Assembly: GCA_035574235.1 (NCBI GenBank)
Contig: DATLZA010000027.1
Span: 1-43,757 of the forward strand
Length of the DNA: 43,757 nt
Direction: 5' to 3'
Origin: Planctomycetota bacterium
Lineage (GTDB): Bacteria; Planctomycetota; MHYJ01; JACPRB01
In this document: one piece after another, positions 1-43,757 of the stretch
Position numbering within the stretch: the first letter of the stretch is position 1
Layout: every line of letters begins with the position of its first letter
Program-made: the position numbers and the translations under genes
The notes under the pieces: generated by a model
Databases searched by the model: none
What the model saw: only the letters and a program-made list of their open reading frames with translations
What the model was told of the DNA's origin: nothing

Positions 1-193
1 CCAAGGGCTGCGCCGGGGACCGATCGCCTCGTGGTAGAGGTGGGCCAGGCGAACCAGACGCCGCATGACCCGGCAATCCAGGTACGAAAGAGCGATCAGG
101 TGCTCCCCGAGGGGGTGGTAACGATGTCCCTGATCAGTCCATTATGAAGAGTATTCTCGTTGTATATACTCCTTTCAGGGAGTATCATTCAGC
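1..193. other. Left edge, no assignable gene
   Basis: Two overlapping frames stay open to the left edge. On the plus strand frame 1 runs from base 1 to a TGA at 145-147. On the minus strand a frame enters from base 1 and is closed upstream by a stop near 144. Neither resembles a family I recognise, and the minus frame has no ATG near its expected beginning. One could be the end of a neighbouring gene. The segment from about 140 to 190 is AT-rich and looks like a promoter/operator region for the genes that follow. Confidence 0.3.
166..185. promoter_or_regulatory. Inverted repeat, possible operator
   Basis: A perfect 7-bp inverted repeat, ATACTCC (166-172) and GGAGTAT (179-185), has a 6-nt centre. 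It lies just before the GTG at 194 and overlaps a -10-like TATACT at 165-170. The position fits an operator for a dimeric regulator, or a hairpin at the 5' end of the transcript. The matching -35 is weak. Confidence 0.35.
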
Positions 194-454
194 GTGAACG
201 CGGCTACGCGGGCGAAGCGCGGCAAGGTCCGGAAGACGTCCGAGGCGCGACCGGTTCCGGACGTGCTGGATTTTTACGACGGCCTCGTGGTGGAGCTGGA
301 CCGCCTGCGGGCGCTGGCGGAGCTTCTCGGATGCGCGGGGGAGCGGCTCGATCCGCGCGTCTTGGGAGGGGTGGCATGTCTCCTGGAAGACGTGGAGCGG
401 CGCATGAGGGAGGCGCTGCGGGGTCTGTGGGAGGGAAGGAAGCGGAAAGGATAG
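194..454 (+). CDS. Small hypothetical protein
   Basis: An 86-residue protein from a GTG start. I do not recognise the family. The first 20 residues are basic. The rest reads as two or three amphipathic helices rich in Leu, Arg and Glu (LDFYDGLVVELDRLRALAEL, then LLEDVERRMREALRGLW), and it ends in a basic tail (GRKRKG). There is no signal peptide or membrane segment. Its end overlaps the predicted start of the receiver-domain gene by 28 bp, so the two are probably co-transcribed. It could be a small partner or DNA-binding protein of the receiver, but this is only inferred from position. Confidence 0.5.
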   Translation: MNAATRAKRGKVRKTSEARPVPDVLDFYDGLVVELDRLRALAELLGCAGERLDPRVLGGVACLLEDVERRMREALRGLWEGRKRKG

Positions 455-855
455 ACGCGTCCGCGGGGCGGGCGGCCCGCCGGGTTCTCGTGGCGGACGA
501 CGACGCCTCGATCCGGACGTACTTGGCGGCGATGCTGTCGGGCGACGGATGGGAAGTGGATTGGTGCGAAGACGGCGTTTCGGCGCTTGAGGCGGCTCGC
601 TCGGGGGCGCATGAGCTTCTGATCCTGGACGTTCTCATGCCGCGCCTGACGGGACTGGAGGTCCTGCGGGAAGTGCGGGCATGGGGATCGCGGGTGCCGG
701 TCATGCTTATTTCCGGGACGCTCTGGGACGGGGTGATCCGGGCGGCTTCGGCGATGAGCGGGCCGACGGTCTGCCTGGCCAAGCCTTTCGGGCCGGCCGA
801 CGTTCGGCGCGCCCTGGCGCGCCTGGGGGAGGCGGTCCGGCGCGGGTTCGGGTAA
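427..855 (+). CDS. Stand-alone response-regulator receiver protein
   Basis: A CheY-like receiver domain of about 142 residues with no output domain. Visible features are the acidic pocket D24-D25-D26, phosphoacceptor D68 in the LILDVLMP segment, the switch residue S96 in LISGT, and the conserved K119 in LAKPFGP. The start is the GTG at 427. The frame stays open further upstream, but that sequence is Gly/Arg-rich and lies inside the preceding gene in another frame. Such single-domain regulators relay phosphoryl groups or act by protein contact. No histidine kinase is in the window, so its partner is unknown. Confidence 0.8.
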   Translation: MGGKEAERIDASAGRAARRVLVADDDASIRTYLAAMLSGDGWEVDWCEDGVSALEAARSGAHELLILDVLMPRLTGLEVLREVRAWGSRVPVMLISGTLWDGVIRAASAMSGPTVCLAKPFGPADVRRALARLGEAVRRGFG

Positions 856-1064
856 GGGGAAATCGTTTCGACGCGGGGGCGCGCGCGGTCCGGGAAAGGT
901 CTCGAGTGCGACCGGGGTTGTGGCGGACCGAACGGGGGCACAACGGGCGGACGGCGCGCGCGGCTCTCCGCCGGGCTCGTGCCCCGTGGGGGCATGGGGT
1001 TGTCCAGGTCGTGCCCCTATTCCGGCCCGGCGGGGCTCCGCATCGGTTTTGCTCGCCTTTTGCC
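856..1064. other. Intergenic region, no gene seen
   Basis: The gap between the receiver gene and glmU is 354 bp in all, and this part holds no convincing coding frame. A short hairpin is present (TGCCCC at 980-985 and GGGGCA at 989-994) without a T-run. The glmU promoter follows at 1065. Confidence 0.4.
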
Positions 1065-1094
1065 TTGACTTGGCCCCGGGGGGTCCGCTAGACT
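1065..1094 (+). promoter_or_regulatory. Sigma70-type promoter for glmU
   Basis: TTGACT at 1065-1070 and TAGACT at 1089-1094 are 18 nt apart. Transcription would begin near 1101, leaving a leader of about 109 nt before the glmU GTG at 1210. It would drive the whole glmU-to-dnaB run. Confidence 0.55.
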
Positions 1095-1209
1095 CCCCAC
1101 GCCTCCGGTCGTATGACCCCGCATGCGCGGGCGCCGTGCCGTTTGCGCGGCGGCCGATTACCGCGGCGGGAACCGAGAGTTTGGCGAGAGCTCCCGAACG
1201 AGGCTCGTC

Positions 1210-2499
1210 GTGTCGCTCGAGAACGTCAAGGCCGTCGTCCTGGCCGCCGGCAAAGGCGTCCGGATGAAGTCCGAACGCGCCAAGGTCCTTCACGAGGTCC
1301 TCGGCCGGCCGGTCCTGGACTACGTTCTTCGCCACCTGCGGGCGGCGGGCGTCGAAGATATCGTTCTCGTCGTCGGCCACCAGGCCGACCGCGTCCGGGC
1401 CGCCGCGCCCGGCTGCCGCTGCGTCGAACAAAAAGAACAGAAAGGGACCGGCCACGCGCTCCTTTCGGCCGAGCCGGCGCTGGCCGGATTCTCCGGCGAT
1501 CTTTTCGTCCTGGCCGGCGACGCGCCCCTCATCGGACCCAATACCCTGCGGCGGATGCTCGACGAGCACCGCCGCGCCGGCCGCGACGCCACCTTCCTCT
1601 CCGCCTGCCTCGACGACCCCACCGGCTACGGCCGCGTTCTGCGCGACCGCGCCACCGGACGGTTCCTCCGCTTCGTCGAAGAGGCCGACGCCGCCCCCGA
1701 GCAGAAAAACATCCCCGAATGCAACTCCGGAGCCTACGTCCTGCGCGCCCCCGCGATCTTCGAGGCCCTCCGCGAGGTCCGCCCCGACAACGCCAAGGGC
1801 GAAATCTACCTTACCGACGCGCTGGCGGTCCTGGCCTCCCGCGGCCGCCCCGTGGACGCCTGCCGCTCCCAGAACCCCGCCGAGATCTACGGCATCAACA
1901 CCCGCCGCGACCTCGTCGCCGTCACGAATTTCCTGCGCTGGAAAATCCTCGAGCATCACATGGACGGCGGCGTCACCGTCGTCGATCCCTCCACGACCTT
2001 CATCGAGGACGACGTGACGATCGGCGCGGACACCGTGATCCACCCCTTCACGGTCATCCGCCGCGGCGTGTCGATCGGCCGGGGCTGCGAGGTGGGCCCG
2101 TTCTCCCACCTGCGGCCGGGAACCGTCCTGGAGGACGGCGCGGAGATCGGAAATTTCGTCGAGGTGAAGAAATCCCGCGTGGGGCCGCACTCCAAGGCCA
2201 AGCACCTCACGTACCTCGGGGACGCCGTTTTGGGGGCCCACGTCAACATCGGCGCCGGCACGATCACCGCCAACTACGACGGCGTCTCGAAGCACCCCAC
2301 GATCATCGAGGACGGCGTCCAGACGGGTTCCCACACGGTGCTCGTGGCGCCCGTCCGGGTGGGGAAGGGCGCCAAGACGGGCGCCGGGGCCGTCGTCGCC
2401 AAGGGCGAGGTGCCTCCGGGCGCCGTCGTCGTGGGGGTTCCGGCGCGGCCGCTTCGTCCCAAGGCGCCGCCCGAGGCGGGGAAGAAGGCGTCCTCATGA
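1210..2499 (+). CDS. glmU: Bifunctional GlmU (UDP-GlcNAc synthesis)
   Basis: Makes UDP-N-acetylglucosamine in the cytoplasm: acetyl transfer to glucosamine-1-phosphate, then uridylyl transfer from UTP. The 429-residue protein has an N-terminal nucleotidyltransferase domain opening with LAAGKGVRMKSERAKVLH; the family usually has GTRM where this has GVRM. A left-handed beta-helix acetyltransferase domain follows, with hexapeptide repeats and the GAGTITANYDG loop. The GTG at 1210 puts the protein start just before the nucleotide-binding loop, as in homologues; an ATG at 1123 would add an Arg-rich extension without family likeness. The last bases overlap the prs start as ATGA, so translation is probably coupled. 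Slightly shorter than the E. coli protein (456 residues). Confidence 0.95.
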   Translation: MSLENVKAVVLAAGKGVRMKSERAKVLHEVLGRPVLDYVLRHLRAAGVEDIVLVVGHQADRVRAAAPGCRCVEQKEQKGTGHALLSAEPALAGFSGDLFVLAGDAPLIGPNTLRRMLDEHRRAGRDATFLSACLDDPTGYGRVLRDRATGRFLRFVEEADAAPEQKNIPECNSGAYVLRAPAIFEALREVRPDNAKGEIYLTDALAVLASRGRPVDACRSQNPAEIYGINTRRDLVAVTNFLRWKILEHHMDGGVTVVDPSTTFIEDDVTIGADTVIHPFTVIRRGVSIGRGCEVGPFSHLRPGTVLEDGAEIGNFVEVKKSRVGPHSKAKHLTYLGDAVLGAHVNIGAGTITANYDGVSKHPTIIEDGVQTGSHTVLVAPVRVGKGAKTGAGAVVAKGEVPPGAVVVGVPARPLRPKAPPEAGKKASS

Positions 2500-3437
2500 A
2501 GAATTCGCTGGCCGTCTTCTCGGGAAACGCCAACCCGGCGCTCGCCAAACGGGTCTGCGACTACCTGGGGCTTCCCCTGGGCCGCGCCGACATCGGCCGG
2601 TTCCCCGACGGGGAAATCGATCTCAAGATTCTCGAGGACGTCCGCGGCGCCGACGTCTACGTGGTCCAGCCCACCTGCCCGCCCGTCAACGAAAACCTGA
2701 TGGAGCTCCTGATCCTCATCGACTGCCTGCGGCGGGCGAGCGCCGAGCGGATCACGGCGGTGGTGCCCTATTTCGGCTACGCCCGGCAGGACCGCAAGGC
2801 CGAAGGACGCGTCCCCATCAGCGCCAAGCTCGTCGCCAACCTCATCACCGCCGCCGGCGCCAGCCGCGTCCTCTCGGTGGACCTCCACGCCCCCCAGATC
2901 CAGGGCTTTTTCGACATCCCCACCGACCACCTGTACGCCGCGCCCGTCCTCATCGAATACTTCCGGCGTCTCGATCTCAAGGACGTCACGGTGGTTTCCC
3001 CGGACGTGGGCGGCATCAAGATGGCCCGCGCGTACGCCAAGCGCCTGGGGGCGGGACTGGCCATCTGCGACAAGCGCCGCAGCGGTCCCACGGAAACCGA
3101 GGTCATGCACGTCATCGGCGACGTCCAGAAGCGGAACGTCGTTCTCGTGGACGACATGATTTCCACGGGCACCTCGATCACCGAAGCCGCCCGGGCCTGC
3201 CGGCAGCACGGCGCCCGCGACATCTACATCTGCGCCACTCACGCCGTCCTGGCGGCCAGCGCGGTCGAGAAACTCGCCCGCGCGCCGCTCAAGGAGGTCG
3301 TCGTCACCGACACGATCCCCCTGGACGGAAAGGAAAAGCAGCTCGGGAACCTCCGGATTCTGTCGATCGCCAACCTCCTCGGGGAGGCGATCCGCCGGAT
3401 CCATCATTCGGAATCCGTCAGCAGCCTGTTCCTGTAG
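2496..3437 (+). CDS. prs: Ribose-phosphate pyrophosphokinase
   Basis: Transfers pyrophosphate from ATP to ribose-5-phosphate to give PRPP for nucleotide, His and Trp synthesis. The 313-residue length is typical of class I enzymes. It has the early FSGNANPALA segment, the flexible loop with YARQDRKAEGR, the VDLHAPQIQGFF metal/ATP region and the PRPP loop VVLVDDMISTGTS. The ATG overlaps the glmU stop by 4 bp. The glmU-prs-rplY-pth order occurs in many bacteria. Confidence 0.96.
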   Translation: MKNSLAVFSGNANPALAKRVCDYLGLPLGRADIGRFPDGEIDLKILEDVRGADVYVVQPTCPPVNENLMELLILIDCLRRASAERITAVVPYFGYARQDRKAEGRVPISAKLVANLITAAGASRVLSVDLHAPQIQGFFDIPTDHLYAAPVLIEYFRRLDLKDVTVVSPDVGGIKMARAYAKRLGAGLAICDKRRSGPTETEVMHVIGDVQKRNVVLVDDMISTGTSITEAARACRQHGARDIYICATHAVLAASAVEKLARAPLKEVVVTDTIPLDGKEKQLGNLRILSIANLLGEAIRRIHHSESVSSLFL

Positions 3438-3451
3438 AGGAGAAGAAGGCC

Positions 3452-4135
3452 ATGGCCGAATCCTTCATGATCGACGCCGAGAAGCGCGACCGGCTGGGCA
3501 CGCGCGTGGCGCGCCGCTACCGCAAGGCGGGCAAGATTCCCGCGGTCCTGGCCCGGAAGGGCGAGGCGCCGCTTCACCTGCTCGTGGACGCGCGGGAGTT
3601 CGAGCGCGTGGTCAAGCGGCACGCCCGCATCGTGACCCTGCGCCACCCCGCCGGACAGGACAAGGTGTTCATCAAGGAGGTGCAGTACGACCACCTGGAC
3701 GAGCACATGATCCACGTGGACTTCGCCAAGGTGGCCATGGACGAGCTTCTGACGCTCGAGGTGCCCCTCGTGCTCAAGGGCAAGCCCGTGGGGGTGACGG
3801 AGGAGGGCGGCGTCCTCGATCAGTACGTCAAGACCCTGCGCATTCAGTGCCTCCCGGACGCGATTCCGGAGGCGGTCGAGGCGGACGTGACGGGGCTCAA
3901 GAAGGACGTCAACCTGACGGTCAAGGATCTGAAGCCTCCGGCGGGGGTCAAGATCCTCAACGAGCCGGATCTGACCGTGGCCGTGGTCACGGAGCACAAG
4001 GTCGAGGAGGCGCCGGCGGCGGCCGCGGCGGCGCCCGGGCCCACGGAGCCCGAGGTCATCAAGAAGGAGAAGCCCGAGGAGGGCGCCGAGGAGGCTCCGA
4101 AGAAGGAAGCTCCCAAGAAGGAGGAGAAGAAGTAG
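3452..4135 (+). CDS. rplY: Ribosomal protein bL25, long (CTC) form
   Basis: Binds 5S rRNA in the large ribosomal subunit. The 227-residue protein has the N-terminal L25 beta-barrel (GTRVARRYRKAGKIPAVL) and a C-terminal CTC domain, so it is the long form rather than the about 94-residue E. coli type. The last 45 residues are a low-complexity Ala/Pro/Glu/Lys tail, probably disordered. The start is the ATG at 3452, preceded by an AGGAG ribosome site, 14 nt after prs. Confidence 0.93.
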   Translation: MAESFMIDAEKRDRLGTRVARRYRKAGKIPAVLARKGEAPLHLLVDAREFERVVKRHARIVTLRHPAGQDKVFIKEVQYDHLDEHMIHVDFAKVAMDELLTLEVPLVLKGKPVGVTEEGGVLDQYVKTLRIQCLPDAIPEAVEADVTGLKKDVNLTVKDLKPPAGVKILNEPDLTVAVVTEHKVEEAPAAAAAAPGPTEPEVIKKEKPEEGAEEAPKKEAPKKEEKK

Positions 4136-4146
4136 CGGCCGGGCTC

Positions 4147-4746
4147 ATGAAAGTCGTGCTCGGGATCGGCAATCCCGGCGAGAAGTACGCCGAGACGCGC
4201 CACAACGTGGGCTGGAAGGTGGTCGACCGGCTGGCGGAGCGGATCGGCGCCCGGTTCCGCAAAGCCGGCTTCGAGTTCTGGGCCGCCGAGGGGCGGCTGG
4301 GCCGGCGCGAGGCGACGCTCGTGAAGACGTGGACGTACGTGAACGAAACAGGGCGGGCGATCCCGGAGATCCTGAAGCGGTACGGCGACGACCTTCTCGT
4401 CGTGTGCGACGACGTGAACCTGCCGCTGGGGGCCCTGCGGATCCGGCCCAAGGGCTCCAGCGGGGGCCACAACGGCCTGCGCTCGATCGAGGCGGCGCTC
4501 GGGCACGACGCCTACGCGCGGCTGAGGATCGGCGTGGGCGGAGGGAGGCCGGACCCCGACTGGGTGCTCGGGAAATTCGCCCGCGAGGAGCGGCCCGTGA
4601 TCGAGGAGGCCGTGGCGGCCGCCTGCGACGCGGTCCGGTGCTGGGCCGAGGAAGGCCTGGAAGCGTCGATGACGAAGTTCAACCGCCGGGGTCCCCCCGC
4701 CGCCGAGGCGCCGGGGGGTGCGGCGAAAGGAGGATCCGACCGGTGA
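4147..4746 (+). CDS. pth: Peptidyl-tRNA hydrolase
   Basis: Releases tRNA from peptidyl-tRNA that drops off the ribosome. The 199-residue protein opens with the Pth signature LGIGNPGEKYAETRHNVGW, with catalytic His at residue 19. It retains the DDVNLPLGALRIRPKGSSGGHNGLRSIE region and ends in a short Ala/Gly/Pro tail beyond the usual C-terminal helix. It starts 11 nt after rplY, and its TGA overlaps the GTG of rpsF (GTGA), implying coupling. Confidence 0.95.
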   Translation: MKVVLGIGNPGEKYAETRHNVGWKVVDRLAERIGARFRKAGFEFWAAEGRLGRREATLVKTWTYVNETGRAIPEILKRYGDDLLVVCDDVNLPLGALRIRPKGSSGGHNGLRSIEAALGHDAYARLRIGVGGGRPDPDWVLGKFAREERPVIEEAVAAACDAVRCWAEEGLEASMTKFNRRGPPAAEAPGGAAKGGSDR

Positions 4747-5153
4747 GCGTGAGAACGTACGAGGGAATGCTTCTGGTGGAGCCCACCGTGGCCAGCCGGG
4801 AGTGGAACCGCGTGGTCGAGGAAGTCGAACGCGTGGCCAAGCGCAACGGGGCCGCCGTGCTCCAGATCACCAAGTGGGGGGAGCGCAAGCTCGCCTATCC
4901 CGTCCGCAAGGTGAACCGGGGCGCCTACGTCCTGGCGTACCTGGCGGCGCCCCCCAAGGCGGTGGCCAAGATCCGGGCGGACCTGCAGCTTTCGGAAGTG
5001 GTCCTCCGGAGCCTGATCCTGCAGCACGAGGGGGAGCTGCGCAAGGAGCCGCCCAAGGATTTCGAGACGGCCGGTCCGCTGCCGCCCAAGACGGATCTGG
5101 GCGGCCGCCCGCCGGGGCCCCCGCGTCCGGCGTTCGAGGGCCGTCCGTCGTAA
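4743..5153 (+). CDS. rpsF: Ribosomal protein bS6
   Basis: Small-subunit protein that pairs with bS18. The 136-residue protein contains the S6 fold (YEGMLLVEPTVASREW, then WGERKLAYPVRKVNRGAYVLAYLAA) and a 30-residue Pro/Gly-rich tail. The start is the GTG at 4743, overlapping the pth stop. A GTG at 4749 is also possible and would shorten the protein by two residues. The order rpsF-ssb-rpsR-rplI is a conserved bacterial block. Confidence 0.94.
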   Translation: MSVRTYEGMLLVEPTVASREWNRVVEEVERVAKRNGAAVLQITKWGERKLAYPVRKVNRGAYVLAYLAAPPKAVAKIRADLQLSEVVLRSLILQHEGELRKEPPKDFETAGPLPPKTDLGGRPPGPPRPAFEGRPS

Positions 5154-5172
5154 CCCGTAAGGAGGTTCGCCC

Positions 5173-5601
5173 ATGGCCAGCGTGAACAAGGTGCTCTTGC
5201 TCGGGAACCTGACGCGCGACCCGGAGCTCCGCTACACCCCGCAGGGCGCGGCGGTGTGCGAGTTCTCGCTGGCGCTCAATCGGGCGTACACGAGCAAGCA
5301 GACGGGCCAGCGCGTGGAGGAAGTGTCGTTCGTGGACGTCGTCGCCTGGGCCCGCACGGCGGAGCTGTGCGCCGAGTATCTCAAGAAGGGGCGGCAGGTG
5401 TTCGTCGAAGGGCGGCTCACCCAGGACCGCTGGGAGTCCCCGGAAGGCAAGAAGATGAGCAAGCTCCGGGTCACCGCGGAGGCCGTGACCTTCCTGGGCG
5501 GGCGCCCCGCCGGCGAGGCCCGGCCCGGGGCCGCGCCGGGGTCCGCCCCCGCGGCCGCCGAGGAGGCTCCCCCGGAGCCCGATGCGGAAATGCCGTTTTG
5601 A
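5173..5601 (+). CDS. ssb: Single-stranded DNA-binding protein
   Basis: Coats single-stranded DNA during replication and repair. The 142-residue protein starts MASVNKVLLLGNLTRDPELR, the usual OB-fold opening. It keeps FVDVVAWARTAELCAEYLKKG and ends in an Ala/Pro/Glu-rich linker with the tip DAEMPF, a variant of the partner-binding acidic tail (DDDIPF in E. coli). An AAGGAGG ribosome site lies 5163 onward, before the ATG. Confidence 0.95.
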   Translation: MASVNKVLLLGNLTRDPELRYTPQGAAVCEFSLALNRAYTSKQTGQRVEEVSFVDVVAWARTAELCAEYLKKGRQVFVEGRLTQDRWESPEGKKMSKLRVTAEAVTFLGGRPAGEARPGAAPGSAPAAAEEAPPEPDAEMPF

Positions 5602-5631
5602 GCGAAGGTTTGAGGAAGGAGAACGTCAGCC

Positions 5632-5910
5632 ATGCCTCGAGTCGAACGCGACCGCGATGAGCGGGACGACCGGCGCAAGAAGTACACCAAGTTCCGCAAG
5701 GACAACCGGTGCCGCTTCTGCCGCGACCAGGTCGGAGAGGTGGACTACAAGGACCTCCAGGTCCTGTTCAAGCTGTGCACCGGGCAGGGGAAGCTCTATT
5801 CCCGCAAGCGCTCCGGCAACTGCGCGTATCATCAGCGCAGCGCGCAGGCCGCCGTCAAGCGCGCCCGCTTCATGGCCATGCTTCCGTACGTGGGAACCGG
5901 CAGCCTGTAA
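5632..5910 (+). CDS. rpsR: Ribosomal protein bS18 (zinc-ligand form)
   Basis: Small-subunit protein, partner of bS6. The 92-residue protein keeps Cys27, Cys30 (CRFC), Cys64 and His67, as expected for the zinc-binding version, plus Cys49. The core RSAQAAVKRARFMAMLPYV is standard. The Arg/Asp-rich N-terminus (about 15 residues) is longer than in E. coli. It follows ssb by 30 nt and precedes rplI by 13 nt. Confidence 0.94.
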   Translation: MPRVERDRDERDDRRKKYTKFRKDNRCRFCRDQVGEVDYKDLQVLFKLCTGQGKLYSRKRSGNCAYHQRSAQAAVKRARFMAMLPYVGTGSL

Positions 5911-5923
5911 CCGCGAGGGTCCT

Positions 5924-6424
5924 ATGAAAGTGCTGCTCTGGCAGGACGTCGAGAAACTGGGAAAGCGCGGCGAGATCGTGGAGGTCCGCGACGGCTACGC
6001 GCGCAACTACCTGCTTCCCCGGCGGCTGGCGGGGATCCCCACGCCCGCCGCCTACCGGGAGCTGGAGCTCGAGAAGCGCCGCGCCGCCAAGCGCGAGGCC
6101 GCGCTCATCAGCGACGCGAAAGCCGTCGCCGAGAAGCTGGCCGCCCTCCCTTCGGTCTCGATCGAGGTCAATACCAACGAACAGGGCCAGCTCTACGGGA
6201 GCGTGACCCCGACCATGATCGCCGACGCCCTCCGCGCCCAGGGCCTCAAGGTCGAGGCCAAGGCGATCGAGATCCCCGAACCCATCAAGCAGGCCGGGAC
6301 GTACGAGGTCACGATCCACCTTCACCGCGACGTGCGGCCCGCCCTCAAGGTGTGGGTCCTCTCCACCCGGGCCGTCCAGCCCGGCGAGAAGAAGGCCGAG
6401 GACGCCGCGCCGCCCGCGCCGTAG
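5924..6424 (+). CDS. rplI: Ribosomal protein bL9
   Basis: Large-subunit protein bL9. The 166-residue protein begins MKVLLWQDVEKLGKRGEIVEV with the DGYARNYLLPRRLA signature of the N-terminal 23S-binding domain. A long charged helix and the C-terminal domain (GQLYGSVTPTMIADAL) follow. An Ala/Pro tail extends the usual 150-residue length. Confidence 0.94.
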   Translation: MKVLLWQDVEKLGKRGEIVEVRDGYARNYLLPRRLAGIPTPAAYRELELEKRRAAKREAALISDAKAVAEKLAALPSVSIEVNTNEQGQLYGSVTPTMIADALRAQGLKVEAKAIEIPEPIKQAGTYEVTIHLHRDVRPALKVWVLSTRAVQPGEKKAEDAAPPAP

Positions 6425-6507
6425 GGTATATAGTCTCCAGGGAAGCGCCGGGCCGCCCGCCTTCGCCCGCGCCGGGGCGGGCCGGCCCGTTCCGAGGGAG
6501 GGGAGCC

Positions 6508-7887
6508 ATGACGACCGCCGCCCGCAACCCGGTGCCGCCCGCCGACGTCCTCCGGGCCGCCCCGCTGCCCCAGAGCCGGGAGGCCGAAATGGCCCTCCTC
6601 GGGGCGATGATCTACGACAACGAGATCATCGGCGACGTCGTCGAGCTCGTCAACCAGCGGGAGATGTTCGCCTTTCCCGCCCATCAGACGATCTTCGAGG
6701 CGATCCTGCGGCTGCACCTGGACCGCAAGCCGATCGACCTCGTGGTCCTGCGGGACGAGCTGGCCCGCGACCGGCGCCTGGAGTCCGTCGGCGGCGCGGA
6801 ATACCTGGCCTCCCTGGTCGGAAACCTCCCCGACTCCGCCCACGCCCCCGAATACGCCCGCACCGTCTACGAGAAATTCGTCCTGCGCAACATCATCGAG
6901 ACCTGCAACCGCATCGTCCACCAGGCCACCCAGGTCACCGAGGACGTCGAGGCCGTCCGCGAGGAAGCCGAGCGCGCGCTCTTCCAGGCCCTGGCCCGCG
7001 GCGAGAAGGGCACCGTGCGCACCATGACCGACATCCTCCACGAGACCTTCCAGAAGATTCAGGACTTTCACGACCGCAAAGGCCGTCTCCTCGGGATGCC
7101 CACGGGCTTCTACGAACTGGACGACCTTCTGTCGGGTCTTCAGGCGGGCCAGCTCTACATCATCGCCGGCCGTCCCTCCATGGGGAAGACCAGCCTGGCG
7201 ATGAGCATCATCGAGAACGTCGCCCTCAAGGAGCAGAAACGGGTCCTGTTCTTCTCCCTCGAAATGGCCGCCGAGCAGATCGCCCAGCAGATGCTCTGCT
7301 CCCATACCCGCGTCCCTTCCCACCTCCTGCGCACGGGAAAGATCTCCGAGGAGGATTACTACCGGCTGACCCTGGCCGCCGGGACCCTGAGCGAGGCCCG
7401 CATCTTCATCGACGACTCGGCCGACCTCTCCGCCCTCGAGGTGCGCACCCGCGCGCGGCGCATGAAGGCCAAGGAAGGACTCGACCTCGTCGTCGTCGAT
7501 TACCTGCAGAAGATGCACGCCCGCCAGGGGAACCGCGCCCCGGAGTCCCGCCAGCTCGAGATCGCCATGATCTCCTCCAACCTCAAGGCCATGGCCAAGG
7601 AGCTCAACGTGCCGGTGATCGCCCTGGCCCAGCTCAACCGCGCGCCCGAGGGACGCGAGGACCGCAAGCCCATGCTCTCCGACCTGCGCGAGTCGGGCGC
7701 CATCGAGCAGGACGCCGACGCCGTGATGCTCCTCTATCGCGAGGAGTACTACAACCCCGACACCGAAAAGAAGGGCGTGGCGGAGGTGATCCTGGCCAAG
7801 AACCGCACCGGCCCGACCGACACCGTGGAGCTGGCGTTCCTTAAGGACTTCACCCGCTTCGAAAATCTCGCGGCGCGCCCCACGTAG
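6508..7887 (+). CDS. dnaB: Replicative DNA helicase DnaB
   Basis: Hexameric 5'-3' helicase of the replication fork. The 459-residue protein has the N-terminal domain (PQSREAEMALLGAMIYDNE) and a RecA-like C-terminal ATPase with Walker A GRPSMGKTS (G221 to S229, catalytic Lys227). A Walker B-like segment LDLVVVDYLQKM and the late ALAQLNRAPEGR and SDLRESGAIEQDAD motifs are also present. No intein. A GAGGGGAG ribosome site precedes the ATG at 6508. It closes the rpsF-ssb-rpsR-rplI-dnaB block. Confidence 0.96.
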   Translation: MTTAARNPVPPADVLRAAPLPQSREAEMALLGAMIYDNEIIGDVVELVNQREMFAFPAHQTIFEAILRLHLDRKPIDLVVLRDELARDRRLESVGGAEYLASLVGNLPDSAHAPEYARTVYEKFVLRNIIETCNRIVHQATQVTEDVEAVREEAERALFQALARGEKGTVRTMTDILHETFQKIQDFHDRKGRLLGMPTGFYELDDLLSGLQAGQLYIIAGRPSMGKTSLAMSIIENVALKEQKRVLFFSLEMAAEQIAQQMLCSHTRVPSHLLRTGKISEEDYYRLTLAAGTLSEARIFIDDSADLSALEVRTRARRMKAKEGLDLVVVDYLQKMHARQGNRAPESRQLEIAMISSNLKAMAKELNVPVIALAQLNRAPEGREDRKPMLSDLRESGAIEQDADAVMLLYREEYYNPDTEKKGVAEVILAKNRTGPTDTVELAFLKDFTRFENLAARPT

Positions 7888-7903
7888 GGAAGGAGGTCCC
7901 GTC

Positions 7904-8482
7904 ATGCGATATCCCGCCGCCGCGGCGGCGCTGGCGTTCGTCCTGGCCGCCTGCGCGTCCGCCGAGTCCTGGCCCGGGCCTTCGCGTCCGTTCCGGGGCA
8001 AGATCCACGGGATCCCCGGCATGATCGAGGCGGAAGATTTCGACGAGGGCGGGGAAGGCGTGGCCTACCACGACGCCGAGGCGCGCAACCTCGAGACCCG
8101 CGGCGCCCCGTACCGCGAGTCGGGAGTGGACCTCGAATGGCGTCCCGAGGCGCGCGGGGGCTACAACCTGGGATGGACCCGGCCGGGCGAGTGGCTCGTC
8201 TACACGGTGGAGGTCCGGGAATCCGGCCTCTATCGGCTGGATACGAGCGTGGCCTGCAAGGGCCCGGGCGGGACGTTCCGGATCGAGTTCGGCGGCGTGG
8301 ACCGCACCGGGCCGATCGAGATTCCCGACACCGGAGGATGGCAATACCTCAAGCCTCTTTCCCGCGAAGGCCTCCGCCTGGAGGCGGGCCGCTGGGCGAT
8401 GAGGGTGGTCCTGGACCGGCCGGGCGCTTCGGGCAGCATCGGAGACATCGACTTCTTCACGTTCACGCGGGTGGGTCCGTGA
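7904..8482 (+). CDS. CBM6-like lipoprotein
   Basis: A 192-residue exported protein. A hydrophobic signal ends in the lipobox LAAC with Cys17. The rest resembles a carbohydrate-binding module of the CBM6 type: the opening IEAEDFDEGGEGVAYHD, the central WTRPGEWLVYTVEVRESGLY, and the closing GSIGDIDFFTF. Such modules bind glycans and usually ride on glycoside hydrolases, yet no catalytic domain is attached. Its TGA overlaps the GTG of the next gene, so the two are likely translated together. It could bind a cell-surface or extracellular polysaccharide; the ligand is unknown. Confidence 0.7.
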   Translation: MRYPAAAAALAFVLAACASAESWPGPSRPFRGKIHGIPGMIEAEDFDEGGEGVAYHDAEARNLETRGAPYRESGVDLEWRPEARGGYNLGWTRPGEWLVYTVEVRESGLYRLDTSVACKGPGGTFRIEFGGVDRTGPIEIPDTGGWQYLKPLSREGLRLEAGRWAMRVVLDRPGASGSIGDIDFFTFTRVGP

Positions 8483-9402
8483 GGAAGGCGCCCTACGTCC
8501 TGGCGATCCTGGCGACCTTCGGGGTGGGGATCGCGGATCTGGCGCTTCTCGGGGTCCCCGCCTTCCGGAACGGCTGGTGGACGATGGCCCTGTTCGCGGT
8601 CCCCGCGGCGTTCCTGGGAATCGGGCGGCGCGGGGCGGGCGCGATCCGGTTCTGGGCCTGGGCCGTCTTTCTGGCGGGGCTGCTCGGGTATCCCGCGCTT
8701 CGACTCTGGGCGTTCCGCGTGCCTCAGGATCCGCCGGCGGTGTCGGTCGGGTCGCGGGCGCCGGACTTCACGCTTCCGGACGCCGAGGGGCGCCCGGTGT
8801 CGCTCGGGGAACTCGCGCGCGGAGGGCGCGTCCTTCTGGTTTTCTTCCGCGGCCCGGGCTGACCGGTCTGTCGGGCCGAGCTTTCGGCCCTGGCCGCCCG
8901 CCTGGAGGACTTCCGGAACTCGCGGGTGACCGTGGTCGCCGTGGGGCCGCAGCGCCCGGAGGACGCCCGCGCGCTCGGACTTCCGTTTCCGGTGCTCTCG
9001 GACGTCTCCCTCGAGGTGACGCGGCGGTACGGGCTTCTTCACCCGGGAGGCTTTCTGGGACGGGATGCGCCGCGGCCGGCGCTTCTGCTGCTGGGGCCCG
9101 ACCGGGTCGTGCGCTGGATCCGTCCCGCTCCGGATGTGCGGACGCGGCCGGCGCCGGAAGAAATTCTGGAAGCGCTCCGGAGCGCGCGCGGTCCGGGGGG
9201 GGGCGGGACGCCGCCGGTCAGAAGGGTTTCCGCGCGGTCGGCGCGGCGGCGGCCTTCGCCTCGGCGGCCAGCGCCTCGGCGAGCTCGCGCATTTCGCGGT
9301 CGCGCGCGGCGGCGGCGAGCAGCGCCTCCTCCGCCTGACGGGTTCCCTGCCGCGCCAGCGCGGCCAGCGCGGCCCGGCGCGTCTCGGCGGAATAGCCCTT
9401 GA
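8479..9402 (+). CDS. Membrane-anchored peroxiredoxin-like selenoprotein (TGA read as Sec)
   Basis: Begins at GTG 8479 (GTGA overlap with the lipoprotein). Residues 4-80 contain three membrane segments (near 6-26, 33-49 and 58-79). An AhpC/TSA redoxin domain follows from about residue 88, opening GSRAPDFTLPDAEGRPVSL. At 8860-8862 the frame meets TGA (codon 128), within FFRGPG-U-PVCRAEL; family members have Cys there. The same frame continues as clear redoxin sequence (VTVVAVGPQRPEDARALGL, then LLLLGPDRVVRWIRP), so this is one gene. A hairpin fitting a bacterial SECIS starts 11 nt after TGA. The redoxin fold ends near 9190; the remaining Arg/Pro-rich tail to 9402 runs antisense to the next gene and may not be functional. 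Likely a thiol/peroxide oxidoreductase; the substrate is unknown. A nonsense mutation or sequencing error is the alternative. Confidence 0.8.
8873..8890 (+). promoter_or_regulatory. Predicted bacterial SECIS hairpin
   Basis: Perfect 7-bp stem GGGCCGA (8873-8879) with TCGGCCC (8884-8890) and loop GCTT. The loop begins 18 nt after the TGA and has G as its first base. Both match what I recall of the bacterial SECIS consensus: apical loop about 16-37 nt after UGA, with a G in the first two loop bases. It would bind SelB carrying Sec-tRNA. Confidence 0.7.
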
Positions 9403-12400
9403 CGAGCCCCAGGAAGCGCGGGCGGCGCTCGACGATCCGCGAAAGCAGAGGCACCGACGCCGGGTTGGGCGCCGCCTCGAAGTAGGCGCAGCAAAGCTGC
9501 AGGAGGCGCTCGTCCTCCGTGGCCTCCATGAGCTTGCCCACTTCGGCGCCGAGCTGCGGGATCTTCAGCCGGGCCGCCAGCTCGAGCCCCCGCACGCGGC
9601 GCCCCTCGTCGGCGCTCCCCAGGAGCTGCCGCACCACCGGAGCCGCCAGCGGCGCCGGCCACCGCTCCGCCGCCTCGAGAATCATCCGGCGGACCTCGGG
9701 GGGGCCTTTCTCCGCCAGCTCGGCCAGGTGACCCGCGAGCGCCGGTCCGAGAAGCGGATCGATCACCTCGAGGAGCCGGGCGACGCGGTCCGGCGGCGTC
9801 TCGGGGCCCAGGACCTGCGCGAGCTCCCCGGCCACCTCGGCCGCCGCGAACCCCAGGGCCGTGGCCATCGCCTTGCGCGCCGCCGGGTCCGGCTCGTCCA
9901 GGAACGCCTCCAGGAGCCGCCGCACCGCCTCGCCGCCGATCGACAGGAGAATGTTCGCCGCGGTCAGGCGCTCCTCGGGCCGCGGCTTGCGGAGCGAGGC
10001 CAGAAGCACCGGGTAGGCCGCGGTCTTCGGGATGTCCTGGAGGATCGATTCGCACGCGATGGCGATTTCCTGGGGGGTGTCCGCGGCCGCGGCGCGCTTG
10101 CGAAGCACGGAGCCGGCGATCTCCGCCAGTTCCCGCAGGCACCCCACCGTGGCGGCGGCCGGGATCCACAGCGGGAGGATGTCCGTCGCCGTGCGGAAAA
10201 GCTCAGGCGTCTTGTCCTCCCAGAGCCGCTGCCGGAGCGGAGGAGCGGAGCGCTCGACCTCCAGCCGGCGCGTTCCCGGCGAAGCGAAGGCGAGCGACCG
10301 GCCCAGAAGATCGAACGCGCGGCGGCGGTGGCGACCGCTCGGGTCGGCGAAATGCGCCCCCAGGCGGTCCACGAGCTGCTCCGCGAGCGGCCGGAGCGCT
10401 CCGTACGCGAGCGTCTCGACGAGCGCGGGGAACTGCTGCTCGAGCTCCCCGGAGAGGAACTCGGCATACGGCCGGGCCAGAAGCTCCCGCGCGCGGATTT
10501 CGGAACGGATGGGCCTGGGCGGCGGGGCCACGGCGACGACCGTCCGGCCCTCCTCGGCGCGCGCGTACTCGCGGGAGCCGAACTCCACGTGGACGAACTG
10601 CTGCAGGAGGCCGGCGGCCGGCGTTCCGGGCGGCATCGAAAGGAAACTCACCAGGGCGCGCACCTCGTCCTCCGTGAGCCCCGAGGCGAGCGTTATGCTC
10701 TTGAGGGCGCGTTCGTCGATCTCCTTCACGAGGAAGGCGCCCGCCTCGCCGTAGAACTTGCGGTCGCCCGGCCGGCCGTTGACGACGAGCTCCCCCTCCG
10801 CCGTTCCGAGAACGACCGCCGGGACGCGCGCGCAGAGCTCCGTGAGCGCCCGGGAGGCCTCCCGGGCCGTCTCCTCGACGAGCGAATGCCCCGGCGGGTA
10901 GAGCTTGAGGGCGTCCACGGCGGCCTTGAAGAGGCGCAGGGCGTCCCGGAGCGCCGGAAGATGCTCGGGCGGAATCGGCCCCTCGGCCGCCCGCGCGGCG
11001 GCGCGCGCGTCGCGCTCGCGGACCTGGTAGGCCTTCTGGACGAGGTCGATGCCCTCGAGCCCCTCGCGGTCGAGGAAGCGGTCCCAGTGGTCGGCCTCCG
11101 CGCGCACCCGGTCGAAGGGCTCGGTGAACGCCTTGAGGAGGGTCTCGATGCGTCCGACGTCGAAGGAGGGCAGGAGCGTCAGGGACTCCACGAGGCGTTC
11201 GTCGAGGAGCGCGGCGAAATCGGCGGCGACCGCGGCATCCGAGGGCCGGCCGTTGATCGCGGGGCCGGCGGAGCCGGCGGAAAAGGTGAAGCCCGGCGCG
11301 GCCGCCAGGAGCGCCCGGAGTTCGTCCCGGAGCTGGGCGACGAATCCCGCGCTCACCTGGCTCCACTGCGGATAGAGCCGCCCGACCTTGAGCGCTCCGG
11401 CGAAGTGCCGCAGGGCGGCCAGCGCGTGCTCGAGGGCCGCCGGGGAGAGCGGCTCCTTGCAGGGCTCCAGCCGCGCGCGGCGCGCGCCCTCCCGCCGCGG
11501 GGGCCTGAGGATCTCCGCGCGGCGGCGCGCCACGGCGTCGAAGTGCCGGGCCCGGTCCTCCCGGCCGGCGCGCCCGTAGTGATAGGCCAGCTCGTCGGCC
11601 AGATGGGCGACGTCGCCCCCGTGGCGGGCCTCCTGAGCCACGCCCACGCGCGCGTGGAGATGGCGGCGCTCGTCGTCCGGCGAGGATTCCAGACGCGCCC
11701 GGCGGGCGTAGGAGGCCGGGAAGGAGAGAAGTTCCGTCTCCGTGTCCGACGTCACCAGGAGGCGCGCGCGCCGGGCCTCGTCGATGAGGTCCAGCATCTC
11801 CATGTCGTCCTGGCCCATGACCTCCTGGAGGAGATCGGGATCCACGTCCGCCCCGATGACGGCGGCGCCGAGGAGGAGCGTGTTGGCGCGGGCCGGAAGC
11901 GCTTCCGCCACGGCGCGCACCGCCCCGTCGAGGTCCCGAGGAAGGTCGGCGGGTCCCAGGGCCGGGATCTTCCATCGGCCGTCCGCCAGCCGCACGCGGC
12001 CCTTGAGGAGAAGCGCGCGGAGGGTCTCTTCGAGCCAGAGCGGGTTGCCGCCCGAGGACTCGACGAGCTGCCGCACGGCGTCGGGGGCGAAGTCGGCGTC
12101 CGGCAGGATCGCCTGGAGCATCCGGCCCATTTCCTCGGGGGTCAGGGGGCCCAGGGCGAGCGTGACGGCCGAGGGGCCGCGCTCGCGGAAGAAATCCCCC
12201 GCCCGCGTGCGGGCGAACGCCTCCGCGTCCAGGTCCGTGGCGGCGGCCAGGAGATACGGGACGCCCCGGGCGGCCGCCTGGCGGAGGGCCTCGAACGTGG
12301 CCGCGTCGGCGTGCTCCGCTTCGTCGAAGGTTACGAGGAGCGGTCCCTCGCGCGCCAGCTCCGCCAGGAGCGCGGGGAAGGCCTCCCAGAGGAGGCGCGC

Positions 12401-13342
12401 GTAGCGGGACAGCTCGAGCTCCGCGGGCCGGTCCGGGAGCGGGTACTCGCGGAGCACCACCGCGAGCGCGCTGCGGGGGTCGGGACCCAGCCGCAGGAGC
12501 GCCTCGCGCACGATGCGCGGATCGGTGACGGAGAGGCCGTCCACCGCCTCGGCGAGGCTCGCGTAGGGGAACCCGGCGCGGGGTTCCCGGCAGGTGGTCG
12601 AGAGCACCACGAACCGCTCGGAGCGGGCCCAGATTCCCAGCTCCCGCAGGAGCCGCGACTTGCCCAGGCCCGCGGGGCCGGTCACGAGCGCGCAAGAGGC
12701 GCCCACATGGCGGGCGTCCGAGGCCATCTGCCGGAGCTTGGCCTGTTCGGGCGCCCGGCCGATCAGCAGCGGACAGGGCAGGCCGCGGAAGACGCCGATT
12801 TCGGCGAGCACCGCCGGATCCAGGCGTCCGGCGACGGCGACGCGGTCGCGTCCCTGGCGCTTGGCGACGAAAAGCGCCAGTTCCGCCGCCTCGATGAGGA
12901 GCGTGGGCGAGCGGCCGTCCACGGGATAGGACGAGGCGGACGCGCTGGCGGTGAGGGCGACGCGCAGGCCGCCTTGGTCGTCCGCGCCGAGCGCGAACGG
13001 TTCGGAGCGCACGGCGGCGCGGAGGGTTTCGGCGCAGCGCAGGCCGCGCTCCTTGTCGGCTCCGGGCAGGAGCGCGCAGAACGCGTCCGCCGCCCAGCGG
13101 TAGAGGAGGGTGTCCGGTTCGGCGGCCGCGCGGAGCCGCCGGGCGACTTCGGAGAGCAGACGCTCCACGAGCGCCTTGGGGAAGCGCTCGGTGGCCGATC
13201 GGAAGCCGTCCAGGTCGAGCATTACGAGCGCGCCCTGGCCTCCGGGGACGCGTTCGCGAAGGTCCCTGAGAAGGGCGCGGCGGTTGGCCAGTCCCGTGAC
13301 GCGGTCCAGGAGCGCGGGGTCGGGCGCGGCGGAGGCGTTCAT
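9218..13342 (-). CDS. Giant GGDEF-like / ATPase / HEAT-repeat signalling protein
   Basis: A 1374-residue protein, ATG at 13342. Residues about 10-170 are a GGDEF-like domain whose signature is degenerate (WAADAF at 83-88 instead of GGDEF), so cyclase activity is unlikely. An STAND/AAA-type ATPase follows, with Walker A GPAGLGKS at 222-229 and a Walker B-like LLVTFDEAEHAD. The middle holds two diverged copies of one domain, each with a LYP motif and a NGRP motif (INGRPSDA and VNGRPGDR). The C-terminal 350 residues are alpha-helical HEAT-like repeats. No membrane segment is seen. Its ATG overlaps the kinase stop by 4 bp, so the kinase and this protein are probably made together. The kinase may phosphorylate or be scaffolded by it; this is inference. 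Confidence 0.75.
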   Translation of the reverse strand: MNASAAPDPALLDRVTGLANRRALLRDLRERVPGGQGALVMLDLDGFRSATERFPKALVERLLSEVARRLRAAAEPDTLLYRWAADAFCALLPGADKERGLRCAETLRAAVRSEPFALGADDQGGLRVALTASASASSYPVDGRSPTLLIEAAELALFVAKRQGRDRVAVAGRLDPAVLAEIGVFRGLPCPLLIGRAPEQAKLRQMASDARHVGASCALVTGPAGLGKSRLLRELGIWARSERFVVLSTTCREPRAGFPYASLAEAVDGLSVTDPRIVREALLRLGPDPRSALAVVLREYPLPDRPAELELSRYARLLWEAFPALLAELAREGPLLVTFDEAEHADAATFEALRQAAARGVPYLLAAATDLDAEAFARTRAGDFFRERGPSAVTLALGPLTPEEMGRMLQAILPDADFAPDAVRQLVESSGGNPLWLEETLRALLLKGRVRLADGRWKIPALGPADLPRDLDGAVRAVAEALPARANTLLLGAAVIGADVDPDLLQEVMGQDDMEMLDLIDEARRARLLVTSDTETELLSFPASYARRARLESSPDDERRHLHARVGVAQEARHGGDVAHLADELAYHYGRAGREDRARHFDAVARRRAEILRPPRREGARRARLEPCKEPLSPAALEHALAALRHFAGALKVGRLYPQWSQVSAGFVAQLRDELRALLAAAPGFTFSAGSAGPAINGRPSDAAVAADFAALLDERLVESLTLLPSFDVGRIETLLKAFTEPFDRVRAEADHWDRFLDREGLEGIDLVQKAYQVRERDARAAARAAEGPIPPEHLPALRDALRLFKAAVDALKLYPPGHSLVEETAREASRALTELCARVPAVVLGTAEGELVVNGRPGDRKFYGEAGAFLVKEIDERALKSITLASGLTEDEVRALVSFLSMPPGTPAAGLLQQFVHVEFGSREYARAEEGRTVVAVAPPPRPIRSEIRARELLARPYAEFLSGELEQQFPALVETLAYGALRPLAEQLVDRLGAHFADPSGRHRRRAFDLLGRSLAFASPGTRRLEVERSAPPLRQRLWEDKTPELFRTATDILPLWIPAAATVGCLRELAEIAGSVLRKRAAAADTPQEIAIACESILQDIPKTAAYPVLLASLRKPRPEERLTAANILLSIGGEAVRRLLEAFLDEPDPAARKAMATALGFAAAEVAGELAQVLGPETPPDRVARLLEVIDPLLGPALAGHLAELAEKGPPEVRRMILEAAERWPAPLAAPVVRQLLGSADEGRRVRGLELAARLKIPQLGAEVGKLMEATEDERLLQLCCAYFEAAPNPASVPLLSRIVERRPRFLGLVKGYSAETRRAALAALARQGTRQAEEALLAAAARDREMRELAEALAAEAKAAAAPTARKPF

Positions 13343-15318
13343 GGGCGGCGGATCTCCTCGAGCTCGCGGCGGGCTTCCTCGGCCAGCGGCGTTCCCTCGA
13401 GCGTCCGGAGGATCTCGGCCGCCTTGGGGTCTCGTCCGGCCGCGCGGCAGTAGAGGGCCAGGCCCCAGCGGTCTTCCGCGCGGTCGAGCAGGCCGCAGGC
13501 GGCCGCCAGGGCGGCCACGCCCTCGGGGCCCAGGTCGGACCAGTCGGCCGCGTCGGGTTCGTCCTCTGCGAGAAAGACGACGCGGTCCGGATAGGCTTTG
13601 AAGATCCGGACGTCGCGCAGGGTGCGGCCCCGCACGGAAAGCTCCGGAAGGACGGGGCGCAGGCGGCGCACGGCGTCCGAGAGGCGTTCCTTGAAGGCGA
13701 GGACGGCGTCGCGGTGCCGGGCGAGGCGGGCGGGGCCGGGTTCGGAGGGGGAGCCCAGGCCGAGCGCCTCGGGGGCCTCGGGGCGGAATTCGGCCAGGCG
13801 GCGGAGCGCGCGTTCGGCCGGAGGTTCCGTCTCCGGGGCGGGACGGAAAGCGACCCACGCGGCGGCTCCCGTCAGGACCGCGGCCGCCAGCGCCGCGGCC
13901 GCCGGCGCGGCCCGGCGCGACCGAGGGGGCGGAAGGGAAACCGCCCGCGTCCGGGAGGAGGAGGCGCTCCCGTCCAGGACGGCGCGGGCCTTCTGGAGGA
14001 TGGAGGCGATCTCCTGCGCCACGGCCAGCGCGCTCGGGGGGCGGCGTTCGCGTTCCTTCTCGAGGCATCGCAGGCAGAGCGCCTCGAGGTCCGCGGGGAT
14101 CGACCGCGTCCGCTCGCCGGCGGCGGCCCGCTCGCGGGCCACGGTGGACGGCGGGACCGGCCGGTCGCGCAGGGTCTGGAGGATCACTTTTCCCATGTCC
14201 CCGGCGAACGGAGGACGCCCGGTGAGGACTTCATAGAGGACCGCGCCCAGTCCGTAGACGTCCGTGCGGGCGTCCACTTCGTCGTTCCGCCCCGCGGCCT
14301 GCTCGGGGGACATGTACGAGGGCGTGCCGCTGATCATGCCGACGTCGTCGGCGAAATTTCCGAGCTGGCGGGCCAGGCCGAAGTCCAGGACGTACGGCCG
14401 TCCGTCCTTGGCGATGAAGATGTTGCCCGGCTTGAGGTCGCAGTGGAACGTGGGGATCGGCCGCGTGTGGGCGTAGTGGACCGCGTGGGCCACCTGGTAG
14501 AGCACGCCCAGCCAGCGTTCGGGGTCGGCGTCCCAGAGGGACTGCTTGCGTTGCTCGCGGTGGCGGCGGATTTCGTCGTACAGGGTGTGCCCTTCCAGGC
14601 ACTCCATGCTGATGTAGTAGACCTGGCCGACGCGGCCGATGTCGTAGACCGAGACGATGTTCGGGTGGCGCAGGCGGATGGCGTTGTGCGCCTCGTTGAG
14701 GAGGCTGGCCACGCGGGAATGGTGGCCGGAAGCGGTTTCCGAAGGCTGCGGCTTGATCCGCTTGAGGGCCACATACTGGTGGAGGTAGGTGTCCCACGCG
14801 CGGGAGACTTCGGCGATCCCGCCGCGGCCGAGGGGTTCGAGGATCACGTACTTGCCGAACCGCCGGGTGGTCTCGCGGAGCGCTTCCTGGACCTCGGGGG
14901 GTACGGGCAGGCAGCTGTTGACGATGATCGAGCTTTCGACGCACTTGTGGCCGTCGCCCGGCGGGGGCGGCCGGAGCGGACCTTGGCAGCGGCCGCACTG
15001 GTACGCGATGGCGTCGGGGCGGCGGTCCACGTTGACCAGAATCTCGCAGCTCGGGCAGAAGAGGATCTTCTTGTCCTGCTCCCCGAGCGCGCGCTCCACC
15101 GCCTCGCGCGTGACGTAGCCCTTCCGGACGAGAATCTCGCCCAGCCGCGGGGGCGGCGTCCCCTCGCGCCCGACCATCTCGCGCTGCGTGCGGAGGGCGT
15201 CCTCGAGCTGCTCCGGGCGCAGAAGTCCGTCCCGGACCAGGATCTGGCCGAGATCCGCCTTTTCGGGAACGGGCGGGAGGGAGGACGGCGCCGGAGCCTT
15301 CTCGGTGCGCGGTTCCAT
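13339..15318 (-). CDS. Membrane Ser/Thr protein kinase with zinc ribbon
   Basis: A 659-residue Hanks-type kinase. Residues 23-80 contain two copies of a short motif, LGQILVRDGLL and LGEILVRKGYV, like the N-terminal domain of PilB/GspE ATPases. A zinc ribbon follows (C88, C91, C108, C111). The kinase domain runs from about 154 to 440: Gly loop LGRGGIAEV, Lys186 in VALKR, catalytic HCDLKPGN (Asp294), DFG at 312-314, SPE at 337-339. The usual HRD is HCD, a non-RD kinase that may not need activation-loop phosphorylation. A single membrane segment near residue 475 precedes an extracytoplasmic helical domain. It leads the operon with the giant ATPase protein. Confidence 0.9.
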   Translation of the reverse strand: MEPRTEKAPAPSSLPPVPEKADLGQILVRDGLLRPEQLEDALRTQREMVGREGTPPPRLGEILVRKGYVTREAVERALGEQDKKILFCPSCEILVNVDRRPDAIAYQCGRCQGPLRPPPPGDGHKCVESSIIVNSCLPVPPEVQEALRETTRRFGKYVILEPLGRGGIAEVSRAWDTYLHQYVALKRIKPQPSETASGHHSRVASLLNEAHNAIRLRHPNIVSVYDIGRVGQVYYISMECLEGHTLYDEIRRHREQRKQSLWDADPERWLGVLYQVAHAVHYAHTRPIPTFHCDLKPGNIFIAKDGRPYVLDFGLARQLGNFADDVGMISGTPSYMSPEQAAGRNDEVDARTDVYGLGAVLYEVLTGRPPFAGDMGKVILQTLRDRPVPPSTVARERAAAGERTRSIPADLEALCLRCLEKERERRPPSALAVAQEIASILQKARAVLDGSASSSRTRAVSLPPPRSRRAAPAAAALAAAVLTGAAAWVAFRPAPETEPPAERALRRLAEFRPEAPEALGLGSPSEPGPARLARHRDAVLAFKERLSDAVRRLRPVLPELSVRGRTLRDVRIFKAYPDRVVFLAEDEPDAADWSDLGPEGVAALAAACGLLDRAEDRWGLALYCRAAGRDPKAAEILRTLEGTPLAEEARRELEEIRRP

Positions 15319-15359
15319 GGAGTCTTCCGGAGAGGCGCGGGGCCCCCCCGAACGAATGA

Positions 15360-15365
15360 ATTATA
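15360..15365 (-). promoter_or_regulatory. -10 box upstream of the kinase gene
   Basis: A perfect TATAAT on the minus strand (15365 to 15360) lies 41 nt before the kinase ATG. I find no good -35 at the normal distance, so an activator may be needed, or the match may be chance in an AT-rich patch. Confidence 0.35.
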
Positions 15366-15379
15366 CACTCCAGGGCGGC

Positions 15380-15934
15380 CTATTCGCCCGCGGTCTGCAG
15401 GAGGAGGGACTTGAGTTCGTTGTAGTACGTCGGATTCGCCAGATCGCGGGTCAACAGGTTATACACGCGGACCTTGCGGTTCTGGCGGTCGAGGATGAAA
15501 ACGTCATCCTTGGACGCCCCCCAGCGGGACCAGACGTTCCCCGAGGGCGTGATGTCGTCCTGGAGCCAGGGAATCGTCCGGCCCGTCGTGATCGTTCCGT
15601 TGCCGGACTCCTCGCCGAGGACGTTGATTCCGAGGATCCGGATGGCGGTGGCCGGGTTGGCGGTCAGAAGCTCGGTCTGCATTTCGTCCAGTTTCCCGAA
15701 CTGGGTCTGGCAATAGCTTCAGGTGGCGTGGCCGAAGTACCAGGCCGAGACTTGATCCAGGTAATCGCGGGGCGAGACCTTCTGATTGTAGGTGGCCGAG
15801 TTCGGGTTGACGTCGGTGAGGGAGAAATCGGGCATGACGGGGGGAGGGCCGTCCGAGTCGGAATCCTCGCGGCAGGCCGCTGCGAGGGCCAGAGCCGCCA
15901 GGAGCGCCGGTCGGATCAGCGTCGTGCCGCGCAT
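15380..15934 (-). CDS. Exported redoxin selenoprotein (TGA read as Sec)
   Basis: Reads from ATG at 15934 through an in-frame TGA at 15721-15719 (codon 72) to the stop at 15380, giving 184 residues. The N-terminus is a lipoprotein-like signal (LALAAAC, Cys21) followed by an Asp-rich linker. The thioredoxin-like core includes PDFSLTDVNPNSATYN, then YFGHAT-U-SYCQTQFGKLD, where U is Sec72 and Cys75 completes a UxxC motif. After the TGA the frame stays plainly protein-like (IRILGINVLGEE, DDVFILDRQNRKVRVYNLL). An SD-like GGAGG (15944-15940) precedes the ATG by 5 nt, and a SECIS-like hairpin follows the TGA. Likely a periplasmic or outer-surface thiol oxidoreductase. A pseudogene is the alternative but is disfavoured by the hairpin and by the second such gene nearby. 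Confidence 0.8.
15688..15704 (-). promoter_or_regulatory. Predicted bacterial SECIS hairpin
   Basis: On the minus strand a perfect 6-bp stem, CCAGTT (15704-15699) with AACTGG (15693-15688), closes a 5-nt loop CGGGA. The loop starts 21 nt after the TGA and has G in its second position. This fits the same bacterial SECIS rules as the hairpin at 8873, with unrelated sequence. Confidence 0.7.
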
Positions 15935-15991
15935 TGGGACCTCCGCCAACGTAGCGCGGGGCCGGGCCGGGAGCAACGGAAACCCGCGCGT

Positions 15992-16021
15992 TTCTTGTGG
16001 CCCGCCCCGCTTTCCGATAAA
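15992..16021 (+). promoter_or_regulatory. Possible promoter for the aminotransferase operon
   Basis: TTCTTG (15992-15997) and GATAAA (16016-16021) are 18 nt apart. The -10 ends 9 nt before the ATG at 16031 and there is no Shine-Dalgarno sequence, so the mRNA may be nearly leaderless. The -35 is weak. Confidence 0.4.
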
Positions 16022-16030
16022 GTTCTTCCC

Positions 16031-17212
16031 ATGCCCCGGGACTTCGTCTCCAGGAAGGCCGCCCGTTTCACCGAGAGCGTCATCCGGGAGATGACCCGCC
16101 TGGCCGACCGCCACGGGGCGATCAACCTGGCTCAGGGCTTTCCGGACTTTCCGGCCCCCGCGGCGCTCAAGCGCGCCGCCTGCGAGGCCATCCGGCGCGA
16201 CGTCAACCAGTACGCCGTCACCTGGGGCGCGCCCGCCCTCCGGGAGGCTCTGGCCCGCAAGTACAAGAAGTACAACCGAATGGACGTGGACCCTGACCGA
16301 AATATCACCGTCACCTGCGGCGCCACGGAGGCCATGATCTCGGCGCTCCTGGCGGCGGTCGATCCGGGGGAGGAGGTCATCCTTTTCGAGCCGCACTACG
16401 AGAACTACGGGCCCGACACGATCCTCTCCGGCGCCACGCCCCGCTTCGTGCATCTGCATCCTCCGGACTGGCACCTGGACGAGAAGGAGCTGGCGCGCGC
16501 CTTCAACCGGCGCACGAAGGCGATCGTCCTGAACACCCCCAACAATCCCACGGGGAAGGTGTTCACGCGCCGGGAGCTCGAGACGATCGCCCGGCTGTGC
16601 CTGAAGTGGGACGTCCTGGCGGTCACGGACGAGGTGTACGAGCACATCGTCTACGAGGGGGAGCACGTTTCGATCGCGTCGCTCGACGGCATGGCGGAGC
16701 GGACGATCACCACCTCGTCGCTCTCGAAGACGTTTTCGATCACGGGCTGGCGGCTCGGATACTGCATCGCGCCCGAGCGGCTGAGCGGCGCGATCCGGAA
16801 GGTGCATGACTTCCTCACGGTGGGGGCGCCGCATCCGCTCCAGGTCGCCGCGGCGCGGCTTCTGGACCGGCCGGGGACGCTCTTCGAGGACCTGCCGCGC
16901 GAGTACCGGGAACGCCGCGAGGTCTTCTACCCGGCGCTCGAGGCGGCCGACTTCCGTCCGTTCCGGCGTCCCGCCGGCGCGTACTACGTGATGTGCGACG
17001 TCTCGCGGTTCGGGTTCCCGGACGACACGGCCTTCGCCCGGTGGTTCGTGCGGGAGGCCGGGATCGCCGTGGTTCCGGGCAGCTCTTTCTACGTGGATCC
17101 CGCGCGGGGGCGCCACCTCGTCCGGTTCGCCTTCTGCAAGCGCAAGCCCACGCTGCGCGAGGCGGCGCGGCGCCTGGCCCGCCTTTCCGTACCGGCCGCC
17201 GCCCGCTCATGA
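16031..17212 (+). CDS. PLP-dependent class I/II aminotransferase
   Basis: A 393-residue fold-type I aminotransferase of the kynurenine/methionine aminotransferase type. It has the INLAQGFPDFP opening, the LNTPNNPTGKVF motif, DEVYEHIVY, and the PLP-binding SSLSKTFSITGWRLGY with Lys233. These enzymes are promiscuous, using aromatic amino acids, Met or Gln, so the substrate cannot be set from sequence. Its stop overlaps the murQ ATG (ATGA), which puts it in an operon with muropeptide recycling; the reason for that link is not evident. Confidence 0.88.
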   Translation: MPRDFVSRKAARFTESVIREMTRLADRHGAINLAQGFPDFPAPAALKRAACEAIRRDVNQYAVTWGAPALREALARKYKKYNRMDVDPDRNITVTCGATEAMISALLAAVDPGEEVILFEPHYENYGPDTILSGATPRFVHLHPPDWHLDEKELARAFNRRTKAIVLNTPNNPTGKVFTRRELETIARLCLKWDVLAVTDEVYEHIVYEGEHVSIASLDGMAERTITTSSLSKTFSITGWRLGYCIAPERLSGAIRKVHDFLTVGAPHPLQVAAARLLDRPGTLFEDLPREYRERREVFYPALEAADFRPFRRPAGAYYVMCDVSRFGFPDDTAFARWFVREAGIAVVPGSSFYVDPARGRHLVRFAFCKRKPTLREAARRLARLSVPAAARS

Positions 17213-18120
17213 AGCGCGATTTCGACCGGCTCCTCACCGAGCAGCGCCATCCGCGCACGCGGCGGATCGACGCGATGCCGGTGTCCGAGATCCTCGCCAC
17301 GATTCACCGCGAGGACGCGCGGGTGGCCGGCGCGGTGGCGGCCGAGCGGCCGCGGCTGGCGCGGGCGGTCGAGCTGGTCGTCGAGCGGCTGCGGCGCGGC
17401 GGGCGGATCTTCTTCGTGGGGGCGGGAACGAGCGGACGTCTGGGGGTGCTCGAGGCGGCCGAGATGCCGCCGACCTTCGACACGCCGCCGGAGCTCGCCC
17501 AGGCGGTCATGGCCGGCGGTCCGGAGTGCGTCTGGGCGAGCAAGGAGGGGGCCGAGGACGACGCCGCCGACGGCGCGCGGCAGATCCGGCTCCGCAAGAT
17601 CCGCCCGGCGGACGTCGTCGTCGGGATCGCCGCCAGCGGGGTGACGCCGTTCGTGCACGGGGCGCTCCGGGAAGCCCGCCGGCGGGGCGCGGGGACGATC
17701 CTGGTTGCCTGCAACCGCCGGGGGGTGCCGCCCCGGCCGGCGGACGTCGTCGTCGCCCCGCGGGTGGGTCCGGAGGTGATCGCCGGATCCACGCGCCTGC
17801 GGGCCGGCACCGCGACCAAGATGGTGCTCAACGCCCTCACGGTCGCCTCGATGATCCGGCTGGGCAAGGTCTACGAGAACCTGATGGTGGATCTCCAGAC
17901 GCGCTCCGACAAGCTTCACGCGCGGGCGCGGCGGATCGTGCGGATTCTGACGGGGGTTTCGGAGCGGCGCGCGGCGCGGGCGCTGCGGGCGGCGGGAGGC
18001 CGGTGCAAGACGGCGATCGTGATGCTCCGGCGGGGCGTGACCCGGGAGGAGGCGGAGCGGCTCCTGGAGGCCGCGGGAGGGATGCTCCGGCCGGTCCTGG
18101 AGGACGGCGGCGCGCGATGA
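17209..18120 (+). CDS. murQ: N-acetylmuramic acid 6-phosphate etherase
   Basis: Cleaves the lactyl ether of MurNAc-6-phosphate to GlcNAc-6-phosphate and D-lactate, a peptidoglycan-recycling step. The 303-residue SIS-domain protein has FFVGAGTSGRLGVLEAAEMPPTF and the later segment GPEVIAGSTRLRAGTATKMVLN, both strong MurQ signatures. It overlaps its neighbours by ATGA on both sides, the next being anmK, the preceding step of the same pathway. A working MurQ-AnmK pair implies a murein wall or recovery of foreign murein. Confidence 0.95.
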   Translation: MKRDFDRLLTEQRHPRTRRIDAMPVSEILATIHREDARVAGAVAAERPRLARAVELVVERLRRGGRIFFVGAGTSGRLGVLEAAEMPPTFDTPPELAQAVMAGGPECVWASKEGAEDDAADGARQIRLRKIRPADVVVGIAASGVTPFVHGALREARRRGAGTILVACNRRGVPPRPADVVVAPRVGPEVIAGSTRLRAGTATKMVLNALTVASMIRLGKVYENLMVDLQTRSDKLHARARRIVRILTGVSERRAARALRAAGGRCKTAIVMLRRGVTREEAERLLEAAGGMLRPVLEDGGAR

Positions 18121-19202
18121 TCCGGGCGCTGGGGCTCATGTCCGGAACGTCCGCCGACGGGGTTTCGGCGGCGCTCGTGCGGATCGCGGACCGGCGGGTG
18201 GAGCTTCTGGCGTTCCGGACGGAGGCGTATCCGAAGGCGCTGCGGGAGCGCGTGCGGGCGGCGGCGGGGGCGCGGGCGCCGGAGCTCTCGGAGCTTCACG
18301 CGGATCTGGGGCGGTTCTTCGCGCGGGCGGCCCGGCGGATCCTGGCGGGGCGCCGCGCGGACGTGATCGGCTCGCACGGCCAGACGGTCTGGCATGAGCC
18401 GGGGCGGCACACGCTTCAGCTCGGGGAGCCTTCCTTCATCGCCCAGGAGACGGGGATTCCGACCGTGGCCGATTTCCGGCCCGCGGACGTGGCGGCGGGG
18501 GGGCAGGGCGCGCCGCTCGTGCCGTATTTCGACTGGTTCGTCTTCGGCGGCCGGCCGGTGGCGCTTCTGAACCTCGGAGGCATCGCCAATTTCACCTTCG
18601 TGGGGCGGACGCTCCGGGAGACCACCGGCTTCGACACGGGTCCGGGCAACGTTCTTCTGGACGAAGCGATGCGCCGGGCGTTCGGCCGGGAGTACGACGC
18701 CGGCGGCCGGGTGGCGGCGTCCGGGACCATCGATCTTCGGATGCTCCGGCGGCTGGATCATCCCTACTTTCGGAAGCCTCCGCCGAAGTCCACGGGGCGG
18801 GAGCTTTTCGGGCCGGCCTTTCTCGAGGAGCGTCTGGGACGGGAGCTCCGGCGGCGTCCCGCCGACGCGGTGGCGACGCTGACGTTTTTCACGGCGCGCA
18901 CGATCGCGGACGCGTTCGCGCGGTTCGCGCCGCGTCCGGTGCAGGAGGTCGTGGTGTCGGGCGGCGGGGCGTTCAACCGGACGCTGGTGCGTCATCTGGA
19001 ATGGATGCTCTGGCCGGCGGCGGTGCGGCCGATCGACGTCTACGGCTTTCCGCCCCTGGCGCGGGAGCCGGCGGCCTTCGCGCTTCTGGCGGCGCAGACC
19101 CTGCGGGGCCGTCCCTCGAACGTGCCTTCGGCCACCGGGGCGCGCCGCGCGGTGGTCCTGGGGAAGATCGTGCCGGCCGGGAGGGGCGGGGTTCCGTCCT
19201 GA
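18117..19202 (+). CDS. anmK: Anhydro-N-acetylmuramic acid kinase
   Basis: Phosphorylates and opens 1,6-anhydro-MurNAc to MurNAc-6-phosphate, the MurQ substrate. The 361-residue protein shows the ATP/sugar-kinase motifs LGLMSGTSADGV, IGSHGQTVWH, NLGGIANFTF, FDTGPGNVLLDE and VVSGGGAFNRTL. Its end is 30 bp from the end of the convergent minus-strand binding-protein gene, without a clear terminator hairpin between. Confidence 0.95.
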   Translation: MIRALGLMSGTSADGVSAALVRIADRRVELLAFRTEAYPKALRERVRAAAGARAPELSELHADLGRFFARAARRILAGRRADVIGSHGQTVWHEPGRHTLQLGEPSFIAQETGIPTVADFRPADVAAGGQGAPLVPYFDWFVFGGRPVALLNLGGIANFTFVGRTLRETTGFDTGPGNVLLDEAMRRAFGREYDAGGRVAASGTIDLRMLRRLDHPYFRKPPPKSTGRELFGPAFLEERLGRELRRRPADAVATLTFFTARTIADAFARFAPRPVQEVVVSGGGAFNRTLVRHLEWMLWPAAVRPIDVYGFPPLAREPAAFALLAAQTLRGRPSNVPSATGARRAVVLGKIVPAGRGGVPS

Positions 19203-19232
19203 ACGTCCGGGCGCCGGAGACCTCGGAGTTCT

Positions 19233-20798
19233 TCATCGCTCCGGAAGCGGGGCCGGACGGGACGTCGGCGGGACCAGCCGCAGGGCCGGCGTTTCGCCGC
19301 CCCGCAGGATCGAACGGACGATGCCCTCGCGGTCGATGGTCTGCGAAAGCGCCCGGCGGACGCGGGGGTCGTCGAGCGGCCGGACGCTCGTGTTGAAGAC
19401 GTAGTAGTACACGGCGTTGTAGGGCGCCGCCACGTGGTCCGGACGGGTGGCATAGGTGTCGACCGCGTCGGGAGGGGCGCGGAAAAGCCAGTGGCAGGCG
19501 CCGGATTCGTAGAGCCGCCAGGCCGCGTTGTCGTCGGCGACGCTCAGGAAGACGAACTTCGCGAGCTTCACCTCCCGGGCCGCCCGGTAGAGCGGGTTCT
19601 TCACGAACACCTTCCGGTCGTTGAAGGTCCACGACTCCAGACGATACGGGCCGTTGTGGACCATCGTTCCCGGGCGGACCCACTCGGCGCCGTGGCGCTC
19701 CACGGTGGCGCGGTGGACCGGGAAGAAGACGTTCAGGCAGAGAAGCTCCGGGAAATAGGGCGCCACGTGCGCCAGCTCCGCCACGAGCGTCCGGTCGTCC
19801 GTCGCGCGCACGCCCAGGCTCGAGGGCGGCGCCTCGCCGCGCGCGACCGCCCGGGCGTTGCGCAGGACGAAGAGCCGGTCCACATAGGGCGACGCCGTGC
19901 GGGGATCCGCCGCGCGCCGCCACGCCCAGACGAAATCGTGGGCCGTGACCGGATCGCCGTTCGACCAGCGGGCTTCCCGGAGCCGGAAGGTCCAGGTCTT
20001 TCCGTCCGGGGAAACCTCCCAACGCTCGGCGGCGGCGGGGACGGGACGGGCGTCCTTCGGGTCGGGCGCGGCCAGCCCCTCGAAGAGATGCATGAGGACC
20101 TTGAGGCCCGCGATGTCCTGGGAAAGCGCCGGATCGAGCGAGGCGGGTTCCTCGGCGCCGTTGAACACGAGGACGCCGTCGGCCGGCGCGCCGGGACCCT
20201 CCAGGGTCACGCCCTGAAGCGGGTGCATGTCCCGGACGTTCGGGTAGACCCCCTTGACGAACGGCTTGATGTAGTTGTGGGACACATAGTGATAGATCGG
20301 AGCCACCGCGGCCTCGTCCAGAAGCAGGCGCTCCGCCTCGGCCAGAAGACCGAGCCGCCGCGCCGCGTCCGGCTCGGCGTCCGCCGCGTCCATGAGCCGC
20401 TCGAAGGCGTCGGAACTCCATCCGGCGGCATGGGCCCGGCTGTCGCGCCGGAAGAGGGCCAGGAACGCGTGGGGGTCGAGGTACTCCCCGATCCAGGCGC
20501 GGCGGGCGATCTGGTAGTCGCCCGCGGCCAGGCGGTCGAGGTACACCCTCCACTCGACGTTCCGGAGGTCGACGTCGACGCCCAGCGCGCGCCGCCAGTT
20601 CTCCTGGATGCGCGCGGCGATGCGGGTGTGCCAGTCGGCGCGGTTGTACAGGATCGTCAGGCGGGGAAATCCGCGGCCGTCGGGGAATCCCGCCTCCGCC
20701 AGGAGCCGGGCGGCGGGCGTGCGGGGCGGGGCGGGGGCGTCCGAGCGGCCGCAGGCGGCCAGAGCCGCGGCGGCGGCCAGCACAGCGAGGGCTCGCAT
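19233..20798 (-). CDS. Oligopeptide-binding lipoprotein, circularly permuted (copy 2)
   Basis: A 521-residue SBP_bac_5 (OppA/DppA) family lipoprotein, lipobox LAAC with Cys16. The order of segments is unusual. Residues about 30-199 match the C-terminal segment of ordinary OppA (RLLAEAGFPDGRGFP, then IARRAWIGEYLDP, then PIYHYVSHNYIKPFVKGVYPN). Residues about 207-521 match the normal N-terminal and middle parts (PASLDPALSQDIAGLKVL, SPDGKTWTFRLREARWSNG, VHNGPYRLESW, DPRVRRALSQTIDREGIV). The normal termini are joined in the middle and new ends lie just before LLAEAG. It ends the operon, 11 nt after the OppC-like permease. Confidence 0.85.
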   Translation of the reverse strand: MRALAVLAAAAALAACGRSDAPAPPRTPAARLLAEAGFPDGRGFPRLTILYNRADWHTRIAARIQENWRRALGVDVDLRNVEWRVYLDRLAAGDYQIARRAWIGEYLDPHAFLALFRRDSRAHAAGWSSDAFERLMDAADAEPDAARRLGLLAEAERLLLDEAAVAPIYHYVSHNYIKPFVKGVYPNVRDMHPLQGVTLEGPGAPADGVLVFNGAEEPASLDPALSQDIAGLKVLMHLFEGLAAPDPKDARPVPAAAERWEVSPDGKTWTFRLREARWSNGDPVTAHDFVWAWRRAADPRTASPYVDRLFVLRNARAVARGEAPPSSLGVRATDDRTLVAELAHVAPYFPELLCLNVFFPVHRATVERHGAEWVRPGTMVHNGPYRLESWTFNDRKVFVKNPLYRAAREVKLAKFVFLSVADDNAAWRLYESGACHWLFRAPPDAVDTYATRPDHVAAPYNAVYYYVFNTSVRPLDDPRVRRALSQTIDREGIVRSILRGGETPALRLVPPTSRPAPLPER

Positions 20799-20809
20799 GG
20801 CGGGCCTCC

Positions 20810-21682
20810 TCACGACGGTCGCTGCTGGACGTCGAAGGCGTCCCGCAGGCCGTCCCCGATCGAGTTCAGGCAGTACAGCGTCAGCGCCAGGGCCGCCCCG
20901 GGAAAAGTCACCAGCCACCAGAGGTTGCGCTCCGTGCCGAGCGCCTTGGCGCCCTCGCTGATGAGGACTCCCCACGACGTCTCCGGTTCCGAAACCCCGA
21001 GGCCCAGAAAGGAGAGGAACGATTCCGTCAGCATCGCGCCCGGCACGGAAAGCGTCGCGTAGACGATCACGGGTCCCAGGACGTTGGGCACCATGTGGCG
21101 CACGATGATGGCGGGCATTCCCGCCCCCAGCGCGCGCGCGGCCTCCACGAACTCCCGTTCCCGCAGCGAAAGCACCTGCCCGCGCACGATCCGCGCGAGC
21201 GTCAGCCAGCCGAAAAGGCCGATCACGAGGAAGACCCACGCGAGGCTCCGGGACTCGACGAGCGCCATGATGACGATGATGAGCAGGATGTGGGGGAGTC
21301 CGTAAAGGACGTCCACCACGCGCATCATGAAGGCGTCCGTCCGGCCTCCCGCGACCGCCGAGGCGGCGCCGTAGGCGGTCCCGACGAGCACGCTCACGGT
21401 GGTGGCCAGGAGCGCCACGGCGAAGGAGACCCGGCCTCCGCGGAAGACGCGCGAAAAGAGGTCGCGGCCGAGCGCGTCGGTGCCCATCCAGTACGTGGAG
21501 TTGGGGCGGCCCAGGGTGTAGGTGAAGTCCTGGTCGCGGTAATCGTGCGGGCTGGCCCAGGGGACGACCCACGTCGCCAGCCCGAGGAGCCCCAGAAGCG
21601 CCGCCGAAACGAGGGCGCGCCGGTTGCGCCGGAACCGGCGCAGGGCCAGGCGGGTCGGGGACCGGCTTTCCTCGGCTCCCAT
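20810..21682 (-). CDS. Oligopeptide ABC transporter permease, OppC type
   Basis: A 290-residue inner-membrane permease of the DppC/OppC family. It has a first membrane helix near residue 25-45, the periplasmic YWMGTDALGRDLFSRVFRGGR motif and the cytoplasmic EAA loop EFVEAARALGAGMPAIIVRHMVPN, about six helices in all. Its ATG overlaps the stop of the OppB-like gene by one base. It should pair with that gene to form the pore. No OppD/OppF ATPases are in the window. Confidence 0.92.
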   Translation of the reverse strand: MGAEESRSPTRLALRRFRRNRRALVSAALLGLLGLATWVVPWASPHDYRDQDFTYTLGRPNSTYWMGTDALGRDLFSRVFRGGRVSFAVALLATTVSVLVGTAYGAASAVAGGRTDAFMMRVVDVLYGLPHILLIIVIMALVESRSLAWVFLVIGLFGWLTLARIVRGQVLSLREREFVEAARALGAGMPAIIVRHMVPNVLGPVIVYATLSVPGAMLTESFLSFLGLGVSEPETSWGVLISEGAKALGTERNLWWLVTFPGAALALTLYCLNSIGDGLRDAFDVQQRPS

Positions 21683-22620
21683 CAGTGGACCCTCACCCGC
21701 GGGTCGAGGATCCCGTAGAGGAGGTCGACCGCGAAGTTCATGGCGATGACGATCGCCGTGTAGACGAGAACGCAGGCCATGATGAGGTTCATGTCCCGGT
21801 TGAGGGCGGATTTCACGAAGTGCTGGCCGAGGCCCGGGATCGCGAAGACCGACTCGACGACGAGCGATCCCGTGACGAGGACGGCCACCATGGGGCCGAG
21901 GTAGGAGACGACGGGCGTGACGCCGTTCTTGAGGGCGTGCCGGAGAAAGACGGCGCGTTCCGGCAGGCCCTTCGCGCGGGCGGTGCGGATGAAGTCCTTA
22001 TGGAGGACGTCGAGCATTCCGGCGCGCGCGAGCCGAGAGATGTAGGCGATATGGACCAGGGCGAGCGTCACGGACGGAAGCACGAGCTTCTTGAGTTCCG
22101 AAAGGCGCGTCCAGTCCTCGGGCCAGAGCGCCGCCGGAAGCCAGCCCAGGCCGATGGCGAAGACGAGGACGAGGATCGGTCCGAGGAGGAAGTTGGGTAC
22201 GCAGATGCCGGCGATCGAGAGGCTCATGGCCAGGGTGTCGGGCCAGCGGTTCTGGCGGGCGGCGGCCAGGAGGCCCAGGGGCAGGCCGATGCCGAGCGCC
22301 AGGAAGGCCGCCAGCGCCCCCAGGACCGCCGATTTCCTCAGGCCCGGCCAGACGATATCGTTGCAGCTGAGGTCGCGGTAATAGAGGGAGGGGCCCAGGT
22401 CCCCCCGGACGTAGCGCGCCATCGTGCGGGCGTACTGGACGAGGATCGGCCGGTCGAGTCCGTAGAACGCCTCGAAGTTCCGCAGCACTTCCGGGTGGAC
22501 GGCGCGCTCCGTGGTGAAGGGGCTGCCGGGGGCGATGCGGGTGACGGCGAAGGAGAGCGTGGCGACGACCCAGAGGGTGAGGATTCCCTGGAGGAGGCGG
22601 CGCAGGGTGAACGCGAGCAC
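21682..22620 (-). CDS. Oligopeptide ABC transporter permease, OppB type
   Basis: A 312-residue inner-membrane permease of the DppB/OppB family. It starts MLAFTLRRLLQGILTLWVVA, carries the GLDRPILVQYARTMARYVRGDLG region between helices 1 and 2, and has the EAA loop DFIRTARAKGLPERAVFLRHALKN. The C-terminal ILDPRVRVH ending is typical. It follows the upstream binding-protein gene by 6 nt and overlaps the oppC-type gene. Confidence 0.93.
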   Translation of the reverse strand: MLAFTLRRLLQGILTLWVVATLSFAVTRIAPGSPFTTERAVHPEVLRNFEAFYGLDRPILVQYARTMARYVRGDLGPSLYYRDLSCNDIVWPGLRKSAVLGALAAFLALGIGLPLGLLAAARQNRWPDTLAMSLSIAGICVPNFLLGPILVLVFAIGLGWLPAALWPEDWTRLSELKKLVLPSVTLALVHIAYISRLARAGMLDVLHKDFIRTARAKGLPERAVFLRHALKNGVTPVVSYLGPMVAVLVTGSLVVESVFAIPGLGQHFVKSALNRDMNLIMACVLVYTAIVIAMNFAVDLLYGILDPRVRVH

Positions 22621-22626
22621 GGGAGG

Positions 22627-24234
22627 TCAATCCTCCGCGTCCAGGCGGGGGCTCGTGTAGTCCTTCCAGGCGGGCGGGACGAAATGGTAGGCGGGCTTCT
22701 GTCCCTGCCGCAGGACGTGCCGCACGAGGGCTTCCCGGTCCACCGCGAGGGCCAGCGCGCGGCGCACGCGGACGTCGCGGAGGGGACCGTGGCGGACGTT
22801 GAAGGAGTAAAAGTAGGTGGCCAAGTAGTCGCCCCCGCGGTAGTCCGGCCGCTTCATGATCTCCTCGATCTGGTCGATCGGAAGGGCGGTGATCCAGTCG
22901 ATGGTTCCTTCCTTATAGAGGTTCCAGGCGGTGACCCGGTCTTCGATGGGCAGGAACTTGATCCGGGGCTGGCGGACGGCGGCGGCGTTCCAGTAGCGCG
23001 GGTTCCTTTCCAGGGTCAGGGAATCCGTGGGCTTCCACTCCGCCAGACGGAAAGGGCCGTTGGTGACGATATGCTCCGGCCGGGTCCAGGCGGCGCCGTG
23101 CCGTTCGAGGACATCCTTGCGGACCGGATAGAACGTCATGAAGCCGGTCAGGTCCAGAAAGTAGGGGCAGGGGTGTTCGAGTTCCACCTCGAGCGTGCGG
23201 GCGTCCCGGGCGCGGACGCCCACGGTCGAAGGGTCGGAGGTCTTTTTCTCGTGGAAGGCCTGGGCGCCCTTGACGGCGAAGAGGATGTGGGCGTAATCGG
23301 TAAGCGTGGCCGGGTCGAGGGCCCGCCTCCAGGCGTAGACGAAATCTTCCGCCGTGACGGGACGGCCGTCGCTCCAGGCGGCCTCGCGCAGATGGAACGT
23401 ATATTTCTTTCCGTCGGGGGAGATGTCCCATCGTTCGGCGACGCCGGGGCGCGGCTCGAGGGTGCGGGGGTCCGGGGTGGCGAGGCCCTCGAAGAGGCCG
23501 ATGAGGACGCGGTATTCGAGGGCGCCGCGGGCGAGCGCGGGGTCGAGGGTCTGGACTTCGCTTCCGTTGTGGATGACGAGGGTCTCGCGCCCCTCGGCGC
23601 GGACCTCGGCGAGGGGATGGATGTCCTGAACGTTCTCGTAGAGACCGCGGACGTGCTCCTTCCAGCAGTTCTGGCTGACATAGAAGTAGAGGGGCACCAC
23701 GGCCGCCTCGCGCAGGAGGATCTTTTCGGCGCGGGAAAGGAGCGTCGAACGGCGGGCGCGGTCGGGTTCGGCGGCGGCCTCGCGGATCAGCCGGTCGTAT
23801 TCCGGGTGCGACCATCCGGTGTTGTTGTTGCCGCTGGCGGAGGTGAACATTTCGAGGAAGGTGTTCGGATCGCGGTAGTCGGCGATCCATCCGCGGCGGG
23901 CGATCTGGTAGTCGAGAGCGCTCAGGCGGTCGAGGTAGATCTTCCATTCGACGTTGCGCAGCTCGACGTCGATTCCGAGGTTCTTGCGCCACATCTGCTG
24001 GAGGGCGGCGGCGACTTTCTTGTGGGCCTCGTCGGTGTTGTAGAGGACTTCGAGCGTGGGGAAACCGCGCCCGTCGGGGTAACCGGCTTCGGCGAGAAGG
24101 CGGCGGGCGCGTTCGAGGGCGGCGCCCGCTCCGGCGGCGGGGGGCGGTTCCTTGCGTCCTTCGCAGCCGGCCAGGACGAGGGCCGCCAGGAGGGCCGAAC
24201 GCGCGGCCCGGGGGAAGTTCGCGGGCGGGCGCAT
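22627..24234 (-). CDS. Oligopeptide-binding lipoprotein, circularly permuted (copy 1)
   Basis: A 535-residue SBP_bac_5 family lipoprotein, lipobox LAGC with Cys24. Its parts are permuted relative to E. coli OppA. Residues about 44-211 are the usual C-terminal segment (RRLLAEAGYPDGRGFP, LLYNT-like VLYNTDEAHKKVA, IARRGWIADYRDP, PLYFYVSQNCW, NVQDIHPL). Residues about 217-535 are the usual beginning and middle (LVIHNGSEVQTLDPALARG, SPDGKKYTFHLREAAWSDG, VTNGPFRLAEW, DVRVRRALALAVDREALV, then FVPPAWKDY at the end). Nothing large is missing, so the binding fold could form. It leads the operon from a near-leaderless promoter and is a paralogue of the gene at 19233. Confidence 0.87.
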   Translation of the reverse strand: MRPPANFPRAARSALLAALVLAGCEGRKEPPPAAGAGAALERARRLLAEAGYPDGRGFPTLEVLYNTDEAHKKVAAALQQMWRKNLGIDVELRNVEWKIYLDRLSALDYQIARRGWIADYRDPNTFLEMFTSASGNNNTGWSHPEYDRLIREAAAEPDRARRSTLLSRAEKILLREAAVVPLYFYVSQNCWKEHVRGLYENVQDIHPLAEVRAEGRETLVIHNGSEVQTLDPALARGALEYRVLIGLFEGLATPDPRTLEPRPGVAERWDISPDGKKYTFHLREAAWSDGRPVTAEDFVYAWRRALDPATLTDYAHILFAVKGAQAFHEKKTSDPSTVGVRARDARTLEVELEHPCPYFLDLTGFMTFYPVRKDVLERHGAAWTRPEHIVTNGPFRLAEWKPTDSLTLERNPRYWNAAAVRQPRIKFLPIEDRVTAWNLYKEGTIDWITALPIDQIEEIMKRPDYRGGDYLATYFYSFNVRHGPLRDVRVRRALALAVDREALVRHVLRQGQKPAYHFVPPAWKDYTSPRLDAED

Positions 24235-24242
24235 CGCAGGCC

Positions 24243-24271
24243 ATCGTAGGCCCGTCCCGCGGTCAAGTCAA
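24243..24271 (-). promoter_or_regulatory. Promoter for the peptide-importer operon
   Basis: On the minus strand TTGACT (24271-24266), a 17-nt spacer and TACGAT (24248-24243) form a good sigma70-type promoter. The -10 ends 8 nt before the ATG at 24234 and no Shine-Dalgarno sequence is present, so the first gene is probably read from a leaderless or nearly leaderless mRNA. Confidence 0.6.
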
Positions 24272-24285
24272 CATCCCGGACGGCG

Positions 24286-25179
24286 TCAGACCCCCATGAT
24301 GTTGTAGCCGCAGTCGACGTAGAGGATCTGGCCGGTGATCGCGGAGGCCAGGGGGCTGGAGAGAAAGACCGCGGCGTGGGCGACCTCCTCGGGTTCGATG
24401 GGCCGCGGCAGGGGGCTGTGCCGGGCGGCGTGGTCGATCATCTGCTGGATGTCGCCGATCGCGCGGGCGGCGCGCGAGGCGTAGGGCCCCGCCGAGATGA
24501 GATTGACGCGGATGCCGGCGGGTCCGAGCTGGTGGGCGAGCTGGCGGCAGTCGATCTGGAGGGCGGCCTTGGCCGACGACATTCCGCCGCCGTAGTGGGG
24601 CACGACGCGTTCGCCGCCGATGTAGGTGAGGGCGAGGGCCGAGGCCCCTCCGGGGCGTCCCTCCATGAAGGGACGCGCCGCCCGCAGGAGCGACGAAAGG
24701 GAATACGCGCTGACCGAGAGCGCCGTCAGGTACGCCTTGCGGCTCGTGTCGATGAGGCGGTTCTTGATCTCGGGGCTGAAGGCCACCGAGTGGATGAGGA
24801 TGTCGATCCCGCCGAATTCGCGGCCCACGGCTTCGACCGATCCGCGGATCGAGTAGTCCGCGTACTTCTGGTAATGCCGATCCCGGCGGGTGGCCTCGTC
24901 CACGTCGTCCATCGTGTCGAAGCTCACGTCGCAGGGGACGATCTTTTCCACCCGGAGCGTTCCGGCGCCGAAGGGGAGCGTGCGGGCTTCCGCGTCCTTC
25001 TCGCGGGTGAGAAAGTTTTCGACGATGCCCAGGACGCGCGGGTGGCAGGAGAAGACGAGCCGCGCGCCGGCGGCCTGGAGGGCTTTGGCGATGTGCCAGG
25101 CGAAGCCCTGGTTGTCGGCCACGCCCGTGACGAGGGCGATCTTTCCGGACAGGTCGATCGGAACCATATGGGCCCCCAT
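24286..25179 (-). CDS. fabI: Enoyl-ACP reductase, plant/chlamydia-type FabI
   Basis: Last step of each fatty-acid elongation round, reducing enoyl-ACP with NAD(P)H. The 297-residue SDR protein opens GKIALVTGVADNQGFAWHIA. It has an extra charged stretch (DATRRDRHYQKYADY region) between strands, as in plant and chlamydial FabI, then HSVAFSPE and the active-site YGGGMSSAKAAL with the Tyr-x6-Lys spacing. It ends VDCGYNIMGV. A start at the ATG 25167 (293 residues) is equally possible. It lies 29 nt after the glutamine amidotransferase gene, so the two probably share a transcript. Confidence 0.92.
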   Translation of the reverse strand: MGAHMVPIDLSGKIALVTGVADNQGFAWHIAKALQAAGARLVFSCHPRVLGIVENFLTREKDAEARTLPFGAGTLRVEKIVPCDVSFDTMDDVDEATRRDRHYQKYADYSIRGSVEAVGREFGGIDILIHSVAFSPEIKNRLIDTSRKAYLTALSVSAYSLSSLLRAARPFMEGRPGGASALALTYIGGERVVPHYGGGMSSAKAALQIDCRQLAHQLGPAGIRVNLISAGPYASRAARAIGDIQQMIDHAARHSPLPRPIEPEEVAHAAVFLSSPLASAITGQILYVDCGYNIMGV

Positions 25180-25208
25180 GATAAGGAGCCGGCCGGGCCT
25201 GACAACAA

Positions 25209-25772
<564 letters not shown>

Positions 25773-25796
25773 GAGGGGCGTCCGGACCCGGAATTC

Positions 25797-25825
25797 CTTA
25801 TAAAAACGTCCGCAGGGCCGGTCAA
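25797..25825 (-). promoter_or_regulatory. Promoter for the pabA/trpG-like gene and fabI
   Basis: On the minus strand TTGACC (25825-25820), a 17-nt spacer, and TATAAG (25802-25797). Transcription would start near 25790, about 18 nt before the ATG at 25772. It is divergent from the consensus promoter at 25848. Confidence 0.6.
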
Positions 25826-25847
25826 AGGGTGTTTTCCGGCAATAAAT

Positions 25848-25875
25848 TTGACAACCGCGGGGGGTGGTCTATAAT
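25848..25875 (+). promoter_or_regulatory. Perfect-consensus sigma70 promoter
   Basis: TTGACA (25848-25853) and TATAAT (25870-25875) are both exact, spaced by 16 nt. Predicted transcription start is near 25882, about 45 nt before the ATG at 25927. This is the strongest promoter match in the window and drives the PilP-like/secretin genes. Confidence 0.75.
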
Positions 25876-25926
25876 TAACTCCGCAACAGCTTGGAAACGC
25901 TGCGATCCTCACGACTGGGAGGCCGT

Positions 25927-27582
25927 ATGCGTCGTCTCGCGGTGGCGTTCGGGACGTGGGTGCTGCTGGCCGAGGCGGCCGCAGGGGTCCCCCAGGAGCG
26001 CCGGCCGGAGCCGGCGGCGCCTCAAGACCGCGTGGACCTGGCCGGGGTGCTCGACTCGTGGTACAAGATCGAGCAGGCGGACCGGCACGTCGGGTTCGTC
26101 CACGAGTTCATCGAGCGCGTCCCGGCGGGCAATCCGTGGCGCTACAACTATCACGTCGACGCCGAGCTGGAGGTCATGGTCCCGGATCCCCAGGAGCCGG
26201 GGAAGGAAGTGCCGCTCGTTGAATCCATCCGGGTGCGCGCGCGTCTCGACGACACTTACGCGCCGGTGGACTGGCAGCAGCGCAGCCACGTCAACGGCGT
26301 GGACGTGGATCTCCTGGCGACGGTGGACGAGAGCGGGCAGCGCACGCTCGAGGTGGTTCTCTCGGCGACCGATCGCCGGCAGTTCCCGGTGCCGCAGGAG
26401 GAGGAGGTCTACTTCTCGCGGTCGCTCATGTTCATCGCGCTGCGGCAGAACGGGAGCCTGGCGCGTCCCGGCACGCGGCGCGTGTTTCTGGTCCAGCCGC
26501 AGGCGCAGGGGCCGCCGGTCATCGACCTGTCGATCGAGGTGCGAGAGACGGTGAAGCGCGAGTACATGGGCAAGAAGGAGGTTCCCGTCACGCGGGTGTC
26601 GTATCTCAAGCCGCCGCCGGCGATGAACCGCGACTGGGAGCTCATGGACGCGTTCATCGACAAGTTCGGCCGCATCGTCGAGGAGACGCGGCGGGGCGGC
26701 CTGCGCATGATCCTGGTCAAGGGCGAGGAGGAGGCGGTGGGCCATGAGACCCGCCTGCGCCAGAGGGCGCGGCGGGACCCCTTCCGCAAGGACCTGGCCA
26801 TGACGCTGCGGGCCAAGGAGAAGGAGGGCGCCGGGGCCGGGGAGAAGAAAGAGGACGTCCGCATCACCGACGCCGGCCAGGTGCAGGCGCGGCTGAAAGA
26901 GGGGCAGAAGCTTCTGGAGGACCTTCGGAAGGCCCGCGAGGAGAACCGGGAAGCGGAGGGGGAGCAGATCTATCAGAAACTCCTGGCCCTCCACCAGGCC
27001 CTGCGCAAGTTCCTCCAGGAACGGCCGCAGGGGCAGGATGTGCAGAGGCAGGCCGAGGAGCTGCGCCGCCAGACCGAGGAGGTGTGGGGCGGCGCCGAGC
27101 GCCTCATGAAGAAGCTCCGGCTCGTCTACGTGCGCGTCATGGAGCTTTTCGACCGGGATGAGTGCGACGAGATGGCCAAGGGGGTCGAGGAGCTGCGCAA
27201 GGCGCAGGACCGGCCCGAGCTTCAGGATACGCCGCAGCTTCTGCTGCTGGCCGGATGGGTGGCCAAGGTGGAGCCGCTCGTGGCCAAGTGCCGCACCCGG
27301 ATGGAGCTGGCGCGCAAGAAGATCGTGCTGACGGGGACGATCGCCTACGAGGAATGGACCTTCCAGCCCATCGATCCGTCGGTTGCGGTTTTCGGGCACG
27401 TGGCGGGCGCGCCCCAGGAGGTCCGGTTCATCAAGCCGAGCCGGCTGGCCGTCATCAACGACAAGGTCTACCGGGTCGGCGACGTCGTGGAAGGCGAGGG
27501 GGTGCGGGTCGAGAAGATCTGGCCCCACGGCGTGCAGGTTTCGCTGCGGGAGGAGACCCGCGACGTCGGCATCCGCCAATAA
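25927..27582 (+). CDS. Exported coiled-coil protein with PilP/GspC-like C-terminus
   Basis: A 551-residue protein with a signal peptide (RRLAVAFGTWVLLAEAAAG) from the ATG at 25927, preceded by a GGGAGG site. Residues 30-280 are a beta-rich domain I do not recognise (DSWYKIEQADRHVGFVHEF). Residues about 310-420 are charged coiled-coil. The last 70 residues (SVAVFGHVAGAPQEVRFI, then AVINDKVYRVGDVVEGEGV) resemble the small beta domain of PilP/GspC-type proteins that touch the secretin. It is directly followed by the secretin gene, which supports a role as a periplasmic assembly or docking partner of that channel. Confidence 0.65.
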   Translation: MRRLAVAFGTWVLLAEAAAGVPQERRPEPAAPQDRVDLAGVLDSWYKIEQADRHVGFVHEFIERVPAGNPWRYNYHVDAELEVMVPDPQEPGKEVPLVESIRVRARLDDTYAPVDWQQRSHVNGVDVDLLATVDESGQRTLEVVLSATDRRQFPVPQEEEVYFSRSLMFIALRQNGSLARPGTRRVFLVQPQAQGPPVIDLSIEVRETVKREYMGKKEVPVTRVSYLKPPPAMNRDWELMDAFIDKFGRIVEETRRGGLRMILVKGEEEAVGHETRLRQRARRDPFRKDLAMTLRAKEKEGAGAGEKKEDVRITDAGQVQARLKEGQKLLEDLRKAREENREAEGEQIYQKLLALHQALRKFLQERPQGQDVQRQAEELRRQTEEVWGGAERLMKKLRLVYVRVMELFDRDECDEMAKGVEELRKAQDRPELQDTPQLLLLAGWVAKVEPLVAKCRTRMELARKKIVLTGTIAYEEWTFQPIDPSVAVFGHVAGAPQEVRFIKPSRLAVINDKVYRVGDVVEGEGVRVEKIWPHGVQVSLREETRDVGIRQ

Positions 27583-27615
27583 ACGGGGGTCCTGAGGGAC
27601 TCAGGGAGGGATATC

Positions 27616-29571
27616 GTGGGAGGGATCAGCCGTCCGTCCGGGCTCGGAATTTTTCGGAGAACGCTTGCCATGATCGGCGTCCGCCTTTCGCTCGCCGTGT
27701 TCGCCGCGTCGGCCCTGACCGCCGCTCCGGCCCGGGCGCAGCAGGAGCCCCCTCCGGCTCCGCCGGCCGGCGGCGCCGGGGCTCAGGAGATGGACCCCCG
27801 CGCCAAGGCCATCCGGGAAGCCTACGAGGAACGCCTGCGCCGCGAGCGCCAGCAGGTCACCATTCGCGTGCGCAACGCGACGGTCGGCCAGATCGTCGAG
27901 GAGTTCCGGCGCCAGACCGGCTGGAACATCGTCGTGGACTACCGGAACATCCCCGACGACTACCGGGTGGACGAGTTCATCGTCGAGAACGAGCCGGCGC
28001 GCCGGGCGCTGGAGGCCTTCGCGGCCAAGGCGGAGCTCTCGATCGAGGACGTCAGCCCCACCCTCATCATGCTCTCGCGGCCGCCGCGGCTCACCTTCAA
28101 CTTCCGCGACGCGGACGTCAAGGTGGTCATCGACATGATCGCGCGGGTCTCCGGCGCCAACATCATCGTGGCTCCGGACGTGAAGGGATCGATCACCCTT
28201 TCGATCAACAACGTTCCCTGGCAGGAGGTTCTCAACTCCGTCGTCAAGACGCTCGGATTCGTCACGGTCCGGGAAAACTTCGGGATCATCCGCATCATTC
28301 ACCAGGACGAGCTGCTCAAGCAGATGGAGACCCGGGTCTTCCGGCTCCGGTACATCCAGCCGCCGCCCACCTACACGGCCAAGGTGGAGGAAGGCAAGCT
28401 CATCAGCGGCCGGCCGATCCAGCCGCCCCAGCAGATCGAGGAAGTGCTGCGCCGGTTCGTCCTCAAGCAGACCCTGGAGACGGTGCTTTCGCGCAACGCG
28501 GCCGGCCAGGTCCTCGGGAAGCTCGACTTCGACCCCCAGACGAATTCCTTCATCGTGCGCGACACGAAGGTGACCCTCGACAAGATCGGCGAGATCATTT
28601 CGCTGCTCGACGTGGAGCCGGAGCAGGTGCTTCTGGACGTCAAGTTCGTCTCGACGACCAACGAGGATCTGCTGACGTTCGGAGTCAACTGGGACCTCGG
28701 CGGACAGGGGGGCGCCACGGTGTCCAGCCGCATCCTGCCTCCCTCGACCGTCGTGGATCCCGTGACGAGCCAGGTCCTCTCCGGCAAGATCACCAAGCTT
28801 CCCTTCGGGTTCGGAAACGAGCTCCACGCGCCCGGCGAGCAGTTCTTCCTGACTCAGTACGACATGACGATGACCCTCCGGGCGTTCAAGCAGGACCGGT
28901 TCTCCCGGCTGCTTCAGGAGCCGACGCTGGCCGTGGCGGACAACACGGAGGCCACGATCTTCGTGGGCGAAACGATCAGCTACGCCGAAGTGCGCACCAC
29001 GACCAACCAGTTCGGCGGGCTGGAGTTCTCCCTCGGCGAAGCTCAGAAGTCTCCCGTCAAGGTGGGCTTCCAGCTCTTCGTGATCCCCAAGATCGTCGCC
29101 GACTCGAACAAGGTGATCCTGACGATCATTCCGCAGAACGACTTCCTGTCCGGACAGTCGGGCGTGGCCGCGGTGCCGGGCTTCGAACGCTTCACCCTCG
29201 TTTCGAACGGCGCCCCGCAGAGCATCGACCTGCCGCGGATCTCGACGACCACGCTGGTGACCAAGCTCGTTCTGGAGAGCGGGCGGACGGCGATCCTCGG
29301 GGGACTGGTCGTCGAGCGTTCGACCTTCGAGGACCGGGGGATTCCGATTCTGAAGGACATTCCGCTGGTGAACTACCTCTTCAAGCAGCGCAACGACACG
29401 ATCCGCAAGGAGCATCTCCTCATCTTCATCACGCCGCGCATCGTGCGCTCGGGGCAGGGCCCCTCGCAGGATCTGCAGCGGCAGCTGCGCCTGAGGGAAG
29501 AGCAGGAGCGGCAGGAGCTCGAGGAGCTGCGCAAGAAGCAGCAGGAACAGGAAAAGAAAGCGCCGAAGTAG
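27616..29571 (+). CDS. Secretin (GspD/PilQ family) outer-membrane channel
   Basis: Ring-forming channel of type II secretion or type IV pili. The protein has a signal peptide ending in APARAQ, STN/N-domains (VTIRVRNATVGQIVEEFRRQTG; FRDADVKVVIDMIARVSGANIIV), and the secretin core (VLLDVKFVSTTNEDLLTFGV, then ISTTTLVTKLVLESGRTAILGGL, then DIPLVNYLF and LLIFITPRIV). A Gln/Glu-rich tail ends it. The GTG at 27616 has a strong GGGAGG site 6 nt upstream and gives 651 residues. The ATG at 27670 gives 633 residues with a shorter, more usual signal; either may be right. Confidence 0.9.
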   Translation: MGGISRPSGLGIFRRTLAMIGVRLSLAVFAASALTAAPARAQQEPPPAPPAGGAGAQEMDPRAKAIREAYEERLRRERQQVTIRVRNATVGQIVEEFRRQTGWNIVVDYRNIPDDYRVDEFIVENEPARRALEAFAAKAELSIEDVSPTLIMLSRPPRLTFNFRDADVKVVIDMIARVSGANIIVAPDVKGSITLSINNVPWQEVLNSVVKTLGFVTVRENFGIIRIIHQDELLKQMETRVFRLRYIQPPPTYTAKVEEGKLISGRPIQPPQQIEEVLRRFVLKQTLETVLSRNAAGQVLGKLDFDPQTNSFIVRDTKVTLDKIGEIISLLDVEPEQVLLDVKFVSTTNEDLLTFGVNWDLGGQGGATVSSRILPPSTVVDPVTSQVLSGKITKLPFGFGNELHAPGEQFFLTQYDMTMTLRAFKQDRFSRLLQEPTLAVADNTEATIFVGETISYAEVRTTTNQFGGLEFSLGEAQKSPVKVGFQLFVIPKIVADSNKVILTIIPQNDFLSGQSGVAAVPGFERFTLVSNGAPQSIDLPRISTTTLVTKLVLESGRTAILGGLVVERSTFEDRGIPILKDIPLVNYLFKQRNDTIRKEHLLIFITPRIVRSGQGPSQDLQRQLRLREEQERQELEELRKKQQEQEKKAPK

Positions 29572-29587
29572 TAAAATGAAGCCGGGC

Positions 29588-29614
29588 GGGGGCGCCGGCC
29601 GGACCGGCGCCCCC
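29588..29614. other. Strong GC hairpin after the secretin gene
   Basis: A perfect 11-bp stem, GGGGGCGCCGG (29588-29598) with CCGGCGCCCCC (29604-29614) and a 5-nt loop, starts 17 nt after the secretin stop. No T-run follows. It may mark or stabilise the 3' end of the transcript; the 183-bp gap up to 29754 holds nothing else I can name. Confidence 0.45.
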
Positions 29615-29754
29615 CCCGCCGGCATGCCCCGACGAGCGGGGAGCGCGGAGCGGACGGGATCCGCCGAGGGCGGCCCGCCCGCCGAAGAAAAATTCGCCGT
29701 CCGGCCGGGGATGGATGCCCCGGCTCCTTCCCGCCTCTCCCTTCCCGTCGCGGC

Positions 29755-30384
29755 ATGAACATCTTCTCCTACCGGGTGCGGTTCACGAAAACCGGCCGGA
29801 TGCGCTTCCTGTCCCACCACGATCTGATGCGCCTGTGGGAACGGGCCCTGCGGCGGACGGGACTGCCCCTGCGCTTCACCGAAGGGTACAACCCCCACCC
29901 CATCCTCGCCTTCCCCACGGCGCTGGCTCTGGGCATCGAATCCTTCGACGAGGTGTTCGAGTTCGAGCTGACCGGCTGGACCGCCCCCCGCCAGATCGAG
30001 CGGCTCCTGGCGGCGCAGCTTCCCGAGGGGATGAGCGTCCTTTCCGTGGAGGCCTTCGACCGCAAGGACCGCTCCTATGTGGATTTCGTCGAATACGAAG
30101 CCCTGTGCCCGGGACAGGGAGGCCGCGTCCCCGACGCGATCCGGGCGTTCCTCGCCCGCGCCGAGTGCCCCGTCGAGCGGGTGTCGGACAAGGGCTCCCG
30201 CACGATCGACATCCGGCCGTACGTCATGGCCCTGGACTCGGAAGGCGACCGGGTGTTCCTGCGCCTGCGGGTGACCGACCAGGGCACCGCCCGGCCGGAC
30301 GAGGTCCTGCGCGCCCTGGGGCTGTCGCTGGACGAGACGGTCCGGATCAAGAAGACCTACACGGAGCTCGCGGTGCGCCCATGA
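29755..30384 (+). CDS. Radical-SAM-linked protein (DUF2344/TIGR03936)
   Basis: A 209-residue cytoplasmic protein. The opening (VRFTKTGRMRFLSHHDLMRLWERALRRTGLPLRFTEGYNPHP) and the conserved FPTALALGIES are the marks of the family normally fused to, or next to, a radical-SAM/B12-binding protein. Here no such partner adjoins; instead it overlaps the RNase G start by ATGA. Homologues are often next to rng, so a role in RNA metabolism is suspected but unproven. Confidence 0.85.
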   Translation: MNIFSYRVRFTKTGRMRFLSHHDLMRLWERALRRTGLPLRFTEGYNPHPILAFPTALALGIESFDEVFEFELTGWTAPRQIERLLAAQLPEGMSVLSVEAFDRKDRSYVDFVEYEALCPGQGGRVPDAIRAFLARAECPVERVSDKGSRTIDIRPYVMALDSEGDRVFLRLRVTDQGTARPDEVLRALGLSLDETVRIKKTYTELAVRP

Positions 30385-31916
30385 TTCCTTCCGGCCGCCT
30401 CATGCTCGTCAACGCCGTCGAGAAGGAGGAAACCCGCATCGCCATCCTCAAGGACGGCCGCCTCGACGATCTGCATGTGGAGCGCAAGACCCACGAGACG
30501 CTCGTGGGCAACATCTACAAGGGCCGCGTGGAGAACGTGCACGCGAGTCTGCAGGCCGCGTTCGTTCACGTGGGTCTCGAACGGAACGCCTTTCTCCACG
30601 TGTCCGAGGTCGTGGGGGAAGGGGAGGAGCCCTACCATCGGCCCCGGCCCGGCCGGCCCGCCCGGGGGCCCAAGCGGTTCATCCAGAACCTCCTGAGGCC
30701 CGGACAGGAGATCCTCGTCCAGGTCATCCGGGATCCCTTCGGCGAGAAGGGGCCCTCGGTGTCCATGGAGATTTCCCTGCCGGGCCGGTTCCTGGTCCTG
30801 ACGCCGCTTTCCCGGAAGATGGGCATCTCGAAGAAGATCACCGATCCCGCCCAGCGGGCGGCGCTGCGCCAGGCGGTGCGGCAGCTCACGCAGGAGATCC
30901 CTTCCGAAGTCGGGTTCATCGTGCGGACCTCGTCGGCCGACACGCCCCCTCAGGACCTGCGCGCCGACTACGAATACCTTCTGCGGGTGTGGAGCGCCGT
31001 CGAGGCGCGCGCCCGGACCGCGCACGCCCCGGCGCTTCTCTACCAGGAGACCGAGCTCGTCCTGCGGACGGTGCGCGACTTCTTCACTCCCGAGATCGAG
31101 AAGATCGTGGTGGACGACGCCGGGGTCTTCGAGCGGCTCCGCGAATTCTTCGACCACGTGATGCCCCGGTACCGCGATCGGCTGGAACTCTACGAGGGGG
31201 CCACGCCGCTGTTTCACCGCTACGACCTCGAGTCCCAGATCGAGCAGCTCAACGCGCGGACCGTTCATCTCCCCTCGGGGGGCTCCATCGTCATCGAGCG
31301 GGCCGAGGGGATGACGGCGATCGACGTGAACTCCGGGCGCCTCGTGCGGGAGGCGAATCCCGAGGATCTGGCCCTCAAGACCAACCTCGAGGCGGCGCGC
31401 GAGATTTTCCGGCAGCTCCGCCTGCGCGACCTGGGCGGGATCATCGTGATCGACTTCATCGACATGAAGATGGAGCGCCACAAGCGGGAGCTCGAGGAGC
31501 TGGCCCGCCGGGAGGCCCGCAAGGACCGCTCGCAGATGGTGATCCTGCCGCTGTCGCAGTTCTGCCTGCTGCAGATCGCGCGGCAGAAGATCCGGCCGAG
31601 CCTCGACGTCGTCTCCCACGAGCCCTGCCCCACCTGCGGCGGAACGGGCGTGGTCAAGAACACCGAGTCCGTGGCGCTCGAGGTTCTCCGGGCGCTCAAG
31701 TCCACCCTGGACCGCGGGGACATCGCCGTGGTCGAAGCCCGGGTGAGCCCGGACGTGGCGGGCTACCTCAAGGAGCGCATGGAGGACCTTCAGAAGCTCG
31801 AGGAGCGGCACCGCAAGCGGATTCATCTGACGGCCACGCGGGAACTGGCCTCGAACCGCGTGGAGTTCTCCTGCTACAACGCCGCGGGAGAAAAGGTCGT
31901 GGATTTCGTGCGCTGA
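30381..31916 (+). CDS. rng: Ribonuclease E/G
   Basis: Single-strand endoribonuclease for rRNA maturation and mRNA decay. The 511-residue protein has the S1-like domain (VGNIYKGRVENVHASLQAAFVHVGLERNAFLH), catalytic Asp clusters in AIDVNSGR (Asp315) and IIVIDFIDM (Asp358, Asp361), and the zinc-link CPTC (Cys416, Cys419). It has no long RNase E scaffold tail, so RNase G is the better name. Translationally coupled to the preceding gene. Confidence 0.93.
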   Translation: MIPSGRLMLVNAVEKEETRIAILKDGRLDDLHVERKTHETLVGNIYKGRVENVHASLQAAFVHVGLERNAFLHVSEVVGEGEEPYHRPRPGRPARGPKRFIQNLLRPGQEILVQVIRDPFGEKGPSVSMEISLPGRFLVLTPLSRKMGISKKITDPAQRAALRQAVRQLTQEIPSEVGFIVRTSSADTPPQDLRADYEYLLRVWSAVEARARTAHAPALLYQETELVLRTVRDFFTPEIEKIVVDDAGVFERLREFFDHVMPRYRDRLELYEGATPLFHRYDLESQIEQLNARTVHLPSGGSIVIERAEGMTAIDVNSGRLVREANPEDLALKTNLEAAREIFRQLRLRDLGGIIVIDFIDMKMERHKRELEELARREARKDRSQMVILPLSQFCLLQIARQKIRPSLDVVSHEPCPTCGGTGVVKNTESVALEVLRALKSTLDRGDIAVVEARVSPDVAGYLKERMEDLQKLEERHRKRIHLTATRELASNRVEFSCYNAAGEKVVDFVR

Positions 31917-31943
31917 GGCGGCGGGCCGGCGCCCCGAAAAAAC

Positions 31944-31972
31944 TTGCCCCGGCCGGGGCCTTCTGATATAAG
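31944..31972 (+). promoter_or_regulatory. Promoter for rplU
   Basis: TTGCCC (31944-31949), a 17-nt spacer and TATAAG (31967-31972). The -10 ends 9 nt before the ATG at 31982, so the mRNA would have a leader of only a few bases. An AAGGA within the -10 region could also serve as a ribosome site for an upstream transcript. Confidence 0.5.
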
Positions 31973-31981
31973 GATCCCCCC

Positions 31982-32296
31982 ATGTACGCGATCTTCAAGA
32001 ACGGCGGGCGGCAGTATCGCGCCGAGAAGGGGCAGACGCTGGAGCTCGACCGCCAGGGCCCCGCGGAGGGGGAGCGGATCGAGTTCACGGAGGTGGTGCT
32101 CCTGCACGACGGCCAGAAGGCCCGGATCGGCGCGCCTCTGGTGGCCGGCGCCAAGGTCCTGGCCGAGGTCGTCCGGAACTTCAAGGGCGAGAAGATCCGC
32201 GTCTTCAAGTACCGCCGCCGCGAAGGCTACCACCGCACCCGCGGGCATCGCTCGCGGAAGACCCTCGTCAAGATCACCGACATCGTGGCCCCGTAA
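31982..32296 (+). CDS. rplU: Ribosomal protein bL21
   Basis: Large-subunit protein. The 104-residue protein shows YAIFKNGGRQYRAEKGQTLELDR and the C-terminal KYRRREGYHRTRGHRSRKTLVKI, both typical. In most bacteria rpmA (bL27) follows and then obgE; here only 39 bp separate rplU from obgE and rpmA is absent. Confidence 0.95.
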   Translation: MYAIFKNGGRQYRAEKGQTLELDRQGPAEGERIEFTEVVLLHDGQKARIGAPLVAGAKVLAEVVRNFKGEKIRVFKYRRREGYHRTRGHRSRKTLVKITDIVAP

Positions 32297-33343
<1,047 letters not shown>

Positions 33344-33380
33344 GCGGCGTCGGGGCAGGGGGCCCGTTGGAGGACGCGGA

Positions 33381-34496
33381 ATGGAACTGGCCAGGATCTT
33401 CGCGGCGATGGTCAAGGAAGAGGCGTCGGACCTCTTCCTCAAGGTGGGCGTTCCTCCCGCCATGCGCGTCGTCGGCCGGGTGGTGTCCATGTCCGCCCCG
33501 CCGCTCACCGAAGAAAACATGATGGAGATCTACAACGAAGTCTGCGACGACTTCGCCAAGAAGAAGTTCGCCGAGAAGGGCGAGGTGGACGTCTCCTACG
33601 AAATCTACGGCGTGGGGCGCTTCCGGGCCAACGTCTTCCGCCAGCGCGGCTACATCGGCATGGTCTTCCGGCACATCCATTCGAAAATTCCGACGCTGGA
33701 GGAGCTCAATCTGCCGGCCGAGGCGCTGCGCCGCCTGGCGCTCCTGCCGCGCGGACTGATTCTCGTGACGGGAACGGCCGGCTCCGGAAAATCCACCACC
33801 ATCGCCGCGATGATCGATTACATCAACCAGACCGAGGAACGGCACATCATCACGATCGAAGACCCGATCGAGTTCACCTTCACCGACAAGAAGTGCGTCA
33901 TCGAGCAGCGGGAAATCGGTCAGGACACGGACTCCTTCGTCTCCGCCCTCAAGCACGCCGTGCGCCAGTCGCCCGACGTCCTCTTCATCGGCGAGATGCG
34001 GGACCTCGAAACCATGGAGGCCGCCATCCACGCGGCCGAGACCGGACACCTCGTCTTCTCGACGCTGCACTCCCTGAACGCCATGCAGACGGTGGACCGG
34101 ATCATCAACTTCTTCCCCCCTCACCAGCACGCCTTCCTCCAGCTTCAGCTTTCGATGCTGCTGCAGGGGGTGATTTCCCAGAGGCTCCTGCCCACCAAGG
34201 ACGGCGCCGCCCGGATGCCGGCGGTGGAGCTCATGACCTCCACCCCCACCATCCAGGAACTTCTCCTGCACGGGAAAACCCGGGAGCTGTACAAGGCGTT
34301 AAAAGACGGAAGCTATTACGGATGCATGACCTTCAACCAGTCGCTCAAATCGCTCCTGGAGCGCGACCTCATCACGCTGGAGGACGCGCTCAGCGCCGCC
34401 GACAGTCCGGACGAACTCAAGCTCGAGCTGCGCGGCATCTCCAAGGACGCGCAGCGCCACTTCGGCGGCGGGGGGGGCGGATTCGGGCGGCGGTGA
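33381..34496 (+). CDS. pilT: PilT-family retraction ATPase
   Basis: Hexameric cytoplasmic ATPase that depolymerises type IV pili for twitching. The 371-residue protein has Walker A GTAGSGKST (131-139, Lys137), the Asp box IITIEDPIEF, Walker B DVLFIGEMRDLETM, and the His box TGHLVFSTLH. The C-terminus adds a Gly-run (GGGGGGFGRR). No pilB or pilC is in the window. A GGAGG site precedes the ATG. Confidence 0.9.
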   Translation: MELARIFAAMVKEEASDLFLKVGVPPAMRVVGRVVSMSAPPLTEENMMEIYNEVCDDFAKKKFAEKGEVDVSYEIYGVGRFRANVFRQRGYIGMVFRHIHSKIPTLEELNLPAEALRRLALLPRGLILVTGTAGSGKSTTIAAMIDYINQTEERHIITIEDPIEFTFTDKKCVIEQREIGQDTDSFVSALKHAVRQSPDVLFIGEMRDLETMEAAIHAAETGHLVFSTLHSLNAMQTVDRIINFFPPHQHAFLQLQLSMLLQGVISQRLLPTKDGAARMPAVELMTSTPTIQELLLHGKTRELYKALKDGSYYGCMTFNQSLKSLLERDLITLEDALSAADSPDELKLELRGISKDAQRHFGGGGGGFGRR

Positions 34497-34515
34497 CGGA
34501 GCCCCCGGGACGCCC

Positions 34516-35454
34516 ATGAACGACGTCAAGCTGCTCAACGGCCTTCTCTGGGCGCTCAACGGCCTGCTCGGGCTGGGAATCGCCGCGTTCGCCTGGTTCT
34601 TTCTTCTCACGCCGGCGCGCGGGAACCTCGACGGCGTCGTCTTTCAGGACGAAGCCCCCCGCGCGGAGGTCGTGCGCCCCGCGGGGCCCGGGGACGGAGT
34701 GCTGCGGTCCCTTCCGAATCCGCTGGAGCCTCGGGCCAGGGGAGCCGGGCCCGCCGCTCCCACCTTCCGCGCCGTCCTCAAGGGAACGCTGCCGACCGAG
34801 AAGGATCCCCGCCAGGCCGTGGCGTTCATCAAGTCCCCGACGCGGAACGTGGACCTGGTGGCCTACGTGGGGGAGCCGATCCTGCACGACGGGCAGCCCT
34901 TCGAAGAGTATCGGGGCTGGACGCTCGTCGAGGTGACCAAGGACACGGCCACGTTCACGAACGGGACCCTGCGGGAGACCCTGACGCTCGACCCCAACGC
35001 CCCTTCCGGACCTTCCGGTCCCGGGACGCCCCGCGCCGCCGGTCCCGCCGGCCCGCGCGCCAACCGCGCCGGTCAGCCCTACAACCCCGAGGGGTTCCGC
35101 AGCCGCCTGCTGGCCTCCGCGGAGAACCGCCAGGTCTGGGGCATGGATCCCGACGAGATCGACTGGGCCCTCCAGAACAGCGACCGCATCATGGACCAGG
35201 AGTTCCAGGTGACGCCCTACGCCGGCGGGGGACTCAAGATCGAAAGCGTCGCGCCCGGATCGCTGGGCGCCATGCGCGGCCTGATCCCCGGGGACGTCGT
35301 CAAGGACATCAACGGCCAGCCGCTCACGAGCCTCGCCGACATCCGAACGCTCATGAACAGCCCCGCCCTGCGCCAGAGCTCCGGGCTTCGGATCACCCTC
35401 GAGCGGGCCGGAAAACCCGTCATCCTCGAGTACCGACCCCTGCCGCGGCAGTAA
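34516..35454 (+). CDS. GspC-like inner-membrane PDZ protein
   Basis: A 312-residue protein with a single membrane helix near residues 8-31. A periplasmic beta domain follows (about 80-155, FRAVLKGTLPTEKDPRQAVAFI, VGEPILHDG), similar in layout to the GspC homology region. A Pro/Gly linker leads to a PDZ domain (about 215-312, LKIESVAPGSLGAMRGLIPGDVVKDINGQPL). This is the architecture of type II secretion GspC, which links the inner-membrane platform to the secretin. Located 19 nt after pilT. Confidence 0.75.
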   Translation: MNDVKLLNGLLWALNGLLGLGIAAFAWFFLLTPARGNLDGVVFQDEAPRAEVVRPAGPGDGVLRSLPNPLEPRARGAGPAAPTFRAVLKGTLPTEKDPRQAVAFIKSPTRNVDLVAYVGEPILHDGQPFEEYRGWTLVEVTKDTATFTNGTLRETLTLDPNAPSGPSGPGTPRAAGPAGPRANRAGQPYNPEGFRSRLLASAENRQVWGMDPDEIDWALQNSDRIMDQEFQVTPYAGGGLKIESVAPGSLGAMRGLIPGDVVKDINGQPLTSLADIRTLMNSPALRQSSGLRITLERAGKPVILEYRPLPRQ

Positions 35455-35552
35455 TCGTTCCGGGGACCGAACGGGGATCTCCGGGTCGGCGATGCCGTCC
35501 GGAACTTCTCCAGGGTTCGCGTCGCCCGGAAGGTGAGGTCCGATCGGCCGCC

Positions 35553-36929
35553 TCAGGCCGGCGGCGAAAGGAATTCTTGGTGAAGGGCCCGCACCGCTTC
35601 GGGGCCCGCGTCGCCCTTCACGATAAAGGAAATCGAAAGCTCCGAGGACCCCTGGGCGATCGCGATCACGTTGATCCCGCGGCGCGCCACCGCTCCGAAC
35701 ACGCGCGCCGCCGTCCCCGGATGGCCCTTCATGTTGGACCCGATCGCCGCCACGATCGCCACGCCCTCCTCCACGTCCAGGCGGCGCGCCTCCCCAGACC
35801 GCAGCATCCCCGCCTCGATCGCCGCCCGCGCCGCCGCCACCTGGGACCCTGAGACGGCGAACGAAATCCCCGCCTCGGACACGGAAAGGATGATCATCTT
35901 GACGTTGACCCCCCGGTCCGCCAGAAGCTGGAAAATCCGCGCCGCCGTCCCCGGACGGCCCATCATCGCGGCCCCCGTCACCGTGATGAGCCCCGCGTCC
36001 CGCACGAGAAGCACCGAGCGGACCACCTCCGAGGATTCCGGCCCCTCGTCCGTGATGAGCGTCCCGGGCCCCTCCGGCCGGAACGTGTTCTTCATCCGCA
36101 CCGGAATCCGCCGCTCCGCCGCCGGCTCCAGCGCCCGCGGATGCATCGACTTGGCGCCGAAAAGCCCCATCTCCACCGCCTCGATGAAACGGATCCGGTC
36201 GAGCCGCCGCGCTTCGGGGACGATCCGCGGATCCGCCGTCATCAGGCCGTCCACGTCGCTCCAGATCCAGATCTCGTCCGCCTTGAGCGCCGCCCCGACG
36301 ATCGTGGCCGTGTAGTCGCTCCCGCCGCGCCCGATCGTGGTCGTCACCCCGTGCTGCGTGGCCGCGATGAAGCCCGTGACGACCGGAACCTCCCCCGCCT
36401 CGAAGGGCCCCCGAAGCGTCTCGGCGATCTGGTAGAGCGAAAGCTCCATGAGCGGCTCCGCCTCGCCGAAGCGGTCGTTGGTCACCAGCCCCGCTTCCTG
36501 GCCCGTGTAGGTCCTCGCCCGCATCCCCTCCCGCTCCAGCGCGCGGCGGAAAAGAACCGCCGCCAGGCGCTCCCCGAACGAAACGACCGCGTCCTTCGAG
36601 CGCGGCGTGAGCTCGCCCACCGCCGAAATCCCCACGACGAGGCGATGAAGCTCCTCCAAAAGCGCCGCCGTCCCCCCCGCCTCCTCCAGCGCCCGGGCGC
36701 ACTCCTCGTGGCGGCGGCGCAGATCCTTCATCCGCGCCTCGACCGCCGGCCGGTTGGCCGCCCCCGCGGCTTCCGCCAGCTCCAGAAGCTCCTCCGTCAC
36801 GCCGTCCAGCGCGGACACCACCACCGCCACCCGGTCCCGGCCCGCGCGTTCCTGCACGAGCTTCGCGCAGCGGCGCATCTTCTCCGCGTCCGCCACCGAG
36901 CTTCCCCCGAACTTCATGACGAGCTTCAT
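35553..36929 (-). CDS. lysC: Aspartate kinase
   Basis: First step of the aspartate pathway to Lys, Met and Thr. The 458-residue protein begins MKLVMKFGGSSVADAEKM and has the GRGGSDYTATIVGAAL and SDVDGLMTADPRIVP motifs. Two ACT domains follow (VTVTGAAMMGRPGTAARIFQLL; VAAIGSNMKGHPGTAARVFGAV), the usual sites for feedback inhibition. Its ATG overlaps the hom stop, placing it last in thrC-hom-lysC. In ThrA of E. coli kinase and dehydrogenase are fused; here they are separate but adjacent. Confidence 0.94.
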   Translation of the reverse strand: MKLVMKFGGSSVADAEKMRRCAKLVQERAGRDRVAVVVSALDGVTEELLELAEAAGAANRPAVEARMKDLRRRHEECARALEEAGGTAALLEELHRLVVGISAVGELTPRSKDAVVSFGERLAAVLFRRALEREGMRARTYTGQEAGLVTNDRFGEAEPLMELSLYQIAETLRGPFEAGEVPVVTGFIAATQHGVTTTIGRGGSDYTATIVGAALKADEIWIWSDVDGLMTADPRIVPEARRLDRIRFIEAVEMGLFGAKSMHPRALEPAAERRIPVRMKNTFRPEGPGTLITDEGPESSEVVRSVLLVRDAGLITVTGAAMMGRPGTAARIFQLLADRGVNVKMIILSVSEAGISFAVSGSQVAAARAAIEAGMLRSGEARRLDVEEGVAIVAAIGSNMKGHPGTAARVFGAVARRGINVIAIAQGSSELSISFIVKGDAGPEAVRALHQEFLSPPA

Positions 36930-37945
36930 GCCCGACCCCCGACCGTGTGCCAGATGTCCAGGAGATCCCGCAGGATCGCCGTCGCCGTCTCCGGCCCGCC
37001 CGCGCCCCGGCCCACGAGCGACACCTCGCCCCCCGTCCGGAGCGTCAGCGTCAGGCAGTTGAGATTCGCGGGCACGTTCAGGGGCGCCTCCGCCGGAACC
37101 TCCCGCGGCTCCACCGACAGGCGCTCCCCGATCTCCGCCATAAGCTTCACCGCCCGCCCCGCCCGCCGCGCCTCCTCGATCCGCTCCCGCGCGATCCCCC
37201 GGATGCCGCGGATCGAAACGTCCGAAAGCGTGCAGGACCGCCCCAGGACGCCGTTGGCCAGAATGACGAGCTTCGTGGCCGTGTCGATCCCGTCGATGTC
37301 GGCCGACGGGTCCGCTTCCGCGTACCCGAGCCGCACCGCCTCCGCCAGCGCCCTCTCGAAATCGAGCCCCTCGCGGTCCATCCGCCAGAGGATGTAATTC
37401 GTCGTGCCGTTCAGGACCGCCCGCACCGAGAGCACCTCGTCCCCCCGCGCGCACTCCTGCGCCAGGGCGAGCACCGGCGTTCCGCCCCCCACCGTGCCCG
37501 AGAACCGGAATTCCACCCGGTTGTGCCGCGCCAGCTCCCGCAGCGCCGGAAACGCCACCGCGAGCGGACCCTTGTTGACGGAAATCGCGTGCTTGCCGGA
37601 CCGGAAGGCGGCCTTCAGACGCTCGAAGGCCGGACCCGGGGACCGCACCGACGTGGGCGTGGCCTCGATGTAGAGCTGCGCGTCGCTGCCGGCGATGATC
37701 TCCGGCGCCGGCACATCCCGCACGCCGCGGCCCGGGAGCGCCGCCACCGTCCCTTCGCGCTCCTTGGCCGCCAGGAGGGCTTCGACGTCCAGCCCGCTTT
37801 CGGCTTCCGCGGCGCCCCGCGAGTCCAGAACCCCCACCAGCGCCGGGGCCAGACCGTGGCGCGCGTAGAGGTCCGCGCGGCGCTCCCCCAGAAGCCGAGC
37901 GAACGCGCGCCCGACGACGCCGAACCCCCCGAGCAGGATCTTCAT
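36926..37945 (-). CDS. hom: Homoserine dehydrogenase
   Basis: Reduces aspartate semialdehyde to homoserine. The 339-residue protein has the Rossmann start ILLGGFGVVGRAFARLL, the region SGKHAISVNKGPLA, and the catalytic segment GTTNYILWRMDREGLDFERALAEAVRLGYAEADPSADIDGIDTA. It is the short form without a C-terminal ACT domain. It overlaps both thrC and lysC by ATGA. Confidence 0.94.
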   Translation of the reverse strand: MKILLGGFGVVGRAFARLLGERRADLYARHGLAPALVGVLDSRGAAEAESGLDVEALLAAKEREGTVAALPGRGVRDVPAPEIIAGSDAQLYIEATPTSVRSPGPAFERLKAAFRSGKHAISVNKGPLAVAFPALRELARHNRVEFRFSGTVGGGTPVLALAQECARGDEVLSVRAVLNGTTNYILWRMDREGLDFERALAEAVRLGYAEADPSADIDGIDTATKLVILANGVLGRSCTLSDVSIRGIRGIARERIEEARRAGRAVKLMAEIGERLSVEPREVPAEAPLNVPANLNCLTLTLRTGGEVSLVGRGAGGPETATAILRDLLDIWHTVGGRA

Positions 37946-39120
37946 CCCGCCAGCATCCGGCGCAGCGCCGGAAGCGTCGGCTTCACCCGCGCCAGCTCCA
38001 TCTTCCCCCGCGCCAGGGCGTCGGGGTCCTTCAGGCCGTGCCCCGTGGTGACCACGACGACCGTCCGCGCCCCGCGCAGGCCGTGCCGCGCCAGCCACGC
38101 CACCGGCGCCGCCGAGGCGGGCTCGACGAACAGCCCCTCCGTGCGCGCCAGGCGCCGCTGAGCCTCCAGGATCTCCGCGTCACTCACGGTTCCCGCGTCG
38201 CCCCCCGATTGCTCCAGCGCCGCCACCGCCTTCTTCCAGTTGACCGGCGCGCCGATCCGGATCGCCGTGGCCACCGTCTCGGGCGCCTCGACGGGCCGGA
38301 GCGCCGCCCGCTCTCGGAACGCCCGGACGATCGGAGCGGCCCCTTCGGCCTGGACGCCGATCAGGCGCGGAAGCCGCCGGATCCTCCCGAGCGCCTTCCA
38401 TTCCTGGAAGCCCTTCCAGATCGCCGAAATGTTGCCCGCGTTGCCCATCGGCAGAACCACCGCGTCGGGCGCTTCCCCGAGCGTCTCGCACACCTCGTAG
38501 GCCAGCGTCTTCTGGCCTTCGAGCCGGTACGGATTGAGGGAGTTCAAAAGATAGACGCTCCGCTCCCGGAGGGAAAGCTCGACGACCAGGCGCATGGCGT
38601 CGTCGAAGTTTCCTTCGATCTGCGCCACGCGGGCGCCGTGGGCCACCGCCTGCGAGAGCTTGCCGAGAGCGACCTTTCCCGCCGGCAGAAGCACGAGCGC
38701 CCGCATTCCCGCCCGCGCCGCGTACGCCGCCATGGAGGCGGAGGTGTTGCCCGTCGAGGCGCAGGCCACCGCCCGCGCCCCCACCGCCCGCGCCAGCGCG
38801 ATCCCCACCGTCATCCCGCGGTCCTTGAAGGAGCCCGTGGGATTCTCCCCCTCGTTCTTGACGAAAAGCCGGGGGATGCCGATCTCCCGCCCCAGGCGTT
38901 CGCAGAGATGCAGCCCCGTGTCTCCTTCCCCGAGGGTGACCGATCGGCGCACCGGAAGAAGCGGCTGATAGCGCCACACCCCCCGGCCTTCCAGCGTCCC
39001 CACGCGCCGAAGGTCCCGGGGCTCCAGCGCCACCTCGAGGGGCGATTCGCACGCGCGGCAGGCGTAGAGCGTCCGCTCCCGTCCGTACCGCGCGCCGCAC
39101 GAGAAACACCGGAGGATCAT
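37942..39120 (-). CDS. thrC: Threonine synthase
   Basis: Converts phosphohomoserine to threonine. The 392-residue PLP enzyme has an N-terminal zinc ribbon (C5, C8, C21, C24), the PLP motif NPTGSFKDRGM with Lys99, the STGNTSASMAAYAARAG loop and the phosphate-binding GNAGNISA. It leads the operon, whose promoter places the -10 only 10 nt before the ATG. No homoserine kinase (thrB) lies in the window. Confidence 0.94.
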   Translation of the reverse strand: MILRCFSCGARYGRERTLYACRACESPLEVALEPRDLRRVGTLEGRGVWRYQPLLPVRRSVTLGEGDTGLHLCERLGREIGIPRLFVKNEGENPTGSFKDRGMTVGIALARAVGARAVACASTGNTSASMAAYAARAGMRALVLLPAGKVALGKLSQAVAHGARVAQIEGNFDDAMRLVVELSLRERSVYLLNSLNPYRLEGQKTLAYEVCETLGEAPDAVVLPMGNAGNISAIWKGFQEWKALGRIRRLPRLIGVQAEGAAPIVRAFRERAALRPVEAPETVATAIRIGAPVNWKKAVAALEQSGGDAGTVSDAEILEAQRRLARTEGLFVEPASAAPVAWLARHGLRGARTVVVVTTGHGLKDPDALARGKMELARVKPTLPALRRMLAG

Positions 39121-39130
39121 CCGGGCCGCT

Positions 39131-39158
39131 ATCCTACCCGCCCGCCGCGGTTTGTCAA
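39131..39158 (-). promoter_or_regulatory. Promoter for thrC-hom-lysC
   Basis: On the minus strand TTGACA (39158-39153, exact -35), a 16-nt spacer and TAGGAT (39136-39131). The -10 ends 10 nt before the thrC ATG and there is no Shine-Dalgarno sequence. The -35 overlaps that of the divergent coaX promoter. Confidence 0.6.
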
Positions 39159-39180
39159 AGGGCCTCCGCCCGTCTACAAT
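39152..39180 (+). promoter_or_regulatory. Promoter for coaX, predicted leaderless
   Basis: TTGTCA (39152-39157), a 17-nt spacer and TACAAT (39175-39180). The -10 ends 7 nt before the ATG at 39188, so transcription should begin at or next to the start codon. It shares bases 39153-39157 with the thrC -35 on the other strand. Confidence 0.6.
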
Positions 39181-39187
39181 GCCCCCC

Positions 39188-39820
39188 ATGCGATGGGGCG
39201 TCGTGGACGTGGGCAACACCCGCGTCAAGCGCGCCGTCTTCGACGGCCGGCGGCTGCGGCCGTGGGACGGCCGGCCGGTGGACCTCTGGATCGGAGCCCG
39301 CGTGGGGCGGGCGCGGCCGCCGCGGGGGACGCTGCTCCTGGGGCGCGACTTTCCGCCGCTCGTCCGGAACCGCACGCGCCGGCCGGAGGCGGTCGGGGCG
39401 GACCGGCTGGCGCAGGCGTCGGCCGCCTGGGCGCGCGCGGGCGGCCCCTGCGTCGTCGTCTCCATGGGGACGGCGATCACGATCGACGAGGTCGGATCGC
39501 GCGGGGACTTCCGGGGAGGGCTCATCGCCCCCGGGCTGCGCACCATGGCCCGCGCGCTGCGCGACGCGACGGCGCTTCTGCCCGAGGTGGAGCCCGTCCG
39601 GCGGCGGCGGGCGGTCGGACGCGACACGCAGGAGGCCATCCGGTGCGGGATCTCTCTGGCGGCGGAAGGGCTTCTGCGGCGGGCGCTCCAGGATCGGCGC
39701 GGACCGGTCTTCGGCACGGGCGGAGACGCTCCGCTCTTCCGCGAGTTTTTCGACGTCTGGGCGCCCGACCTGGCGCTCGAGGGCATCGCGCTTTCCTTCC
39801 TATGCTGGCGGCGCTGCTGA
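39188..39820 (+). CDS. coaX: Type III pantothenate kinase
   Basis: First step of coenzyme A synthesis, in the ASKHA fold. The 210-residue protein has the phosphate-1 motif VVDVGNTRVKRAVF, GADRLAQASAAW, and VSMGTAITIDEV with RGGLIAPGLRTM. It is shorter than the usual 240-260 residues but keeps all these motifs. Its end overlaps the start of the MnmE-like gene by 19 bp. Confidence 0.9.
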   Translation: MRWGVVDVGNTRVKRAVFDGRRLRPWDGRPVDLWIGARVGRARPPRGTLLLGRDFPPLVRNRTRRPEAVGADRLAQASAAWARAGGPCVVVSMGTAITIDEVGSRGDFRGGLIAPGLRTMARALRDATALLPEVEPVRRRRAVGRDTQEAIRCGISLAAEGLLRRALQDRRGPVFGTGGDAPLFREFFDVWAPDLALEGIALSFLCWRRC

Positions 39821-40896
39821 CTCCGCCGGGGCGCGGGGCGATCGCGGTGCTTCACGTCGCCGGACCCGGCGCCCGGGCGCTCGTGGCCTCCCTTTTCGGC
39901 CGTCCGGTGGAGGAACGGCCCCGCTTCGGGCGGCTCGTCCAGGACGGCGAGGTGCTGGACGAGGTCGTGGTCCGGGCCGTCGATGGGTTCACGGGGGAGG
40001 AGACGGTCGAGATCTCCTGCCACGGCGGCCGCGCCGCGGTCGAGCGGATTTTCCGGGCGCTGGCGGCCCTCGGGGCGCGGCGGGCGGCGCCGGAGGAGCT
40101 TCTCGAGCGGGGCATCGAAACGGGGGCGCTCGACCGGATCCGCGCCGAGGCGTGGACGCTCCTTCCCGCGGCGCGCACGGAGTTGGCGGCGCGCGTCCTT
40201 CTCGATCAGGCGGAGGGGGCGCTTTCGCGCGCGGTCGCGGAGGTCCGGGACGCGGCGGGGGCGCGGCGCCTGCGGGAGACGGCGTCGTTGGGACTGGCGC
40301 TGGTGCGTCCCCGGCGGGTCGTCCTGGCCGGGCGTCCGAACGCGGGCAAATCCACGCTCTTCAACGCGCTTCTGGGCCGGGAGCGGGCGATCGTTTCCCC
40401 CGAGCCCGGCACGACCCGCGACCCGGTGCGCGGGATCGGCGCGGTGGCCCAGGTGCCGCTGGAGTTCGTGGACACGGCGGGGGTCGAGGCGCCTCGCGAC
40501 GCGATCGAAGGGATGGCGATCGATCGCACGTGGGAGGCGCTTTCGGAGGCCGATCTGGTCGTCTTTCTGTTCGACGGGGAGTCGGAGGGGGAAGAAGACC
40601 GACGGCTTTTCGGGCGGCTGGCGGGCCGGAAGGCGCTGGCGGTCGTGAGCAAGATCGACCGGGCTCCCGGGGCGCCGGGCCCGCCGGGCGCATGCCGCCT
40701 TTCGGCGCGGACGGGAGAGGGGCTGGAGGAGCTCGGAAGGAAGATTCTCGAGGCGCTCGGGATCGTGCCCCGTCACGAGCCGGGGGCGCCCGTGGTGTTC
40801 ACGTCGCGGCAGGAGCGGCTGCTCGGGGCGGCGGCGGAAGGCCGGCTCGACGCGGCGGCGGCGCGGGAGGCGCTGCTTCGGGGGCCGCGAGGTTAG
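39802..40896 (+). CDS. Short MnmE-like GTPase lacking the C-terminal Cys motif
   Basis: Resembles MnmE/TrmE, which with MnmG modifies wobble uridine 34 of tRNA. The 364-residue protein has the TrmE N-domain opening (LTPPGRGAIAVLHVAGPG, FTGEETVEISCHGG). The G domain has G1 GRPNAGKST from residue 177 (Lys183), GTTRDPVRG, DTAGVEA and VSKID. It is about 90 residues shorter than E. coli MnmE. The helical domain is reduced, and the C-terminal CIGK motif with the essential Cys is absent; the protein ends EALLRGPRG. It may be a divergent MnmE or a paralogue with another role. It is convergent with the minus-strand gene, sharing 4 bp. Confidence 0.75.
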   Translation: MLAALLTPPGRGAIAVLHVAGPGARALVASLFGRPVEERPRFGRLVQDGEVLDEVVVRAVDGFTGEETVEISCHGGRAAVERIFRALAALGARRAAPEELLERGIETGALDRIRAEAWTLLPAARTELAARVLLDQAEGALSRAVAEVRDAAGARRLRETASLGLALVRPRRVVLAGRPNAGKSTLFNALLGRERAIVSPEPGTTRDPVRGIGAVAQVPLEFVDTAGVEAPRDAIEGMAIDRTWEALSEADLVVFLFDGESEGEEDRRLFGRLAGRKALAVVSKIDRAPGAPGPPGACRLSARTGEGLEELGRKILEALGIVPRHEPGAPVVFTSRQERLLGAAAEGRLDAAAAREALLRGPRG

Positions 40897-41411
40897 GGAG
40901 CGGCCGCGAAGCGGACGAGCCCTTCGATCTCGCGGAGCTGGATTTCGCGGAGGAACCGGCCGAAGGGGTCGGAGGGATCGCGCCCTTCGGCGGCGGCGCA
41001 CAAGTCCACCATGAGGAAGGGGTCCCAGGCGTTTTTGCGGCGCAGGGGGGCGGCTTCGGCCACCTGGCGGAAAGGGCCTTCGAGGAGCTCCCGCGCGGCG
41101 GCGTGAAGGGGGCCGAACGCCGGGTGGTCGCCGACGCGGCGGAACCAGTATTTGGCGTTGCCGTAGTCGGGTTCGCGCCGGTGCATGACGCCGTGGAGGT
41201 AGCTGCCGGTCGAGGTCGGGATATCCTGCGCCAGCTCGTGGGCGCGTTCGAGGTGGTCGTTCCAGAGGAAAAGCGCCGCCCGGAGCTCCGGCGGCGCCGC
41301 CAGGCGCCCGATCCGCTCGCTGAGGGCGGGATCCCACGTCCCCCGGGGGACCAGGAGCGGCGGTTCAGGCCGCTCCCGCAGGCGGGTCAGGATTTCGTCC
41401 AGAACCGTCAT
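40893..41411 (-). CDS. Conserved protein of unknown function
   Basis: A 172-residue cytoplasmic protein without signal or membrane segment. Marked conserved-looking stretches are LFLWNDHLERAHELAQ, STGSYLHGVMHRREPDYGNAKYWFRRVGDHPAF and NAWDPFLMVDLC. I have a sense of similar proteins in Acidobacteria and related phyla, all unnamed. The several His, Asp, Glu and Arg residues in the central motif look like a ligand or metal site, but this is inference. It is divergent from the repeat-protein gene and convergent with the MnmE-like gene. Confidence 0.7.
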   Translation of the reverse strand: MTVLDEILTRLRERPEPPLLVPRGTWDPALSERIGRLAAPPELRAALFLWNDHLERAHELAQDIPTSTGSYLHGVMHRREPDYGNAKYWFRRVGDHPAFGPLHAAARELLEGPFRQVAEAAPLRRKNAWDPFLMVDLCAAAEGRDPSDPFGRFLREIQLREIEGLVRFAAAP

Positions 41412-41492
41412 CGGGGTCGAGGGGCCGTTGGCCCCGTGTGCACGGGGGGATTGTATCATGAAGGGAAGCCGGGGGTACCTTCCTCGCAGGCT

Positions 41493-41523
41493 TTGCCGCG
41501 CCGGGGCGGGGGCGTCGTATAAT
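41493..41523 (+). promoter_or_regulatory. Promoter for the repeat protein and ECF sigma genes
   Basis: A perfect TATAAT at 41518-41523, with TTGCCG at 41493-41498 as a weak -35 (19-nt spacer). The start would be near 41530, giving a leader of about 74 nt. Confidence 0.45.
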
Positions 41524-41542
41524 CCCCCGGGGAACGGATTTG

Positions 41543-41568
41543 CGTCACGGGAGGGGTCCGTCGTGACG
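41543..41568 (+). promoter_or_regulatory. 5'-leader hairpin
   Basis: CGTCACG (41543-41549) pairs perfectly with CGTGACG (41562-41568) around a 12-nt loop that contains GGAGG. It sits in the predicted leader of the gene at 41604. It could control mRNA stability or be a protein-binding site, and as DNA it is a 7-bp inverted repeat. Confidence 0.35.
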
Positions 41569-41603
41569 TTGGGTAGGGGAATCTTAGCTGAGGTGGAGCT
41601 TCT

Positions 41604-42884
41604 ATGAATCGACGCATCCTGCCGGCGGCATTCGCCTGTCTTCTCCTTTCGGCGGCGGTTCGGGCCCAGGACGCCCCTCCCAAGGTGGAACAGAGCCGGA
41701 TCGACGCCGCGATCAACAAAGGCGTCGCTTATCTCAAGGCGCAGGCCGGGAGCCTGCGGAAGTTCGAGCACGTCAATCGGCCGATGCAGGAGGACGAACT
41801 GGTCCTCTGGACGTTCGTTCACGCGGGGGTTCCGGAAAACGATCCCGTCTTTCAGAAGCTCCTCAAGGAGATGCTCGAGCGCAAGCTCGAGTCCACGTAC
41901 TGCGTGGCGCTTCAGGCGATGATCCTGGAGGAGGTGAATCGCGTGAAGTACCAGTGGCGCATCAAGCAGTGCGCCCAGTTCCTCGTGGACAATCAGTGCA
42001 AGAACGGGCAGTGGACGTACGGGGAGCCCACGATCTACGCGGATGAGACGCCTTCGGAGTCCGAACGGGAAGACGTTTCCACGCGGGCGCCGCGCGAGCG
42101 GCGCGGGGTGGTGGACTTCGGCGGGCCGGGGATGCGGATCAAGCCCGAGGTCAAGCGCCGGGTCAAGGTGGAAAAGAAGAAGGACGGGCCCGAGGGCGGA
42201 GACAATTCGAACACTCAGTACGCGGCGCTCGGCATGCGCGCCTGCCACGATGCCGGCATCATCATTCCGGAGTCGGTCATTCAGAAAGCGATTCAATGGT
42301 GGCGGACGTCGCAGAAGGAGTCGAGCGGTCCCCGCGTGCGCTTCGACGTCAAGGACAGCCTGGACGCGCCGATCACCGGCGGAGCCAGCGGCGTCATGGA
42401 GGTCGTCAACGCCGAGCCGCAGGGCTGGTGCTACAGGGATCATGCGGAACACAAGGCCTACGGATCGATGACGGCGGGCGCGGTGGGGAGCCTGGCCATC
42501 TGGCTTTACATCAAGGACGACGACGGGGGCAAGAAGAAGCGGTCCTGGAAGAAGGACAAGGACGTGCACGAGGGGCTGGCGTGGCTGGCTTCGAACTTCT
42601 CGGTCACGTACAACCCCGGCCCGTACGAGCACGGCGACAGGGCCGAAAATTCCCAGCACCAGTACTACTACTACCTCTATGCGATCGAGCGCGCCGGGAT
42701 GCTTTACGGAACGGAGACGCTGGGGACGCACTGGTGGTATCCCGAGGGCGCCAAGGTGCTTCTCGAGAAGCAGGGCGGCGACGGCAAGTGGGGCGGCGGG
42801 GTCGTGGATACGTGTTTTGCGATCCTTTTCCTCAAGCGCGCCACGGCGCCGCTGGTGCCTACCGGGGAGACCGGCCGGAGGTAG
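41604..42884 (+). CDS. Secreted prenyltransferase/squalene-oxidase-repeat protein
   Basis: A 426-residue exported protein with a signal peptide (ILPAAFACLLLSAAVRAQD). It carries alpha/alpha-barrel repeats of the terpenoid cyclase/prenyltransferase type: INKGVAYLKAQAG, FLVDNQCKNGQWTYG, SNTQYAALGMRACHDAGI and GGDGKWGGGVVDTCFAILFLKRA. A charged insert (about residues 145-195) interrupts them. I see no squalene-hopene cyclase DXDD motif, so a binding or structural role is more likely than catalysis. Such proteins are common in Planctomycetota. It precedes an ECF sigma gene by 7 nt, suggesting that both respond to one signal. Confidence 0.75.
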   Translation: MNRRILPAAFACLLLSAAVRAQDAPPKVEQSRIDAAINKGVAYLKAQAGSLRKFEHVNRPMQEDELVLWTFVHAGVPENDPVFQKLLKEMLERKLESTYCVALQAMILEEVNRVKYQWRIKQCAQFLVDNQCKNGQWTYGEPTIYADETPSESEREDVSTRAPRERRGVVDFGGPGMRIKPEVKRRVKVEKKKDGPEGGDNSNTQYAALGMRACHDAGIIIPESVIQKAIQWWRTSQKESSGPRVRFDVKDSLDAPITGGASGVMEVVNAEPQGWCYRDHAEHKAYGSMTAGAVGSLAIWLYIKDDDGGKKKRSWKKDKDVHEGLAWLASNFSVTYNPGPYEHGDRAENSQHQYYYYLYAIERAGMLYGTETLGTHWWYPEGAKVLLEKQGGDGKWGGGVVDTCFAILFLKRATAPLVPTGETGRR

Positions 42885-42891
42885 AGGTCCG

Positions 42892-43443
42892 ATGCCGGCC
42901 GACGAAGAGACGCGGCTCCTGGCGGCGGCCAAGGCGGGGGATCCCGCGGCGTTCGAGCGCGCCCTGAGGCCGCACCTTCCGATGCTCTTCGCCTACAGCC
43001 GGGCCATCTGCGGCGACTACCATGCCGCGGAGGACGTGGTCCAGGAAACGGCCGAAATCGCCTACCGCAAGCTCAACTACCTCATTCCGGAGGCGGATTT
43101 CGCCGGCTGGCTCAAGGCCATCGCCCGCCGGCAGGCGCTGGCCGCCCGCCGCAAGCTCACCCGGGCGGGCCTGGTGGCGGAGGAATTGATCGAAAAGGTC
43201 TATCAGGATCCTCTCCCCGCCTCTCTCGATCGCCGCAGCGAAGCGCTCGAGGAGTGCCTCAAGCAGGTGGGCGGCCGCGCGGCGGAGGCCCTGCGGGCCC
43301 ATTACTTCGAGGGCGTTCGCCTCACCGATCTGGCCCCCCGGCTTTCGATGACCCCCGCCGCGGTGCGCCAGATGTTGCATCGGGTCCGGCAGCTCCTGTT
43401 GGACTGCGTGCGGCGGCGGCTCACCGTGGAGAACGTGTCGTGA
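42892..43443 (+). CDS. ECF-type RNA polymerase sigma factor
   Basis: A 183-residue sigma70-family protein with region 2 (FAYSRAICGDYHAAEDVVQETAEIAYRKL) and region 4 (LSMTPAAVRQMLHRVRQLL), no regions 1 or 3. It should recruit polymerase to a small stress or cell-surface regulon. Its TGA overlaps the GTG of the next gene, a zinc-finger anti-sigma candidate, the standard arrangement for this class. Confidence 0.9.
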   Translation: MPADEETRLLAAAKAGDPAAFERALRPHLPMLFAYSRAICGDYHAAEDVVQETAEIAYRKLNYLIPEADFAGWLKAIARRQALAARRKLTRAGLVAEELIEKVYQDPLPASLDRRSEALEECLKQVGGRAAEALRAHYFEGVRLTDLAPRLSMTPAAVRQMLHRVRQLLLDCVRRRLTVENVS

Positions 43444-43757
43444 GAATCCTCACCTGCGAGGAAACGCGCGCCGCCTTGAGCGACCTGGTCGCCGGCGAGC
43501 TCGGCATGGCGGAAGGACGCTCCCTCGAGGCGCATCTGGCCGGCTGCGCGCGATGCACGGGCGTGGGGGAGGAGATCTTCTGGCAGGACCGGGTGCTGGC
43601 CGAGCGCGCGATCGAGCTCCATGGGGAACGCCTGGCGGCCCGGATTCGGGACATCCTGACCGGGGTGCGCCCGAAACAGGTGACCGAGCATCTGAGCGCG
43701 GTCCGGGTCCGGCCCCGCCGGCGGGGGGCGGCCCTTCGCGCGGCGGCCGCGGCGGCC
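43440..43757 (+). CDS. Probable zinc-finger anti-sigma factor (3' end cut by window)
   Basis: The first 106 codons of a gene running off the right edge, from the GTG at 43440. It shows the anti-sigma zinc motif H-x3-C-x2-C (His32, Cys36, Cys39 in HLAGCARC) after an amphipathic helix. The last visible residues (RRRGAALRAAAAAA) look like the start of a membrane segment. It would hold the adjacent sigma factor at the membrane. The C-terminal sensor part is outside the window. Confidence 0.75.
   Translation, partial: MRILTCEETRAALSDLVAGELGMAEGRSLEAHLAGCARCTGVGEEIFWQDRVLAERAIELHGERLAARIRDILTGVRPKQVTEHLSAVRVRPRRRGAALRAAAAAA

Follow-up and report, generated by a model that had tools for sequence, protein, structure and literature searches.

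Does the TGA at positions 8860-8862 of the window (the whole stretch of DNA analysed here, 43,757 nucleotides) end a gene, or is it read as selenocysteine (Sec) within a membrane-bound redox protein? The frame in question begins on the plus strand at GTG 8479, a codon that shares bases with the stop codon of the CBM6-type gene upstream (GTGA), and meets the TGA as codon 128, beyond which it stays open until TGA 9400-9402. Codon statistics carry on downstream of TGA 8860, and an AhpC/TSA (PF00578) domain spans it, covering residues 90-213 (8746..9117) with 86.5 bits and an E-value of 1.8e-24, where the gathering score is 26. The second cysteine of the motif, which reads GPG-U-P-V-C, is kept as TGT 8869-8871 (Cys131). 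Both the frame and the span of the domain agree with an earlier, sequence-only reading of this DNA, in which the frame from GTG 8479 was said to meet the TGA, to continue with AhpC/TSA sequence and to retain the second cysteine. Coding sequence with homology support runs over 8479..9198 (240 codons), since the alignment with homologues starts at the N-terminus and reaches to about residue 235-240, where these end. We conclude that TGA 8860 is almost certainly a selenocysteine codon of a gene for a thioredoxin-like protein with a membrane anchor. To the joint explanation, that the gene at 8479-9198 codes for a membrane-anchored Prx-like UxxC selenoprotein working by the mechanism proposed below, we would give a probability of about 0.9.

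Membrane anchor, fold and active site

An AlphaFold2 model built from 20 sequences (mean pLDDT 87.9) has helices at residues 4-22, 34-48 and 54-79, followed by a redoxin fold that is borne out by Foldseek matches of this domain to the peroxiredoxins PrxQ, AhpE and Bcp. The first and third helices (8488..8544 and 8638..8715) are also predicted as transmembrane by hydropathy, and the second (8578..8622) falls below the hydropathy threshold in the window protein and is clear in relatives. By the same measure most relatives have three helices, one has four and two have one, and many carry positive charge at the N-terminus or in the second loop. From the positive-inside rule, this charge pattern and the helix count, we infer that the redoxin domain lies on the extracytoplasmic side. 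It had been proposed that three helices joined to a redoxin are unusual for a selenoprotein. This could not be upheld, since a search with a profile through 294 genomes from the phylum found dozens of UxxC relatives, with 42 loci that cover both the helices and the redoxin domain and a TGA in 38 of them. The architecture is thus common in the phylum, and the proportion of TGA-bearing loci suggests that Sec is the dominant form of the three-helix membrane redoxin there.

Peroxiredoxins carry the motif PxxxTxxC. In the window protein the Pro position is taken by Arg124, which is invariant in the alignment, and the Thr position by Sec128, so that the full Pro, Thr and Cys set of a typical peroxiredoxin was not found and only the Cys is kept. 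That residue, Cys131, aligns with the peroxidatic Cys of PrxQ, AhpE and Bcp, which are also the best structural matches, and the protein might accordingly be a selenoprotein but a true peroxidase, with Cys131 as its peroxidatic residue. We regard this as the less likely reading, though it is the alternative with the most in its favor, because Pro and Thr of the motif are both replaced and UxxC is of the Trx/ResA type, which makes a thiol:disulfide oxidoreductase likelier. Judged from sequence, the likeliest function would be that of a thiol:disulfide oxidoreductase in which Sec128 is the nucleophile and Cys131 the resolving residue. The name peroxiredoxin-like, which the sequence-only reading had used, is therefore loose with regard to the catalytic motif.

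In the mechanism that we propose, the three N-terminal transmembrane helices would anchor the redoxin domain with its active site Sec128-Pro-Val-Cys131. SelA and SelD would produce Sec-tRNA(UCA), and SelB, which is encoded in the genome, would insert Sec by acting on the hairpin behind UGA 8860. With the N-terminus inside, passage through three helices would leave the redoxin domain facing the extracytoplasmic side, where Sec128, at the Trx-type nucleophile position, may attack a disulfide or a peroxide-type substrate. A Sec128-Cys131 selenenylsulfide would then form, to be resolved by a membrane or soluble reductant.

Evidence for selenocysteine at TGA 8860

Some match to the gene was found in 130 of 149 relatives. 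The 68 homologous domains that were aligned contain 55 in-frame TGAs, of which 40 fall in the column of U128, 12 in that of C131 (nine TxxU, two SxxU and one UxxU) and three past the domain end; the loci for this tally were picked partly for holding a TGA, and the position of the TGA played no part. Ten domains have Cys at the U128 column, including membrane forms with RGGWCPFC (L026, L037), in line with the earlier proposal that the TGA stands at the first Cys of a CxxC pair. In the window protein, Gly stands before Sec in place of a conserved Trp. Presence of the UxxC TGA went together with that of selA, which was over cut-off in 34 of 35 UxxC-TGA genomes as compared with 73 of the 114 remaining genomes (p 6e-5 by Fisher's test) and with two of eight Cys-only genomes (p 3e-5). 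One UxxC TGA redoxin (L055, G082:C69) comes from a genome whose best selA match, 50 bits, is below cut-off; this genome would be incomplete, or its Sec system decayed.

The genome that holds the window, a 4.06 Mb draft in 203 contigs, encodes SelA (568 bits), SelB (308 bits) and a tRNA-Sec with a UCA anticodon (68.9 bits), and has two selD genes over cut-off, so that the full Sec machinery which the sequence-only reading proposed to look for is present. One selD (L018:1480-2520, G000:C165) itself has an in-frame TGA at SGGUAGK, the known Sec site of SelD, and the other (L017, on C10) has Cys at this site. The GC content of the machinery loci (67-71%) is close to that of the window (70%), which argues against foreign contigs.

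Furthermore, a scan of the window for read-through UxxC frames found a second selenoprotein gene 6.5 kb from the first. It lies on the minus strand, with ATG 15934, an in-frame TGA at 15721-15719 within the motif HATUSYCQ and a stop TAG at 15382-15380, and its product matches NF053656, the "TUGYCR motif thioredoxin fold (seleno)protein", with 212 bits (cut-off 100). The TGA position is kept in homologues from G001, G003 and G048, two of these genomes belonging to the same family and the third to the same phylum, and this gene thus gives independent support for Sec use in the DNA of the window. As for the other UxxC, CxxU or TxxU read-through frames of the window, they have the look of antisense frames that are open by chance.

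As it is set out in the account of the bacterial SECIS model (PMC13188914), such an element has a loop of 3-9 nt, a stem of 4 bp or more, G within the first two positions of the loop, a spacing of 16-37 nt and an energy of -7.5 kcal/mol or lower. The SECIS-like hairpin of the window (8864..8899, plus strand, core stem about 8870-8894) passes this model, with the loop GCUU at 8880-8883, 17 nt after the UGA, and -19.5 kcal/mol. Since the model is also fitted by 60% of sites taken at random in this window of 70% GC, and 4.8% are as stable, the hairpin alone is weak evidence. The sequence-only reading was right that a hairpin of the bacterial type follows at a suitable distance, but at this one site it does not reach significance, and the fold z-score of the 51 nt behind TGA 8860 was -0.11. 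The test was therefore extended to the whole class, and in UxxC genes the hairpins behind the TGA were found to be more stable than those at other sites of the same genes (-12.5 vs -7.3, n=40, p 2.9e-9). TxxU genes likewise had hairpin enrichment behind the TGA (n=11, p 0.012), and behind the Cys codons of CxxC genes it was absent (n=10, p 0.75). A scan of the window at Rfam gathering thresholds gave no match.

These results bear on three other accounts of the TGA. It might be a nonsense mutation or an assembly error in a Cys-type gene, which would make the locus a pseudogene or a misread one; the assembly is a draft, a G run is followed by an odd C-terminal tail of the frame (see below), and no close orthologue for comparison was found in four other genomes of the same family, nor in a contig scan for close relatives, which returned a distant Roseobacter match only. 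We nevertheless hold this to be very improbable, as a TGA at the exact column recurs in 39 further loci, drawn from 34 further genomes of which nearly all have selA, the reading frame stays conserved and codon-like downstream, and a full Sec machinery is encoded in the genome. It is harder still to believe that TGA 8860 is the true stop of a 127-residue membrane protein followed by a separate gene from GTG 8926. Although an ORF does run from this GTG to 9402, the TGA lies inside the AhpC/TSA domain, the homologues are all continuous, and a protein begun at 8926 would be without the active site and the first helix of the domain. That the TGA is read as some other amino acid (e.g. Trp, code 4) is the least probable of the three, for although open frames alone cannot distinguish this from Sec, the ssb, dnaB and kinase genes of the window are open under table 11, the genome has tRNA-Sec, selA, selB and selD, homologues have Cys in the column, and the further TGAs occur where Sec is known (SelD, TUGYCR).

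Relation to known selenoprotein families

Reviews count a "Prx-like thiol:disulfide oxidoreductase, PF00578, UxxC/UxxU" among the selenoprotein families predicted with high confidence (PMC13188914, PMC9312934), and going by the entries on these proteins this family is the same as the "Prx-like" family of the Sargasso Sea (PMC1088965) and the "Prx-like 1" family of GOS (PMC2398784). Like members of this family, the selenoprotein of the window has a PF00578 domain, far over the gathering score, a UGA first in UxxC with Cys homologues, Sec machinery in its genome, and a bacterial SECIS hairpin, a feature that discriminates weakly in GC-rich DNA. Unlike the family as those entries describe it, the window protein has three N-terminal membrane helices, and no description of such a form was found in the sections on Prx-like selenoproteins in this literature. 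The gene adds a new and well-supported member to a selenoprotein family that was known before, and does not represent a new kind of system.

When the window protein and six relatives were compared with NCBIfam models, none reached its cut-off. Over the redoxin domain the best NCBIfam match was to the SelL-related redox protein NF040769 (40.1 bits, cut-off 120). PrxU, the Sec peroxiredoxin NF040737, shares the fold but has Sec at the other motif position (TxxU as opposed to UxxC), and the window protein scored 30.9 bits to it (cut-off 270), although relatives with a TGA at the C131 column do exist. Like ResA, TlpA and DsbE, which have CxxC, it is a membrane-anchored, probably extracytoplasmic redoxin, but it differs from them in having Sec for Cys and three helices and in scoring below their cut-offs.

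As no NCBIfam model is over cut-off on the membrane subfamily, pipelines may cut the gene at the TGA; standard gene callers may end there, and the active site would be missed. The three-helix redoxin lends itself to the study of Sec use outside the cytoplasm and to the correction of annotation. One may go further and picture a widespread, unannotated subfamily of UxxC redoxins that are polytopic, face the extracytoplasmic side and mostly have the Sec form across the phylum, and which would serve as a selenium-dependent membrane electron relay with the reductant carried by their own three-helix domain (DsbD/quinone-like), but as a whole we consider this extension speculative and rather improbable.

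Two minor observations were made among the relatives. A redoxin with two TGAs (L058, G058:C255) has the motif AWULVUR, and this UxxU is the double-Sec form known from Prx-like/SelL proteins. An identical TPGU redoxin sequence was present in draft genomes of different families (L068, G087:C126; L073, G001:C401), a case of probable cross-binning of contigs.

The C-terminal tail and the convergent gene

Downstream of the part with homology support, the frame continues as an open tail to the next stop (9199..9402). About 67 codons of it (9199-9399) are not coding-like, with GC by codon position of 0.84/0.91/0.67 and negative coding log-odds, and the tail reaches past the end of every aligned homologue, as these stop near 9198. 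It also overlaps the 3' end of a convergent minus-strand gene. The tail is probably not functional sequence, or an indel in the run of G residues around 9195-9205 has changed it; such an indel near the C-terminus of the selenoprotein gene is possible, and inspection by eye found no nearby stop in any forward frame. The convergent gene (9218-14068, minus strand) adjoins a Ser/Thr kinase gene (13339-15318, minus), and its start is uncertain because the two listed frames overlap by about 730 bases. It encodes a 1616-aa protein that combines GGDEF, an AAA ATPase and HEAT repeats.

Follow-up and report, generated by a model that had tools for sequence, protein, structure and literature searches.

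The catalytic residue of peroxiredoxins occupies the second position of their signature motif, TxxC or TxxU, and the SCO proteins are characterized by a CxxxC copper motif. In the membrane-anchored, extracytoplasmic thioredoxins of the ResA/TlpA/DsbE group, the active site, with two cysteines, is located where the first long helix begins. Selenocysteine (Sec) in the first motif position combined with a peroxiredoxin-like thioredoxin fold is listed for the Prx-like thiol:disulfide oxidoreductase selenoproteins, which are assigned to PF00578 and contain UxxC (PMC13188914, Table 1). The selenoprotein family to which the gene described here belongs has already been catalogued by NCBI as NF053656, redoxin_TUGYCR, "TUGYCR motif thioredoxin fold (seleno)protein"; no paper naming this family was found in a literature search, and the terms used did not retrieve it from a 2026 review. 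The gene analyzed in this work, located in a stretch of 43,757 nucleotides from a Planctomycetota genome (hereafter, the window, at its full length), is a well-supported member of NF053656 and adds a strongly evidenced lineage to an uncharacterized selenoprotein family that is represented by a curated model.

The original prediction, made from the DNA alone, described a minus-strand frame of 184 residues that continues through a TGA at 15721 in the context USYC, and all these details, including the coordinates (Table 1), were reproduced exactly. The product begins with MRGTTLIRPALLAALALAAACREDSDSDGPPPVMPDFSLTDVNPNSATYNQKVSPRDYLDQVSAWYFGHATUSYCQTQFGKLDEMQ, and the frame contains a single TGA. 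The read-through product matches NF053656 with 212.1 bits (E 3e-63; the curated cut-off is 100 bits), with residues 34-180 aligned to profile positions 1-145 of 146, and the match spans both sides of the TGA. The window protein belongs to the family as judged by score, full coverage and active site, and the name of the model allows Sec; the name gives UGYC, however, whereas the window protein has USYC, with Ser at the first x, as do two relatives (L019 and L031) and the Cys-containing homologues discussed below. In the Pfam comparison, the similarity of the read-through product to AhpC-TSA and SCO1-SenC is weak and below the cut-off (19.5 bits for PF00578, AhpC/TSA, against a gathering cut-off of 26).

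Table 1. Predicted features of the redoxin gene and of its surroundings in the window
Feature	Position	Strand	Basis
Predicted selenoprotein gene, 184-residue lipoprotein redoxin	15380..15934	minus	ATG 15934, TAG stop 15382-15380
In-frame TGA, codon 72, predicted Sec in motif ATUSYC	15719..15721	minus	sequence; same codon TGA in 13 further genomes
TGC, Cys75, family-wide invariant; predicted second redox residue of UxxC	15710..15712	minus	family alignment
GGAGG, putative ribosome-binding site, 5 nt 5' of ATG	15940..15944	minus	sequence
Lipoprotein-type signal, MRGTTLIRPALLAALALAAA followed by C, predicted lipidation Cys at residue 21	15872..15934	minus	sequence; lipoboxes of relatives
SECIS-like hairpin, UUGCCAG-A-CCC[AGUUC]GGG-AAA-CUGG-A-CGA	15684..15713	minus	fold -10.2 kcal/mol; family covariation
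Competing stem, CCAGUU-CGGGA-AACUGG (6 bp)	15688..15704	minus	seen in longer and shorter folds
Aminotransferase, upstream, divergent	~16037-17212	plus	
Ser/Thr kinase with MshE-like domain, downstream, 61 nt away	13339-15318	minus	
1616-residue frame following the Ser/Thr kinase; GGDEF, AAA and HEAT-repeat domains	9218-14068	minus	

Among the 392 genomes of the phylum that were searched, 14, from several families, contain an above-cut-off copy with exactly one TGA, always at the equivalent of codon 72. In the alignment of these 14 members, U72 and C75 are invariant and T71 is nearly so, in keeping with the T-U-x-x-C active site of NF053656 (ATUSYC in the window protein). Three further above-cut-off copies lack a TGA, namely, tandem domains in two genomes (G222 and G083), in which Ser and Ala replace U and C (SIYA and SLYA), and one fragment in G222. 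Both tandems (L059 and L060) consist of a Ser/Ala domain followed by a Sec domain, and the former may be a redox-dead partner of the latter. In the fragment (L069; G222:C669:3084-3395), which lacks both the first strands of the domain and Sec, a lipoprotein-like signal in another frame extends as far as the domain's second half (CRSQLGYLETMQ...); this is either a remnant or an assembly fault.

The signal peptide that had been proposed for the N-terminus looks like one of the lipoprotein type rather than a plain signal peptide. Judged by eye, MRGTTLIRPALLAALALAAAC combines a positively charged start, a hydrophobic stretch and small residues before the Cys, and lipoboxes are found among the relatives as well (LLPSC, LIPAC, LLSGC, LAPGC, WLPAC and VLAAC); in five relatives, the domain is preceded by a longer N-terminal region without a clear lipobox. 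These sequence features suggest that the protein is lipid-anchored at Cys21 and is extracytoplasmic.

An AlphaFold model built from four sequences shows, with fair confidence, a thioredoxin-like domain (mean pLDDT 76.7, pTM 0.75, with residues 1-19 below 50), in which UxxC marks the beginning of the first long helix (residues 73-92); a model from the single sequence was poor (pLDDT 45.8) and was set aside. The nearest solved structures are those of DsbE and ResA (Z 16.6-16.1), followed by peroxiredoxins (Z ~15-16). A sequence search of solved structures yielded only a flagellin hook motif protein, a spurious match. The ResA/TlpA/DsbE proteins, the best structural matches, share the position of the active site with the window protein but are only 14-18% identical to it, and the window protein has Sec in place of their first Cys. 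Compared with the Prx-like selenoproteins of PF00578, which share the first-position Sec, the window protein scores below the PF00578 cut-off and belongs to a separate sequence family. Weak sequence similarity to SCO1/SenC was detected in 5 of the 14 members, and BsSco is among the Foldseek matches, but the window protein contains UxxC instead of the copper motif.

Taken as a whole, the gene most likely encodes a membrane-anchored selenol/thiol-disulfide oxidoreductase. The alternative to be weighed here is that the protein is a Sec-dependent peroxidase of the peroxiredoxin type, as could be suggested by the weak similarity to PF00578 and PF08534, by the structural likeness to peroxiredoxins, which is almost tied with that to ResA, and by the RDxxILD strand, which in our reading of the alignment is closer to peroxiredoxins than to the cis-Pro loop of ResA. 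Sec in the first position followed by Cys in the second is, however, the pattern of disulfide oxidoreductases, unlike the TxxC/TxxU of peroxiredoxins. Because Sec occupies the first rather than the second position of the motif, we consider a disulfide oxidoreductase probable and a peroxidase possible but doubtful. As a disulfide oxidoreductase, the protein would function in the cell envelope, with Sec72 and Cys75 forming the UxxC redox pair of the thioredoxin fold; judging from the motif positions and the Cys homologues, Sec72 would act as the nucleophile on a disulfide or peroxide substrate, and Cys75 would resolve the adduct of Sec72 as a selenenylsulfide.

All these functional considerations presuppose that the TGA is read through. 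The third-position GC is 86% on the 5' side of the TGA and 88% on the 3' side (the GC content of the window is 70%), so that both parts appear to be coding. The similarity to homologues continues past the TGA, with 46-60% identity to five relatives, compared to 65-76% in the part of the domain that precedes it. Given that both halves of one domain are in the same frame, that the score against NF053656 reaches 212 bits and that the same codon is TGA in 13 other genomes, the read-through frame cannot be attributed to chance. Conceivably, the locus could encode two proteins without Sec, one that ends at the TGA and another initiated within the gene at the ATG at 15682, and a mechanical ORF with this start (15380-15682) does exist. 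Such an arrangement would cut the thioredoxin fold at the active site, whereas the conservation of the domain is unbroken on passing the TGA and extends to the UxxC codons, which lie upstream of any internal start, and the Cys homologues are encoded in one uninterrupted frame; we regard two separate proteins as very unlikely. The gene is of the kind that simple ORF callers break into two pieces, as had been anticipated for automatic annotation; because NF053656 is already curated, however, current automatic annotation need not split it.

The hairpin that the original prediction placed downstream of the TGA appears to be real, chiefly on the strength of family covariation and not of this single sequence, in which two alternative pairings compete (Table 1). 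In 11 of the 14 members, a perfect 6-bp stem, whose 5-nt loop is AGUUC or differs little from it, begins at the 11th nucleotide past the UGA; in the three members from the window's own family (the window gene, L018 and L021), the loop is retained together with 3-4 adjoining pairs. Over the whole family, 91.7% of the cells are paired, and 22 changes on both sides of the stem were counted compared to 5.8 in shuffled alignments, whereas controls with a slid register are paired in no more than 44%. In the window, the loop AGUUC (15702-15698) is located 16 nt past the UGA and has G as its second nucleotide; the top stem runs for only 3 bp before an interior loop, beyond which the lower stem resumes. 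The published bSECIS model specifies a loop of 3-9 nt with G in one of the first two positions, located 16-37 nt from the UGA, an upper stem of 4-16 bp, and an energy of at most -7.5 kcal/mol (PMC13188914). The window hairpin fits in loop size, G, spacing and energy, with a reservation about its short top stem, and we consider it an interrupted variant of the family hairpin that mostly fits the published bacterial model. The folding energy of this hairpin taken alone is unremarkable (z -1.1 to -1.7), and the evidence for it lies in the family; a scan of the window with Rfam at the gathering level gave no match.

In the 17-nt family register, the energies are -5.6 to -10.1 kcal/mol for the Sec relatives and -3.5 kcal/mol for the window, against 0 to -1.2 kcal/mol for the Cys and Ser homologues. 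This contrast pertains to the family register rather than to folding in general, given that some of the Cys/Ser controls adopt other structures in 39-nt folds (-1.2 to -7.8 kcal/mol). The Cys/Ser homologues retain the peptide but lose the stem, as would be expected of a stem that functions in Sec insertion, and they provide a clean natural control in which the RNA structure accompanies Sec.

The Sec genes on which the prediction depends are all present in the same genome: tRNA-Sec with the anticodon tca (68.9 bits), selA (568 bits), selB (341 bits, including its in-frame neighbours) and two above-cut-off copies of selD. One of the selD copies (L053; G000:C165:30105-31013) contains an in-frame TGA, as in the Sec-containing SelD, and the other copy (G000:C10) does not. 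Across the Sec-form genomes, selB was detected in 11 of 14, the other three being incomplete (76-88% complete), and selA in 11 of the 12 that were searched for it. From this machinery and the RNA structure, it can be proposed that SelB carrying Sec-tRNA(UCA) would recognize the hairpin immediately past the UGA and insert Sec72.

The remaining explanations can hardly be sustained. The TGA might be a nonsense mutation in a CxxC gene, that is, a pseudogene, or a sequencing or assembly error, and the window does come from a single draft genome (203 contigs, 4.66% contamination); but the TGA is at the same codon in 13 independent genomes from several families of the phylum, frame and composition are conserved past it, the hairpin covaries, and the Sec machinery is complete, which makes such an origin extremely improbable. 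Genome-wide reassignment of TGA to Trp or Gly, which would also leave an in-frame TGA open, is practically dismissed by the homologues with Cys but never Trp or Gly at the site, by the dedicated tRNA-Sec and selA/B/D, and by the large neighbouring proteins of the window, which are read under table 11 without an internal TGA. The gene is thus, with a high degree of confidence, predicted to be a functional, Sec-inserting member of NF053656.

The CxxC orthologues that had been expected were found in Planctomycetaceae and Pirellulaceae (L074-L076), in the form of ATCSYC, with TGT or TGC as the codon. Identity between these homologues and the window protein is 44-48%, and the Cys-form domain is the C-terminal part of very large proteins, two of which have open frames that span 1625 and 1651 residues. 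They were retrieved when genome contigs were searched with an alignment as the query; a single-protein query with non-conserved peptide patterns found none. Two of the three Cys-form genomes encode selA and selB, so that Cys is not simply a marker of the absence of the Sec machinery. An unlikely possibility is that these proteins represent an almost Sec-only lineage of envelope redoxins within one phylum, with either Sec or, in the tandem copies, a redox-dead Ser/Ala pair, and with Cys seen only in the large surface-type proteins of Planctomycetaceae; were this the case, Sec might be needed for function rather than being merely advantageous.

The genomic context is uninformative with respect to function because no conserved gene neighbourhood was seen across the relatives beyond the redoxin itself. 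A link to the Ser/Thr kinase, which is adjacent in the window and has a 31% identical counterpart frame in one relative (L067), was treated as chance given that such kinases are common. No match to a sigma-70 promoter or a terminator emerged when the surrounding 850 bp were scanned. Five other thioredoxin-like frames in the searched genomes score below the NF053656 cut-off but carry one TGA each, in the active-site motif (UHAC, UGFC or UGPC; L027, L028, L039, L047 and L050), and are probably further selenoproteins. The window itself contains a second frame with a TGA at a redoxin active site (8137-9225, plus strand; TGA 8860-8862, GPGUPVC), which consists of a seemingly membrane-embedded region followed by an AhpC/TSA domain (86 bits) and is weakly related to SelL in NCBIfam. 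The description of the two redoxins as unrelated is fair (BLASTP E = 0.061), although the active sites of both fall within the short match. The stretch past the TGA of the second frame folds with -21 kcal/mol (z -1.15).

Follow-up and report, generated by a model that had tools for sequence, protein, structure and literature searches.

Natural circular permutation is already known among the substrate-binding proteins (SBPs) of cluster B ABC importers. Tp0684/MglB-2 of Treponema pallidum, a lipoprotein SBP assigned to a "Cluster Bc", is naturally permuted with its fold and ligand binding kept, and its authors suggested an anchoring advantage of the permutation (PMC4990184). For SBP_bac_5, the family of the oligopeptide-binding protein OppA, we found no such case described: the literature searched held neither a link between circular permutation and OppA nor a permuted oligopeptide-binding or SBP_bac_5 protein. 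The first-pass annotation of the locus, made from sequence alone, had called a permuted SBP_bac_5 protein a non-standard arrangement as far as known. By sequence, every solved SBP_bac_5 structure that was listed matched as an ordinary collinear chain, and no PDB chain in permuted order was present among the best 60 listed matches of the two queries, P0001 and a Bacillota protein.

Permuted chain order and operon

The window, by which we mean the whole stretch of 43,757 nucleotides that was analysed, contains the features listed below.

24243..24271, minus strand: sigma-70-like promoter candidate TTGACT-17-TACGAT before SBP-A (consensus match only)
22627..24234, minus strand: SBP-A, permuted OppA-type substrate-binding lipoprotein, 535 aa (ORF, Pfam, phmmer)
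24163..24174, minus strand: lipobox L-A-G-C, SBP-A residues 21-24 (sequence)
23620..24117, minus strand: first block of SBP-A, residues 40-205, equivalent to OppA from ~341 to the C-terminus (phmmer)
23587..23619, minus strand: joint of old C-terminus and old N-terminus, residues 206-216 (phmmer and sequence)
22669..23586, minus strand: last block of SBP-A, residues 217-522, equivalent to the OppA N-terminus up to ~321 (phmmer)
21682..22620, minus strand: OppB-type permease (Pfam BPD_transp_1; 46% to E. coli OppB)
20810..21682, minus strand: OppC-type permease (Pfam OppC_N and BPD_transp_1)
19233..20798, minus strand: SBP-B, second permuted OppA-type lipoprotein, 521 aa, 49% identical to SBP-A (Pfam and comparison)

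The reading frame of SBP-A is open and complete. Comparison with Salmonella OppA (1b05) by phmmer aligned residues 211-522 of SBP-A with OppA 7-321 (248 bits) and residues 41-197 with OppA 342-497 (126 bits), showing that the two stretches are swapped: the equivalent of 342-497 comes first and that of 7-321 second. The Pfam profile PF00496 gave the same swap on the minus strand, positions 264-368 of the profile preceding positions 1-257. By both methods SBP-A is not collinear with SBP_bac_5 or OppA. Membership of SBP_bac_5 is nevertheless met with 320.2 and 277.9 bits against a family cut-off of 32.4, and the homology of the permuted proteins to the family is not in doubt; they are a permuted variant of SBP_bac_5 and not ordinary members.

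At the joint (residues ~205-216, ...HPLAEVRAEG-RETLVIHNGSE...) a normal-looking C-terminus is fused to a normal-looking N-terminus by a linker of a few residues, the ordinary-type tail NVQDIHPLAEV being followed within a few residues by the ordinary-type head TLVIHNGSEVQTLDP. The first block begins ...ALERARRLLAEAGYPDGRGFP, and the protein ends in ...VPPAWKDYTSPRLDAED, at a point where normal relatives carry on with ...VPPGLAGYSPPARPLRDLPRARELLAGAGFPQGRGFP. Only the OppA loop ~335-341, the site of the new ends, has no clear counterpart in SBP-A; nothing is duplicated, and the loss is limited to a few loop residues. In chain order, SBP-A is an OppA-type SBP_bac_5 protein that has been circularly permuted in nature. 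The first-pass annotation had claimed that the C-terminal OppA segment comes first and the OppA N-terminus second, that essentially the whole family sequence is present together with a normal lipobox, and that the lobe which is contiguous in OppA contains the new ends. The first two claims held, and the third agrees with the mapped break. An order collinear with OppA, which would have refuted it, was looked for with phmmer and Pfam, and the order is non-collinear. Absent from that annotation were the other permuted gene and the operon, as well as the conservation and the additional cases described below.

SBP-B is a paralogue of SBP-A, and its blocks are permuted alike. The oppB and oppC genes are located between the two, and because the overlaps or gaps between neighbours amount to only a few bases, we read SBP-A, oppB, oppC and SBP-B as one operon. 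The adjoining OppB and OppC permeases that mark an Opp ABC importer are thus present, and indeed oppB and oppC adjoin the permuted gene in every permuted locus examined. The second mark, OppD and OppF in the operon, is not met here: no OppD/OppF-like ATPase gene was found on the 43.7-kb window contig. Such ATPases do adjoin the permuted gene in one genome of another class (G224) and in Bacillota. The genome of the window also holds a normal-order SBP_bac_5 gene, on a separate contig.

The second hexamer of the promoter candidate ends 9 bases upstream of the SBP-A start codon (ATG); an mRNA made from this promoter, if it is used, would be nearly leaderless. On the plus strand, a 563-aa reading frame without a Pfam match (25891-27582) lies before a gene for a GspD-like secretin (27616-29571).

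Conservation within the phylum and predicted fold

A database search for the same order, which the first-pass annotation had proposed, returned 11 genes in 7 genomes of the window's phylum, from at least six genera, and in addition a group in Bacillota. Three genomes from three other genera of the window's family (G001, G003 and G004) carry both permuted genes beside oppBC, both copies being kept in four genera of this family. G016 and G017, from another family of the same class, have one permuted gene each, as has G224, from another class of the phylum. All 11 genes matched the joint profile A2 over its full length with 297 bits or more, whereas no other match listed from 392 genomes of the phylum exceeded 145 bits, and those covered about one half of it. 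A2 is a sharp separator of permuted and normal proteins, shown on the same 11 genes from which it was built. Among the relatives found by short peptide patterns (n = 57), all those with both blocks in one frame have the normal order. The SBP-A of G003 (locus L019) has an insert of ~65 residues in the N-block, mostly charged and alanine-rich, and in G004 (locus L140) a divergent normal-order SBP (27%) is convergent to the permuted SBP-B.

The window is one contig of a 203-contig draft genome, and a chimeric contig uniting pieces of two normal oppA genes has to be considered. Against such an artefact, the joint is present twice in the window and again in six other genomes, at 45-66% identity and always beside oppBC. 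Codon-position GC is similar in both SBP-A blocks and in oppBC, and it is uniform across the joint. Because the joint is shared by both window paralogues and by nine more copies from six other genomes, misassembly at this place, the other outcome that would have refuted the early claim, is excluded.

The structure prediction that had also been proposed was run with AlphaFold2, with an input in which the permuted proteins were aligned together with separate block fragments from normal-order relatives. The whole chain of SBP-A was predicted as one confident fold (pLDDT 93.4, pTM 0.89; 492 of 535 residues at or above 90). A Foldseek search, which follows chain order, aligned this model with OppA structures over ~314 columns at 1.2-1.6 Å rmsd and a TM near 0.55. 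This is the size of the longer block, as expected of a permutation. That SBP-A folds as one unit is hence a prediction of the model; the match to OppA covers only these columns, and there is no order-independent superposition.

The equivalents of the OppA pocket residues Tyr109, Asn366, His371, Arg413, Trp416, Asp419 and Tyr485 are kept, so that SBP-A meets the peptide-pocket criterion of an OppA-type SBP. Arg404, Glu32 and Lys307 of OppA are not kept, and Arg404 is missing also from the normal-order relatives of the window's phylum. The SBP-B group has Glu at the position of Asp419, from which we infer a possible shift in specificity. Peptide binding and transport by the permuted proteins are likewise inferred, and we have no binding or transport data.

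Bacillota permutants and the number of origins

In Bacillota, the phylum of Clostridium tepidiprofundi, genes from 9 of 394 genomes aligned with the full length of the joint profile, at 155-175 bits. No spanning match to the junction profile at 1e-33 was detected in 368 genomes of Verrucomicrobiota or in 389 genomes of Pseudomonadota; for each genome the 8-9 best candidates were scored, and weaker permutants could escape. The best listed matches in plasmid records fall in two or three pieces and are mostly annotated as ordinary OppA. The Bacillota permutants have the C-block followed by the N-block with a longer linker, and their break lies after the helix KAKKFLEAGLKELGY, at OppA ~356. Where examined they head oppABCDF operons, and AlphaFold2 gave a pLDDT of 89.4 and a pTM of 0.82 for one of them. 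One permuted Bacillota gene (loci L186 and L193, genome G1139) contains an internal TGA, which makes it a pseudogene or reflects a sequencing error.

For the SBP tree that spans the phyla, the sequences were rearranged into a common order first. The Bacillota permutants are nested among normal-order Bacillota proteins (97% SH-aLRT), and the AU test rejected a single clade of all permuted proteins (p = 0.0009). From these trees we conclude that OppA-type proteins were permuted independently at least twice. This recurrence in two phyla is the more surprising part of the finding.

A third origin, in G224, is likely because its breakpoint and its permease lineage differ; it is not shown. The break of G224 lies at OppA ~356, compared to ~335-341 in the window lineage, and two OppD-like ATPase genes are located beside its permuted gene. 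The OppB of G224 groups with the normal-order operons of its own class, and the OppB tree rejects a grouping of the phylum's permuted operons into one clade (p = 0.005). A clade of G224 and the Bacillota permutants is rejected as well (p = 0.0006). On the SBP tree alone, G224 and the window lineage as one clade were not rejected (AU 0.39).

This last result is one of two points in favour of a single ancient permutation ancestral to all permuted proteins, G224 and Bacillota included; the other is that no more than about 20 residues separate the breaks. Both tree tests that place all permuted proteins, or G224 and Bacillota, together speak against it, as do the nesting in Bacillota, the OppB tree and the unequal breakpoints, and we regard it as very unlikely. 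Independent permutation remains the preferred reading. One may go further and propose that family 5 SBPs were permuted at least three times independently, always with the old ends fused in lobe 1 and the chain opened in a ~20-residue stretch of lobe 2, which would be a hot spot for rewiring, and that the relocated ends, in some lineages with the lipid anchor, may alter how the loaded protein docks on OppBC. For this bolder reading we see as much reason to doubt as to believe.

Proposed function and origin, and comparison with known systems

Very likely, SBP-A and SBP-B function as the peptide-binding lipoproteins of an Opp-type ABC importer, and their genes are circularly permuted from ordinary oppA; binding and transport are inferred. 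The importer operon would comprise SBP-A, OppB, OppC and SBP-B, with the ATPases presumably encoded elsewhere. In this model the original termini of OppA meet within lobe 1 and a loop of lobe 2 provides the new ends; the chain would form the usual clamshell, bind short peptides and hand them to OppBC. We take the break at OppA ~335-341 to lie in domain III, the domain limits being general knowledge, and because of this position it is lobe 2 that is discontinuous in the permuted chain and lobe 1 that is continuous; OppA has it the other way round. The lipid anchor of the window family would then pull on lobe 2 instead of lobe 1. No clear lipobox is present in G016, G224 and the Bacillota permutants, and for this reason an anchoring advantage cannot be the general reason for the permutation.

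As for the origin, tandem oppA copies may have fused and lost their outer halves, with a signal peptide newly gained or retained. Tandem pairs of normal-order oppA are common in the relatives and could thereby supply this classical route of fusion followed by outer-half loss; an intermediate of fusion and loss was not found. Three Opitutae loci (L057, L068 and L069) contain four OppA-type genes of normal order, arranged as two close pairs ~2 kb apart.

Alternatively, the permuted proteins could have lost their role in transport and be paralogues that are decaying or have been neofunctionalised. The two copies per operon in family f1, the greater divergence of SBP-B with its change of Asp419 to Glu and the internal TGA in the G1139 copy point in this direction. 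Against it, four genera keep both copies, in each case together with oppB and oppC, the pocket residues of SBP-A are retained, and no SBP gene other than the permuted one was seen next to oppBCDF in Bacillota. We consider decay very unlikely and retain the working importer.

A different question concerns its ligand. On the plus strand, a MurQ-like gene with SIS domains (17209-18117) and an AnmK gene (18117-19199), both peptidoglycan recycling genes, are convergent on SBP-B. AnmK lies near the operon also in G001 and G004, and the best structural matches include MppA and DppE. One may speculate that the importer has cell-wall (murein) peptides as its special substrates, and not general oligopeptides; this idea concerns only the ligand and is compatible with our explanation. 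The neighbouring genes suggest this weakly: they are convergent and outside the operon, and in the examined DNA of G003, G016, G017 and G224 no AnmK gene was found next to it. Arg404, common to E. coli OppA and MppA, is absent, which is insufficient alone to decide on the recognition of L-Ala-gamma-D-Glu-meso-DAP. We think a murein specialisation is unlikely.

The permutants in intact operons indicate that the clamshell tolerates a change of the lobe that bears the chain ends, and OppA-type proteins underwent this change more than once at nearly the same place. As homologues of permuted and of normal order share about 50% identity, they can be compared directly in folding, in ligand closure and in docking, and the natural break points offer sites tested by nature for binding-protein biosensors. 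Because Pfam scores the permutants as ordinary SBP_bac_5, profile-based annotation hides them; the swap is visible only in the order of the matched stretches.

Among known systems, MglB-2 is the nearest precedent, but it belongs to the sugar-binding cluster B and to another family than SBP_bac_5. Our proteins do not have the cluster B sugar-binding fold that defines Cluster Bc; both sequence and fold searches place them in SBP_bac_5/OppA. Among the nearest solved structures are two murein tripeptide binders, MppA of E. coli and DppE of Bacillus subtilis, which unlike the permuted proteins are collinear chains. OppA and MppA (SBP_bac_5, cluster C) share with the permuted proteins the family, the pocket residues, the adjoining oppBC, the export signal and, by prediction, the fold, with 42-43% identity between OppA and SBP-A over the structurally aligned part. 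They differ in that the permuted proteins are circularly reordered, with their ends in lobe 2 and the old termini fused.
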